Source: Dastarcus helophoroides
Lineage: Eukaryota; Arthropoda; Insecta; Coleoptera; Bothrideridae
Assembly (NCBI GenBank): GCA_028583605.1
Contig: CM053326.1
Span: 35,744,931-35,808,930, forward strand
Direction of reading: 5' to 3'
DNA length: 64,000 bases
The position numbers were made by a program, and so were the translations under genes. Shown in pieces: positions 1-64,000 of this stretch. How positions within the stretch are numbered: position 1 is the first letter of the stretch; the number at the start of each line of letters is the position of its first letter. The notes beneath the pieces are model-generated. The model was not told where the DNA came from. It saw only the letters and a program-made list of their open reading frames with translations, and made no database searches.

Positions 1-530
1 GCAATATCCTGCCAATCTGCCACATGCCTCTTTGTTCCTTATTAACCTTCTGTGGTTATTTCATTTCTTTATTGGTCGTTAATCAATGTTTCGCTGATTT
101 GTTGTTATTAGCTTCCGCTATTGGTTCATTGACAAGTGCAATCTGCTCGCTTACCGTTGTCGATAACGCACAATTCGCCAAATTGGCTCGCATTTCGAAT
201 ATTTTCTTGTAATTTTGTGTCATTCAATAACAAAGACAATATTGCATCTCTCACACAGATCCTAAGGTATCTAAGGTTCTCAATGCAATAGGGATAGTTT
301 TTTTTATCAGTGTTTAACTAGTTTAACAAAACATCAATGTTGAATGGAAATCATGAAGAAAGATTGTAAAATATACTCGATCTGTGGAATGAAACATCTA
401 CCTCGATGTTAACAAAAAAACTTTAACGATTTGACCGTATCAAAAAAACTAGTAAATTCTCTTACACGTTCCAATCTCAGAAGAGAATCTTTTAAAGACA
501 AAATTTTGAAAGAGTAAAACCGTCAAGCTC
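1..530. other. Non-coding stretch, no supported gene
   Basis: I see only a 62-codon ATG frame (24-212, +), rich in Leu, Ser and Ala with hydrophobic runs, but without splice context, domain or neighbour support. It could be an intergenic remnant or the edge of something lying outside the window. The rest is AT-rich sequence without recognisable structure. Confidence 0.4.
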
Positions 531-690
531 AAACATGAAATTAAATTTAAACTCGAAACTTCTAGAAAAAAAAGTCGAAATTCTTAATGTAAGTCCGAAA
601 TGTCTCCAAAATTGAAGTTCTGACTCAAAATTTTGAAACCAAAATCGAAATTCTGAGATAAAAAGGGAATTTGATAACAAAAGCTCAATT
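531..690 (-). repeat. Small island of the GACTTTTT/AAAATTTC satellite-like repeat
   Basis: This short stretch alternates AAATTC/GAAATT-type words with AAAAGTCGAAATTCT spacers, the reverse-complement orientation of the large blocks at 2.6-5.05 and 7.3-9.7 kb. It is not open on either strand beyond about 60 codons and is best read as a detached fragment of the same repeat. Confidence 0.5.
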
Positions 691-941
691 CAACTTAACT
701 GAAAAGTCATAACTTTGATCATGAACAATTCGCATCAATCGTCGTTTATGCTGGACTGGATTTAGATCATGAAAGTTCTAGATTTTAGTTAATTAACATT
801 TTAGGGATTTTTTTGAAGTGATAACTTCTTTAGGCGTGTCGAGCTATTTTGGACAGGGGGAAACTTATGGTTTCGCACTACGAGTACGCATGATCTGGAG
901 GAAAAGAGAATCAGCTACGACAGGCAATAAGGTTTTAGACA

Positions 942-2160
942 ACAACGTTCCACTGGCGACCTACTGGCATATGTTACCCATATCTGTACCTCAGCTATGG
1001 AAAAACATGGTGAGGCTAGGATTGTGGCATTGGATATCTCAAAGGCTTTCGACAGAGTCTGGCACCGATCTCTTCTCGCCAAATTAACATCTTATGGTCT
1101 TCCTCCTGGACTCTGTCATTTGATATCCAATTTTCTCGCTGACAGATCTCTTCAGGTCGTCGTCGATGACATTTGCGATTAACGCAGGGGTGCCTCAGGG
1201 GCCTGTTCTGTCTCCTACTCTATTTTTATTACAGATAAACGATCTCTTAGCTTCCAATCCTATATACAGCTACGCAGATGAGAGTAACCTTGTGTCATAT
1301 TTTTTCTCCGAGAAACCATAATCTATCGCTGCTTCAGATCGACTAAGGGAACAGCAGATACAGACGATTAATCGGGATCTCGAGATTATTCTGGAATGGG
1401 GTAAAAACAATTTGGTCGACTTCAACGCTTCAAAAACTCAGGCTGCCGTATTCTCTAAGAAAACATCAAGGGATGGTGCAACAAACATACTAATGGACGG
1501 TAAAATCCTTTCGATGGGATCTAATCTATCTATCCTAGGAGTGAATGCGAGCACTAACTTCTTTCGGGACGATCATGTGGGCGCCATTGCCAAATCCGCC
1601 TCTCAGAAACTAGGCTTTCTTTTTAGAGCTAAAAAGTACTTCACACCTCATCAGCTATTAACACTATACAAAGCTCAAGCTAGGCCAACACTAGAATACT
1701 GTTCTCATGTTTGGAGTTCAGCCCAAAACACACTTTAGCTCTTTTGGATTCATTCAAAGAGCGTAATTGATGACGGGAGTCTGACCGATTCCCTTGAAAC
1801 ACTAGAGCACCGGCGTATGGTTCGTGACTTGTCTCTTTTCTACGGGTACTATAATGGAAGATGCTCGCAGGAACTAATAGGATTGATCCCTCCAAGGGCA
1901 AGATTCTTGAGGCGTACTAGACAGTCGGAGACAGCAAATTCCTGTGCGGTCCAGCTTGACACAGTGAAGACTTCTGTCTATGGAGACTCTTTTTTCTATA
2001 GAACTTCCAAGTTATGGAACTTGTTACCGAAGAAATTTTCCCCAAAAATTACAACCTATCCTTGTTTAAGAAGGCTGTTCATCGCCATCTATCCTTGTTT
2101 CCGCATCCTACTCGCAGTGCTTTAAAAGCATAATGGGGTTACCTTTTGCGAGTGGATTAA
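942..2160 (+). pseudogene. Broken non-LTR retrotransposon, RT domain to 3' end (copy 1)
   Basis: This is the reverse-transcriptase part of a jockey/CR1-like non-LTR retroelement. Frame fragments give an RT block (ALDISKAFDRVWH, LTSYGLPPGLCHLISNF), the turn GVPQGPVLSP, the catalytic box and the conserved C-terminal tail (SLFYGYYNGRCSQEL, IPPRARFLRRTRQ, FFYRTSKLWNLLP). The catalytic YADD is YADE here (1271-1282), so the enzyme would be dead. A 14-nt deletion near 1168, seen by comparison with the minus-strand copy at 46.6-47.9 kb, shifts the frame, and further frame changes follow. The 3' end stops at GAGTGGATTAA as in the sister copies but lacks their poly-A. Homology with the sister copy begins near the word CGTTCCACTGGCGA. 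Anything 5' of that (818-941) is uncertain. The exact clade is not resolved. Confidence 0.85.
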
Positions 2161-2590
2161 CATACATACTTTAATGTTAACATACTACTAGAGTGTAATG
2201 TTTATAAGTGTATTTTCGTATCAATGAATACTAGATTCGTTTCCACACGACTACAAGCATCCAAAACGCCAATATAAAAAGGTAGTCAATTTGACACCAT
2301 TTATTTTCGAATATTTTCAATATTTTGACTTGTTTACTAGTGTGGATTCGATCTAGACTCCATAGTTACTGTTATTTCCTAGTCCAGAAGTCGGCAAACT
2401 TTTAAACCTAAAGAACCAGTTGCAATAAAAAAATTGATTTTGTTAATTTTAAAGAGACGCACATTTTTATTTCTGATTTAACATTTTATTTCAAATTTAA
2501 ATCAGATAAATCAAACAAAATATGGGATAGAGAGAGATCGCTCTGACTCATGTGGTCAAACGAAAATATATTCAGGCCAAAAGACATTTT
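2161..2590. other. Intergenic AT-rich sequence, nothing recognised
   Basis: This stretch lies between the non-LTR remnant and the satellite block. I see no open frame, splice-flanked segment or repeat that recurs elsewhere in the window. Confidence 0.4.
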
Positions 2591-5060
2591 ATTTGTCAAA
2601 ATTTAGACCTTTACTTCAAAATTTGCCTTTCCTTTTTGCAATTTCGACTTTTTTAACTCTTCTCTATATTAGTCTTCTTTTTTTTACATCTATTTTGTTC
2701 CTCAAATCTTTCTTTCTTCTCAAAACTCGACAATTTGTGAAAATGTTTACTTTTTTGTAATTCGACTTACTGGAAGATTCGACCTATTTCCCAAAAATCT
2801 TTTGTCGATTTAAAAAAAAATAAATAAAAATTTGAAGTAGTTGGAGTTGTTAAGTAAAATAGTTTTTGAAGATTTCGACCTTTTTTTCAAAGTTATTTTT
2901 TTCGAAATTTAGATCTATTCTCAAAGATCAGTTCTTTCCAAAAGCATATTTTTTCGACTTTGTTCTAAATTGCGGCTTTTTTTCTAGAACTTTCTACATT
3001 CTTTTTAAAATTCGTCTTTTTACTAAATTTAGGCATTTTCCCCAAAATTGACTTTTACTAAACATTTAAACTTTTATTAAATTTAGACTTGTTACGCAAA
3101 ATTCGGTTTTTTTTAAATATTTTGACTTTTAAAATTCGACAATTTATTGTTTCAGCAAACTACGATTTTTTTTATAACATTTATCTACGTATTTTCGAAA
3201 TGTTTGACTTAATTTCAAAATTTGACTTTTTCTGGGAAATTTTGACCTTCAACACTTTAACACTTTTCTCGAAATTTCTGTATTCTTTTTAAAATTCGTT
3301 CTTTTTCCAAATTTGGCCATTTTGCCCAAATATTGACCTTTACTAAACATTTAAACTGTAAATTACTTTCTACAAATTTGGACTTGTTTCGCAAAATTCG
3401 GTTATTGTCGAAATTTCGACTTTTAAAATTCTACATTTTATTTTTTCTGCAAGCTGCGATTTTTTCGACAATTTTTTGTCAATTTTCAAAATGTTTGACT
3501 TAATCTCAAAATTTAATTTTTTTTCTTGCAATTAAACCTTTTTTTAAAGTTCACCATTTATCTAGAAACTGGAAGTTGTATCAATATTGTAATTTCTTAT
3601 GAAATTATTTTACCAATTTTATCAAAATTCGAATTTATCTGAACATTTGGAGTTTTTTTTTTTTAAATTCGTCTTATTCTCTAAATTTCAAATTTAATCT
3701 CAAAATTTTACTTTCTTTGGAAAAATGCAACTTTAAAAAAGTTCGAAGATTTTTTCTAAGTTTTCAATTTTTTATAATTTCTCTTTTTGTTTCATTTTGT
3801 TTTCAATTCGTCTTGTTGTCGAAATTTTAATTTATTCTGAACATTTAACTTTCTCTGAAAAATTGCAAATTTTTTATTTTCTTCTTCTCTGAAAAACTTC
3901 GACTTCTAAAAAGATTCGACAATTTTTTTAAGCCTTTAATTATTTTCAATTTCTCTTTTCGAAAATTTATAATTTTTCACAAATTTTAAATTTATCTAAA
4001 AATTTCAGCTTTTAAATTTATTCTGGGTTTCAAGCTACTGTCGAAATTCGACGTTTTTAATTTTATCTTTTTTGAGAACTTTTAACTAATTCAGTTTTTA
4101 CAAAATCTTTTTTTCAAAATTCGGTATTTTCTGGAGATGTCAATTTTTATTTTCGAACTAAATTCATCTATTTTTAAATCTCAAAATTTGATTTTTTCTT
4201 AAAATATTAACTTTCTCTGGAAAATGTTGACCTTCTTTTAAAATTCAATACTTTTCTCGAAACTGGAAGTTTTATCGACATTCTCTTTCTTTCGAAATTA
4301 TATTACCAATTTTCTCAAAATTCGGATTTAACAGAAAGTTTGGATTTTTTTTTAAATCGTCTTGTTCTCGAAATTTCAAATTGCTTCTCAAAATTTAATT
4401 TCTCTGGAAAATTGCACATTTTTTGTCGAAATTTGGAGCTTTTCTTAAAATTTTGACTTTTTCCGGGACATTTTTTCCAAAATTTGATTTTTTTTTCTCG
4501 GAAAAAATTCAACTTTTTTAAAGTTAATTTTTTTTAAGCTTCCAGTTTACTTTTACAATTTCTCTTTCTGATATTTTACAGTTTGTCAAAAAATTCAAAT
4601 ATATCTAATTTCAGGTTTTCAATTAGTTCTGGGTTTCAATCTATGTCGAAATTCGACGTTTATTTTTCCAAAATTTTACCTTTTTTTAGAACTTTTGATA
4701 AATTCATTATTTCCAAAATCTCTTCCGTTTTCTCAATTTGTTCGAAATCTCTCCCTTGTTCTCAAATTTCGGCTTTTTCTGGAAATTTTAGTTTTTATTT
4801 CGAACTTTGACATTAGCTGTTTCTGCAAATTTAATTTTTTTTTCTCACAAAAGTAATTCAACTTTTTTGCATCAAATTTCAAGACTGTCGAAAATTTGCA
4901 ATTAAAAAAGTAAAAATCATGAGAAAAATATGTTTTAAAAATTTCGACTCCCCAAATTGGTCTTTTTCTAGAAATTTTAAATGTGTTTTTTCAAAACGCT
5001 AATACAAATCAATCAAAAACTTCGGAAAAATACTTCTTGAAGTTATAACTTTTTTGTCAA
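2591..5060 (+). repeat. Degenerate GACTTTTT/AAAATTTC satellite-like block with higher-order repeats
   Basis: The block is built from a loose word of about 20-25 nt (gactttttt-ctcaaaatttc variants). It also contains longer duplicated segments. About 2996-3285 is repeated at about 3286-3520, where both carry TTCTTTTTAAAATTCG, a TTACTAAACATTTAAAC segment and TTCGCAAAATTCGGTT. About 3590-3720 resembles 4285-4420 (ACCAATTTTNTCAAAATTCG). About 3985-4055 resembles 4590-4650 (TTCTGGGTTTCAA then GTCGAAATTCGACGTTT). It is therefore a decayed higher-order array, not simple low complexity. The short open frames inside (for example 2866-3051, 4583-4810) are by-products rich in Phe, Ser and Lys. Confidence 0.8.
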
Positions 5061-6250
5061 AATTTTTGTCTAATATTCCTAGAAAAGTATATTTGGAAAT
5101 TTCGACTTCTGTAGGTCACTTGTTTAATGAGTACTCATGTGTGTCTGTCCACTCTAGCGTTTATTTTTTTTTAAGGGGAATTTCAAGAGCCGCTGTTGGC
5201 GACCCCTGTCCTAGTCTTAAGTTTTCACTTCTGGCGGCAGTCTCCAAAACTATCAATTCTTTTTCTTTCTTTGTATAAAATATAAACTGAGTTAAAAACG
5301 GAAAATCCTAAAACGTTATTAATCAATTGCAAACATTACAGGTAGAAACGAAGGATTGACCTGTTTAGCATTCAGCAGTATTTCATAAAAATAAACATTC
5401 CAAATTGAGAACTGAATGCATAAAATGCAAAGCAGAGCAGCGTGCATCTTCATGTTTAAATTATCATAATATACTCATCTGTATCAAGTTTATCGCAATT
5501 TTAGATTATATTCGTGCTTCAGATGCTTCTTGACATTTTAAAGTAGCTGCAATTTTATATAAGCCACTACCGCATCCAGTCATTTTGTGGGCACGAGTTC
5601 CGCACTTAACAGCGCGACATTTTTTAAATTGCAAATGCATTTAGCTAAATGGAAATGCAGTTTCATTTTTACTTGACCTTAGCCACACAATGGGGCTATT
5701 TTAAGAATGTTTATGTTCTATAATTCCTTTCAAAGTAACTTTACTGAATCCCTTTTCATTCAGTTCTGATACTAAACGTGAAATTAAGAAAATTAAATAG
5801 TTTCGCATTAAAATTTGTAATTTGGATTTTTGTCAGTTGGATTTTTGTCGTTGAATTTAGATTCAAAATCTCGAATATGAGGTCAATATTTGACGACAAA
5901 AAAAATGTTACCTGAATGTGTTGAGGAAAAGATCGAAATTGAAGTTAATGAAACAGGATCAGAATATTTGGAACTTTTAGAAATTAAGAGCTGTTACTCT
6001 CAGTTAAGAGTAAAAATGTTAGATTTTAAGTCGAATATTGAAAACAAAATAAAAATAGTGAGACAAAATTAAAATTTACCGTAAATATTTTTAGTTTATA
6101 TCGGAAATTTTCAATAATTTCACTATTAAAATGAGAATGATCCAATGAGCAATGAACATTAATTTTGAGTATGCGTCATTACTTAATTTTTAAGAATTGA
6201 TTTTTAAGTTCAATAGCGAAAAATAATTCTAATCTTGTCAATATTTAATA
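5061..6250. other. Intergenic stretch with a weak 55-codon frame
   Basis: The end of the satellite passes into mixed sequence. The segment around 5216-5262 (AAGTTTTCACTTC, then CAGTCTCCAAAACT) has a relative near 37339-37375, so at least part is dispersed repeat. An ATG frame at 5905-6072 encodes 55 charged residues (Glu/Lys-rich, no domain). It has no splice support and I do not call it a gene. Confidence 0.4.
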
Positions 6251-6490
6251 AATTGAAATACGAAACTTATCCCTTGAAACCAAGAAAGATTAAAAAACAC
6301 AAAAAAGGTTGCTCTAACTTGTATCGACAGCCAAGCTATCATCTTCAGAGGGATCTCTCTGAAAATAAAAGTATCTCTTTGAAGATGATGGCTTGGCTGT
6401 AGAAACGCGTTAGAGCAACCTTTGTTGTGTTTTTTAATCTTTCTTGGTTTCAGGGGACAAGTTTTGGATTTCAATTTTTAAAGATAACTA
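6251..6490. mobile_element. Palindromic fold-back element, full dimer (copy A)
   Basis: The two halves are near-perfect inverted copies of about 115 nt: AATTGAAATACGAAAC ... ACCAAGAAAGATT ... GGTTGCTCTAAC ... GCCAAGCTATCATCTTC, then the same in reverse, ending TTGGATTTCAATTTTTAAAG. The same arm recurs at 8825 (one arm), 17930 (short palindrome), 43578 (short palindrome), 55233 (one arm), and as fragments at 15280 and 57340. The centre carries CTGAAGATGATAGCTTGGC-type sequence on both strands (see the hammerhead-like finding). No coding capacity. It is non-autonomous and I cannot name its partner. Confidence 0.85.
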
Positions 6491-7285
6491 AAAAAAATAA
6501 TTAATAAATGTTAATATTTTCCCATTGGAGACAACTACTTCGAACGAAGATCAAAACCTGAAACATCCAGTCAAATTGGTTTCCTTTTAAAAATGCTCGT
6601 CATGCCTTGAGTATAAAACATAAAATGCAGAGATTTTAATAATCTGCAATTATAATTCTTTTCGGTTAATGGAAGCTTGTATTTTAAAATCATCCTCAAT
6701 TACATATAATGACTGTAATGTCGTGTATTGCAGTCATAAATAAGGTGCAAGACGTTCCCATTGTGGATCATTATCTTCGACTTGATAAAACAGTAACTGA
6801 AGAACTAAGATGGGTTCTCACGTCTTTTACGCTGTTACTTTTCGTTTTATTCCAAGAAGTGGTTGTCTTTTATCACAGACTTAATGGCTAATGAGTTGAT
6901 GCACAATGTGTGCCTCTGATTCTAAACAAATAAAATTCGAAATATTGACTTATTTGTTTCCACTTTAACCCAAATTCTGGATTATTTAAACAAAATTTCG
7001 AGTTATAAATTAAGATATTCAACTCTAGATTTTGTGATTGTTTTTAAAAATGTAATGCATATTTTAAAAGGAGACAATTTGTTATTTTGCTCGAAATTAA
7101 AACGATTTTTATATAAATGCAAGCAAGGCTTATTGTTGAAATTAAGTCAGTTGCATCTTATAAAGAAGGAAAAAGAAAGAAATTGTTTTCCACATAATTA
7201 ATTGGCATTTATTTATATGCAAATTCTTAATCTTTACCTCTACGATATCAGGAAAGGAATAGGAGTAAGGATGTTATGATTTTAT
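6491..7285. other. Intergenic AT-rich sequence, nothing recognised
   Basis: There is a 60-codon frame at 6709-6891 (hydrophobic middle, FTLLLFVLFQEVVVF) without splice or homology support. Nothing else recurs or resembles a gene. Confidence 0.35.
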
Positions 7286-8824
7286 CGAGAATTCCAGCTT
7301 TTTTAATTTTTCGCTTTTTTTTGAAAGTGACATTCAAATAGTATTTTTTCGAAACTTTATTTTTTGTTAATCAAACATAGGTTTTAAATTTCAATTAAAA
7401 AAAAAAGATTTCTTTTTGATAATTATTTTTACTTTTTTTTAAACAGCTAAATATTTTTAAACTTTAATTATTTTGAAAATGTTTACCTCAAAATTTGAAG
7501 GTTCTTCCGAAAAATTTGACTTCATCATTTAGACTTTTTCTGAAATTGTTGATTTTTTTCCAAAATTTGAATAACTTAAACATGCATTTCGACTTTTTAA
7601 AAGGTTTGTCTCTATATGAAAATTTTGCCATTATAAAATTTACAGTTATTTCAAATTTTCCACATTTTTTTTTTCAAAATTCTGCCATTTTTTTTTAACC
7701 TTTGACTTTTAAAAACGTTTACTTGTTAAATATTTTAATTTTTTTGAAAATTTTGCAACTAAACATTTAAATTTTGGAAAGTTTGGATTTTTTTAAAAAA
7801 TGCCAGTCAAAATTTCAACCTTTTGAGTTTTAATTTTTTTGCTAAAATTAGACTCTTTTGAAAATTGCGATTTTTCAGTTTTTACTTTTTAAAAAAATTC
7901 GATCCTTCTTTTAAACCTTAACGTGTTCAAAAGTTTTGACTTTTTAAAAAAAAATCTACCTTTTTTGAAAATTTCCACTTATTTTCTAAAACTTTTTAAG
8001 ATTTACATGTGTTCTCTAAATTTTGATTCATTTTAAGTTGGACCCATTTTGAAAACTTCAATTTTTTTTTTAAATTCTGACTTCCTTTTGAAAATGTCAC
8101 GTTCCAAAATTACCATTTTTTTTAAAATTTTAAGTGACTTAAAATTTTCAAATTTTTATCGTTTAAAAATTGACTTTTTTCAAATCTTAGACTCTTGCAA
8201 ATGTACACTTTTTTCAATAATTTTATTTTTTGCAAATTCTAATTTTTGAAAAATTTTTCTTTTGAAAATTTTGACTTTATTAAAGATTTCTGTTTATATA
8301 CATTTTTTGAAGAGTTTAACTTTTTTTAAAATTTCGATGTAAAATTTTTCACAATTTCTACTTTAAAATTTCGACTGTTTTCAGAACGACTCAAAATTTT
8401 TTTGTTTTGTGTGAATTTCGTTCAAAATATCGAATCGTTTTTATTTATAATTCTATTTTTATTTAAAATAAAATAAATGCCTTTAATGAAAAATTTTACT
8501 TTCTATTTTTTGTTTAATTTATTTTAAAACTTTGAAGCTTTTAAAATTTTGACCCTTTTCGGGATTTATTTTTGAAAATTTAGATTTTTGTCCAGAATTT
8601 GTTTTTTTACTTGAAATTTTCACTATTTTAAGAATTCCAAAATCTTTGATTTTCTTAAAAAATGTCGATTGAAAAATTGGTCAATTCAACAATTTTTCAA
8701 TGATTCCTTTGACAAATTTTATTTTTTTTAAAAGTTCAACCTTTTTTAAAAATATTTACGCTGTGGGAAAATTTCGACTTTTTTATAATTTTTTGTAATT
8801 TTGAAACTTAAAATTTCGATGGAA

Positions 8825-8947
8825 CGGACTAGTCCTAGGTTATCTTCAAAAATTGAAATACAAATCTTGTCCCCTGAAACCTAAAAATATTAAAAAACAC
8901 AGCAAAGGTTGCTCTACGCGTTTCGATAGCCAACCTATCATCTTCAG
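8825..8947 (-). mobile_element. Single arm of the palindromic family (copy B) with hammerhead-like core
   Basis: Starting at GGACTAGTCCTAGGTTATC, this copy carries one arm: AAAATTGAAATACAAATC, TTGTCCCCTGAAACC, GGTTGCTCTACGCG, then GATAGCCAACCTATCATCTTCAG. Read on the minus strand its end is CTGAAGA, a GATAG/CTATC stem, then GAAAC. That is the arrangement of a hammerhead ribozyme core. The arm stops exactly at this motif and satellite resumes. Confidence 0.75.
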
Positions 8948-9410
8948 TAAAATTTCGACTTTAATCAGAATTTCATGTTTTCCTTAAAATGCAAACCTTT
9001 TCAAAATTTTGTTTTTTCTCTTAAAGTTTTGACTTTTCTTGTAAATCAAGTACTCTTCTGAAATTCCTGATTTTTTTTAAGGTTACCTTTGAAGATTTCG
9101 ATTTTTTTCACGATTTTCACTTTTTTTGGAAATTCCAACCAATATTCATTATTTCGACTTTTTCTTGGAGTTTTGACTTTTCTTGAAACTTAGGCCTTAT
9201 TTCTGAAATGTCGGCTTTTTCTCTAAATTTAAACTTTTTTGAAAAATTCGAATTTCTTTTGAACATTTAGGGTTTTTTTTAAAAACAGATAGATCGGGTT
9301 TTAAAATTGACCACACGTGTCCTTAAACTAACGTTGCCTTGAACTTTCGTGACCTTAAGTCAGCATAACCTTGAGTTTACGCGACGTGATCTTGATCTAA
9401 TTTTCCTTGA

Positions 9411-9541
9411 AAATTACATCCTATCCTTGTTTAAGAAGGCGGTTCATCGCCATCTATCCTTGTTTCCGCATCCTACTCGCAGTGCTTTGAGGGCAAATGG
9501 GGTTACCCTTTGCGAGTGGATTAAACTTAAAAAAAAAGCAT
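9411..9541 (+). mobile_element. 3'-end fragment of the non-LTR family (5'-truncated insertion)
   Basis: The segment CCTTGTTTAAGAAGGCGGTT to GCGAGTGGATTAAACTT with a short A-run matches the 3' termini at 2050-2160, 28.6 kb and 46.6 kb. It encodes LSLFKKAVHRHLSLFPHPTR, the last residues of the RT protein. Only about 120 bp survive, as expected of a severely 5'-truncated retroinsertion. It sits inside the satellite block. Confidence 0.8.
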
Positions 9542-9715
9542 AATAAAATTCCGTCTTCTTCTGAAAATATCGACCTTTTTAAATATTCCACCTTGACTGT
9601 TTTTCAAAAATATGATTTATTTTAGAAGTTTTCAAATTTTTAACATTTTTAAAAAATGTCAATTTTCATTAATATTATTTTTCAGACCCTTAGCTTAGGA
9701 ATTTTTAAAATACAC

Positions 9716-10345
9716 CATCATTTCTTTCATATATTCTTTTACACAGAGTATTGGGTTATGCAACGACTTTTTAATTTAGTTGCATCTAAACTTTGATGCC
9801 CCTTATATCTCTTAGAGGTCAAATTATTAAAATGGGCAAAAAATGTGCTAAATTATTTATTTTATATCTTCTTTAAACAGGAATTTAAAGTTAAAAAAAT
9901 ATTTTTTTATTTTTTTAAACCAATTGTGATACCTCCTTTTACCTCTCTTATGGGTTGAATTGTTAAAATCGGCCAAATATTTATTTAATTATTTCTGTCA
10001 GGGGTTACCTGTGCAAAATTTTAGGTTATAAAGCACATTATTAGCTTTGTTTCATACTAATTACAAAGCTCCTATTTCGCCCCTTAATACACCTTGGGTT
10101 GAATTGTTAAAATTGGCTAAAGTACCTATACAATTACTTTTTTCTTAGAATGCTTACACAACATTTTGGGTTATAGATTGTAGTATTAACTTTATTCTGT
10201 GCTAATTTCGAAACACCATTTTACCCCTTTAGAGTAAGAATTTCCAAAAATCGTTTCTTATTGCTCATCTTTATCGTGAAAGGAACCAACTTTGCAAATT
10301 TAGTGTTTCTAATTTTAATAGTTTGGGGGCTCTGCGTTGATGATT
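9716..10345 (+). repeat. Tandem repeat, unit about 135 bp, about 3.5 units
   Basis: Units share GGGTTGAATTGTTAAAAT, a TTTAATTATTT segment, AAAATTTTAGGTTATAAA and TTTCATACTAATTNCAAA, with starts near 9805, 9945, 10085 and 10215 in roughly 135-nt steps. The last unit ends in TTCCAAAAATCGTTTCTTATT and is followed by GTGAAAGGAA and TCTGCGTTGATGAT. A diverged copy of the whole block, including this terminal segment, lies at about 58.2-58.85 kb. Confidence 0.75.
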
Positions 10346-11920
10346 AAGTTTTTCAGTCATCAGAAATTCTCTCTTTATAATATTAGTATAGATGACTTTG
10401 GTTCGTAAGGGAATCAATCCCCTTGATCTCTCCTTATCTGCGCCACTGATAGAACGATTTCTATTGAAACTATAACATTTTGCTCAGGTGCCCTAGTTGG
10501 CAACATTTTTTATTTCTAACAATACCTTTAATTTTCAAATCATTAGTCAGCGATTTAAATTAATGCGGTGGTTGATAAGTTAACCCTATTTAAATTTGCA
10601 ATTTTTTGAAATTTCTGATGGGAAAATTAGGCTACCTTAAGGTTATCTTAGTATTTTTAAATGCACTAACAGCTCAAAAATGTTGAAGACCCAATTCAGT
10701 AACAGTTTGATGAGTTCGTCCTAAAATAAAACTTGTTAACTTTTTTTTGTCTGATACTCGTATTTAGGAATTTATTGGATTGATGCGTAACTTTTGGTAA
10801 ACTCGGTATATTTTACTGGTATTTTCCTCGGCATGAGCTCGTTTATTAAGTGTCAGTAATGCACAGATAATAATGAACAAGGGCTAACGTCAAGATCACG
10901 TTACCTGAATACATGCAAAATGAACAAAACACATACTTATTCTTTGATGCTAAGCCACATAACACGTAAGCAGCTCCAAGCTAGGTATAATACGAGTACA
11001 TACGTTAGAACTACATTTGAAACCCCAAGCGTGATGGTTGTATAAACTAAACTATCCAACAGTAATAATTATTAAACTACTTGCTTTATTTTTAGAAATA
11101 ACATAAACCTGCAGAATGACTTCGGCAGGGCTGCTGGTAATTCGAGTAATGGAAACAATCGTATATATAAGCTGCTATTTCTTATTTCGCATCAGCATTC
11201 GTTTTAAATATCGAGTGTTCAAATGAAAGACATCAAGCGTTTTATGATTTTTTGTTGGAAGAGGACTTGCCAAAAAGGCATGAAGTTCACTGAAATTCGC
11301 TACTCATTATGGACGAGTTTCATAATTTTTATTGACGTTTATTTGTTGATTGATTAATCAATCAGTAAATGCAAGTAGAATGCAACCTAGACTACAAATT
11401 CATGCAGTCCTCCAAGCATCTATAGTGAATCATAGGTAGTTGAACTACCAACAGTTGAAACACTGTCACCTAGCGAAGCGGTTACTCTCTAGCAAAAAGT
11501 TCCCAGAAGACAAGGATTCTAATGCACAGACCATTAGGTTTAAACATTTATTAGATTCGAAGTTTGGAAACTTATTTTGAGATCTAACAAGATCGAAACC
11601 GGTATTTGGTTTCCAATTATTACAATCAGTAAATGTAAAAAAAGTATTTGGTTACTAAAAACTTTCGACCTAATGCCACTTCTTCTGAATAACAAATAAA
11701 AAAAAACTTCTTCTGAATAACAAAATTTCACAAATACTCGTGGACATGTCCTGTGCCTAACTTTAGGTTAGTCCTTGTGTGCGCTACAGCACGTCTCTCC
11801 GAAATCAAGACATTTTAGCTTAGGGACAACGGGATAGATTAACAAATCTAAATAGGGAATAATAATAAAAAAAAACGACGAGACGTTTCCATCATTTCCT
11901 TCTGCATATGAATTTCGCTT
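10346..11920. other. Intergenic sequence, nothing recognised
   Basis: Mixed-composition sequence, less AT-extreme than the satellite. No open frame over about 65 codons, no splice-flanked segment and no element seen elsewhere in the window. It could be intron or ordinary intergenic DNA. Confidence 0.35.
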
Positions 11921-11924
11921 TTTG

Positions 11925-12190
11925 TATGGCACACATACTGAGTTACCGTGCTTTTCTGTATTATTGTTGGCATTCATTCGCCATCTCTTTTTCTACCACT
12001 TATATTTAGAAACACTCTTCTGGTATGGTTGACATACTGAGTTATCATACTCCTCTTTTTTGGTGTTTCTTTGGTCCTAAAGAGGCCGCTACGATGGCGG
12101 GCAGGTCAAACACTTATAACTGTTCCTTAATACGATCCAATTTTCTGAAGAAGTTACAGCTTTTACTGACTGGGCGTAGAAGCATTCTTA
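11925..12190 (+). repeat. Diverged copy of the 24.5-kb repeat (ACATACTGAGTTACCGTGC family)
   Basis: The segments CACATACTGAGTTACCGTGC, TGACATACTGAGTTATCAT, GCTACGATGGCGGGC, AAACACTTATAACTGTTCC and ACTGGGCGTAGAAGC follow in the same order as their counterparts at 24,480-24,795. The segment that is CTGAAGA ... GAAAC at 24.68 kb has decayed here to CTAAAGA ... CAGGTC. Dispersed repeat of unknown class, without coding capacity. Confidence 0.65.
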
Positions 12191-13137
12191 TTTTTTTATG
12201 GTAAATTTATTGTTAAATAGAGTTTATAATACTCTAAGAACAGCATAATCTATTTTATTTCCATGTTTTATGCGTTAAAAAACATCATCAAAGTCTCAAA
12301 TTTACTGCAAGAAATGTGGCATTGAACAAAATAAGACATTTTACATCACACGTAGTTTCGTTTAATGATGCCATATATAAAGTAAAAAGTTGCCTAGAAC
12401 TCTATCAAACGGCGAGTATCTGCAACATTAAGTTGTAACGCGTTCCGGGACTACTAATTTTACCATCTAAGATCTGAGATTCGATGGTGCGGACTGGCAA
12501 TATAATCAGATTTCAGTGAAGTTACACTGACTGCATTTTTATGCAGCACCGCGTGAAGAAATTCAATTATTAAGCCAAGAAACTGGTTTGCAATAAATTC
12601 GGAGTGGCCCATTGGGCACAGCGGTCGTCAGCATATTTTACACTTTTACTACCGTATTGCAGCGTATGTGCTATATTGTTTATTGAATAGCTTTTCCTCA
12701 TCTTATTCCTTAAATTATATGGCTATACTTTTATGGATCTCTGACAAAAACATACCACAAGCTCTTTTCTGATAATCGAAGTTTATGTGTCTTGTACACA
12801 GCTTATGTGGGCGCAGTAAAATCTCAAGCTGAGCGAATGCCAGCTAATAAACTGACCGAACTAACCCAATCGAAAAAACTGACGACTACCAGTTAATAGT
12901 ATGTTGAATAAAAAAAACATCGAGGGTAACGCTGCATATTTTATGTTTTCTTTTTTTATATATTTTTACATGTCTATCCAAGTTAATTTTACTTGGACAA
13001 CTTTAGTAACGAAATTACATTTTACTTCTAAAAAAGTTAGCAAAAAAATACTTTTTGTGCAACCGTTGACAAAAGGTGACATTTTTATATCGCTACACAC
13101 TGCCCAAGACTTTCCATTTTTACCGTTAAAAATATAT
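12191..13137. other. Intergenic sequence, nothing recognised
   Basis: A 90-codon ORF at 12901-13173 (+) is rich in Phe, Ile and Lys, overlaps the LTR remnant at its end and has no support. No repeat recurrence was seen. Confidence 0.35.
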
Positions 13138-13201
13138 TGTAGCGAAATGCAAATTATAGAATTTAGTACGTAAGAAAATTTTCTAGAAAGATCTGATAAG
13201 T
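13138..13201 (+). repeat. 5' LTR remnant
   Basis: The first 64 bp match 14522-14585 almost base for base (TGTAGCGAAATG, ATAGAATTTAGTACG, AAAATTTTCTAGAAAGAT), then similarity stops abruptly. This marks the left edge of the internal deletion, which has also removed the primer-binding site. Confidence 0.85.
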
Positions 13202-13298
13202 AAGTAAACAAGAGAAGAGGAACTCACTAGCTAATGTCAAGAAATCAGTCGTCAAAACTCTTCCCATCAAACAGATAAAAAGGACCAAGGGGAGTTTG

Positions 13299-14450
13299 AT
13301 GGTGGAAGCCAGCGTGGATGGAAGGAATATATTTGCAGGCAACGGTAGACACAGGAGTCAAGGTTACTGTGGCACGCGATATTCAAGCAATCCGTGACCG
13401 ACCCAGACCCAAAGATAAACAGGAGTTGAGGAAGTTCCTTGGGTTATGCACCTATTACAGAAGATTTGTGAAAGGTTTCGCCATCATCGCTGCACCGTTA
13501 CACCGACTAACTGAAGGAAGAATGCCTTATGTCTGGACTTCCGATTGTGATACCGCTTTCCGAAAACTTGAAGTTCCGCCTTGTGCATAAGCCCTATCTT
13601 GGCGTATCCTCAGCAGAATGGAAAATTCGTGTTAGACACAGACGCCAGCAACGTTGGCATTGGGGCTGTGCTGTCTCAAGTTCAAGGCGGTGAAGTACAT
13701 CCTGGTGGCCATGGATTATGTACAGTAAATGGCCTGAAGCTTACGCCATCTCGAACCAGGAAACTACCACGGTCGCAAGGGTTCTTGTGGACAACTTCAT
13801 CTGTCGATTTGGTGTTCCCTTGGAAATACACTCGGACCAAGGAAGGAATCTCGAATCGGGGGTCTTTCAAGAGGTGTGCCGTCTTCAAAGAAAACTCGAA
13901 CGACACCTCTTCATCCACAGTCGAAAGGAATTGTGGAAAGATTTAACAGGACCTTGGAGGAACATCTTCGAAGGTCGTTTCTAAGCATCAGACAGACTGG
14001 GACGACATCTACCACTGTTTCTAATGGCCTATCGCGCAGGCAACTCATGAAACAACAGGTCAGACTCCGGCAAAAGTGATCTTCGGGAGGGAACTGCGGC
14101 TTCCACCTGACTTGCTGTTTGGATCACCAAGGGAGACACCAAGGGAGACACCCAAGGAGACGTTGGGTTTCGTAGATGAGTTGAGGGAAGCGATATTGGA
14201 GACGCATGCCCTGTTGCGGACGAAGATTAACTTGGCGACGGACCGGATGAAGACAAGATATGACGTGAATGCCAACCATGGTGGTTTCAGTGAGGGCGAA
14301 TTGGTATGGCTATACAACCCTCAGCGAAGGAAAGGAGTTTCGCCGAAGTTTACGCCATCCTTGGGACAAAGTGCTGAAGAGGATCAACGACTTGGTATAC
14401 AGGATCCCAGCGTAGCCCCAGGAGTAAGATGAAAGTGGTACACCTGAACA
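13299..14450 (+). pseudogene. Collapsed Ty3/gypsy pol (protease, RT end, RNase H start, integrase)
   Basis: Frame fragments in order: a protease start (MVEASVDGR, then the active-site triad DTG near 13348) joined almost directly to the RT connection region (RDRPRPKDKQELRKFLGL, CTYYRRFVKGFA); the start of RNase H (LDTDASNVGIGAVLSQ, with the first catalytic Asp); then an abrupt jump to the integrase core (KWPEAYAISNQ, HSDQGRNLES, PLHPQSKGIVERFNRTLEE with the catalytic Glu) and the integrase C-terminal part (DRMKTRYDVNAN, LVWLYNPQRRKG). The catalytic half of RT with its YxDD box, most of RNase H and the integrase zinc finger are absent. Several frameshifts separate the pieces. It is a fossil with no function of its own. 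Confidence 0.88.
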
Positions 14451-14508
14451 TTTTGTGCAAATATAGTGGCGAAGTGACTGATTGGAACTGATCGGGACGA
14501 TCGTTCTT

Positions 14509-14517
14509 AAGGGGGAG
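14509..14517 (+). promoter_or_regulatory. Polypurine tract (plus-strand primer site)
   Basis: AAGGGGGAG lies four bases before the TG of the 3' LTR, the expected place for the polypurine tract priming plus-strand DNA synthesis in LTR elements. Confidence 0.75.
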
Positions 14518-14521
14518 TCAG

Positions 14522-14898
14522 TGTAGCGAAATGTAAATTATAGAATTTAGTACGTAAGAAAATTTTCTAGAAAGATTTGATAAAGGGAAAAGCGGCCCCG
14601 ATAAAGAAAGCAAACTGCAGATAAGCGTTCCAGAAATTTCGGCAAACGATAAGTCTTATGTGCGGGATTTTTCTAGAACTTGGGAGCCAAAACTATATGA
14701 GGCGGTCGCCTTTTCCTCGAGTCAGTTAGAGTCAGTTAGTCAATGTAGTTAATTAGTGAGTTAGTAGTTAGAAGGCAATAAGTGAGTTAATAATTGAGTT
14801 GTAGTGTTCCGAGTTTAGTTTGGAAATAAAGTGGGTATTATTCAGCAAGTGTTAATAATCATTTCCAACCGATAAGCCCGCAACCATACTTTACTACA
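14522..14898 (+). repeat. 3' LTR, 377 bp
   Basis: Begins TGTAGCG and ends TTTACTACA, so the ends form the short inverted TGTAG/CTACA typical of LTRs. Inside are a TATATGA box-like word near 14693 and an AATAAA at 14825-14830, plausible promoter and polyadenylation signals. A run of GTTAGTCAGTT/GTTAGT-like words around 14723-14800 is a short internal repeat. Confidence 0.85.
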
Positions 14899-16230
14899 GA
14901 AAGAGTTATAAAAATATTCCAGCAGCATTTCACCTTCGAATACGAAAGTTTTGAATAAAATTTAGGTTGCCTTCGTATCATAGAATTTGTTAATTGAATA
15001 CAATGAGCCATGTTTTGTCAAATCTGCAAAACTAATGCTATATGAAAGACTCTGTATGTTAGGAAACAACATCACGTAAACTTTATAAAGGACATTAATA
15101 TTAATGTGCAAATAATTGGAAAATAAGTAAAATATTTTGTCTTGGATAATTGGCTGATTTGTCACATCGAGTCACCGTCACGATTCTGATTTCTGCTTTT
15201 GAAGGAGTACTATCGCTGCTCCTGCAGTATATGTAAATACTTTGACATTAACTTGGAATTATTGATGATTAATATACAAACCAAGAAATTTTCAGGGGAC
15301 AAGATTTGTACATCAATTTTTGGAGATAACCAAAGACAAGCCCGTTCCGCCAAAATTACTGATGATGAATGTCGATTTCATGAACTTGCAGGATGCTTCA
15401 GCTGCTAAATAAATGTTTAACTGCAAGGGGTGAAGGGTAATTAATAGATACACAACCTCGTAACCCCTCGAAGTTTTGTAATTTATCTCAATATATTCTA
15501 CTGCCAAAATTCTCATTCATATGCAAATTCTAGATGAAATTCATTTGTTTTTATGAGGCGCAGCGTTAATTAAATAAAGCTGTTCGTACCTTTTGCGCCA
15601 TTTTATGTTGCGAACGAAATACACAATGGGCAATGGAACATGTTTTAATTAGATTTGAAAAAATGATGAGGCAAGAATGTCTGCGAATGGGGCTTACATG
15701 TACTCTACAATAATAAAGGCAGTGATTAGACCACCAAACATAATTAATTTCGAGATTCGGCGAATGCGAACTTCAGCACGCTCTTCGTGAATTTCGCTCT
15801 TTTATGTAATTTCCAGGTACATAAAAGAGAATCATCAGCTCATAGGAATTTTCTGTTAAAGAATTATATTTTTACCAGCAAAAGCGTTCACTTGCTAGCG
15901 TACATTTTACATGAGTGCTTCGCTTGGCTACTGAAGCTAAATTGCTCGAAAATCATTATCATTATCACCTGAGGAATGTGGAAGTAGATGCAAGTACTTT
16001 ATCATTTGGGTCGTGACCCTGTATTGCGTCTCTTCGAATTTTTAATGGGTCGCAACCGGTGAAATATCGAAATGAACCTGCATATAATAAAATATAACTA
16101 CAATTCCTTGACTGCTATAAAATAGTAAAGGTTAAATTAAAAAAAATATTCTTCTAAATTTGATTTGATAATAAGCGAGATGGTGGAAGGATGGGTGAGG
16201 AGGAAACGAGAGAGGAAATCGGATAGACAG
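14899..16230. other. Intergenic sequence holding one fragment of the palindromic family
   Basis: Apart from the fragment at 15280-15350 I see only short unsupported frames (for example 15787-15972). No splice-flanked exon is evident. Confidence 0.35.
15280..15350 (-). mobile_element. Terminal fragment of the palindromic family (copy F)
   Basis: CCAAGAAATTTTCAGGGGAC, AAGATTTGTACATCAATTTT, GGAGATAACCAAAGAC and AGCCCGTTCC match one terminus of the family (compare 43700-43752 and 57345-57402). Only the outer ~70 bp remain. Confidence 0.6.
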
Positions 16231-16231
16231 G

Positions 16232-16283
16232 CAAAAAGACAGACAGACAGATAGACAGACAGAACAGAGCAACAGACAGATAG
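16232..16283. repeat. AGAC/AGATAGAC microsatellite
   Basis: Runs of CAGACAGACAGATAGACAGA directly precede the first fold-back unit. A trace (GACAGCCAGATAGACG) also precedes the second unit, so the microsatellite probably marks the element's edge. Confidence 0.8.
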
Positions 16284-17238
16284 ACGTTGAATTTTTGCGC
16301 AATGTAAATGCTATTCAGTCTTAGGTAATAAGAAACTTTCTCCAAAAAAAAAACTGAGCTAAGAACTAACCAGTTTTATGCTTTTTTATTCAACTAGTGA
16401 AAAAAGAGTAGGAGATCAAAGAAAAATCCAAATCTTACGTTATTTTCAACATGCTGTAACTTAATAAAAAATGCTCCTACAGAAAATCTAAAAACGAAGG
16501 AAATTGTAGCTGTGTCTAGTTTTGAGATCTAAACTTCAAATTTTTTTAGCGTCAGAGGTTCTGGATTCTGGATTCGTTGTGGGTTGCCTAAAGTTTAGGG
16601 CTTACTTAGGCCACCCTTTCCGGGGCCATTGGGCTATCCCCGTGATTGAGGTCATTCATTTAGCCACCCAACCTTGTTGAGAAACTGAAGAACCTCTCTT
16701 GGATGCGCCTCTCTCAAACGGGCCACACTAGGTCAGAAGTCCCCCAGCGTGGATCCTCTGACTGATGCTAGTGCCGGGCAGTGACACATCACGTGCTCGA
16801 CACTCTCATCTTCTTCTAAACACCCTCTACAACTCGGGTCAGAGATTTTCAAGTAATCTTAAGAAAATCATCGCGGAAAAATTTCGAAATTTTTTTGTTC
16901 TATTTTTTGGTTTATAATATTGAAAAAAAAATTTTTGACTTATGCATCATATGGACTGGATGGCTTATTCATTAAGCTTCAAGCCAATTTTTTAAAGTCC
17001 TTGATATGACCAATTCTCGCCGAGATATCGGTTTTTGAATAGAAAAGGATTATTTTGTCGGTAGACCAAAAAAAAACACCAAAATTATTTCAAAAATTTT
17101 GTTCTTGATGATTTTCTTTAGATAACTTCAAAACCGCTAAGAAATTTTGAAATTCAGATCGAAAAACTAGACACTTGAAGCTACAATTTCCTTTATTTAG
17201 ATTTTCGGTACGACCATTTTTCATTAAGTTACAGTCTG
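16270..17238. mobile_element. Fold-back repeat unit 1 of a tandem pair
   Basis: Left arm (about 16440-16560): GCTGTAACTTAATAAAAAAT, CTACAGAAAATCTAAAAACG, GGAAATTGTAGCTG, AAACTTCAAATTTTTTTA. Right arm (about 17100-17238) is its reverse complement: GATTTTCTTTAGATAACTTC, GAAAAACTAGACACTTGAAG, TACAATTTCCTTTATTTAG, ATTTTTCATTAAGTTACAG. Between them is a shared core with ATATGACCAATTCTCGCCG and AGATATCGGTTTTTGAATAG. A non-LTR fragment is inserted at 16551-16844. The whole unit, with its leader TAGACGTTGAATTTTTGCGC, is repeated at 17239-18640. A third diverged copy lies at 35.6 kb. No coding capacity. Confidence 0.8.
16551..16844 (-). mobile_element. 5'-truncated non-LTR insertion with 7-bp target duplication
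   Basis: On the minus strand the frame gives the C-terminal CCHC-type finger common to I/R1/jockey-type ORF2 proteins: C-RG-C-LEEDESVE-H-VMCHC-PALA, then an in-frame stop, then REAHPREVLQFLNKVGWLNE and a stop (16652-16831). Its 3' end is not poly-A but two tandem GAATCCA words. The insertion is flanked by GTCAGAG at 16551-16557 and 16838-16844, a target-site duplication, and it interrupts fold-back unit 1 at a point where unit 2 (about 17510-17525) is continuous. It is a different family from the four copies at 0.9, 9.4, 28.6 and 46.6 kb. Confidence 0.8.
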
Positions 17239-18640
17239 ACAGCCAGATAGACGTTGAATTTTTGCGCAATGTAAATGCTGTTTAGGCTTAGGTAATAAGA
17301 AACTTTCTCCAAAAAAAAAACCGCTGAGCTAAGAACTAACCAGTTTTATGCCTTTTTATTAAACTAGTGAAAAAAGTTAAGGAATCAAAGAAGTGATTTT
17401 CAACAGGCTGTAACTTAATAAAAAATTCTCCTACAGAAAATATAAAAACGAAGGAAATTGTAGCTGCAAGTGTCTTGTTTTTGGATCTGAACTTCAAATT
17501 TTTTTAACGTCAGCGGTTTTTAAGTAATCTTAAGAAAATCATCGAGAAAAAAATTTCGAAATTTTGTGTTCTATTTTTTTGGTTTATGGAATTGGAAATT
17601 TTTTTTTTTGACTTAGGCATCATATGAACTGGATGACTTATTCATTAAGCTTCAATTTAAATTTTTAAAGTCCTTGATATGACCAATTCTCGCCGAGATA
17701 TCGGTCTTTGAATAGAAAAGGATCATTTTGTCTTTGATTATCGTTATCTCGGCAACCAATGATTGCACAAGAAGTTTCAAACAAATTGATTTCTAATTTT
17801 TTTGTTAATGATTTCAAGACATTAAGGAAAACTTCGCCAAATCATTTCTAACGCGATTCCGTCGCTGCATTCCATGATTCTACGGATTTTTATTAATTAA
17901 ATTTAAAAAAGTTTTTTTTAGTGGCATGGACTGGTCCTTGGTTATCTTCAAAAATTGAAATACAAATCTTGTCCCCTGAAACCAAGAAGGATTTAAAAAA
18001 ACAACAAAGGTTGCAACCTTTCTTGTGTTTTTTAATCTTTCTTGGTCTCAGGGGACAAGATTTGTATTTCAATTTTTTTTAAAAGTTGTCATCCCAACTA
18101 AATTTCGACCTTATTCACAAATTAGGAATTTTTTTATAGAAATTGAAAATTTCTGATTTCTTAATTTCGAGAAACCGCCGAAAGCCTCTTTTTTGTTGTT
18201 TTTTCAAATCGATGTTAAATGTGGAAAGCATTTTTTTTTTCAAAAATATTGGGCTAATTCTTGTAGAGAATTTATTCAGGTTTTCGAAACTTACCTTCAA
18301 CTTTCTGTGCTGGTTACTGCTCATTGGTTGCTGCGATATCGAAAATCAAATTCTAAATGATTCTTTTCCATTCAAAGATAGATATCTCGGAAAGAAGTAA
18401 AAAAAAAGAAATTGAAGGTGAATGAACAAGCTATTCGGTCACTATTGTGGTTAAGTGACCACAATATTGACCAAAAAAACACCAAAATAATTCCGAAAAT
18501 TTTGTTGTCGATGGTTTTCTTCAGATAATTTGAGAACCCCTAAAAAATTTGAAAATTCAGATCCAAAAACTAGACACTTGAAACTACAATTTCCTTTTTT
18601 TAGATTTTCGGTACGACCATTTTTCATCAAATTACAGTCT
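17239..18640. mobile_element. Fold-back repeat unit 2, with a nested palindromic element
   Basis: Direct repeat of unit 1 from AGATAGACGTTGAATTTTTG to ATTTTTCATCAAATTACAG. The arms are about 17400-17520 and 18505-18640. The centre holds GACCAATTCTCGCCGAGATA and ATTATCGTTATCTCGGCAACC. It is longer than unit 1 because copy C of the palindromic family (17930-18088) and extra sequence lie inside it. Pieces between about 18230 and 18400 resemble neither unit 1 nor unit 3, and a frame there (18143-18400) is unsupported. Confidence 0.75.
17930..18088. mobile_element. Short palindromic element (copy C) nested in fold-back unit 2
   Basis: CTGGTCCTTGGTTATCTTC, AAAATTGAAATACAAATC, TTGTCCCCTGAAACCAAG, AACAACAAAGGTTGC, then immediately the reverse arm AACCTTTCTTGTGTTTTTTA, TTTCTTGGTCTCAGGGGAC, AAGATTTGTATTTCAATTTT. 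The two arms are joined inside GGTTGC, so the central CTGAAGA-type part of copy A is missing. Confidence 0.8.
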
Positions 18641-20550
18641 GTTGCAAATCACTTAAAAATTTGGAATTTTTTTTAATAGCTTAATTTTTTACATTAGCGT
18701 ATATTTCATGAAATACATGAAACTGTAATTATTTTAACTAGCTCTCTAATCTGTCTCCTACTACTCTAAATATACATATGTTGTTAGTACACTTTAAACA
18801 TACCACATTAAAGGCCAAACAGGCTTCACTCCAGCTCCAGCGCCAGGCAAATATTCACTTGTTTGATATCTACTGAAGGCCTATCTTCGATCATAAAATC
18901 GTTCGCATACATAGGCCGTTGTAAAATGTTTAATCATACCATAAACCGAACATTATTTGGATAATATGAAAATTTATCTTTATTGTGAGTTCGCTATCCG
19001 CAACTGTAAATCAAAACGCCACGGACTTAGTATAACATACATTAACTGAGGCCTTTTCGATCAATGCCATTAATCAAACCTGTTTATTTTCATAATCTGG
19101 ATAATCTGCTTATATATAGGATTGGAACTAATAATAGCTTAATCTGTATAATGTGACTGCAGTTAAGAAAAGCTAGAAATTCAGTTTCATGTATACTGAG
19201 CCTCATAAATATCATTAATCCTTTTATAACAAAATTATATTTCTATTTCCTCGAGATTTGTCACAATTTATTATCCTTGAAAGCATATCTGATGTATGAT
19301 GGGATTAAAGTATGTAAAAAGTTTACGCATTTGCAACGCAAAATCTGCTCAGGTCAAATATTGCAATATTTCTGGATTATATTTTCATAAAATCATCATT
19401 TTAAACATTGGACATTCGATGCAAATTTCCGTTAAATGCCTAAGCTGCGGAAAGTATTTCACTTATATGTTAACAATTCCAACAATTATGCCGTTTTAAA
19501 TTGATTTTCAATCGATAGGGATACCGCTGTCAGGAAATGTATTTGAATTATATATTTTTCAATTTGCCAGGAAAAAGGAAAAAATTAAAGTTTCAAAGCT
19601 GGTTTAGCGTGTTATATGTATATCCTCTAGGCTTTAACGAAAATCCAAGCTGATATTACCAAGCTTCCTTATACACATCCCATTTGCAAGTGCAATTATT
19701 GAACACATTGTTTGGGATTAGTGTTGCCAGATGAGCCGCATAAGATCCATGAAAAACATGCAATTTGAATTAAAGTCCATCACAAAATTTTCAGAAAAGA
19801 GTTAACTTTTCCAATAAGAAAAAAATAATTTTATCAAGAAAAAAGATGCTCAAACTATCAAGTAAATATTCGAGTTTAAATGTAGAAGATATTTAAAGCA
19901 GAAATTTTGACATTTTTTCATTATCTTTTGATAGTATTTTTTTTCGTAAAATTGCGAGTTTAAGATTTTAATTTTAATTTTATTTTCCCTAAATGTTTTC
20001 TACAATTCTGAATTTTACTTTATGGTATGGATTTTTTAAATTGATTTTTAATATCTGAATATCCACTTTTCTTTAATTTTCATATTTAAACCTGATTTTT
20101 GATAAATTTTTTCCAATTTTTGAAGTTTTTCCCCAAAATATTTCATCCAAATTAGAACTTCTTAAAACTTCCAAAATAAATAAAATTGGAGTTTTCTGCA
20201 AAAATTTGACTGCTAGTAGCTTTTGGGTTTAAACTTGAGTTTTTTATTTTTTTCCTGAAATCTTGCTTTTATTAGACTTTGTATAAATACTTTCCTTTTT
20301 CGAAACTTCATCTCTAATATTAAACTTACGACATTTTAACATTGGAAATGTTTATGTTGAGATATGGGGTGAAGTTTCGGGTTTTCGTTCAAGCTTGAAG
20401 AACAAGGTGTCGGTCGGTCGGACATACTCGGATCGCCAGTCGAGCGCTCTCGGCGTCGAGAGGCCGGCATGAGAGAATGTTAAGTTTACAGTTCACCGCA
20501 GTGCACCATATTCGTTTAATCCAGTGACGTTTCATTGGATAAGGCTATCA
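18641..20550. other. Intergenic sequence, nothing recognised
   Basis: No frame above about 67 codons. 19750-20340 has satellite-like A/T words (TTTTGATAAATTTTTTCC, AATTTTTGAAGTTTTT) but without clear periodicity. The GC-richer patch at 20395-20480 (GTCGGTCGGTCGG, GCTCTCGGCGTCGAGAGG) contains a short CTCTCGGCGTCGAGAG hairpin and leads directly into the broken frame at 20554. Confidence 0.35.
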
Positions 20551-20553
20551 GCT

Positions 20554-20784
20554 ATGGATATTAAGAGTATGAAAAATAGCGAAAAGTGTAAGACATATTG
20601 AGAGCGTAAAAAACGTTTACGAGAGATTGAAAATAGAGAATCTAGTGAGTTAAGTACGAAAACACCGCTAACAAAAACTGAACACAGTAGGCGGTATTGT
20701 GAGCATGTAAAGATGCGCAAACTTAAAGGTTCTGAAGTTTACACGGGCTACCCAAGTCAGCGGCCCTTAAGTGAGGGGTTATAA
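20554..20784 (+). pseudogene. Remnant with two KxxExxRxYxxxKKxK repeats
   Basis: Read from the ATG, the frame gives MDIKSMKNSEKCKTY, an in-frame TGA, ERKKRLREIENRE, SSELSTKTPLTKTEHSRRY, CEHVKMRKLK and ends at TAA. Two basic repeats of the type K-x3-E-x2-R-x-Y-x3-K are visible. Similar basic repeats are known at the N-termini of several insect transposon-related and uncharacterised DNA-binding proteins. That link is from family memory and I cannot assign it. The TGA is one base from a CGA (Arg) codon at the position where the repeat pattern expects a basic residue, so this looks like a recently broken copy. No splice sites are evident. Confidence 0.45.
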
Positions 20785-21224
20785 TTCCATTATTATGCTG
20801 TAAACTCTTACCCTAAATCCAATTCACGTACGGTCTTGAAGTACTCAGTAAACGAATGTGGTAAAATATCTGCACTTATAATTTTTAGGGCTCAAATAAA
20901 TGTAAATTACTTTTACAATAAAGTTGACAAATTTTTGCTTGTAGATTAAATATATTTTAATATTTCATTGTCTTCGCTTTGTACTAAAATATTTCTTTCA
21001 AGAGCCATGAGCATAGATGCCTTAATATTATTTTGATTTAAATTATTTCGTAGTCTATTTGGTTATACGAGTATATTTCAATTTAAAAAATGCAAGACCG
21101 CTTTATAATAAAAGAACAGGTCCAACCGTCCTAAACATTTTTTAATTCACAAAAACCACACAACCCGGTCTAACACAACTAATTAACTGTATTAAAGGTT
21201 TTAGAGCTTTCGGCAAAAAAAGGG
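20785..21224. other. Intergenic AT-rich sequence, nothing recognised
   Basis: No open frame, repeat recurrence or signal supported. Confidence 0.35.
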
Positions 21225-22580
21225 AATTAATTTGATTTATTCCCATAATAGCCGAAAAATTAAACGATCATGCAAAGCGAAAATGGCAATCAGTACAACC
21301 AGTACAGCTCTAGTTTTAATTAGAAATAGGTGCAGTAACTTTAAACAATGTCCAGCGTTGTTAAATCCAGAGTGTCAAGCGAACATCATTACTTCAGCAT
21401 TAGTTAAAAAATTGTAATTTTCTTTAAAAGAGTTTGAAGTAATGTACCATATGGATCAAATCACATCTAAACGAATTCACGTGTGATCTGGAATAAGATA
21501 AACAAAATCACAGAACCAACCTCAATTTTTAAGATTGATAAATTTGCCATTCAACTGCCTTCTAATGTTTTTTTCGATGATCCTGATTTCAATGCCAAAT
21601 AATCTAAATAGATTTATTAACTGAAACAAATTTATTTTGGGAGTAATTATAAATTTCATTGAAATTTGAAAAAATTAACTTCATTTTCAAGAAAACAAAT
21701 TGGTTTGAATGCACTTGGTCATTTAAAAGTCCATTTAAAGAAACAAAAATATGACATGCAATTCAAAGACCATAAATTCTAGTCAGGAAGAACAATTACA
21801 TGACCGGGGCAATAAATTTTAGGATCAAGAGGAAACTGAAAACAAAATACTTTTATCCCAAGAAGAAAAGACCCGAAATAACACTTTTACGACAATTACT
21901 ACTTACGAGCACCCTGTGGTCTCTTCATTGTAACGTTGCCTTTCAAAAACAAAAGAAAAATGGGCGAGGCACATTCAGTGTCAATAAAATGATTCTTAAA
22001 CTTGTAAAAAATAGGGATGACACGATGTGGACCACTTGTCGAAATGACAAATTTCTGAATTGTACTACTTATCCAACCAGGGAGTTCAAACAAACTGTGA
22101 AGGAGCATAAAATTCAGGTGGTGTAAGACACATCTGCAGTCAGCCTTAACGTCATTTTAATCGCCCAAGCAATAATACAAGAAGATTTCCGTTCCGTTTC
22201 TAATTTATCCTATTGTACTGTCAAGTAAGATCACTAAAATGTACAGAATGATAAAAAGGGTATCCATATGACACCGATTTTCAACGAGTTTTATGGCATC
22301 CGCAAAGAAGGACTTATTAAAACTTTCTGTTTAATAATGGTAACTTACGGCACCACTTGTGCACCCTTTTTTGCAGCCCGTTTCTTAAAATAGCAAAAGA
22401 AGCTGAAGAACAATTCCCATTAGAAAGTAAAATAATCAGTCGCAATTTTTATATGAACGACTTATCAAGAGATTTGATCTCAGCTAAAAGTGTTAGTAAT
22501 TTTATTCAGCTATATTTGTGTCCTAGTGTAAACGGGAAAGGAAATTTAGTCTCAGATACCTGAGATTTCTATTATGAAAT
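21225..22580 (+). pseudogene. Degraded BEL/Pao LTR retrotransposon pol (protease, linker, RT)
   Basis: Pieces appear in the family's usual order. Protease region 21232-21417: CSNFKQCPALLNPECQ, ANIITSALVKKL, where the family has ALLDSGSQAN, so the catalytic Asp-Ser-Gly is lost. Post-protease segment near 21540-21600: FAIQLPSNVFFDDPDF. Linker near 21780-21990: SSQEEQL, EETENKILLSQEEKT. RT block 22273-22560: DFQRVLWHP, VTYGTTCAPFFAARFLK with a stop directly after, then in another frame AKEAEEQFPLESKIISRNF and YMNDL, where the catalytic box should be YxDD (22450-22461). Many stops and frameshifts; no LTR was recognised on either side. It is an old dead copy; the class call rests on motif order and is firm. 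Confidence 0.82.
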
Positions 22581-22870
22581 AAATCTCTAATCTAAACGCA
22601 CCCTTAGGGTTAATTCATCTGATCATTACAATGCTAAACTTATAATACAATATATAGGTCCTTTTTATTTTCAGAGATATCGGCTGTGGAAATGTTAACT
22701 AAAAGAGCCTGTATATTATTTAAAATTTTGTTTGGATCAATTCGCCGACCTCTTACTTCTAAATCTTGGCCCTGTGATAAGAAGATCATATATCTTGTTT
22801 GTAAGCGGTAGCTAACTGACTTCAATATAAAGTAGTCAATAGACCATAAACAGGAAACATATTTTTTAAC
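22581..22870. other. Spacer between BEL/Pao remnant and long-TIR element
   Basis: No gene. A 77-codon minus frame here (22640-22873) runs into the TIR and is not supported. Confidence 0.35.
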
Positions 22871-23616
22871 CACTGTGTAGTATGATGTGCCGTTCAGGAC
22901 ATAATAATTTTTTATGAATATTTAATAAATCAATTTATATTAAATTTGAAATTATATATTATTTCTTTCTTGCAGTATATTTAATTTCAATGAATATGGA
23001 TATTTAAATCTTCTGTTAAAAATTTTATATAAATATTCGTAAATATCTCTTATAAAGATTTTATGTGATTTCAAAAATATTTATATAAAGTGTGATATAT
23101 CAAACCACCGTAGCGGGCGCTAGAAGCGCTGGAACTTAAATTAAGGTTTGAAACTTTTTTTATTTTATTATTTATTTATTTATTTATTATTATTTTGTTA
23201 TTATTATTATTATTATTATTAGCAGCATGCTGTCACTTTTTATGTCAGATTTTAGTGCTATTGATAAATATGTAAATATAATCAAGATTCAGGTGGCGAC
23301 AACGAAAAATAAAATTGATATATAAATAATACCATACTCCATGCTCGATTCGTGCGGCTACTATCGCCTCTCACGGTCGTTTCATGTATCACAGTTTATA
23401 TAAATATTTTTAAAACCACATAAAACTTTCATACAAAATATTTAAATAGATTTATGTAAAATTTCTATCAGGAGAATATAAATATTCATTTTTACAGAAA
23501 TGAAGTATATTTCAAGAACGAAACAATATATAATTTAAAATTTTACATATATTGTTTGATTTATTAAATATTCATGAAAAATAATTATGTTGTGAACGGC
23601 GCCTCATAGTGTACTG
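22871..23616. mobile_element. Non-autonomous DNA element with ~225-bp terminal inverted repeats
   Basis: The left end reads CACTGTGTAGTATGATGTGC then CGTTCAGGACATAATAATTT. The right end read in reverse is CAGTACACTATGAGGCGCCG then TTCACAACATAATTATTTTT. The match continues through ATGAATATTTAATAAATCAA, AAATTATATATT, ATTTAAAT and AAAATATTTATATAAAGTGTG to about 23096 on the left and 23388 on the right. The 290-bp centre holds GTAGCGGGCGCTAGAAGCGC and a TTA microsatellite. No transposase frame. No clear target duplication was seen, so the superfamily is open. Confidence 0.8.
23155..23222. repeat. TTTA/TTA microsatellite
   Basis: TTATTTATTTATTTATTTATT changes into a run of TTA triplets inside the centre of the long-TIR element. 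Confidence 0.85.
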
Positions 23617-24450
23617 GTCCTTCGAATATTTAACAAGAATCAATTTAAATACCCGAATAGTGATCGGCATCGGCAGTTCAGATTTCTAGGCCAATATTCG
23701 GAATGCAGTAGACCCGTGTAAAAATGTTTGGAAGGTGGTATCGGAAAATCAATTTTGGTGAACTATAGAGTACTTCTCCCTTATAGTCCGAAACTTTTTG
23801 AAAAAGAGCATCTTGTAATCTGAATAATTACATATAAAAATGATCAGATAAAATCTATACTTAAGATTATACAATATTAAACTTCACGAATTAAGCAACA
23901 ACAAAATAATAATAATAAATATCACAAGGTTTATTACAGAATTAACGTAATACGTATTGTTGTAAATCAATACATATTTTATGTAATTATTATTATTTAC
24001 TACTTCGAAGATACATAGATAATTGTCGTGGTGAATTACAAGGGATGTCGGATAAAACAAGGGTCTTCGTCACTAAGATTCTAGCCTTAATAATCTAAAT
24101 AAATAAAGGTTTCATATTTCAACACGATCGGTAAAGAGGTTATGAAATTATTAATTAAATTATTTTTTATAACAACTTTGAAAGTCTGCAATTCGAAAAG
24201 TAAACATTTTTTATTAATTTTTTTTCGTAATTCGTATTTATTTATCATTCCGAATCAACTGCCAACGTTGTCTTTGAAATTTGTAAATACCCTGTATAAC
24301 CTTGTATGTTAAATAAAGTGTTAATTATGTTTCTATTTGGTGTTATCATTTCCAATGTCTCCGTTGGTTGCAAGGATTGCGAAATCTGTGAATTTTTTTT
24401 TCAGTTGTTTCGTAATTAAATACTTTTTTAAAAAGGTACAATAATAGAGG
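23617..24450. other. Intergenic AT-rich sequence, nothing recognised
   Basis: No supported frame or recurring element. AATAAAGTGTTAATTATG near 24313 is an isolated AATAAA. Confidence 0.35.
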
Positions 24451-24459
24451 ATATACTTC

Positions 24460-24812
24460 TTCTGAAGAGTTTCGCCTCTGGTATCGTTGACATACTGAGT
24501 TACCGTGCTCTTCTGTCTAAACCTTCTTATTCTTTGTACCAAATTTTCAATTCAGAAGTGTTTCGCCTCTGGTATGGTGGACATACTGAGTTACCGTGCT
24601 CTCATGTTTTGAAATTGGCTTTTTTCATTTTTTTTTTATATTTCCTTGTATTTTATTTTTCATTTATTGTTTCCTTGTTCCTGAAGAAGCCCCCTACGAT
24701 GGTGGGCGAAACGTCGAACACTTTTAGTAGTTCTTTGATACGGTCCAATCCCCAAAGAAGTATATCCTGTTCTGACTCTGGGCGTGGAAGCCTTCCTTAT
24801 CAGGTACAATAA
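24460..24812 (+). repeat. Dispersed repeat with duplicated leader and hammerhead-like core
   Basis: A ~75-bp leader occurs twice in tandem (TTTCGCCTCTGGTATCGTTG, ACATACTGAGTTACCGTGC at about 24470; TTTCGCCTCTGGTATGGTGG, ACATACTGAGTTACCGTGC at about 24560). It is followed by CTGAAGAAGCC ... GGTGGGCGAAACGTCGAACA and GGGCGTGGAAGCC. The 11.9-12.2-kb copy has the same order. Within 24681-24712 the layout is CTGAAGA, a GCCC/GGGC stem with loop, then GAAAC. Related CTGAAGA...GAAACG words are reported from terminal parts of Penelope-like retroelements (established knowledge); no PLE protein is present here. Confidence 0.65.
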
Positions 24813-24849
24813 TATTTATTATTCTAATAAATAATAATTATTTATTATT

Positions 24850-26560
24850 CTAGCTTTTCATAAATGTATCCATTCTTAAAATTTACTCTTTTTAAATTTT
24901 ACAGTTTAGATATACAATTTTGAATCTTCTACTAAAATTTTGATCTTAAATCAAAATCTTTAATTTTTCTAGAAATGCTAAATTGTTATATCAAAATTTT
25001 AATACTAAAATGTGGACTTTTTTTTTGAAATATATAAACTCGAAATTTTGATCGAGTTCTCCAAATTACTCAAAACTTTTTATATGATTCCTAAGTTTTT
25101 TTGAAATTTGCACCTTTTTTTAGAAGATTCTAGGTTATTTCAATGGACACTAAGTCATGGGGAACTGTGCAATAGTTTAATATTAATTTATTCCTGAACT
25201 GACCCAAATAAAACCCCCATAAATGTGCTCGCATAATAGAACTGCTTATTCCAGTGGTCACCGGTTTCTGGCTAAATTTTCCGTGAATATTGTCAACAAA
25301 GGGATAAATTTTATAATTATATTACCTTAATTACTACAGTATGCTTTCACGAAAATGTTATTGTGTATCGTAGCCACAGATTCCAATAAACTGCGCTGAC
25401 AATTAAATACGCGAAACTCAATGTGGTGCTTTATATTAATATCAAAGTTGATAACATCTCAAAATGACTTATCTCCATTTGTTTTGAGAAAAAAATATCA
25501 ACCGATTTAAAGCATGATCTGGTCCCTTTACCACATCTCTAATTTATTCTAGATATACTCAAATTTTAATTTGGTATTTTTAGAAACAGCTAAAATTAAA
25601 AAAAATGAAAAAAAATCTTAAAATGTTAAGTTGAACTTCGAATTCTCGAAAGTTAGTTTCGAAATTTTGAATTTTTGAAGCGAAATTTGTCTCCAAAATT
25701 TGATATTAAAGTCGATGTTTTGACGTAAATGTCGAATGACATTTTAATGAAACACAAAAATTTTAAATTAGTTTTTTCTTAATCAGTAAAGCGCACGTTC
25801 TATTTCTAAAAATTTTGACGATTTGATCGAAATTTTGAATACAGGTTTAAAATGTATTCAAAAAAAAAATTTTTGAATTTTCGAATTTAAAACTTTAAAG
25901 TTTAAATTTGGAATTTTAAGGAAACGTTCAAGGTTTAGAAATATTTGAATTTTAGAAAAACAAATTTAAGTTAAGTTCGACATGAAATTCCGAGAATAAC
26001 TGGATTATTATGAAAAAAAAAACTCTCATATTTAGGTTCATGTTTAAAAATTTCAAGGCCAAACCCAGAATTTGACTATTTTTAATTTGAAAGGTTGACC
26101 TTTTCTTTAGAAATGTCTATATTTTTATCTCAAAATTTCAATTCGATTAATAATAGTAATAAATATCTAAAAGTGTCAAGTTTAAACTCGAAATTTGTGG
26201 AGAAATACTTCTCAAAATGTCCAATATAATTTCCAAATATTTGTAAAGTTTAAATCTGACTATTTCTCTTTTTTTATAAATATTGTGTCAATATTTGTTA
26301 ATATATTTCATCCTATTTTTGAAACTTGTACCGTTTCCTCAAAATTGTGAATTCAAATTTGACATTTTTTTATAGAATTGATTTCCCCAAATTTATATTT
26401 TAATCTTGAACTAGATATTTTGATAGGTATTTAGAAGCTATAATTACTTTTCATTATTATTGTTTAAAAAAGTCAAAATTAACCAACTGGAGATATAATT
26501 TTCAACTATCCAAGGATTATTTTTATTAGCAAAACTCATATAAGCAATGAGCTGACAATT
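24850..26560 (-). repeat. Satellite-like block in reverse orientation
   Basis: Same A/T alternation as at 2.6-5.05 kb, here mostly as AAATTTTGA, GAAATTTTG and AAAGTCGA words. The segment 25608-26095 is shared in order with 31513-31995. Ends about 100 bp downstream of the minus-strand exon's donor, so it would lie in that gene's intron if the gene continues. Confidence 0.7.
25608..26095. repeat. ~490-bp segment duplicated at 31513-31995
   Basis: Shared words in the same order include AAATGTTAAGTTGAACTTCG, TTGATATTAAAGTCGAT, TTTTGACGTAAATGTCGAAT, GTTGACGATTTGATCG/TTTGACGATTTGATCG, TTTAAAGTTTAAATT, TTCAAGGTTTAGAAA, AACATGAAATTCCGAGA (here GACATGAAATTCCGAGA) and AAAATTTCAAGGCCAAACC. The colinearity over almost 500 bp shows that these satellite blocks share long unique segments. 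Confidence 0.85.
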
Positions 26561-26663
26561 TAAAAACTTTTTCATTTTCTTTTAGTGAAGAAGGTTTCAT
26601 TGGGTTTTAGTTTGGCGCAAATGGTAATTGACTAATTGCATAACAATAAGCATAAAAACTGAC

Positions 26664-27265
26664 CTTGCGAAGAATGCTGCAGCAGCCGACGCTTGTGCAT
26701 AACTCCCAGGAAGGCCATTAACAGCGAAAGTATATTTAGTTTCTGAATACACACCAACACCGTACAGTGCTGCCGAAGCAGCGTGTTCACCCTTATTTCC
26801 ACTAATGTTAATTCCGCCTCCGACATAACACGCCGAAGAGGTGGTGGTCGCAACGGCACCCTGAAACCCAACGAGCGGATCTTTAGCGCGATCGGCACGT
26901 GGTTGTCGACTTTGATGTCTCGCCGTTTTACCCTGCCGCGGTCCAAAGGACTCCATCGGCACTTTAACGCTCTTCCTGTTACCGCTTTTCCTGCTGTCCG
27001 CCGTGCAAGATGTTGGGGCAGGCACTGATAGCGATGGCGCGATAGAAGCGAATCTGGCCCTCGATACTGCTGCAGACGTTGTTGCACGTCCTCCATTCAG
27101 TGAACTATACTGACTCTCCCACTCCTTATCGTGTATTCTTCCGCAGGAGGACTTTTGATGGTGGGATAATGGTACATGGTTTGCGGTAGATATGTACGAA
27201 GAACCATTCATGTTTCGTTCCGGAGGTGGTAACCATGTGCTGCTTGTTATCATCTCCATATTGAT
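26664..27265 (-). CDS. 5' coding exon of an unidentified gene (198 codons, continues)
   Basis: Not recognised. On the minus strand a pyrimidine-rich TTTGTTTTGTTTTAG acceptor is followed by six bases and an ATG at 27259. The frame then runs to a consensus donor, GCAAG|GTCAGT, at 26664/26663, leaving phase 2. The exon is clearly richer in G+C than its surroundings, which supports real coding sequence. The protein (MEMITSSTWLPPPERNMNG...) is low in hydrophobic residues, rich in Ser, Ala, Arg and Gly, has basic patches (KSGNRKSVK, RHQSRQPRADR), no signal peptide or membrane span, and ends in an Ala-rich stretch SYAQASAAAAFFA before the splice. This is typical of a disordered N-terminus of a regulatory or nuclear protein (inference). 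The following ~20 codons past the donor (VFMLIVMQLV...) are intron. Downstream exons are not identified in the 26.6 kb to the left. The upstream 5'UTR exon is also not identified. Confidence 0.72.
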
Positions 27266-27267
27266 CT

Positions 27268-28585
27268 AAAACAAAACAAATCCTTTGACACGCGTTACTT
27301 GTTCACTTGCTGTGGCTCAACAGGTTGTAAATAAACACGACGATTTTAAAAGGACTAATACGACAAGCTCTTACATGGCGTAATACATTTAGCGCTAGAA
27401 ATGAATCGTGTTGTAAAAGCGCAATAATAAAGCACCTTTTCATGATTATATAATCACCACAGAACGCTAATATTTAGTTGAAATCAAAAAGAGTTGTTGG
27501 GAAAGAAGTTGCTAACAATCACACTTTACATAGCTCCGCGTTGTCGCGTAATTGACTGCATTCAAGGCATGTCGTTTATAAAATTCAACAGGTTTCTCAT
27601 GCTGAAACGTTCAGTAGGTAGACAAATAACGATTAATGGGTTCCTATTCCTAGTAAGATGGGTCAATTTTTATGATAGATTCGATAGTAAAATAAAACAT
27701 ATGCATGAAATTAAAAAATCAGGTTAACTATGTTCAATTTAATAAGGCATTCAAACGATTCCTTATTTACTCCTTAATAAACATTTGATGGTACTTATAG
27801 TAAACATCCTTTGAGGGCTATGGCGCCTATGAAGGAAAAAAGATAATTCGTTGGAAAACAAAAGTTGGTTTCTGTCGATGTCACTTTTTTCCCTAATAGA
27901 TTCACAAAACCTAAAACGTTTATAATTGTTCTCGGAGAATATCTCTTGAGTATTAGCTACTTACATCTATTTCTTTTCAAAATATTCCGCAATAGTAGCA
28001 ATTTTACATTCTTTTCTGCCCTCGGTCGATTTTCATGCAAAAAAGCGAATCGGCTAATAACGTCTTTAGGGCTATTAGGCGGAATATCAGTTAATTATCT
28101 GTATGTTTTCATTTTTCGTTTTTATCATATAACGATATGACCAATGAGTTTCACTTGAAATATATCATGATTCAACAGAATATTATAACTGAATCTAGTA
28201 GTAATATTTCAGCTGCATACAACATGACATACCTACAGCAACTTATCTCTGCGCAACACATTGCTAACAAGCAATATTTTATATCCCCAAGAATCTAATT
28301 GACGAGAATATGTACTTGTATATTACAAGTAAAATACTTGTTAGTAGTCATTTTAATGTCTTTAATGATAAATTTCTTCGAGTAATTGGTAAGCAAATTA
28401 AAAAAAAAATAGCCTCAGTAATAATTATACGTATTCAATACTCCAATAACGTGTCACGTTTTTTCAAAATTGAGAAGCTGATCGAAAAAGTAAATCTCGA
28501 AATTGCTTTATCTGAGGGTATCGCATTTAAACTCTAAAATTCTATTCTTAATCTTAATATTGAAATTTCCGAATAAAACCAATAT
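27268..28585. other. Putative intron/upstream region of the 26.7-27.3-kb gene, no exon found
   Basis: If the acceptor at 27266-27267 is used, this stretch holds the first intron and perhaps the promoter of the minus-strand gene. Frames at 27494-27727, 27865-28140 and 28310-28537 (+) have no support. Confidence 0.35.
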
Positions 28586-28930
28586 ATTTTTTCTTAAGTT
28601 TAATCCTCTCGCAAAGGGTAACCCCATTATGCCTTCAAAGCACTGCGAGTAGGATGCGGAAACAAGGATAGATGACGATGAACCGCCTTTTTAAACAAGG
28701 ATAGGTTGTAATTTTTGGGGAAAATTCCTTCCGGTAACGCGTTCCATAGCTTGGAAGTTCTATAGAAAAAAGAGTCTCCGTAGACAGAAGTCCTCACTGT
28801 GTCAAGCTGGACCGCACAGGAATTTGCTGTCTCCGACTGTCTTGTATGCCTCAAGAATCTCGCCCTTGGGGAGATCAATCCTATTAGTTCCTGCGAGCAT
28901 CTTCCAAGGTACTACTTATTGAGAAACACG
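28586..28930 (-). mobile_element. 3'-end fragment of the non-LTR family
   Basis: On the minus strand the frame reads ISPRARFLRHTRQ, TVRTSVYGDSFFYRTSKLW and LSLFKKAVHRHLS, followed by the 3' end GCGAGAGGATTAAACTTAAG and an A-run. It matches copy 1 and the 46.6-kb copy. Only the last ~340 bp are present, so it is a 5'-truncated insertion. Confidence 0.85.
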
Positions 28931-30110
28931 TGGAAATCTCTAGCTTAAGATTTATAGGTTGGGATTCATTTCAGAAGTTAGAAAATGAAAAGAAACTTGA
29001 AAAAGCAACTGTCTCAAAATTTCTAAAAAAATAATTTTTATTTAAATTTTTCTTTAGAAACTGGATTTTTTTTTCAAACCTCGATTTGAATTTCAAGTTT
29101 GAGCTTAACACTTTTAATTTTTTATTTTAATTTTAACGTTGAAATTTCGCCATTAAAGTTAAAAATCCAAGAAGCAAATTCAAATGTTTTAAGTTTAAAT
29201 TCGAAATTTAGGTTGAAACATTTGAGAGAATGTAAGAAGAGGTGAGAAATTTTGGGTTTTTAGTCAAAATTTTAAGAATAAAATGAAAATTTCGACATTA
29301 ACGTCGGAATTTTTTGATTGTAATTCAAATTCATTTAAAATTCCAGAATAAAGCCTATCAAGTCCATCGTTTTTTCGTCATAATTAGGATTTATTTTTTG
29401 ATTACCGGAACCATTTTCACTTTTTCTCGAAATCTGGAAAATTTTATCCAAAAAATTTAGGATTATCAGTAAATATTTCGAAAAATGGGATTTTGAGGTT
29501 ATTTTCTATATGATTTTCTCATTTTTCTTCGAAACAGTAACTTCTTTTAATTTTTCGGTTTTAATATACAATTTTTATTTTATAATTGATTGTTTATAGT
29601 TTATTATTTAATATAGTCGAAAGTTCGAGAAAAAAGTCAAATATCTAAATTTGAATACAAACTTTACTTATTAAAGTCAAAATGTAAAGTAAAATTTCAA
29701 GAGATCGTCGCCTAAATTTTTGAGTTTTTGAAATTTTTACATTTTCTGAATTTTATTTTAAAATTTATGATTTTGAGTTTAACATTAAATTAAGAGCTTA
29801 TGGTCAAAGGATTGACATCAAACTCAAAATTTTGAAAAACCTTGGAATGTTTTTGTACAATTTCAAGGATTTATTTTGAGTAAATTGCTTTAGAATACTG
29901 AATTCAAAATTGAAAGTGAACATTTGGGAATTATAAAGACGAAATATGGAAAAAAAAACATAAAGAGTAGGTAGTTACAATTTTAACCTAAAATTGCCTC
30001 AAGTTTCCATTTTAAATGAAACGTTCGAGAAAATATAACAAAGTTGAACTACAAGGGCTTATTTCTTAAAATTTCCACTTCTTTGGAATTTTGAGAAAAC
30101 ATTTAATAGA
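28931..30110 (-). repeat. Satellite-like block in reverse orientation
   Basis: Typical words are GAAATTTCGACATTAA, AAATTTTGAAATT and AAAGTCAAA. No open frame beyond background. It ends at the left arm of the TIR-bounded recombinase element. Confidence 0.65.
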
Positions 30111-31058
30111 ATGTTTATTAATTTTATTTAACATTTTTGCGACCCAGTTTGAAAATATTGAAATTTTTATTGTTTGTTAACAATATTCTAAAACAGTTTT
30201 TGAAATATGAAAAAATAGTACATTATACTACAAGGGAGAGAAATGCGTTATTTTGACAGAGGTGCAATTTGAAGCCCGAGGGCTACAATTTTTTTGTACT
30301 ACAAAGCAGGAAAATGTAGTTCGCAGCCAGTTGGCAAGAATACCATGGGAAAAATTCCGAGTGTAGTAGCTTCGTATTTAAAATTACCTGATGCTGCATG
30401 TTATACTGGTCACTGCTTACGAAGATCTTCAGCGACATTACTGGCAGATGCTGGTATGGATATCACTACCATAAAGCGTCATGCTGGTTGGAAATTAACG
30501 ACAGTCGCTGAGGGTTATGTCGAGAACTCCATTGAAAATAAGACCAAAATTGCTAATCAGGTTTTAGTAGGTACCACTACTAGCGCAATCACAAAAACTG
30601 TAAATGTAAGCGAAAGTAATATTCCTTCTAATATTAATTTTGAAAATTCTACAAATGTAACATTTAATTTAAATGTCAATAAATAATTTCAATGTTATCT
30701 TTTTTTTTTGCATGAAAAACGTTCTCCATAATGTAAACTACCTTGAGAGCATTATACTCCCTTCGGAATAATCGACTACTTCTGTTTTAATTTTGATGTC
30801 ATAGAAACTGATTTCTTCTCCCGACCGTGGAAAAACAAATTTTTGTCATATCTAATTTTGGTCTTCTATTTTTCATTTTTTTCCTCTTCTATGTAAAATA
30901 AACTAACCTATTTTTTGTCAACTGTCATGAGGTGACGTTTTAAATAAATTTAGATATGACGTAGTCGTATTTCAAAAACTGTTTTAAAATACCGTCAACA
31001 ATAAAAATAAAAATCTTTCCAACTGGGTCGCAGAAATGTTAACTAAATTTAATAAATA
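30111..31058 (+). mobile_element. TIR-bounded element carrying a tyrosine recombinase fragment
   Basis: The left arm (about 30111-30210) and the reversed right arm (about 30958-31058) share TTAACATTTNTGCGACCCAG, TTTTTATTGTT and TAAAACAGTTTTTGAAATA. The arms are ~85-95 bp with a few gaps. They enclose the recombinase C-terminal reading frame (30294-30686) and about 270 bp of sequence without a gene. Inverted termini around a tyrosine recombinase are known in DIRS-type retroelements, whereas Crypton DNA transposons usually lack them (established). Which this is remains open. Confidence 0.7.
30285..30686 (+). pseudogene. Tyrosine recombinase, C-terminal catalytic half
   Basis: Frame from about 30285 to TAA at 30686, with no ATG at its start. 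It opens with YYKAGKCSSQPVGKN and IPSVVASYLKL, and continues with the conserved catalytic segment GHCLRRSSATLLADAG (H-x2-R), TTIKRHAGW (H-x-G-W) and the nucleophile region VAEGYVENS. So His, Arg, His/Trp and Tyr of the recombinase active site are present in order. The tail is Asn-, Thr- and Val-rich (NIPSNINFENST). The N-terminal domain and first catalytic Arg are missing, so this is a 5'-truncated copy although what remains is open and well preserved. Recombinases of this class cut and rejoin DNA during transposition of Crypton- or DIRS-like elements. Confidence 0.8.
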
Positions 31059-31324
31059 TAATGTTTCCGACCAATAAGAGTCCACCATGAAGAATTTAAT
31101 AGAATTTCACATGTTGTTGTCAAAATTGCAAGTTTACAATAAACATAAGCGGCATTAAATTCGAAATTTTTCAAAAAGGATTTTTCTGAAATTTGGAGAA
31201 TAAAAAGTTAAACATAGGTGCTGAAGTTAAAGCTGAAATCTCGAATTTAACATTGAAATAATGTAAATAAAAGACGAAACAATTTCAAAATATACTTTCT
31301 GTAATTTCTGTGCGAAGTATTCAT

Positions 31325-31444
31325 ATTTATATGCAGTTTTATTGGCCTTTTCTTCGCCAGTCACTCCTTTCACAATCCTACTGAAATTTAGGATTGTGAA
31401 AGGAGTGACTGGCGAAGAAAAAGCCAATAAAACAACATATAAAT
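31325..31444. repeat. Near-perfect 120-nt hairpin
   Basis: Left arm ATTTATATGCAGTTTTATTG, GCCTTTTCTTCGCCAGTCAC, TCCTTTCACAATCCTA. The right arm is its reverse complement with only about three mismatches: TAGGATTGTGAAAGGAGTGA, CTGGCGAAGAAAAAGCCAAT, AAAACAACATATAAAT. The loop is ~8 nt (CTGAAATT). No homologue was noticed elsewhere in the window. It could be a minimal fold-back element or the template of a small-RNA precursor. Confidence 0.85.
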
Positions 31445-31512
31445 TTCAAAATATGTTAAATTATTTCGGAAAATGCAGAAAACAGTTAAAATTTAAAAAC
31501 AATTGGAACGCA

Positions 31513-31995
31513 TATTTAAAAAAAAATCCTTAAAATGTTAAGTTGAACTTCGAATTATTCTCGAAAGTTAGTTTCGAGATTTCGAATTTTTGAACAGAAA
31601 TTTTCCTCGAAAATTTGATATTAAAGTCGATATTTTGACGTAAATGTCGAATGAGATTTTCATAAACCAAAAAAATTTCGCGTTAATTTTTTCTTAATAA
31701 GTAAATCACACGTTCTTTTTCTGAAAATGTTGACGATTTGATCGAAATTTTTAATACAGGTTTAAAATGTGTTGAAAAAAAATTCTCGAGTTTTCGAATT
31801 TAAAAGTTTAAAGTTTAAATTCGGAATTTCAAGGAAATGTTCAAGGTTTAGAAACGTTCGAAGTTTACAAAAACAAATTTAAGTTTAACATGAAATTCCG
31901 AGAGAAATTGGATAATTATGAAAAAGTTTCGCATATTTAGGTTCATGCTTAAAAATTTCAAGGCCAAACCAGGAATTCGACTTTTATTTGACTTG
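31513..31995. repeat. Duplicate of the segment at 25608-26095
   Basis: Colinear with 25608-26095 in direct orientation. See that entry for shared words. The small indels and many substitutions suggest an old duplication. Confidence 0.85.
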
Positions 31996-32450
31996 AAGTC
32001 GAAGTTAGGGAAGAAACTTTGAAAAATAAAATTTCTCTAAATTTGAATATAAAGTGAATTAAGTACCTTCGAATTTAAAGACGAAATTTCAAAATTAACA
32101 CCAATGTGTATATTCAGGTGAAAAAAAAAATCAAATATTTCCAGTTGTAGCAGTTTCGACGTTATAAAGTCAAAACTACACAATTCAAACTCGAAACTTA
32201 AAATCTCTTCCTAAAACCAACTTTTCTCGAAGTTTATAGTTGAAATTATTTTCAGAAAAATGGTCAGATTTTCACGAAAATTTTATAAATTTATATAAAA
32301 ATATAATACATTTCGAGAGAAAGATCAACATTTTTCAAAAACCAAACCTAAAAATTTTAATAAGGCCTCGACTTTAACTTTTATATCGAAATTCTGACAA
32401 AAAATTTTGAAATTGCAAGTTAAAGAGAAATTTTGAAATGCCACCTGGTG

Positions 32451-34920
32451 GTAAATTGTTGACGGATTTCTTTTTCACTGTTCACCTTTCTTTGTGTAGA
32501 TATATTAAATCAAATATCGGATTATTAAATTTATATAAATACACTAAAATGATTTTGCTTTAGTTTGAAATTAAAATTGGAAAAAGAGAAGATAAATCTT
32601 ATAAAAGCTTTACATGTATCCGTCCTGAGTTTTTCATCTCTCGTCTATCGAGTCAAATAAAATAGGTGCAACGTCGCAAATAAGATGTGAGAAGTTACTA
32701 TTTTTAGAGTTAAATAACTATTTTGAAGAAAATATGTCTCTTTTTATCCAAAACTCAATTTTCTATTTCGCCCAATTCCGGCGCATCCACCATTTTACAC
32801 GAGCTCGTATTTTTATCAAAAAATGCATCCGAAAGAAATTAAAATCGTTATTTTTCTTTCATTTTTTCCTCAATTTATTTCTTGAAACTTAGATGTTTTT
32901 ATAATTTTTCGAATTCAAGCTCTGTCAGATACAACAAATTCAGCACAAATCTGTTATGTATTTATGTATATTCATATAAAATATCATACAAATCCTTATC
33001 ACACACACAATCTGTACTAGGTATATATTTTTTTAGAATTAAATGAATCATTTTTACTTGTATACAGGGCACGGAAGAAATCTGTAGGTAGAAAAAACTG
33101 TCATGGTGACTTTTCTACAGATACTTCTCTTACTCCTACTTCTTTGATTATGTATAGCAAGGTTATGTTTTATAAATCTGTCGGTTATATATCTTATCTT
33201 TTCTTAAAACTATGTTTGCTGACCATATAATTGTTAATTATACATTTATATATGTAAATATTTTAACTACCTTTTTGTTTTTTATATTCGTAAAATATCC
33301 GAAAGGAGAAAAGTCAGATTTTACCATTTTTGGTTTGAATTTTAATACATACATCAAAACGTTGTTATTTTGTGCAAGTCTGTTGCATTTAATTTTTTGT
33401 GCTCTCTGAAACAAGTTCCGACCAACACACAAAAGTAAATTTCCGCTAATCAAACAATTGTGCCTCATTAAGAATTTTTTATACAACCTTCGTATGCATA
33501 TTAAATGCATGAATACATGTAGAATACAAACCTCAAAACGTTTAAAACGGAACCCTTTAATCCAGAACTCCTGCTCGTAAATATTTACACGCGCTTTGAG
33601 TTAACAGCGAAATATTTGTTTTCGCCGCAGATAGAGAGAATCATTTGAACTTTCACCGAGAAACGAGACAAAGAGGGAACTTTTTTCGCGTTCATATGCT
33701 TTCGCGGTCGTAAATGTCAAACGGACAAACAAATTTGTCAACGGTGTCGCTGGGCCTAAAGTAAAGATCTCCCTCTTTTTATTCAGTTTAACCAATTTGC
33801 TAAGTTGTCTGAAATTTTTGTTGTGATTCAAGATTCAATTACCGTGATTTATTTTGCTCTTTTAATGGCTATCTTTCATTGATGGTATTTCCGGCGTTTT
33901 ACGCGTCGTTGCCTTTGAGCTTTGTCGCCGAAAATACAATTCAGTGGGGCTATAAATTCAATAATATGCCATGTAAGGTTCAAAAAAAAGATAAATAATT
34001 TGGGAAGAAAGAAACAATGACAGCACCGACATGATTTGCGGTTCGCTTGGCTTGGTTCGCGTTTAAGGCGGCCATTCTTTAAATTTGTACCTACAGGACG
34101 CGACATCCGGATATTCGTACTAATAAATTACTCACAGTGTATATTTACCAAGTATTTACCATTAAAAGTTGGCAAATCTGATTCCTATTTTTTGGATTAG
34201 AGTGTGCATCTTTTTTCTTAAAATTTCTGTCTGCATTTGAGGTTGATTGTTTAGGAAAAATTAATTTAATTATTTTCTCAAGAGTTAATTAATATATTAA
34301 TGATATTTTTTGAATATTCGTTGCTGTAAGCTCATATTTAAATTTTGTTGCTAATCCAGGATATCTACACTTCCTATTTGTTAGTAAAGAAAAATGCGAA
34401 GGAGGACACTACATTTTTGGTTTATCTTCGAATTAACGAAGAATGTTTTCCGTCTAACATTTTCATAACTTAGGAAAACACCACAATCATTCTAATCGAT
34501 ATCCAATCTAAAGTTTCGTTTTCAATTATCTATACAACCTCAAACAAAAACGGAGTCTACATCATCACCCACCACAATGACATCGCACATTTTTCCCTAA
34601 TAGATTTCTTAGAGGGGTTATAAATGATTCTTTGAGATTTTCAATACTTTACACCGGAATAATTCCTTGCACTGAATATTTTAAGGGGATTTAGTGCGAT
34701 AACCGTGGTGCACTTACTCATTTTAAAAGGATTTAAGAGAGGTAGCGTATTTATAAGTCTAAGATAAATAAGTTACATAAACATACTACAATTTTAGTAA
34801 TCGTAATAAGGTAAAATTTCAGTATACGTTTTTCGAAATAGATTACGATTTCTTACATTAGGGCCCTTATAATTGAACGAGCTTGGGTAAAATTTGATTC
34901 ACAACTATTAAATTTTATTA
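32451..34920. other. Intergenic stretch with a GC-richer patch, no supported gene
   Basis: 33590-34110 is less AT-rich and has CpG-containing words (TTTTACGCGTCGTTGCC, CGCGTTTAAGGCGGCC). Two minus frames (33601-33831, 33876-34106) lie in it, without domain or splice support. It could be an untranslated or regulatory region of an unseen gene. The rest shows nothing. Confidence 0.35.
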
Positions 34921-35060
34921 ACGATTAAAACAACAGATATTAAAAATACCATGATGTTTCGATAAATATTTGCTATGACCAGACCTTGCTGCTTCACTTT
35001 TCAGCATCATCGGTGATTATACCAGCAATTTGTTTAGCCGTTGTAAGGTTAGAAATGTTA
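34905..35060. repeat. Dispersed repeat shared with 60.06-60.21 kb
   Basis: CACAACTATTAAATTTTATT, AACGATTAAAACAACAG, ATGTTTCGATAAATATTTGC, ATTATACCAGCAA and TTTAGCCGTTGT recur in order at 60058-60206. On the minus strand both carry a ...CGATAAATATTTATCGAAACAT-like context. Unknown class. Confidence 0.75.
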
Positions 35061-35630
35061 ACTAAAATTTAATTGTTAGTTTACCAATTATGAATTAGGA
35101 AAATTAAATATAAATCAAGGATTAAAAATAGAACCAATTATTATTTAATGATGGTATAACAGGAAACAAAAATCGGCTGCCTCCCGCCGCGCTTAAACAA
35201 ATTTTTATTCAAATTTATTCCCAAATAAAATCGAAATTATTCCATAACAACGCTAAGCGTCAATCACAAATTTAAACATCGAATTTCGATTATAAAAGCA
35301 AAAATACATTTACAAAATTGGTCTGGCTCGTCGGATTATTTTGACTTACTCGGCTGGTCCACGAAAATTGCATTGACACATAATCAATTACTGCAATGGT
35401 AAGCGTTTTACAGAGCAACGGGGGTGTGGAAAATGTATCAATCAACATGACCACATTCGCATTCACGTTAGGGTGGTTGGAATAGTTGCAGGACTGCTCT
35501 CGGCCATTCGCGAACTTATTTAATTTTCCTGCCCTAGCGCTGGTGTGATTAAAGATTTTATTAGATTATTTTGCGCCATATGCTCGCAATCTATCGAATA
35601 CTTTCGATTTTGCATTTGAGTGTTCTTGCA
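35061..35630. other. Intergenic sequence, nothing recognised
   Basis: Somewhat GC-richer around 35370-35560 (GCGTTTTACAGAGCAACGGG, CTCTCGGCCATTCGCG), but no open frame or splice-flanked segment. Confidence 0.35.
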
Positions 35631-36135
35631 CTAGTGAAAAAAATTAAGGGATAAAATGAATTGCAAAATTTTTGGTGATTTTCAACAGGCCGTAACTTGG
35701 TGAAAAATGGTCTACAGTAAATCTAAAAAAAAGGAAAATGTAGCTTCAAATATCTAGTTTCTGGATTTGAACTTACTGAAATTTTTATTTTGCTTTTTTT
35801 TGTCTACGGCCTATTTTTTTATTAACCACCATATAAACCTGGATAGTTTGTCTATCTAGCTTCCATTTCTTTTTGTAAGGACCTTGCTATGACCACTTCT
35901 GGCCGAGATATCAGCTTTTGAATGCAAAAGGATAATTTTGTCGTTGACTATCAATATATCAGCAACCAACGATTGCATATAAAGTTGAAGGAAGGTCTCG
36001 AAAACTTCAATAAATCCACAAGGATTAGCCCATGGTTTTTCGGGAAAGTCCGTAAATCAAAAGAAACAAAAAAAATTTTTTGTTGATGGTTTTTTTAACA
36101 TTACTTGAAAACCTCTGAGCTAAAAAATTTCATTT
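35631..36135. mobile_element. Third, diverged copy of the fold-back repeat
   Basis: CACTAGTGAAAAAA, GATTTTCAACAGGCCGTAAC, AATGTAGCTTCAAATATCTAG, GACCACTTCTGGCCGAGATA and ATATCAGCAACCAACGATTGC follow the order of units 1 and 2 at 16.3-18.6 kb. A short right-arm portion (GATGGTTTTTTTAACATTAC) is present. Extra flanking sequence and substitutions show it is older than the tandem pair. Confidence 0.7.
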
Positions 36136-38640
36136 CGGTTAAAAATGAACAAAGAAATAAATGTTATTAGCTTAAGACTTCAAAAATGTATAATGTCAAT
36201 CAATATGTTGCTTTTGCTCAGTAATCTTGCTTGAGTTGTTGAGTTGGTAACAAAATTAGCAGGAAACATGCTCAACAGTATGTTGTCTTCCATAAATCAA
36301 ATAACGATTTTGTGATTACTTCTTTAATAATTTTACTTCAGCACGATTGAATTTCAATATCGAATTTTAAAAAGTACTCGTTTATGTCTATCACTTAATA
36401 TTCGCAACTTCCTCATTCAATTTAGTTCTATTTGTAAACGTTTATAGTGTCTGACCCACATAACTTGGTCTTGCATTAGTCCAGGTGGCGATGAAGTGCA
36501 ATTGTTCTTACGTTATTAACAAATGTAAATAACATGAGCAGTTGTCACATACATGTATTTTGCATCATCTCGTTAAACTTACATTAACACTGAACTAACA
36601 CCTGGATAAACATTTCCAGCTACAAGAGATTGAATGCTAATTTAAAATTTACTTTAAGCTGGACGAAGATTTTAAATTTTCTGTAGAAAAATCTGGAAAA
36701 TATAAAGCTCCTAGCTGCTAGAATTCATTATGAACTTGGACGACTTGAAATCAGTGCTATAAAAACTTAGAGTCAAAATTTATTAAAAATAAAGTACTAT
36801 ATTTCCAAATTTGTAACCAAAACAAAATGAAATATTTTTATTTGTACCTTTTTTGCATTATGAGCGACTATTACCGTAGATAATAAAGAAATAAATTCGT
36901 CGACAGTTCTCTATATTGTTACAAAGCGGTTGTCCTTTGTTGTTTAATTGTCCTTACGAAAATTATTTTTATTTTAAAATATGTCTGAGGGTCAGAACAC
37001 CTACGATGGATACACAGCTGGGCAAATATTGCGAAGCTATTTGGCTAATTCGGCTGTGATTGCGATTCTTGGGGAATTCTATTGAATGTGTTCTATCAAT
37101 CACTCTTAGTGTCAGTGGGCTCGTAGATGAGCTTTTGCTAGAACTCTGGGATTATAAGGATTTAAGCCTTGCGTTGCTGAAATATAAACCTATCAATCAA
37201 AATGAAATCATTTCATTAAATATAACTTGTGGTCAATCTTTGGAATGAAAAGCCTCAATTTACATAAAGTCATAGATTGGTCGACTCATTCAATTAGATA
37301 GATTAGAGGAAAGTCGATAGAATTATTTCTTAGCACGAAGTTTTCACTTCAGTGCGCAGTCCCCAAGACTGCCTAACTTTTATGCCTATTTTGATTCAAA
37401 GTATTTGACAATAAATTTTCATGCAATACTCTCTAATATTATTTTTTCCAGATACAAGCACAAATAATTTGTATTTATTTATTTCATTTGAAAAGTTTAT
37501 TACTTGAAAATTATACTTTAACATCAAAAATGGGTAATAAATTTCGAATATATTTTATATATTTTTAGGTTTTCTTGTGATTTTTTTGGATATTCCCGAC
37601 TTTTAGACTTGGAATTTGTAATTTGAACTAGTTATTTTGTACGAAACTGTTCGAAACCGAAAGGAAACTTCGATCAACCTTCAATATCTAGTCTACAAAG
37701 AAAATTAATCAATGATAAACAAAGACGTGATCAATGGACATATTTTGAATAAACCAGTTCTTATTTTTTCTTTGAGAGTGATTCCGCCGCAGAATAAAAC
37801 ATTCATATATCTTGTAATTCAGATCTATTGGCCGCAAGAGAAAATTGAATGCACAAACTGAAACGCCAGCGTTTCTTTTGATCTTTAGTGTTTGGTCTGA
37901 TTTTCCTTAACGACCGCTGCATTATTTTTGATATTTCTTGCGGGCATAGTGATGCGCAATAAAGATAGGGTGAGGCAAGACGAGATGGAAAGTGTAATAA
38001 TTTGTGTTCGACGTGTACAAGGGCTTCGCTACCGACAAGATCGCGACGATAGTGAAGGGATGATTTGAAGGAGGGTGGTAATAGTACTTGACTCACTTAC
38101 TCCGTTCCGGTAACTGAGGGTGCTTCTACAGTTCCACCTCTTCCAAATCCTTTAATTACGTTCCAGAAATCACTACGCATCTTGCCCTCTTGCATTTTTC
38201 CATTTATTGAGAGGGTGTTCAATTAAATCGTTTTAGGTGCAAGTTAAAATTTATTCTGGGCGTGAATTCAAATAAAGAGCGAATGTGTCTATTGCTGGAA
38301 TATTTAAATATTGATTTTTTTTCTTCAGTTTTGGGGGAATTATGAAATACGATGTAAATGTCGCTTTGGAAATCTTGCACTCCATGTCAGTGTTGTTACC
38401 AGGTTTTTATTAACTCGTTTTTTTCTCTGTTTAAAATATACAGCGTTCTTGTGTTGCAATTAATTTTAACCACCTACGTATTCGGAAAGCTTAGTAAAGA
38501 TGGAAAATAGAAAAAAAAAAATTCGACCCCATAAATTGCCCCTAACACGGCGCTAATGATTTTTAATCAGCGTAAATAGACCTGTTGCCAAAAAGGAATC
38601 ATTATTCTGACTGAGAAAGGCTCCATAAAAATGCAGAGAT
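36136..38640. other. Intergenic sequence, no supported gene
   Basis: ATG at 36981 opens 34 codons (MSEGQNTYDGYTAGQILRSY...) and a frame at 37060-37248 follows in another phase. Together they might be a broken gene, but I recognise nothing. A 97-codon minus frame at 37803-38096 lies in a GC-richer patch and has no domain or splice support. 37325-37385 holds a piece (GAAGTTTTCACTTC, GCAGTCCCCAAGACT) related to 5216-5262. Confidence 0.35.
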
Positions 38641-39110
38641 TATCGATTTTCAGAATTTTGACATTAATAACAGTTTTCTTTCTGGAAATTTCAGGTTTAA
38701 AGAGAAAATTTTGAGGTATTGTTTAAATAAAGTATGATTTTTTTTGAAAATTTCTTATACTTATCTTTCCCTAAGAGTTCTATTAAAATCTACAAATCTC
38801 GAACTTTTTTGGAATCCTTGGCTTTATTTTCAATACTTCGATTTTAATTTTGATATTTTGATTTTATCCTCGAATAAAATTTTAAGTTTGTTTTGAAATT
38901 TCCAACTTTGTCTCGTAATTTTATCAATCTTTCTCCTAAAATTCGGTTTATTTTTATAAAAAGTAAGACTTGTTTGACCATTTTTTTTGTAAATATTTTG
39001 ATTTTGGTTTAAAATCCGTACTTTAGTCCCGAAATGTCGATCTTTAGCGTGTCATTTTGAGAAAGTTTTTTTTAATGGTTTCATGCTTTTATTAAATTAA
39101 ACCGATAATG
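38641..39110 (+). repeat. Short satellite-like block
   Basis: Words such as TTTTGACATT, GAAATTTCAGG, TCCCGAAATGTCGATC and TTTGACCATTTTTTTTG place it in the same family. It borders the left end of the Tigger element. Confidence 0.5.
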
Positions 39111-39180
39111 TGGAAACCGCTACCAATTCCTCGAAATTTCGAATTCTCCGAATTTATTTTTCTGGTTCATTTGCAAACTA

Positions 39181-39196
39181 CACCAATAACTCGCTT
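39181..39196 (+). repeat. Left terminal inverted repeat of the Tigger element
   Basis: CACCAATAACTCGCTT directly after TA. Paired with 41653-41668. Confidence 0.85.
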
Positions 39197-39666
39197 TGCG
39201 TCGTTTCGTTTTGCATTTTTTCAAAGTTGCGTCGCTGCTTAATTAGTACTAATTTTCACTGTGCGTCGTTAGATTTTCGAGGTTGCGTTGTTTTGGGTTC
39301 GAGTCTTTAATTTTTCTTTTGAAATTTTCTTTTTTTTTCTAAAAGATGGCACCACTTTTGTTTCTAATTGCGCCATGCCATCAAAACTCGGGGATTCCCT
39401 TTCTAACCGAAAATCAACGCAATTTTAATACAGGTTTATTTTAACTTTGTTTTGCTAATTTTAGAGTTCAGTTTCAATTATGTAGTGTGTTGTGCTTTTT
39501 GTAAGGTTTCAATTAGTGTGTTGTGTTTTTTTAAAAGAGAATAATAAATTTTTATAAATTTTTACGGGTTGTTTCTGGTTACAAAAAAGGTAAATATTTT
39601 TCCAATTTATTTATTGGCAGAGTTATATTATTTTTTTTTACATACACTTTTAATTTTTTTAGCCAA

Positions 39667-41392
39667 ATGAGTGGAAAGGGCGCTGCTGGTAGAATTACCA
39701 AAAATATTAAAAAAGACTATCAGCTTGGAGACAAAATGAGACATTATGCGACGATTTGATAAGGGAGAGAAGGCTGTGGAGATAGCAAAGGCTGTTGGTC
39801 TGGCTGCAACAACTGTCAGAACTATAAGAGATCGAGATGGGAATAAAATAAGAGAGGCTGCAAAATCTGCAACATCATTAGATGCTAAGACGATAACCCA
39901 TACAAGAAGTGCTTTGATGATGAAAATTGAGTCCTTGCTTTCTATTTGGATTGAAAATCAAGTTGCGCAGAGAATACCATTAGTAAAATGATAATTCAGA
40001 CGAAAGCAAAAAGCTTATTTGACGACATAAAAAGTAAAGCAGTATCCAACGATAATGCTAGTGGTAGTAATACAGACAAGAATGAAACATTTGAAGCTGG
40101 TCAGGGCTGGTTTGATAAATTCAAGGTTCGAGCAAATCTGCACAGCATTGCTTTTAAAGGCGAAGCAGCTAGCGTTGATTTAGCTGCTGCAGAACGCTAC
40201 CCGACAGAGTTAAAAGCATTAATTCATGAAAGTGGCTATGATCCGAAACAAGTCTTTAATGTTGACGAGACTGGGTTATTTTGGAAACGTCTACCTAACA
40301 GAACTTTCATATCTAAAACAGAAAAATCTGCGCCAGGATTTAAAGCTATCAAGGATAGACTGACTCTTCTTCTTGGTGGTAATGCAAATGGTGATTTCAA
40401 ATTTAAACCATTTATCATTTATCAATCAGAAAATCCAAGAGCTATGAAAGGTTGTTCAAAGAATCTGCTTTCTGTCCACTGGCGAGCAAACCAAAAAAGC
40501 ATGAATGACAACATCACTATTTCAAAACTGGGTTTCAACTTGTGCTATTCCAGAAATTAAAGCTTATTGCAACAAGGAAAACTTAAACTCCAAGGCTTTG
40601 GTCCTAGTAGACAATGCTCCTGGCCACCCAGTTTATGTTGATGAGTTGTCAGAAAACGTGAAATTTGTATTTTTGCCGCCTAATACGACACCAGTTATTC
40701 AGCCGATGGATCAGGGAGTAATATCGACTTTTAAAAGTTGTTACCTTCGACTAACATTTAAACTTCTTTTAAGTGAGACAAGATAAACCTACCATGCTAG
40801 AGTTTTGAAAAAAGTTCAACATTATGAAAGCCATAGAAATTATTTCCGATTCTTGGGAGGAGATTAAACCATCTTGCATAAATGGTGTTTGGCGTAAAAT
40901 ATGGCCTGAATGTGTTCACCGAATTTGCACTGCAGAAGTTGATGGTACACCAGCTGTTCGTCATGACATTTCTAATTTAGCTAGAGAGTCTAATTTTGAA
41001 GGTATGGAGAAGACTGACATAAATGAATTGCGAACCTCGCACAACCAAGAATTCTCTAATGAAGAGCCATTGCAATTGGAATTGCAATTTGCTAATCAAG
41101 ACGATGACAGTGACCGTACAATAGAAATCTCCGAGGAACAAAATTTAACCTCCAAACAAATTTCCAAAGCGATGTGTTTGATTGACGAAGCTATAGAGAT
41201 TTTTTTAAAAAACGATCCTGACAGCGGAAAGAGTTTTGAAGTGTCCCAGGCGGTAGCTACGAATATCAATTGTTACAAGGAAATTTATTTTACGTTGAAA
41301 AAAAAGCTGTTCAGCAAACATTGGACCAATTTTTTGTGAAACAAAGTCGACTTACGACAACAGCCACTATGGACTTATCAGACAGTGATTAA
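39667..41392 (+). pseudogene. Frameshifted Tigger-like transposase (HTH, CENP-B-type domain, DDE)
   Basis: The ATG at 39667 starts MSGKGAAGRITKNIKKD; after a frame change comes the Psq-type helix-turn-helix (MRRFDKGEKAVEIAKAVGL, TTVRTIRDR; 39746-39991). A second frame (39988-40560) holds the end of the CENP-B-type DNA-binding domain (GWFDKFKVRANLHSIAFKGE) and the first catalytic Asp (FNVDETGLFW). A third (40505-40786) holds the second Asp (ALVLVDNAPGH) and the third Asp region (PPNTTPVIQPMDQGVI). A fourth (40824-41339) holds the C-terminal part (SWEEIKPSCINGVWRK, WPECVHRI). A last frame change gives LDQFFVKQSRLTT and a stop at 41392. All three catalytic Asp codons survive, and only a few indels break the gene. 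Transposase of this type cuts out and pastes its own element. Confidence 0.9.
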
Positions 41393-41652
41393 TTTTAATT
41401 TTGTTTTTCATAAATTAATTAAATAGTTTATTTTGTTTTAATTGAATACGTTTTTTTTTGTTTTTTGTATGTATGTAATAAAATTTTATAATATTTTTGT
41501 ATTTTAAATGTATACTTTGTTTGATTTTCTTTTTAAAAAGTAGTATTTTCGTAACCCTGGAACCCATCTTCGATCTTTACATGGTTTGCTGTAGAAAATA
41601 TTAATTTACTTTGCGTCGTTTTAATTTGCGTCGTGTTTTTTTAGAACGTAAG

Positions 41653-41668
41653 AAGTGAGGTATTGGTG
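41653..41668 (-). repeat. Right terminal inverted repeat of the Tigger element
   Basis: AAGTGAGGTATTGGTG, followed by TA. Reverse complement of the left terminus with two differences. Confidence 0.85.
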
Positions 41669-41670
41669 TA

Positions 41671-43577
41671 TACATGTTCACCATTTATAGTACATGTGCC
41701 TCTGAAATGACAAGTAATAACATACAATTTAACTACCAGTTTCTAATCATAAAACAGATAGTTTAACCGACGGAGTGCTTTCTGTAATAACTGTCGTCTG
41801 TCATTTGTAGTTTACTGAAAAGTTCCCTTTTAAATTAAAAAGTTGAAGAAAACAGAATGTTGATAAACATAGTTGAAAATTAAAGTATTTCGATTTGGCT
41901 TTGAATTAAGTTTTCGCTGTCGTGTCGGTTACCTTAGGTCAAGGAATCCGCATTTTTCCCATTTTTATCAGTAGAAACAGGCATTCAAAGGTTAATTACG
42001 ATGTGACGGAAACAATATCCTTGGTTGAAGCACCTCCGCCCTTTGTTTTCTTTCTCCAGCAGGTTGATGGCATATAATAATGTCTAGCTAGTGTTTGATG
42101 CATTATTCATAAGGTGAAATTAATAACACTCATTTGACATATGATATATAAATTACATGGCTCGGTAACTAACCGATTTTTTTTCGCACATGACGGTAAT
42201 TGAATTTGGAATTTAATAACATATTTCAGCACCTTAATAAAATTTTAATTAAATCTTTACATTTAAGTCGCTTGAAAAATATTAGACGTAGGTGACAATT
42301 TATACTGAGATTGCAACAGCTGAAAGCATAATACCACTCCTTGGTGCCTTAGTGGAAAATAAAGTAAGCTATTATTATAGCACCAAAGTCCAAAAGCTCC
42401 AAGTTATATTATAAGTGTAATATATCGGCTCCCTTTTTACAGTCCAATCTTACCTTAAACAAATTCACTCAATGAAAAATATTATAAATTAATGATAGTA
42501 GATCTTAGGTATTAGTAGGAACGACTGATGATAGCCATCTATAATAAAGACATAATGAGATCTCCCTTGGTATCTAATTATTCTCCTAAAATACGACTCG
42601 TCTTTATGGATCTATAAACCTTATGGTAAATTTCGTTTACGATTGTCATATATGCAGATGCAAGTAGCTGGAATTCGTTTCAGAGTTATAAGATTATTAC
42701 CAGAGCCATAAATTTCGGATGCCTCTTCGACACTAAATAATAGGAGTACGTTTGTTTAATTCTGGGACTTCGGAATGTTGATGAGAAAAGAAATTCTACA
42801 GGAGCTGGGTAAACAAAATAAAATTACTAACCAGAAAATTATCTACATGAGTAAAATAGCCTTCATTGGAAATAGCATTCATGATTTCATAAATTTTAAA
42901 TATGGCCCACTTACGTATCGCAGCTTTGATCGACCTATCTTAGTATAATGACTTATTATACATATCTTAGTATAATGACTTATTATATTACTAACCGTGT
43001 ACCTGATGAGATTACATTCAGGAACCATTAGACTTTTCTCAAATATTAAGAGTTAATTTTTGGGTAACTTGCTGTGCGCCTACTCTCGTTTTTACCTCGT
43101 GTGTTTTGAATCTTTTCCTTCCTCAAACGACATTTCTATTTTGATACATCATCTTGAATCAGTCAAATTCTGGTTAAAACGACGTCATGTATCATCAACG
43201 TTCGTTCTGCACCAGAATAAATTCTCTCGGTTGTACCGCCGTATTGCCACACAGCACACAGAAGAAATGCGATAAGGCGAAGTAAATACCGCCGCGCCGT
43301 GAATATGTTATCATGTAGTCAAGGTGATGAGTTAACTCATACAGGCAAATACAGTCGAGTGTATTATTTATTGCCCATTTTTAGGCCCTTAGAAATGCAA
43401 TTTTAAAAAATCCTTTCTTAGTGCTCATCTACGTTATACGTAATCTTCGTGTGCAATTGTAGAGCCATTCGTTTAGGTTGTGCGTTGTCTGTTAGTCAGA
43501 GTTAAAGATTTATTAAATAGATAGAGAGAATTTATTTGAATTGTCTTGCTATTTGGATTCTGAAAAACTATCAAAAT
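41671..43577. other. Intergenic sequence, nothing recognised
   Basis: Contains a short tandem duplication at about 42932-42985 (ATCTTAGTATAATGACTTAT twice). The 71-codon frame at 43060-43275 lacks an ATG and support. Confidence 0.35.
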
Positions 43578-43752
43578 GAAATAAATTGATATAAAAATCT
43601 TGTCCCTGAAATCAAAAAAGATTAAAAAATACAACACTTGCTCTAGCAACACACAACAACACTTAATAGAGCAAGTGTTATGTTTTTTAGTCTTTTTTTG
43701 ATTTCAGGGGACAAAATTTGTACATCAATTTTTGAAGATAACCAAGGACCAG
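43578..43752. mobile_element. Short palindromic element (copy D)
   Basis: AAATTGATATAAAAATCTTG, TCCCTGAAATCAAAAAAGAT, AACACTTGCTCTA, a short centre, then TAGAGCAAGTGTTATG, GATTTCAGGGGAC, AAAATTTGTACATCAATTTT, TGAAGATAACCAAGGACCAG. Its arms join after the GCTCTA segment, so like copy C it lacks the CTGAAGA-type centre. Confidence 0.8.
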
Positions 43753-45172
43753 TTGTCCATCAACAAAAATCCGATAAGCAAAAATACACGGTGATTTAAA
43801 AATGTCTCCCGATATTTTTAGGATGAATAGAACATCAAAAAATAAGGTCCCTTTTTTCTATAATTTATTTTTCCAAAAGTGAATAATAAAGGAGTTATAA
43901 GTCCTGAAAGAGGGGTGAATAAAATGTTGTTTGTTTTTTTTGGAAAATTTTCTGGATCCTTAAGGTATCAAAATAATATTTTAAACCCAGATATAAGGTT
44001 CCTAATTACACATTTACAACATATCTGTCAAATCCTTTCTCCTTTATAAGGAGACAGTTTGAGGGGTTATCTTTTAGTATTTTATCCTTATTTTTAATTA
44101 TTTAAAAATTCATTAAATTATTATAAATTATAATAAATTATTTATTTAAAATTTGCGAAGAACCTTTTTTGTGCCAAATAATGTAAATATCTTCTTCACA
44201 CATTTTCACGAAATGTCTAAAAATCTGAAAATGTAATTATTTCGAACGTCCCCTAATTCTTTTTAGTGAGTTGATTGCAGACAAAGGTGCCCCTACATTT
44301 TAACAAAATAAACCCTTTTTTCGTATAATGAGAAATAATCTTTTTAAAAGGCAAGGCTTAGGTCGTTTTTAATGTTACGGTTAGTTGCCCATTATTAAAA
44401 AAAATCGACAACAACTGTATATTAGGAATGCAAAATGACTTCACTTGGGTGTTTATAATCATTAAAAACCAAGGAAAAGCGATTCACGGAAGAGGACAAA
44501 GGAAGCCGCTCGGCATTCAGGCCGCCGAAATCGCCGATAAACGTTAGCACTTTTACGATAATTGCAATTTAGGTCTCATTACTTGATTATTTGTATTGAG
44601 GGGGAAATCCATTACTCGAGCATCTTGATTAAGATATAAATCATCACTTGGCGGGGGCTGCAGCATTCCGAAGCTCACTTGATCGTATAAAGTAAATTAA
44701 AATTCTCCATTAAAATGCAGGCTGCATATATTTCCAACTAGCACCGTCAAGGCGCTGTTAATGTCTCTATATACTCTAGGATTATATTTATCGGTGACAG
44801 ATAATTAATAAAGGTGTACTATTAAAATATCAAAGCCTTTCTAATTTGAAATAGGATTTATTATTGGTAGTAAAGATATTTTTCCGTCATCATCACGAAT
44901 TAAGTTTAAATGTTTTGTAATAATTTGTTGCATAATTTACGTCTGCACCGCAAGTTAGTCAGAAAAAATGCTGACAGTTCAGTAGTTCTTTGTACACACA
45001 CGAGATTATTATTATTATGTCTATGACAAAATACGAAAATTGGCAGTTATGCAAAATTGATGTTTTGTGAACAGTAGTATTAAATGACAATAAGAATCAT
45101 TTATTTCAGTTAACATATTCAAAACCTTCACAAAATTTCGGTATTCAAAACTCGACCTCAACCATCAACAAT
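43753..45172. other. Upstream region of the first cluster gene
   Basis: No other gene seen. A possible 3' splice site, TCATTTATTTCAG, ends at 45110, 62 bp before the ATG of the 306-aa gene, so this gene may have an upstream non-coding exon somewhere here. A GC-richer patch lies at 44465-44540 (AAGCCGCTCGGCATTCAGGC). Confidence 0.4.
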
Positions 45173-46093
45173 ATGAGCTCCAATTCCATTTGCCTTCATG
45201 AAATAATCAATGACGTAAACACAGTAATATATGGAGATCTTTCGGAGCAATCGACGGAACACAAAAATATACCACGTCAGGGCGAACATTTTCATAAAAT
45301 AATAACTCCTGGAAAGATCGATGACAAATCAAATTACGGAATTCCAAAAAATATAAAATATCCACCTCATTACATACCAAGTTATGATACTGAACGATCA
45401 GATCACGAAAATGTCGAATATGATTACGACGAAGAAGATGAAGATGGTTATCACGTTGATGAATCTGAAGACCAAGAAGATGTATGTCCTTGTTGCAGGA
45501 ACCACGGCGAATCTCCTAAAGAAAGTAAAACTTTATATGATGATGACGCTGAATACGAGAAAAAACGAGAAAAACCTGGGACATGGTATCAAAAGAACGA
45601 AGAGTTTCATCCTGAAATGCATGATCGATATGATACGGCTACAGACCACCGTACCGGAATCACATCCGAATGGCTCAAAAGTTGTAAAAATAGTTTAAAG
45701 GAATTTCTAAATCCCATTAAATGCAAATATAGCAACGCGTATAACAATGCCGCTGATCAGTTTTGTGAAAAACGTCGTAAGACTTTTACCATGAATGGAA
45801 AGTCAAAAGCGGAAAAGGATCATGGTTCCTATGAACAAGGAAAAGATCAACAAAAGTGCAACGTTAGTAATCCGCATTCTAATGAGTCTGATAAATTTGG
45901 ACAGACTGGTAATCTAACAAGCGTTCCGTTAAGTGCTCGTAGAATCAAAACCCAAAAGGAGAAGCTGCTTTTATACATGACGGATCCAAATTTATTCATT
46001 CCCGGGATCAGGATATTACATAAGCGACTTTTAAAATCGGAGGATTCACCTGATCGAATAGCTAGATTAAGAGATATTCTGAGTCAAACATAG
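45173..46093 (+). CDS. Unknown protein of the four-gene cluster, member 1 (306 aa)
   Basis: Not a family I recognise. Single open exon from ATG to TAG, with AATAAA at 46099-46104. Residues ~81-103 are strongly acidic (DYDEEDEDGYHVDESEDQED), followed at 105-108 by CPCC, a possible metal-binding pair. The middle is hydrophilic and Cys- and Lys-containing (EWLKSCKNSLKEFL, NPIKCKYSNAY). The C-terminus (262-296) matches the box shared by the cluster: EK-L3-Y-M, DPNLFIPG, LLKSEDSPDRI. It is the most diverged member: the F-x2-F-N N-terminal box and the NPF/DPF tripeptides are not evident. No signal peptide or membrane span, so probably cytoplasmic or nuclear (inference). The membership call rests mainly on the C-terminal box. 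Confidence 0.82.
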   Translation: MSSNSICLHEIINDVNTVIYGDLSEQSTEHKNIPRQGEHFHKIITPGKIDDKSNYGIPKNIKYPPHYIPSYDTERSDHENVEYDYDEEDEDGYHVDESEDQEDVCPCCRNHGESPKESKTLYDDDAEYEKKREKPGTWYQKNEEFHPEMHDRYDTATDHRTGITSEWLKSCKNSLKEFLNPIKCKYSNAYNNAADQFCEKRRKTFTMNGKSKAEKDHGSYEQGKDQQKCNVSNPHSNESDKFGQTGNLTSVPLSARRIKTQKEKLLLYMTDPNLFIPGIRILHKRLLKSEDSPDRIARLRDILSQT

Positions 46094-46631
46094 AAAAGAA
46101 TAAAAAATATTCATCCACCACAGCCTTATTCCTACTTACATGAGTTCAAATGCCATATAGGAAATATAGGGATACTTATTTATCTGCAAAAAACCAACAA
46201 CTGTGCCTGCTGGGTTGAATTTTTTATTTGCAAGTACAGTCAGAGGCTTCTTATTTGCTGTTTCATTCGCGATTTGTTCATTCCCAGAGCCACCACTTTC
46301 TACATGGTTTTTGGGTCGGAATGTCGCTAATATTAGAAAAAGATAAAAAAATATCTATGAGGGAATATGCTATTAAAAATTCAAATTTTCTTATGCTTCA
46401 AGTGAATTGTAGACCTTTAAGACAGCCTATAATTTGTTCCATGAAAAGCTCTTCTAGATAATTTAATAATCCTCTTTAATTTGACTGGTTTCCAAACAAA
46501 TAACTAGGGCCTAAAAGGAATGCTTTGCAGTTTTCAACAGCCTACTCGAAATTCCTTTACGATCATTATTTCCCGAGTTATTGATTACCAAAATCAAAAA
46601 TGACTCTTGCAGTTGTAGTTTCAATTTGACT
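46094..46631. other. Spacer after member 1
   Basis: Apart from the polyadenylation signal at 46099-46104 I see only an unsupported 77-codon frame (46228-46461, no ATG). Confidence 0.35.
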
Positions 46632-47895
46632 TTTTTTTTAAGTTTAATCCACTCGCAAAGGGTAACCCCATTATGCTTTGAAAGCACTGCGAGTAGGATG
46701 CGGAAACAAGGATAGATGGCGATGAACCGCCTTCTAAAAGAAGGATAGGTGGTAATTTTTGGGGAAACTTCCTTTCAGTAGCAAGTTCCATAACTTGGAA
46801 GTTCTATAGAAAAAAGTGTCTCCGTAGACAGAAGTCCTCACTGTGTCAAGCTGGACCACACAGGAATTTGCTGTCTCCGGCTGTCTAGTACGCCTCAAGA
46901 ATCTTGCCCTTGGGGGGATCAATCCTATTAGTTCCTGCGACCAGCTTCCATGATAGTGCTTGTAGAAAAGAGACAAGTCGCCAACCATACGCCTGTGCTT
47001 TACTGTTTCGAGAGAATCGGTCATACTCTCGTCATCAATTAGGCGAATCGCTCTTCTTTGAATTGAATCCAAGAGAGCTAAAGTGTGTTTTGGGGCTGAA
47101 CCCCAAACATGAGAACACTATTCTAGTATTGGCCTAACTTGAGCTTTGTAGTGTTAATAGCTGATGAGATGTGAAGTACTTTTTAGCTCTAAAAAGAAAG
47201 CCTAGCTTCTGAAAGGCGGATTTGGCAATGGCACGCACATGATCGTCCCAAGAGAAGTTAGTGCTCGCATTCACTCCTAGGATAGATAGATTAGATCCCA
47301 TCGGAAGGATTTTACGGTCCATTAGTATGTTGTTGCATGGTCCCTTGATGTTTTCTTAGAGAAAATCGCGGCCTGAGTTTTCGATGCGTTGAAGTCGACC
47401 AAATTGTTCTTACCACATTCCAGAATAATCTCGAGATCCCGACTAATCATTTGTATCTGCTGTTCCCTTAGTTGATCTGAAGCAGCGGTAGATAATGGTT
47501 TGTCGGAGAAAAAAGATGACACAAGGTTACTATCATCCGCGTAGCTGTATATAGGATTGGAAGTTGAAGCTAAGAGATTGTTTATGTGTAACAGAAATAG
47601 AGTAGGAGACAGAACAGACCCCAGAGGCACCCCTGCGTTAATCGCAAATGTCTCGGATGAGATGCCATCGACGACGACCTGGAGAGATCTATCAGCGAGA
47701 AAATTGGATATCAAATGACAGAGTCCAGGAGGAAAGCCATAAGATGTTAATTTTGCGAGAAGAGATCGGTGCCAGACTTTGTCGAAAGCCTTTGAGATAT
47801 TCAATGCCACAATCCTAGCCTCACCATGTTTTTCCATAGCTGAGTTACAGATATGATTAACATATGGCAGCAGATCGCCAGTGGAACGTATTTTT
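46632..47895 (-). pseudogene. Non-LTR retrotransposon inserted in the gene cluster (copy 4)
   Basis: Same family as copy 1. The minus strand begins near CGTTCCACTGGCGAT and gives RT from EARIVALNISKAFDKVWH through NAGVPLGSVLSP to SYADDSNLVSSFF, so the catalytic YADD is intact (47532-47543), but PQG has become PLG. Frame breaks near 47325 and 47140 separate the later parts (ILGVNASTNFSWDDHV; RRAIRLIDDESM; SLFYKHYHGSWSQEL). The 3' end is GAGTGGATTAAACTTAAAAA. 5'-truncated. It lies between cluster members 1 and 2 and points away from member 2. Confidence 0.88.
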
Positions 47896-47974
47896 ATTTT
47901 GCTCTATAAGCATTCTTCTTTGAGTAAGAGGCTGCTTACAAAGTTGGATTTTTTATATTTCTTGTGCCTGCTAT

Positions 47975-48875
47975 ATGTAGAAGAGACTGGAGTATTCTGG
48001 ACCACGGGGAATTGCAGACCAGCTTTATATTTTTTTCTCTAATAGTGGTTGATAGCTACAAATTATTGTCGTCAGCTCGCCTCATGTTAAGCCCATTTTC
48101 CCTTCAGTACTCGACTTGTGTACACGAAGCGTACCTGGCTTCGATACCAAATAGAAATGGGATACTTCGATTTTTTTTTTTCACTTTAGAATTTCCTCTA
48201 ATTTGACCTTACTTTTCGAGAACCAACTCAGGTAAATCTCTCCATAATATTCGCGGAACCTTAAGTCTTCGACAGGAACATGAAGTTTTGCATGAAGTTT
48301 GTATTATGTTACTCATATGCTGCCATATTGTAAAAACGACCTTCGGGGAATTACGGACCACTTTTGTCGAGGAATAATGGATCATTCAATTCTTTACATT
48401 TCAGAAGCTAATATGTATTTGATGCATATAAGTGATTATTCATGCAAATTTTCAACACAGCATTATTTTTCGACAATTTCTAATAGTTTTTTGGTAAAAT
48501 AATAATTTCGTTTCGAACTGATTTTCATTGCCATTTGTCACTCCACTTTACTTTGTTTCTCTTTCATAATAAATCTTCTGCCATACTGAATCAAAAACAA
48601 GAAGGTTTTTCTACAACATTTTTCCATTTTTAATCGATTTACAAAGTGGTCCGTAATTCCCCGACATTTTTCAAAACCGCAAAAATTGCCAACTGTTATA
48701 AGTTGTATAATTTAATACAACTTGACCAAACTTCTGCGACCTAAAGAGAGATTAGTAGTTGTACTACAAGTTCAAGCTTTGAAATTTTCAGAAAAAAATA
48801 TTTTTTTGCCAGTTTTTAATTAACTTAAAAAGGTGGTCCACAATACCCCAGTCTTCCCTATTTAAAAACGTGTGA
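47975..48875. mobile_element. Fold-back element with nested GGAATTNCGGACCAC inverted motifs
   Basis: The left end has GACTGGAGTATTCTGGACCA and CGGGGAATTGCAGACCAG. About 350 bp further is CGGGGAATTACGGACCACTT. The reverse complements follow: AAGTGGTCCGTAATTCCCCG at about 48647 and GGTGGTCCACAATACCCCAG at about 48831. The outer pair and the inner pair are each inverted, so the element folds back on itself. No coding capacity; class unknown. It ends about 100 bp from the stop of member 2. Confidence 0.65.
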
Positions 48876-48978
48876 AATCTATTCCTTAAGAAAAATATTT
48901 TAGTAACACAATTCATGTATTTAACTTCCAAATATCAAAAAACACATCAAAAAGTAACACCGTATTCAATACACACGT

Positions 48979-50136
48979 TTAGAAGTCATCCATGAGTCGC
49001 TTACAAGCACTATAAACAGTATTTTTAAAGAACATTAACCTCTCCGGTGATTTTTCCGCTTTTTTGAGTCCATCGAAAACAACATGATTTCCCGGAATAA
49101 TTTTCTCTGGATGATTCACAAAGTACCTCAAGTAATGCTTCTCCGTGGACAATTTGTGTTCCTGCTTCAGGAACTCCCCATCGCCGTCAACCGAAACATC
49201 TTGATCGGGGTTCAAATAATAACTTTTAAACCGTTCAATGCTGACCTTGCCTTCATGTGGAATATCTTCGTTTTTGTACGTAAAAATATCTCTGTTGGGG
49301 TATTCCTGTAATGATCTGGTGCCATCCAAACCGAAAGGGGTGTAGAAGACGTTTTCTTCTGGTGATCTTTTCTTCTGCCGTTCGAACATATTCACCTTGT
49401 CGTCTAAAAATACTTCAGGTCTGAAATCTCTAAATGGCGTATTTAGTTGAAGTTCTGGAGCTCTATCCATTGGGGTGGGACTCATTTTGCTGGATTCGGT
49501 CGGAGTAACGGAAGCGACCTCATATTTATCCTCGACATTTGATAGCAGAGAGACTCTTTTAGTTTTGGAATCGTTTTCTTCGCTACATTCTTTGTTAGTA
49601 TTTTCATCATTATCGAATGGACTCTCAAATAAGTTCGATTTCTTCTTATTAATCAAAGAGGTCGTCGTTTTAAGGTTTACCTCTAACGGAGCGCATTCAA
49701 ATGGGTCAAGACTTTTCGCTTCTTCTCGTTGTGGTTTTATTTTTTTCTTCTTGTCAAGCATTTTGACCAGCATAGCGTGTTGTTTTATCGACTCGTAAAC
49801 ATACTTTCTGCGAATTCTGTCTCTAATGATAACAGTTTTCAAATCTTCTAATTCATTGCGTTCTCTTTCTTGAAACTGAAATGGATTCCACTGACTTGAT
49901 TCACTATCATATTTGATTAGGTTAACTTCTCTTGGTTTCTTTTTTCGGCTGTTAAGAAGATGCTTAGGGCAATAGTGCTGGGACTCGATTTGTGACTTGT
50001 GGGGCAATCGTTGGATCACATTGGAATAATTTTTAGCTGAAGGCCGGTCAAAGGTGGTGAACTGTATTTGATTAAATCTGGTAAAAAGACTTTCATCCAA
50101 TTTAAAGCGAGACGATATTTGCTTAACGTCTGGCAT
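48979..50136 (-). CDS. Unknown protein of the four-gene cluster, member 2 (385 aa)
   Basis: Not recognised. Intronless, ATG to stop. N-terminal box at 8-25 (SSRFKLDESLFTRFNQI). A WNPF at 83-86 leads into a charged helix-like stretch (QERERNELEDLK, RDRIRRKYVYESI; to 117). Then come DPFE at 144-147, KKSNLFESPF at 165-174 and a long hydrophilic middle with several TP/SP dipeptides (TPTESSKMSPTPMDR), possible phosphorylation sites. The C-terminal box at 331-385: EK-HYLRYFVNHPEKIIPG, VVFDGLKKA, KSPERL, then a short helix ending KRLMDDF. By hand count 31 of the last 55 residues equal member 3. Proteins with NPF tripeptides can bind EH domains (established), but that role is unproven here. Its start is 1,033 bp from the start of member 3, head to head, so the two may share a promoter region. 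Confidence 0.88.
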   Translation of the reverse strand: MPDVKQISSRFKLDESLFTRFNQIQFTTFDRPSAKNYSNVIQRLPHKSQIESQHYCPKHLLNSRKKKPREVNLIKYDSESSQWNPFQFQERERNELEDLKTVIIRDRIRRKYVYESIKQHAMLVKMLDKKKKIKPQREEAKSLDPFECAPLEVNLKTTTSLINKKKSNLFESPFDNDENTNKECSEENDSKTKRVSLLSNVEDKYEVASVTPTESSKMSPTPMDRAPELQLNTPFRDFRPEVFLDDKVNMFERQKKRSPEENVFYTPFGLDGTRSLQEYPNRDIFTYKNEDIPHEGKVSIERFKSYYLNPDQDVSVDGDGEFLKQEHKLSTEKHYLRYFVNHPEKIIPGNHVVFDGLKKAEKSPERLMFFKNTVYSACKRLMDDF

Positions 50137-51169
50137 ATTTTTGAGAGCGCGATTTGCAAGACTTAAACGAAACGGATAATTTTAAATAAAATTTTGATGG
50201 CTTACTGTCATAATTTTCATGTCAATATAACCTACAAGAAATTTAATGTTCGAATAGCGATATTTTTATATAGCTGTGATCCTTCGCCTAGCAATTTTCA
50301 AATCAAACTTGGAGGCAGATCATCCCACCTTCACTAATTCTGTTTTTTTTTAATCTAGCCCCCCTTCAGCCTTGTCATTTTTTAGTATTTATCCGAAACT
50401 GAGCTCCTGCGTAAGACATAAAATAACGTAAATTTTAACCAGATAGCTAAGCCTGTCGGGCATGGAATTGAAGCTCAGTTTTAGTGGTTAATACGACATC
50501 TTAACCATATCTTTTCTGAAGTTTAGTGGTCTTAGAATCTTAATTTGCAGCACAAATCATTTAAATTAACAGGAAAATGAAAACTGTGCTCCGCAATTAA
50601 AAAAAAGCTGTTTGATATATTGAATGACAAATGGGTTCATTTAAGCCAACGTCGAAAGTCGAAGTTTTATTATTTTTTGTCCTCAAAATTGATTGAGCGA
50701 TAATTTACGCACTATCTACATCGTTGATAAAACATCGACAAATATCTATTGTCCGCAGTGTAATTCGCTGGAATTATTCAAAATTCATGAGTAAGTTGGA
50801 TATCTAACGGAATACGAATAAGCTTCCAATCTTAATAAAAAAAAATACAAGGCATTTATCATATCGAACTGGTAGCGTGTAAGAATACAAAGAGAAGTGA
50901 ATTTTCGAATTTCGAAAATATATGTATATATGTACAAGTATACTTAAAACAAAAAAAAAACTACAGGTGATCAAAGAGTTTTAAAGCATTACTTTTCGTC
51001 GGTAACCAAATCAACTATATAAAAATTAATCAAAATCCAGTATGTCGATATAGTGCTTACGGTGTCAAGATGATCGATTAGTTTTGGTTAGAAAACATTT
51101 GACGTAAGTTTGAAATTTTTATAAACTACTCTTGTCAAAATTCTTAGTACAATTCAAAACTACCATACC
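50137..51169. promoter_or_regulatory. Shared head-to-head upstream region of members 2 and 3
   Basis: The two start codons diverge from this 1,033-bp stretch, which has no other supported gene. Just upstream of each ATG are splice-like words: ACAGTAAGCC then TTTCGTTTAAG before member 2, GACGTAAGT then AAAATTCTTAG before member 3. The implied introns would be only ~40-60 nt, so I do not call them. No clear TATA box was picked out. Confidence 0.45.
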
Positions 51170-52336
51170 ATGGAAAATTTGGGGCAAATATCTTCCCAAA
51201 TCAAATTAAATGAAGACTTCTTTGCTCAGTTTAACGAAATCAAGCTAGGCGATGTGAAATCTTCTAACGACAATTATGCCAGTTTGTACCCAATTAGAAG
51301 ACACACAACTTCAGTCTTAAAAATTCCGCTGAATCCGATCAACCTTATTAATTCAAATACCAATATAGCTACACCTCAAACGGTAAAATGTGATTCACGG
51401 AAGGAATGGAACCCCTTTGAAATTAGTGAGAAAGAAAAGCAAAAGCTTGCTGATTTTAAATTTGCAGTTAAGCAGGATAAACTTCGAAGAAAATACATAT
51501 ACGAATCAATTACGAAAAATGATGTCATTGTAAAAATTAGCAATTTGTCAAAAGAACATACAAATAAAGAAATAAAAGATCCTTTCGAAGGCGAAATTCC
51601 TAAAGCAAATCTAAAGAGCTCAACACCAATGATTAGTCAGAAACGATCGAATATATTTGAAAACCCTTATGAAGCAAAAGAACAAAATAAGATTACGAAG
51701 CAAGCACCTGATGTAAAAGTTCAAAAAAATATTCCCATTAACAAACACAAAGCGAAACCTCCACCAATGCCAAGAGAATACGATCCGGATGATAAATACG
51801 CCCCACCAAGAGGTACCGCCAGGTACTTAAAATATTACAAAGCACATCCCTTTACAATTACAGATAGAAAATCTGATAATCACATGGAAATGTCGCATGG
51901 AGATCACTCTTCAAATTGTGACTTGCATGCCGAATACACTAAACCCCAAAGGGGAAAGTCTTCAAAGCCAAATAACTTTAACCATTCCTCGCCATACTTT
52001 TCCAAGTACCAAGATATCGATAGTAATTTTTATGCTAACAGGAGGTTTCTTCGCACGAAAAATGCCACAGGTGGTATTAAGGAGTTCAAAGATCACTTCT
52101 TAAATGATAACGTCAAGGATAAAATCATAGGTGAAACGGATTTACTCAAAAAGGAACATAAGTTGGCACAGGAGAAATACTATTTAAAATACTTTGTCAA
52201 CCATCCGGAAAAAATCATACCAGGGACCAATATCGTTTTCAGTGGCCTTAAGGAAGCTCCTCAATCACCGGAACGAATAGTTTATGTTGTAGACCAAATA
52301 TACCGTGGATTTAAGCGTTTTATGGATGAGTGTTAG
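51170..52336 (+). CDS. Unknown protein of the four-gene cluster, member 3 (388 aa)
   Basis: Not recognised. Intronless; the ATG sits in a favourable CATACCATGG context. N-terminal box at 8-24 (SSQIKLNEDFFAQFNEI). WNPF at 80-83 is followed by the charged segment SEKEKQKLADFK and KLRRKYIYESI (to 114). KDPFEGE lies at 137-143 and KRSNIFENPYE at 158-168, aligned with member 2. A Pro-rich KPPPMPREY and DPDDKYAPPRG (196-215) precede ARYLKYYKAHPFTI (217-230), which looks like a second, weaker copy of the C-terminal YLKYFVNHPEKI motif. The C-terminal box at 334-388: EKYYLKYFVNHPEKIIPG, IVFSGLKEA, QSPERI, ending FKRFMDEC. No signal peptide or membrane span. The function is unknown; the shape (short conserved boxes in a disordered, charged chain) suggests a binding or scaffold protein (inference). 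Confidence 0.88.
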   Translation: MENLGQISSQIKLNEDFFAQFNEIKLGDVKSSNDNYASLYPIRRHTTSVLKIPLNPINLINSNTNIATPQTVKCDSRKEWNPFEISEKEKQKLADFKFAVKQDKLRRKYIYESITKNDVIVKISNLSKEHTNKEIKDPFEGEIPKANLKSSTPMISQKRSNIFENPYEAKEQNKITKQAPDVKVQKNIPINKHKAKPPPMPREYDPDDKYAPPRGTARYLKYYKAHPFTITDRKSDNHMEMSHGDHSSNCDLHAEYTKPQRGKSSKPNNFNHSSPYFSKYQDIDSNFYANRRFLRTKNATGGIKEFKDHFLNDNVKDKIIGETDLLKKEHKLAQEKYYLKYFVNHPEKIIPGTNIVFSGLKEAPQSPERIVYVVDQIYRGFKRFMDEC

Positions 52337-52712
52337 GAAGATTCGTTATATGTAGCAGCAATGTAAAATGTGTACAATTAAATTGCAATAGGAAATTCTA
52401 AAACATTTATTAAAGTTGTAATTCATGAAGTCTTTTAATTCAGAATCATTCGAATTAGATAGGTGGTAGTTGAGTTGCGCTTTCCAGTTGACGAAAAGTT
52501 TTAAGTTAATCCAAAATTTTCTTTTTGGTTAACCAAAAATGGAAACTAAAATTATGCATGTGAAACATTCTGTGGTATGAGGTCTGTCAAGTGTGACATT
52601 AAAAGAATGTTGTCTTCAAAATTTTTGCACTTAATCATGTAGCTACCCCTCGAAAACCGCTCTCAAAGGTATTGTCTGTAGATCAATCTAGCACATCTTC
52701 CTCCTGAAATCA
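52337..52712. other. Spacer between members 3 and 4
   Basis: 376 bp without another gene. No repeat seen. It presumably holds the 3'UTR of member 3 and the promoter of member 4. Confidence 0.4.
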
Positions 52713-53990
52713 ATGAAAGAAATGCCCAAAAAATCCCGAAGATCCTATGACAAAGAATTTAACGAGAAATCATTCAGTAAGTTTAACAAAGTGGTCATCA
52801 ATAGAGCCTTATACCCTTTTGGAAAGGAATTCGTGATAAACATACCAATTGAGAATGTTCGAAAAGAGCAAACAAGGAGCTGCAAAGAAATTGGATTGGA
52901 CGAGGTGAGCGCGGAAGAATACTGCAATAGCACACAAGAGACAGATGCCTTCTGGAATGGATCGAGTGAGTTAATATTTCAGCACCATCTTTCGTCGAAA
53001 CTAAATGAACTAAAAGGTAGGGTACGTGATGGTGTCGAATCCAGTTCTTTCACTAAAGTAGAAGAAACTTTTGATTGTCCACCGCCGCCAAAAACGAACA
53101 CGTTTCTACAGTTGCTTAACCAACAGAAATCTAGTGGAGGAAGAAATCCCTTCGATGGGGAGAGTAGTTACTTTGCCGAAACAAAGCAGAAACCTTTCGA
53201 AAATATTTTTAAGGTAACTTCAGTTTATATTTCTTCAGTAGTTGCGTAAAATTCTTAGTCATAAAATTAGGGGCTAAGTTTTTTACGAAATATTCTTCCA
53301 ATTTATAGCCCTGTCATCTGGTATTGAGCTGTGTGCAATGAAATTAAATAAAATTTGGTCTTTTCTTTGCAAAAATATCATCACTATTATAGACATAATT
53401 CATTTAATTCTGAGCCACAGCAATAACAAAATATTTATTTTAAGCATCGCCGACGGCAAACAATTGATGCATTGAAATACCAGCAAGAGGAAAAATTGCA
53501 AGAAATCTATATTGAAAAAGAACCACCGGAAGACAATTACTGTCCCCCGAAGCATACAGAGAAACGTTCCCACATGTACAAAAAGCAAGTTTTGACAAAA
53601 ATATACACAGAACCGGCGGAAAACGTTAATACGTTCTCCGAAGCATACAGTAGCAGCAGTAGCAGTGAAGATGAAGATGGGGATCAGGGACACCGACATT
53701 ACAAGGCGGCCCGTGAAAAGAAAGTTCCACAAAAAAAGTCTTTTTTACTGAAAAGTCATTACATAAATACCAACTTAAAGAGTCCATCGGATTACGCTTA
53801 TGCGAAGCACAAGAACGTACTTAACATCAATAAGCAGTATATAAACTATGTCTTGGAAAGTAATAAGGATGCCACCCCTGGAACAAGCCTCTTAAGCAAC
53901 AAATTTAAAGCGGCTGCAGTAAAACCAGACAGATGGAGATTTTTCGGAGATAAAATTATAAATGCGCTCAAGAAGATGAAATCGGAATGA
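52713..53990 (+). CDS. Unknown protein of the four-gene cluster, member 4 (two exons, ~348 aa)
   Basis: Not recognised. I read two exons: 52713-53213 and 53445-53990, with donor TTTAAG|GTAACT and acceptor TATTTATTTTAAG|CATCGC. The intron is 231 bp and both sides are phase 0, so the frame continues exactly (FENIFK then HRRRQTIDALKYQQEEK). N-terminal box at 11-28 (SYDKEFNEKSFSKFNKVV). FWNG at 80-83 stands where WNPF is in members 2 and 3. NPFDGE at 145-150 and KPFENIF at 160-166 are present. The second exon has a PPEDNYCPPKH segment like DPDDKYAPPRG of member 3, a Ser/acidic run (SSSSSEDEDGD) and a C-terminal box that keeps KQYINY, PGTSLL, KPDR and a final helix (INALKKMKSE) but is much diverged. 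AATAAA follows at 54021-54026. Without the intron the first exon would stop 12 codons after the donor, and the second would lack a start. Splicing is therefore the better model. Confidence 0.78.
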
Positions 53991-55232
53991 ATATTATATT
54001 ACGATATTTTTACAACAGATAATAAACCTGAATCTCACTTTATTGTGTGAATATTACTAATCGACTAATCGAAAAACGTTTTTTCCTTTCAAAACTAATA
54101 TTATTGTACGTTCCGTTTTGAATCCGGTTTTTGAGGAATTCATCCTGTGTGGTTACGCAACCACAACATTTTTCGTCTTCAGAAGGGGAGCAACTTGCAA
54201 ATTGTATTACCCAATAATTTGTAATATCTCATTTTGAAGGAGAAAAACCCAAATGGTGACGTACAACCCAGATGTGAAACTTTATTTGTTGGTTTTTAGA
54301 AGTGAGGTAACATTTTTTGTTTCTTACTCGTTTAATAAATAATTTCAATTCGATAAATAGCAGAATAATTAAATGAGTTTCCAACTGGCTTCATTAATCT
54401 TTAGTTACACAGCTAGGCAGGCACTAAATTAACCGTTATAGTGAAAGAAAACAGAAAGCAAAACCGAAACAGGGAAAACCACTAAGAAACAAAAGGCATG
54501 TGAAACTTTTATGACCATTTAGCCAGCAAGTGGACAATATACATCTCGAACTTTCTAGCCTGAAAGCAAAATCAATTTGACCCTCGGCTTTATGAAATAA
54601 AAAGAATCGTTCCATAAAAATAAATTTCGTATGTAGAACGTTGCTATGAATGAGTACTTGACTTATAAGAGAATAAAATAGCTTTTATACAAGCAGTAGT
54701 GGGAGTAAAAACAAATTAATTAAAAGATAAAAGCAATAGCACATCGATCGGTTAAGAGACAATTTTTAGAGGGTGAAATTTTCTCGAATTGGCTTAAAAC
54801 CAAATGCGTTAGAAGTGACCATTCGTCATATACGGTGACATAAATGTAACGTAGTATGGGGTGTATGCCTCCGCAATTAGGGAATAATAGTTATGAAAGC
54901 TAGACGCAAGAAGCGCCGCAAAATCAGAAAATGGAGACGTTTTTAAAGTAATAGCGTAAAGTATCGCTTTATCCTCAGACGTTTAACAGAGCGGGAGAAA
55001 TGGCCCATTGAGTAGTTAGCAGAGGCAGACCATAGAAATACATCATGTGCAAAGAGCATCACAGGCGATTCGACCCCTCCGTGTCATCTAATGACGCTTA
55101 TAGACGTCGTTAGAAAAAGCCATTTTTATAGCAGTTAGCTGTCCTTCGGACGTCGTATGAGTCACTGGTTTCAGTAAAAATTTGCTACATGATTCCAACT
55201 CCATCATATCTTGGTTGGAAATAATAGAATAG
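53991..55232. other. Downstream of the cluster, nothing recognised
   Basis: Holds the 3' end of member 4. A somewhat GC-richer patch (54890-55170, GAAGCGCCGCAAAATC, TTCGGACGTCGTATGAG) shows no frame. No repeat recurrence seen. Confidence 0.35.
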
Positions 55233-55341
55233 ATTCAAAAATTGAAATATAAAACTCGTCCCTTGAAACCAAAAAAGATTAAAAAACACAACAAAGGTTG
55301 CTCTAACGCGTTTCGACAGCCAAGTTATCATCTTCAGAGAG
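55233..55341 (-). mobile_element. Single arm of the palindromic family (copy E) with hammerhead-like core
   Basis: AAAATTGAAATATAAAACTC, GTCCCTTGAAACCAAAAAAG, AACAAAGGTTGCTCTAACGC, GTTTCGACAGCCAAGTTATC, ATCTTCAG. As in copy B, only one arm is present and it ends at the CTGAAGA motif (minus strand), which is followed through a GATAAC...GGCTGTC stem-like stretch by GAAACGCG. Confidence 0.78.
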
Positions 55342-55850
55342 ATACTACAAAAGAATAGATCCCACTGAAATTGATGCAAAATGACTTTAAATTTGTATCA
55401 ATTTTGTCTTAATTTTCTGTATAACTTTATTGAAATGTTTCTGCTAAGAAAAAACAATTTAAATACTAAAATTATGAATTCCTCTAATTTTGTTGTCACA
55501 TTGCATTTCCCATATGATCAATTGCAGTGGTTGTAAATAAAAATGTTTTAATAAGTAATACACATGTTTTTAGTGACCTTACAGCAAGGATTTAAAGACA
55601 AAAACCGGCAACTCAGGGTTAGTGCGTAAATTGTGCAACTACTATTTCCGCGACGATTACTACAATACGTTAAATTTCGGTATTTTATATTTAATTCATG
55701 GTGTACTGTCCACCGTACAATTTCTAGCGCTTCAACCATCTTACTCTATTGAATATCAGCAGTGATGATACTTGGGAGATAATAATAGATAAAATAATGA
55801 GTGACAAGCTAAATTGTTTGACGTGTCAACTGTGATATGCTCTCTAACAC
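55342..55850. other. Intergenic sequence, nothing recognised
   Basis: A 63-codon minus frame (55548-55739) has no support. Confidence 0.35.
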
Positions 55851-58150
55851 TTTTTGAAAATTTCAACTTTTACCTATAACTTCGGCTTTTTTCAGAATTT
55901 CGACATAATCTCGAAACTTTGACTGCTTTTGAAAGCTATGTTTTTTGAGGAATGTGACTTTCTTGAAAATGTCAACTTAAAAAAAATCGGCTTTTTAATA
56001 ATTGTGACTGGTTTCAAAATTAAGGCATTTTTTAATTCAAGTTTATTTTGAAAATGCTGATTTCAAAATTCGAACTTTTTAAAAAATTATCTTTTTTTAA
56101 ATTTCTTCCCAACGTTAATTTATTTTTGAAAATTTCGATCCCTTGCTAATTATTTTGAATTTTGACTTTGATACTTGCGACTCTTTTTCTATTACTTTAA
56201 TTTCCTTGAAGAATTTGTCTTTTTTCTTAAATTTCGATATTTTTAATTTCTACTTTTTTTAAAGATTTCAATTTATAGATTTTAAAATTTCTATATATTT
56301 TAAACTCGCCATTGTTTTTTTTTTCAAAATTTCAACTTTTTAAAATTCTGGCTTAATCTGAAATTTTTTACTATTTCAGAAGTTCCACTCTTTTCAAAAT
56401 TTCGCTTTTTTTGGAATTTGCAAAATTTCGATTTTTTCTCGAAATTTTTATTTTGTTTTAAATTTCGACTTTCTTGGAAAAATTCCGTTTTTTTAAATTG
56501 CGAGTCTTAAAAAAGTAGACTTTTGAAACGTTTGACCTTAAAAAAATAGACTTCTGAAAATTTTGACTTTTTTGAAAATTTCGCTATTATTTTCAATTTT
56601 CGACCGTTTGACCTATATTTTTTAAAATTTGTTAGAAAATTTGAACTTTTTTCAAATTTTATGTATTTTAAAAATTGCAGATTTTTAAAATTTTTATTTT
56701 TTAAGAAAATAATCAACCATTTTTTAATTGCCATCTTTTTTTAAAAAGTTTTTTGAAAAATTCTAAATCTTTTAAAAGATTGAAAATTTTGACATTTGTG
56801 AAAATATCGATTTATCTTAGAAGTTTTGACTTTATTAAAAAATGTTGCTTTTTTAAAAAAATGTTACTTTTTGAAAAAATGTTACTTTTTTTTGAAAATT
56901 TTCTGTTCTTGAAAAATTCGAATTTAAAAAAAATATTGATTTTTTTCAGGACTAACTTTTACTCAAAATTTTGACTACGTTAAATTTTATATTTTTTGAA
57001 AATTTGTTTTTCTAAATTTCCATTTTATTACAAATTTTGGCTTTCAATATTTTCATTTTTTAAATTTTGGATTTTCTCAAAATTTTGGCTAATTCTAAAA
57101 ATTTTTTTCAGACAATTGACCATTTGGAAAAGTATCGAGTTTTCTCCGAATTTCGTCTTTTCCACAAAATGTTGATTTTTTTGTGAATTTCGAATATTCT
57201 GAACATTTTAATTCATCAAAATAGCGACTTAATAATTTCGATTTTTTTTTCAGAATGTTATAAAAGTTTTCACTTGAAAAAAATGGATTTTTCAAAAATC
57301 TTCTTCTTTAAAAATTTTGTCTTTATTAAAGATGTTTAAAAATTGAAAAACAAATCTTTCTTTCTCATCTTTTGAAGATAATCAAGGATCAGCCCGTTTC
57401 ACAAAAAAAAATGTTTACTTTTTGTGAACATTTTGAATTCCTAAAACTTAGAATGCTTCTGAATTTTGACACACTTCAGAACTTTCACTTTTTTCATTTT
57501 ATTGCAAAATATTGACTTTAAAAATTTCGACACTTTTTCATAAATATCACTTTTTTAAATTTCGACCAGTTTTCAAAAGTTTGACTTTCTCTTTTTAATT
57601 TTTTTTGAATATTTTGAATTTTTTTGAATATTCAACGTTATCTTTTTGTGAAAAATTTAACTTTTTTAAACTTTTGAATCTCAAAATTTCGACTCTTCAG
57701 AATTTTGTGTTTTTCTCGAAATTTCGACTTAGTTTGAAAATTCCAATTTATTTAACTTTTTTTTCTCGATCGATTTTTTCTTCAAAATTTGGATTTTTCT
57801 GAAAATTTATAATTTCTTAAAATGTAAACTTTCGATCTTTTTCGTAATTTTCTTTTATTTTTGAAAATTTGGACCGGTTTTTAAAATTTTGATTTTTTTC
57901 TCGAAGCTTTAACTTTTTTGATTATGATTTCAAAATTTGGACTTTTTTCAGCATTTCGACTTTATTGCGGCTTTTTTTACACTTCTTCTCGTTTTGAAAA
58001 TTTTCTGTTCCAAACTTTCACTCTTTTGCAATTGTTCAAAAGTTTTTTCTAAGTTTTCGACAGTTTTCGAAAATGTACACCTTTCAGAATTTTACCTTGT
58101 TAAAAGAAAACTATTTTTCAAAATCTAATTTTTAATTAGTAAAGGAAATT
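55851..58150 (+). repeat. Third large satellite-like block, forward orientation
   Basis: Same alternation (GACTTTTTTGAAAATTTCG variants). Includes the palindromic-family fragment at 57340-57402 and passes into the second 135-bp-type repeat block. Its layout therefore parallels 7.3-10.35 kb. Confidence 0.8.
57340..57402 (+). mobile_element. Fragment of the palindromic family (copy G)
   Basis: AAAAATTGAAAAACAAATCT and TTTGAAGATAATCAAGGATC, AGCCCGTTTCAC are terminal pieces of the family. The inner arm is missing. Confidence 0.55.
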
Positions 58151-58199
58151 TTTAGATTTTTTCAATATTCAACTAAATATCTTTTTTCTCCCCACCTAG

Positions 58200-58860
58200 G
58201 ACTAAGTATGTGTTTAGTCAAATTTTTATATATTCTTTTCGTGAGAGTTAATTTATGAAAAACAATTTTATATTCCTTCTCCTCTTTAAGAATCAGATTA
58301 TCAAAATTTCAAAGAATGTGCTTAATTCTTTATTTTACATATATTCTTTACATAAACTTTGGCATTAGAAAATTATTTCTTTTTTATTTCATACCAACTG
58401 TGATACCTTTTTTTACTCCTTTAGGGACTTAATTGTAAAAATTAGTCCAATACTTGTTTAATTATCTTTTTTATAGATTATCTCTATAAAATTTTAGTTC
58501 ATAAAAGGCAATATTAACTCTGTTTCATACTAATTTCAAATCTCCATTTCATTCTATTTTACCTCTTATGGGTTGAATTGCCAAAATCGCTCCAATACGA
58601 GTTTAATAATTTCTTTAGTAGATTATTTAAACAAAATTTGAGATTATAAAATGCAGTATTAACTTGTTGTTTCATGTTAATTTCGAAACTTCATTTGGCA
58701 TCCCTTTTACCCCTGTAGAGGTCGAATTTCCGAAAATCGTTTCTTATTACTCACTTGTACCACGAAAGGAATCTACGTTCCAATTTTCGTATTATTTCAG
58801 TAGTGTCGACTTTGCGTTGATAATAGGGTTTTCGTCGATCTTTATTATTACATAATATTA
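58200..58860 (+). repeat. Second locus of the 135-bp-type tandem repeat
   Basis: TACCAACTGTGATACC, CTTATGGGTTGAATTGCCAA, TTTCATACTAATTTCAAATC, TTTCATGTTAATTTCGAAAC and the terminal TTTCCGAAAATCGTTTCTTA, ACGAAAGGAATC, TTTGCGTTGATAAT follow the order at 9.72-10.35 kb. The two loci are diverged but colinear over about 600 bp. Confidence 0.75.
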
Positions 58861-59677
58861 GCATAATTAATTATAATTACCATAAATAGATTTTCAATCT
58901 TTATTATGTGCTGACAAGATCGAATGTTTCAAAGTTCTCCTGAATAATAAATGAGCAAAAAAATAACTAAACAAATTTTAAATATCAGGGTCTATTAAGC
59001 AAAATACAATCCCCTGCCTACTTAGAAAACAGTGTAATTTTCTTTAAAATCCAGTCAATGAGGCTTTACGCCTCAATTTATTCATGCTCGGATAAAATTG
59101 TGCACTTGGGTCATCAGAAGTGATGGTAAGTTGCTATAAAAACATGTCACCCCAGACAAGGGTCAGAGAAAGCTCTATAAACTTAAACATGAATATTAGA
59201 TTAGGCGCTTCAAAGAAAACTGCGCCCAAAAATGGTCTGTAGATTACTGGGGGCAAACCTTACGAATTATCGTCGATATAAAAAGATTATGCCTTTTACG
59301 GGCTATTTCGTAAATTTAAGATAAGCGGCTTCGTATACAAATTCTCCATCTCTTTGCCTCATGTTTCATATTAATATGTCTCATTCGAAAATATTTTGTA
59401 ATTCTAAGTATTTCTGAGGGAGAACATGGAATATTTAAGGAAAAAAACTTCCAAAACCACTTGGTAAAAGTTAACAAGACATGGACGGAAATGTGCGTAA
59501 AATCGTAGTCTTTGCACAAAAGTACCTAGTTGTTCAACAGAATTTTTGTGTGTTTTAAATGACTGTGTTGTGCGGAAAATATGACACAAGCAGGTGTTGT
59601 AATGAAACGGTTATTACATTAACTGCCTTTGTAGAGTCTCAAAGGGGATAGGTTTGGACACGTAAATATTTCTTGCT
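58861..59677. other. Intergenic sequence, nothing recognised
   Basis: Two overlapping minus frames (59316-59589) are unsupported. No recurring element. Confidence 0.35.
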
Positions 59678-59944
59678 ATGGAATCGAATTCGCCCCTTCA
59701 CATTTCCCCAATAAACTCTCCCCAATATTATTTTCATTCCGAAACATCAATTCCTTCATACAGTAGTGTAAAATATGATTTTATGTACACCCCCGTCGTC
59801 TGCCAGAACGGATTACTGTTCTTGACTGGTAACCTCAATCGGAATATTTTAAATTTGAGTTATGGCCCGCGTAAAATTTTATATCCGTCATCGCTTAGGA
59901 TCGAAAACATCGGTGTAAATATAGATATGGATAATAAAAAATGA
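59678..59944 (+). CDS. Possible small orphan protein (88 aa)
   Basis: ATG-initiated frame, GC-richer than its flanks. It reads MESNSPLHISPINSPQYYF, then SETSIPSYSSVKYDF, MYTPVVCQNGLLFLTGNLN and a hydrophilic end with MDNKK. It is Ser/Pro/Tyr-rich with three SP dipeptides at the N-terminus, no signal peptide or membrane segment, and an AATAAA overlapping the stop. No homologue in the window. It could equally be a chance frame or a piece of a larger gene. Only the composition and ATG speak for it. Confidence 0.3.
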   Translation: MESNSPLHISPINSPQYYFHSETSIPSYSSVKYDFMYTPVVCQNGLLFLTGNLNRNILNLSYGPRKILYPSSLRIENIGVNIDMDNKK

Positions 59945-60057
59945 TCATTTTTCGAGGAAAACAACATTATTTTTCTGCGAAAAGCTTTACTGCCATTTTT
60001 TATTTCATTGAATAACTGCAGGAATCACCTTACGAAGAAATATGATACAGCTTTCAC

Positions 60058-60206
60058 AACTATTAAACTTTATTAACGATTAAAACAACAACAGGTATTA
60101 AAAATTCCAGAATGTTTCGATAAATATTTGCGATGATCGGAACTGGTTTCGATTTTCGGCAATATCGACCGTTATACCAGCAAATTTTTTAGCCGTTGTT
60201 GTGCTA
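60058..60206. repeat. Second copy of the dispersed repeat seen at 34.9 kb
   Basis: CACAACTATTAAACTTTATT, AACGATTAAAACAACAACAG, ATGTTTCGATAAATATTTGC, GTTATACCAGCAAATT and TTAGCCGTTGTTGT match 34905-35060 in order. Confidence 0.75.
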
Positions 60207-60405
60207 ACAAGCTCCATGGATCACACCCAGTATTTATTTGTTATTGTCATTCCGAAAAGAGAGCGCAGTTTTATGAGCTTTTCGTGAAATCATAAAATAT
60301 TTCATTTTAGATGACTTTTTTTGCATAAAATAATCATCCTCATTTCAGTGAATCCTTTTGAAATAAAAATAAGTTAAAGCCGGTTTAATAAGCAATGTAG
60401 ATTAC

Positions 60406-60562
60406 CTTTGAGATAAGCCTAGGATTGATCCAAGCCGTTTTGACATCGTTATCTAAGAGCTTATAGGACGCTTTTGTGATAAGCTTCGGTATGTCTGATC
60501 CAACTGACGAGGGATAGTGATGTGACTGGCCCTTCGTATGCTGCTCTTTCGACTGAAAACAT
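60406..60562 (-). CDS. Possible internal coding exon, unidentified
   Basis: On the minus strand a good acceptor, TTGCTTTATTTCAG, precedes a 157-bp open segment ending at a donor AAAG|GTAATC. The frame translates as CFQSKEQHTKGQSHHYP, SSVGSDIPKLITKASYKLL and DNDVKTAWINPRLISK. Entry phase leaves one base from the previous codon and exit is phase 0. Hydrophilic, with no recognised domain. Upstream in the same open frame is MRVLILCLVIIRD, signal-peptide-like, but the acceptor lies between, so it probably belongs to the intron. A chance pair of splice sites cannot be excluded. Confidence 0.4.
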
Positions 60563-60719
60563 CTGAAATAAAGCAAATCCCTTATTATAACCAAACATAA
60601 AATCAGAACTCTCATTGTACTAATCATCTTAAGCGTAAATTTTTGCAAACCTAGAATATGAACCATATCAGCTGTATACTTCCTATGATTCATTACATAA
60701 CACATTTAATGATTAAATG

Positions 60720-61480
60720 AATGTCAAATTCACTTGCAAATTATCAATATTTATTTACTGCCGACTTTATAAATCAAAGAAGTTGAATAAAACTTGAGGT
60801 ATTCATCAATCATCCGCTATAAATCTCAACAATTGCGCCCTACATGTTAACGAGGACCTTGTCTTGCTCATTAAGAGTACCCCAGTTTACAAAACTAATT
60901 CCATAACGTAACTTCCTATTAATCCATCTTATACGTCTAAGCAATTAAACATGACAGGATAATAGGGCAGTCAAAGTGCGTAATTGCGCTAAGAGTCATA
61001 AATTATTAGATTTAGGATTTGTTGCCAATTTCTATGCAGATGAGGATGAGCTCAAAAACATGTCATTGCAATCAAATTTATGCAGCCTATAAAATTAAAA
61101 CATCGATCAAAATGGCCTGTTTTCAATTAAGGCAAAATTAAACTTAAATTAAATACATGACTCTGTTAAGTATATTCCATTTGGCAAAAAAAGACTTGGT
61201 TTAAAATATTTTTTAAAGTAACAAGGATGTGAATTTGTCGGAAGAGCCCCGAATTATCTAGCGTGCAAGATTATGTTTTTTTTTTATTTTTCTTATTATT
61301 CTAGAACAGGTACCCTCATCAACCACTGATCCAACGAACAGGCACCGCCTTAAGATTCGACATCGTAACCAATCTTCATTTCCGTTCTTCCAGTATTTAT
61401 CATAGACTTTTTACCCAATATTGCCCAAAAGTTTTCAGCTGGGCAACTACCGTTTCTCTTCAGTAATTGGGTACAATTAA
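60720..61480. other. Intergenic sequence, nothing recognised
   Basis: No supported frame, splice-flanked segment or recurring element. Confidence 0.35.
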
Positions 61481-61640
61481 GGCTGAAGCACATGTCTTAC
61501 CGTACGGGAAGGGAAGCGACGCGAAAGCAATGTTATCATTTTATATTTAATGCAGTAACGCAACTTGTGGGAAGGGAAATGCGAAAAATTTGGTTCGCGT
61601 CGCTTCCCTTCCCGTACGATACAACATATGTGCTTCAACC
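61481..61640. mobile_element. Miniature inverted-repeat element, 160 bp
   Basis: The left arm GGCTGAAGCACATGTCTTAC then CGTACGGGAAGGGAAGCGAC, GCGAA is mirrored at the right by TTCGCGTCGCTTCCC, TTCCCGTACGAT, ACAACATATGTGCTTCAACC. A third partial GGGAAGGGAAATGCGAAA lies in the middle. The arms are GC-richer than anything nearby. Overlapping frames at 61492-61805 are products of the inverted repeat. Confidence 0.8.
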
Positions 61641-61990
61641 TTTACGCTTCTATCGATTACAGCTCAGGGATTTCACAATTTGAGGTTAGAATTCGAACAC
61701 GTGTTTCTACTTCGTTCGGTCAATTCGCTCTATCAAATTCCCAAATCTGCTTTTGACCTGCTGTCGTCTTCGACCGTCCACAGAGCATCCCTTCGAAGGA
61801 GATAGCTCCTTAAGTTCTCGATGTTGCGTGACCGACCAGGGAGGCTGTAAAAAGCAGGGCTTCGGACCGTTATTATTTTCGTTCCGGTTTTCGGTTTTCG
61901 TTCCAAAAAAAAATTATATATGTTCGGTTCCGGTTTTCGCTCCGATAAAAATAACGGTTTTTTTCGGTTTTTGGTTCAGCTCCGAGTGAC
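61641..61990. repeat. CGGTTTTCG-type minisatellite and flank
   Basis: 61870-61985 has repeated TTCGTTCCGGTTTTCGGTTT-like words (TTCGTTCCGG, TTCGGTTCCGG, TTTTTCGGTTTTTGG). 61641-61860 is mixed sequence with a frame (61753-61989) that lacks an ATG and support. Confidence 0.55.
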
Positions 61991-61994
61991 TCAT

Positions 61995-64000
61995 TTTTAA
62001 TTTTTTATTTAAAAGAAAGAAAATATTTTGGGTAATCTCTATTTGAAAAAAGAATATGAAATTTAGGAAAAAATTCAATTTAAAATTTCGATTTAAGTTG
62101 AAATTTTGAGTACAAGGTATATTTTTTTAGAAGATGAACAAATTGTAAACTTCTACTCTAACTTTTAGAATAAATCGAATTTAAAATAAAAAAATTTAAA
62201 TTTTTAATTAATTGAGTTAAACTATTTAGAAAAAATGTTAATACTTTTTGAGTTTAATATTTCTAAAAAAAACATCTACATCTGAATTTAAAGTAAAATT
62301 CTCAGGAAAGAAAATAATAATTTTAAAATTTTGCAAAGGAATTCCAAACGAAAAAAAAAAAACAGTATTAAGTTGCAATATTCCGACTTATTCTAAGGCT
62401 TTTAATGTTTCGAGAATATACTCGAACAATCGAGTTGAAAGTCAAGTTGTTATGATTAAAATGAATGTAGAATTTTTTTACATTAATTCGGACTTTTTTT
62501 TAAATTTTGACTACTTTCTTAAAAGTGTGGGTTAAAACTTGACAATTTTTTTAATGTCGTGTTTCAATTCAATATTTCGAGGAAATCATTCAAATTTAGG
62601 GGAAACAATTGCATCGGTTCTAATAACTAAAATTTTGATTCAGTCAATGATCAAAGTTCGACAAAACAATTCTTTCATAAATAAAAATAAAAGATTTCAA
62701 CTATTTCTAGTAATTATGAGTCTTTTAAACATTCGAATTTAGAGATTACTGCGTAAATATAAAAAAAATCATAATTAAAAAAAATGACTACATTTTAGGT
62801 TTAGGTCGAAATTTTATAAAAAAATGTCAATTTAAATATAAAATTTAAAGAAAAATGTAAAAATTTCGAAAAAAAAGTTAAATCTCTCTTCTTTATCTTT
62901 TATCAAAATTTCGAATTCTTTTTAGACATTTTCAAGTTTTCAGGAAATTTGGAGCAAACATTTCGAAGTTATTTTTGAAATTTTATAATGTTCTAAAGAA
63001 TCCAAGTTCAAATTTGTAATTTTAATGTTTGTAAGATAAAAATAGCCTAAATTTAAAGACAAAACGTGAAAAACCTTTGTCAAAGATTAAAATTTAATAA
63101 CTAATGACATTTCCATTTTTCTAGAAACTTTGAATTTTTACGCAAATGTTGAAGATTCCAAATTTTTTCAAAATTAACATTTTTAAATTCGGAAATTGAT
63201 GAAAATGTTTCATAAACTTTTAAGTTTTTTTTTATAGTCAGATCTCGTAAGTAATGAAAGTCGAAATTTACCGATTAAAGTATGATAATTTGCTTATTTA
63301 GGTGAAATTTTGTTTTCTTTCTTTTTTTTTTCGAAGTTTTAACCTCAGAGCTCACAATTTCGAGAAAATTCGACGATTAGATTGGACTTAAAGTCGAAAT
63401 AAAGTCGATATTTTGATTCTAAAGTTGGAATTTTAGGAAAAAAGTAAAAATTTAAAGTTCAAACTAATCATTTTGACAGAGAACTCGAAGTTTGAACAAA
63501 AACCAAAGATTTTAAGGCATTCTGGTATTTTCGATTTTAAAAATTTGAAGCTACTAATAGCGTGGGTATACTTCCAAATTATAAAAAAATGAGTTTTAAC
63601 CAAAAACCTTAAAAAAAATTCAAGTTTCTTAGAAAGGTTGTATTAAAATAAAAACATTATTTATGAAAAAACATTTAAGATTTTGATATTATTCTCGAAA
63701 TTTTCAAAAATTTATTGAAATTTAATGTTTAAACTTGACATTTACTAACAAATTTATAGTAAAACTAAATTATAAATTTCTAGTTTCTGTTAAAATGCTC
63801 AAATTTTTCTCATAATTTCTCGTTAACTTCAAATTTGTTTTTATCAATTTTAAGCTTCTGTGGACATTTAAACTTTTTTCTCAAAATGTATTGACATTTT
63901 AAGATTTTAAGCCGAAATTTCGAGGAAAAAAAGTCAAAAGTTCCAAAAAGTGCGATTTATTAACTTTCTTTTGGAAATTTTGTCTTTTGATCTCAAAATG
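61995..64000 (-). repeat. Satellite-like block in reverse orientation, continuing past the window
   Basis: Dense AAATTTCGA, AAAGTCGAAAT and AAATTTTGAG words as at 28.9 and 31.1 kb. Frames such as 62248-62535 are by-products. The last ~200 bp turn to forward-type words (ACTTTCTTTTGGAAATTTTG), so the orientation may change near the edge. Confidence 0.7.

Follow-up and report, generated by a model that had tools for sequence, protein, structure and literature searches.

A tandem gene family of the beetle Dastarcus helophoroides with a C-terminal box resembling the C-terminal half of cytochrome c

Introduction

Four neighbouring genes in a 64,000-nucleotide stretch of the Dastarcus helophoroides genome (the window) encode proteins that end in a shared box, which a first-pass annotation of the sequence had assigned to no known family. 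The locus raises the question where such a box comes from and what it might do at the end of proteins that differ strongly from one another. The answer proposed here involves cytochrome c, an electron carrier and the textbook example of a nearly unchanging protein, of which some lineages possess specialised duplicates such as the testis cytochromes c of Drosophila (cyt-c-d) and mouse.

Results and discussion

Four open genes share a C-terminal box

All four genes are open and lie where the first-pass annotation had placed them, member 2 being the only one on the minus strand, and members 1 to 3 are indeed intronless, each consisting of one uninterrupted CDS. Member 1 (45173..46093, plus strand) encodes an acidic protein of 306 residues (pI 5.7) with an N-terminal part that differs from those of members 2-4; its box, IKTQKEKLLLYMTDPNLFIPGIRILHKRLLKSEDSPDRIARLRDIL, occupies positions 45944..46081 (plus strand). 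Member 2 (48979..50136, minus strand; 385 residues, pI 8.8) contains five [NDST]PF tripeptides, and its box at 49015..49152 (minus strand) carries the motif HPEKIIPG, as does the box at 52163..52300 (plus strand) of member 3 (51170..52336, plus strand; 388 residues, pI 9.4). Member 4 (52713..53990, plus strand) has two exons. The first (52713..53213, plus strand), with an F-x2-F-N box and an NPF tripeptide, ends before a GT donor at 53214, and a GT...AG intron of 231 bp predicted from splice signals (53214..53444, plus strand) separates it from the second (53445..53990, plus strand), which carries the most diverged of the boxes (53820..53957, plus strand). Joining the exons preserves the frame and yields 348 residues without an internal stop. 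Rfam gave no matches at the gathering score. When Pfam was run on 144 of the window's 173 ORFs with at least 62 residues, it returned 11 families, mostly transposon domains.

The degree of relatedness varies within the family. Members 2 and 3 align from end to end with 32-34% identity (E 7e-55), so that the earlier description of the sequence outside the box as hardly alignable does not apply to this pair; it holds for member 1, where the box is the sole part in common with the others, and mostly for member 4. Members 2, 3 and 4 do show the N-terminal F-x2-F-N box that had been noted, while the common order of tripeptides (NPF, DPF, [SN]P[FY]) is confined to members 2 and 3, member 4 having one NPF and no DPF. 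A box profile made from members 1-3 nevertheless recovered member 4 among the 2071 ORFs of the window with an E-value of 7e-5 (runner-up 1.4), and among 8645 ORFs in 264 kb its best match outside the family reached only E 0.95. Against a profile of members 2 and 3, member 4 scored 34.0 bits, which none of 2000 shuffles attained, and its exon 1 alone gave a weak match (8.3 bits, E 0.5). Member 1 matched the same profile weakly (10.3 bits; 1 of 2000 shuffles as high). In a FastTree phylogeny of the 46-position segment the four boxes cluster together (support 0.94). They have Pro92 and Arg94 in common, and as these residues are missing from the seven cytochromes c compared, one founding event for all four boxes is likely.

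Searches of the whole 539-Mb genome agree with a locally duplicated and diverged family, as the first-pass annotation had proposed. Exon 2 of member 4 found, after itself, member 2 (E 0.014), member 3 (E 0.2) and one weak match only, and member 3 found itself, member 2 and one chance match only. No further intact copy was detected, at a sensitivity that misses distant relatives, given that member 3 fails to find members 1 and 4 in such single-sequence searches. Collections of viral and of bacterial and archaeal contigs yielded no relatives when queried with patterns from the N-terminal region rather than the box.

Decay of the genes appears improbable

It appears very improbable to us that the four genes lack a function, be it as pseudogenes in decay or as frames left open by chance. 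A stop-bearing copy of member 1 on C9 lends this reading some support, but member 1 itself is open where this copy, about 87% identical, is broken, and the differences between the two are distributed 14/9/22 over codon positions 1/2/3, a weak excess at the third position. Three uninterrupted frames of 306-388 codons and a spliced fourth likewise speak against decay. In the comparison of members 2 and 3, dN is about three-fold lower in the box (0.26) than in the rest of the sequence (0.74), which also counts against decay. For this pair the NG86 method gave no dS, which we read as saturation.

The box resembles the C-terminal half of cytochrome c

The box resembles, without gaps, the C-terminal half of mitochondrial (class I) cytochrome c, from about residue 57 to residue 102, a region comprising the 60s helix, the Met80 loop "NPKKYIPGTKM" and the C-terminal helix. 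Pro76-Gly77 and hydrophobic residues at positions 57 (Ile/Leu), 64 (Leu/Ile), 68 and 85 are kept in all four boxes, Pro71 in three of the four, and Phe82-x-Gly84-Leu85-Lys86 in members 2 and 3. Identity to the canonical cytochrome c of the host over the 46 positions, compared by eye, is about 30, 28, 33 and 20% for members 1 to 4, respectively.

A likeness of this kind could also belong to a new and independent motif that came to look like the Met80 loop, a Pro-Gly turn between helices, by chance or convergence. We consider this improbable. When 177,635 PDB sequences were searched with a profile of the four boxes, the best match was cytochrome c 9msz (E 1.5e-5), and cytochrome c accounted for all of the best 60 of 92 matches. 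The same was true of the best 60 of 76 matches to the full-length profile of members 2 and 3 (E 0.0098) and of the best 60 of 78 matches to member 3 alone (E 0.016); phmmer searches returned cytochrome c in 24 of 24 rows for member 1 (best E 0.034) and in 59 of the best 60 of 63 matches for member 2 (best E 0.095). These counts are not independent evidence, since the PDB entries include very many near-identical cytochromes c, and the single-sequence E-values of members 1-3 are weak (0.016-0.095), which is a point in favour of chance. Against it, cytochrome c is the first match both of member 1 and of members 2 and 3, which have little in common with member 1 beyond the box, the combined profile reaches a far lower E-value, and the likeness extends without gaps over 46 positions with the core hydrophobic positions retained.

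The reverse searches lead to the same genes. An HMM made in this analysis from five eukaryotic cytochrome c sequences ranked the four members first to fourth among the 2071 ORFs of the window (E 1e-4, 3e-4, 5e-3 and 3.5), and its only matches at E<=5 among the 8645 ORFs in 264 kb were members 3, 2 and 1. Shuffled sequences never equalled the cytochrome c score of member 1 (0 of 2000) or of members 2 and 3 (0 of 5000 each), a further argument against chance; with 14.2 bits, member 1 scored higher against cytochrome c than against the profile of members 2 and 3. With hhalign, the four-box profile matched cytochrome c at P 1.4e-7 and member 1 alone at 7e-5. Among the 43,253 windows of an ungapped 46-residue scan over 264 kb, the boxes of members 2, 3, 1 and 4 took the first four places in this order (scores 64.3, 63.7, 55.6 and 18.0; next best 10.6; background mean -44.6, sd 13.2). 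In the whole genome, an insect-type cytochrome c query had four matches: both exons of the canonical gene, an intronless cytochrome c paralogue and, in fourth place, the box of member 3 (E 0.6).

Member 4 taken alone behaves differently, a point in favour of chance likeness. Its PDB matches were polyhedrin in 13 of 13 rows rather than cytochrome c, 28 of 2000 shuffles scored equally high against the cytochrome c HMM, hhalign gave P 0.086, and pairwise shuffle tests against cytochromes c gave p-values of 0.018-0.356. As none of this is significant, it is solely by way of members 2 and 3 that member 4 is tied to cytochrome c. With this qualification the comparisons argue for common descent of the C-terminal half from cytochrome c.

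Two further results agree with a chance likeness. Pfam Cytochrom_C (PF00034) was unmatched by the members at E<=1 or E<=10, and there was no fold match. AlphaFold2 was run twice and gave low-confidence models (mean pLDDT 54.7 and 68.6), for which Foldseek listed no cytochrome c. In the low-confidence model the Met80 loop is helical, unlike that of cytochrome c. We nevertheless abandon the earlier view of the box as a motif of no known family, as the PDB, HMM and genome searches indicate cytochrome c. A confident match to a ubiquitous family, which the first-pass annotation had itself named as speaking against its proposal, is thus largely at hand, though not in Pfam.

The heme-holding features are gone

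Turn and helix-core positions are kept in the boxes while every heme-holding feature that can be checked is gone. CXXCH is absent from all four proteins, Trp59 is missing from all four boxes, and Met80 is replaced by Ile, Val, Ile and Leu in members 1-4, respectively. In further contrast to mitochondrial cytochrome c, the box has no detectable N-terminal half beside it and forms the end of proteins of 306-388 residues. The loss of the heme features argues against a role in passing electrons from complex III to complex IV, and we infer that the four proteins are not electron carriers. Retention of non-covalent heme binding by the domain, for a redox or heme-sensing function, is highly unlikely. 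An aromatic residue at position 67 and a His near the loop, both found in members 1-3, would suit such a function, but the absence of Met80, Trp59 and CXXCH, together with the failure to find an N-terminal half, weighs against it.

The missing half was not found elsewhere in the 264 kb. An HMM of the N-terminal half of cytochrome c attained only E 2.5 at best over 264 kb, and CxxCH[TS] occurred in none of 14,578 short ORFs of the same 264 kb; an upstream exon bearing the heme half was accordingly discarded as a candidate. No member stood out from its shuffles against this HMM, 767 of 3000 being as good in the case of member 1, and the cytochrome c blocks 10-25, 26-40 and 41-56 had negative ungapped scores in all four members.

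Possible routes from cytochrome c to the box

The canonical cytochrome c gene of the host lies on C7 (L030) and contains an intron within the Gly56 codon, so that its exon 2 is the segment reused in the four boxes. This coincidence is suggestive of exon capture. An unrelated gene may have captured exon 2, and the segment, made up of the Met80 loop and the C-helix, would now mediate interactions without heme in an expanding family restricted to one lineage, a scenario to which we give somewhat less than even chances. The exon boundary is compatible with the data; a start exactly at residue 57 is not claimed, as the maximal ungapped segments begin at scattered cytochrome c residues (61, 67, 64 and 48 in members 1-4).

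The tail could also go back to a complete cytochrome c gene, with a heme half that disappeared or changed too far to be recognised, a route that agrees with exon capture on descent and that we hold to be tenable without calling it probable. A candidate relative is present in the same genome, a divergent, intronless, full-length paralogue at C1:61749785-61750093 (L029). It is the branch nearest to the four boxes in the short-segment tree, at a support of only 0.58, and it resembles member 1 in DP-x2-FIPG and an SAED/SED stretch; unlike the boxes, it retains CXXCH and Met80 and, with 103-104 residues, has the ordinary length of a cytochrome c. In favour of this route, the PDB alignment of member 1 begins at cytochrome c residue 30, and one alignment pairs its upstream residues with the CXXCH half, but shuffles equal the score of the latter, and a decayed CXXCH half in member 1 was therefore rejected. 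The shuffle results for the N-terminal half and the negative blocks stand against the whole-gene route in every member, as does Phe82, which members 2 and 3 have in common with the canonical gene where the paralogue has Val. Pairwise scores do not decide which cytochrome c was the parent.

A probable heme-independent binding tail

Irrespective of the route, the box is probably the C-terminal half of cytochrome c in diverged form, put to new use as a binding tail that needs no heme. A segment of about residues 57-102 would have been joined behind long, presumably disordered N-terminal chains, and after this attachment the genes with the box would have multiplied at one locus. The tail may constitute a small helical module for binding, possibly by the same surface that cytochrome c offers to its partners. 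The NPF/DPF-type peptides in the N-terminal parts of members 2 and 3 might recruit other proteins.

If this is true, even cytochrome c can seed new genes in which its C-terminal half is kept, the heme machinery discarded and evolution fast, and the family separates the cytochrome c sequence that is held by heme from that held by folding or partner binding. A cytochrome c origin explains an orphan motif missed by Pfam, and comparable orphan families in other animals may share it. The open-licence part of PMC, which represents a portion of the printed literature, yielded no paper on the motif or on a heme-less cytochrome c.

Young, intronless, fast-evolving duplicates often function in the testis or germline, and for this reason testis or germline would be the most likely setting for a role of the four genes. 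The testis cytochromes c offer a partial parallel, being duplicated cytochromes c as well, but they are full heme proteins. One entry described as "testis-specific", 2aiu, is among the PDB matches of both member 3 and the four-box profile.

A probably cytochrome c-derived C-terminal segment shared by four neighbouring genes

Members 1 (45173-46093, + strand), 2 (48979-50136, - strand) and 3 (51170-52336, + strand) are open genes at the places where the first-pass annotation had described them, and member 4 (52713-53990, + strand) is likewise present; it has one predicted GT-AG intron (231 bp), and splicing that out leaves an intact frame of 348 residues. Outside the shared C-terminal segment (HPEKIIPG/SPERI, referred to as the box) the four had been called hardly alignable, which holds for member 1, where the box is the sole part common with the others, but not for members 2 and 3, which align end to end at 32-34% identity. 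Member 4 was recovered by a box profile of members 1-3 (E 7e-5 among 2071 window ORFs; next best E 1.4), and it scores 34.0 bits against a profile of members 2 and 3, a value equalled by 0 of 2000 shuffles. When its exon 2 was searched against the whole genome, members 2 (E 0.014) and 3 (E 0.2) ranked directly after the query itself.

The box had been reported as belonging to no known family, a label that falls, as PDB, HMM and genome searches point to cytochrome c. We searched 177,635 distinct PDB sequences, whose matching rows, being numerous near-identical versions of a single protein, are not independent: cytochrome c came first for member 3 alone (best E 0.016; all of the best 60 of 78 matches), member 1 alone (best E 0.034; 24 of 24 rows) and member 2 alone (best E 0.095; 59 of the best 60 of 63 matches, the odd one out being a PPR protein). 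Exon 2 of member 4 alone returned no cytochrome c from the PDB, all 13 rows being polyhedrin (best E 0.074). A profile of members 2 and 3 over their full length reached E 0.0098 and a profile of the four boxes E 1.5e-5, with cytochrome c filling the best 60 of 92 matches. It is this convergence of separate members, together with the gain from the combined profile, that forms the evidence for what the box is. In the reverse direction, an HMM of five cytochrome c sequences placed the members at ranks 1-4 of the 2071 window ORFs (E 1e-4, 3e-4, 5e-3 and 3.5), and across 264 kb (8645 ORFs) its only matches at E<=5 were members 3, 2 and 1. In profile comparison with cytochrome c, the four boxes together had P 1.4e-7; member 1 by itself had 7e-5, and member 4 by itself 0.086.

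At the residue level, cytochrome c 57-102 fits all four boxes without gaps; the ungapped scores (64.3, 63.7, 55.6 and 18.0 for members 2, 3, 1 and 4) exceed those of all other windows among the 43,253 compared (next 10.6; background mean -44.6, sd 13.2). On these sequence comparisons, descent of the box from cytochrome c is well supported and, in our judgement, very probable. Pro76-Gly77 is retained in all four boxes and Pro71 in three, alongside Ile/Leu57, Leu/Ile64 and Leu/Phe85; members 2 and 3 also keep Phe82, Gly84 and Lys86, the last shared by member 4. Pro92 and Arg94 are common to the four boxes and missing from the seven cytochromes c compared. In cytochrome c the heme is held by Trp59, Met80 and the CXXCH motif. 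Met80 is replaced in every box (Ile, Val, Ile and Leu in members 1-4), Trp59 is gone from all of them, and CXXCH occurs in none of the four members. The heme-carrying N-terminal half is undetectable in the members, and no exon for it was found in the surrounding 264 kb (best E 2.5). AlphaFold2 models of the C-terminal 112 residues of member 3 (pLDDT 54.7) and of the box (pLDDT 68.6), both of low confidence, have helices mostly in cytochrome c order and add one in the Met80 loop, a region that is not helical in cytochrome c; cytochrome c was absent among the fold matches of these models.

Host cytochromes c and possible routes of origin

The host genome (538.9 Mb, 50 contigs) gave four matches in all to cytochrome c: two exons of the canonical gene on contig C7, an intronless paralogue on contig C1 and, last, the member 3 box (E 0.6). 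The paralogue (locus L029, G000:C1:61749785-61750093) is full-length but divergent, with 59% identity to insect-type cytochrome c; it keeps CXXCH and Met80 and is possibly a tissue-specific isoform.

The intron of the canonical gene, read by eye, lies within the Gly56 codon, so that exon 2 runs from residue 57 to the C-terminus, exactly the stretch that recurs in the family. This coincidence invites an origin of the box by exon capture from a cytochrome c gene. Capture is no more than suggested, however: the maximal matching segments, compatible with the exon boundary but not pinpointing it, begin at 61, 67, 64 and 48 in members 1-4, a junction intron is absent in every member, and the intronless full-length paralogue offers another route to the same tail. 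In a FastTree phylogeny of the short segment the four boxes, grouped together with support 0.94, adjoin the paralogue with a weak support of 0.58. On pairwise scores, neither of the two genes stands out as the parent.

Copies, constraint and possible function

Against the whole genome, member 3 matched itself, member 2 and one chance sequence, and member 1 matched itself and a broken partial copy of its N-terminal region with stops (loci L037-L040, G000:C9:11308380-11312147), whose two pieces, ~3 kb apart, have ~87% DNA identity to window positions 45072-45421 and 45437-45666. These single-sequence searches found no other intact family copy; as they fail to link member 1 with the others, distant members elsewhere could be missed. 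Viral and bacterial/archaeal contig collections, scanned with patterns from the N-terminal region, contained 0 relatives. For members 2 and 3 the NG86 method gave no dS value, which we take to mean saturation; dN was 0.255 over the final 62 columns, against 0.737 in the remainder, so the box is under more constraint than the rest of the protein. The [NDST]PF tripeptide, a pattern picked after viewing the sequences, is enriched in member 2 (five occurrences, a number reached by 0 of 5000 shuffles); in member 3 the enrichment is marginal (two; p 0.04), and members 1 and 4 show none over shuffles.

Best supported is a domain of cytochrome c descent that would have been stripped of its heme chemistry with turn and core positions retained. 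This retention suggests that selection has favoured a helical tail, either folded or induced by binding, which most likely would serve as a protein-binding module, and in members 2 and 3 the long N-terminal chains may present short peptides, among them NPF and DPF, which are EH-domain and AP-2 motifs. The germline would be the most likely setting, judging from other young intronless duplicates; as a joint function, a binding module acting in the germline is put forward tentatively and is rather improbable. The family is a probable heme-less branch of cytochrome c, fast-evolving and apparently undescribed, on which open-licence papers yielded no literature, and this identity makes it more interesting than an unknown box.

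Probable mobile-element remnants in the window

Pfam matches, assigned to ORFs by reading, mark probable remnants: non-LTR retrotransposon fragments with reverse transcriptase (46514-47903, - strand, and 1322-2122, + strand), a Tc5/CENP-B-like DDE transposase (39955-41336, + strand) and a Ty3/gypsy-like retroelement with RNase H and integrase pieces (12000-14430, + strand). The retrotransposon fragments at 46.5-47.9 kb sit between members 1 and 2, and dozens of copies of part of the 46.5-47.0 kb sequence occur across the genome. An open frame at 30273-30683 (+ strand) is tyrosine-recombinase-like, probably matching Pfam Phage_integrase, and is perhaps Crypton-like.
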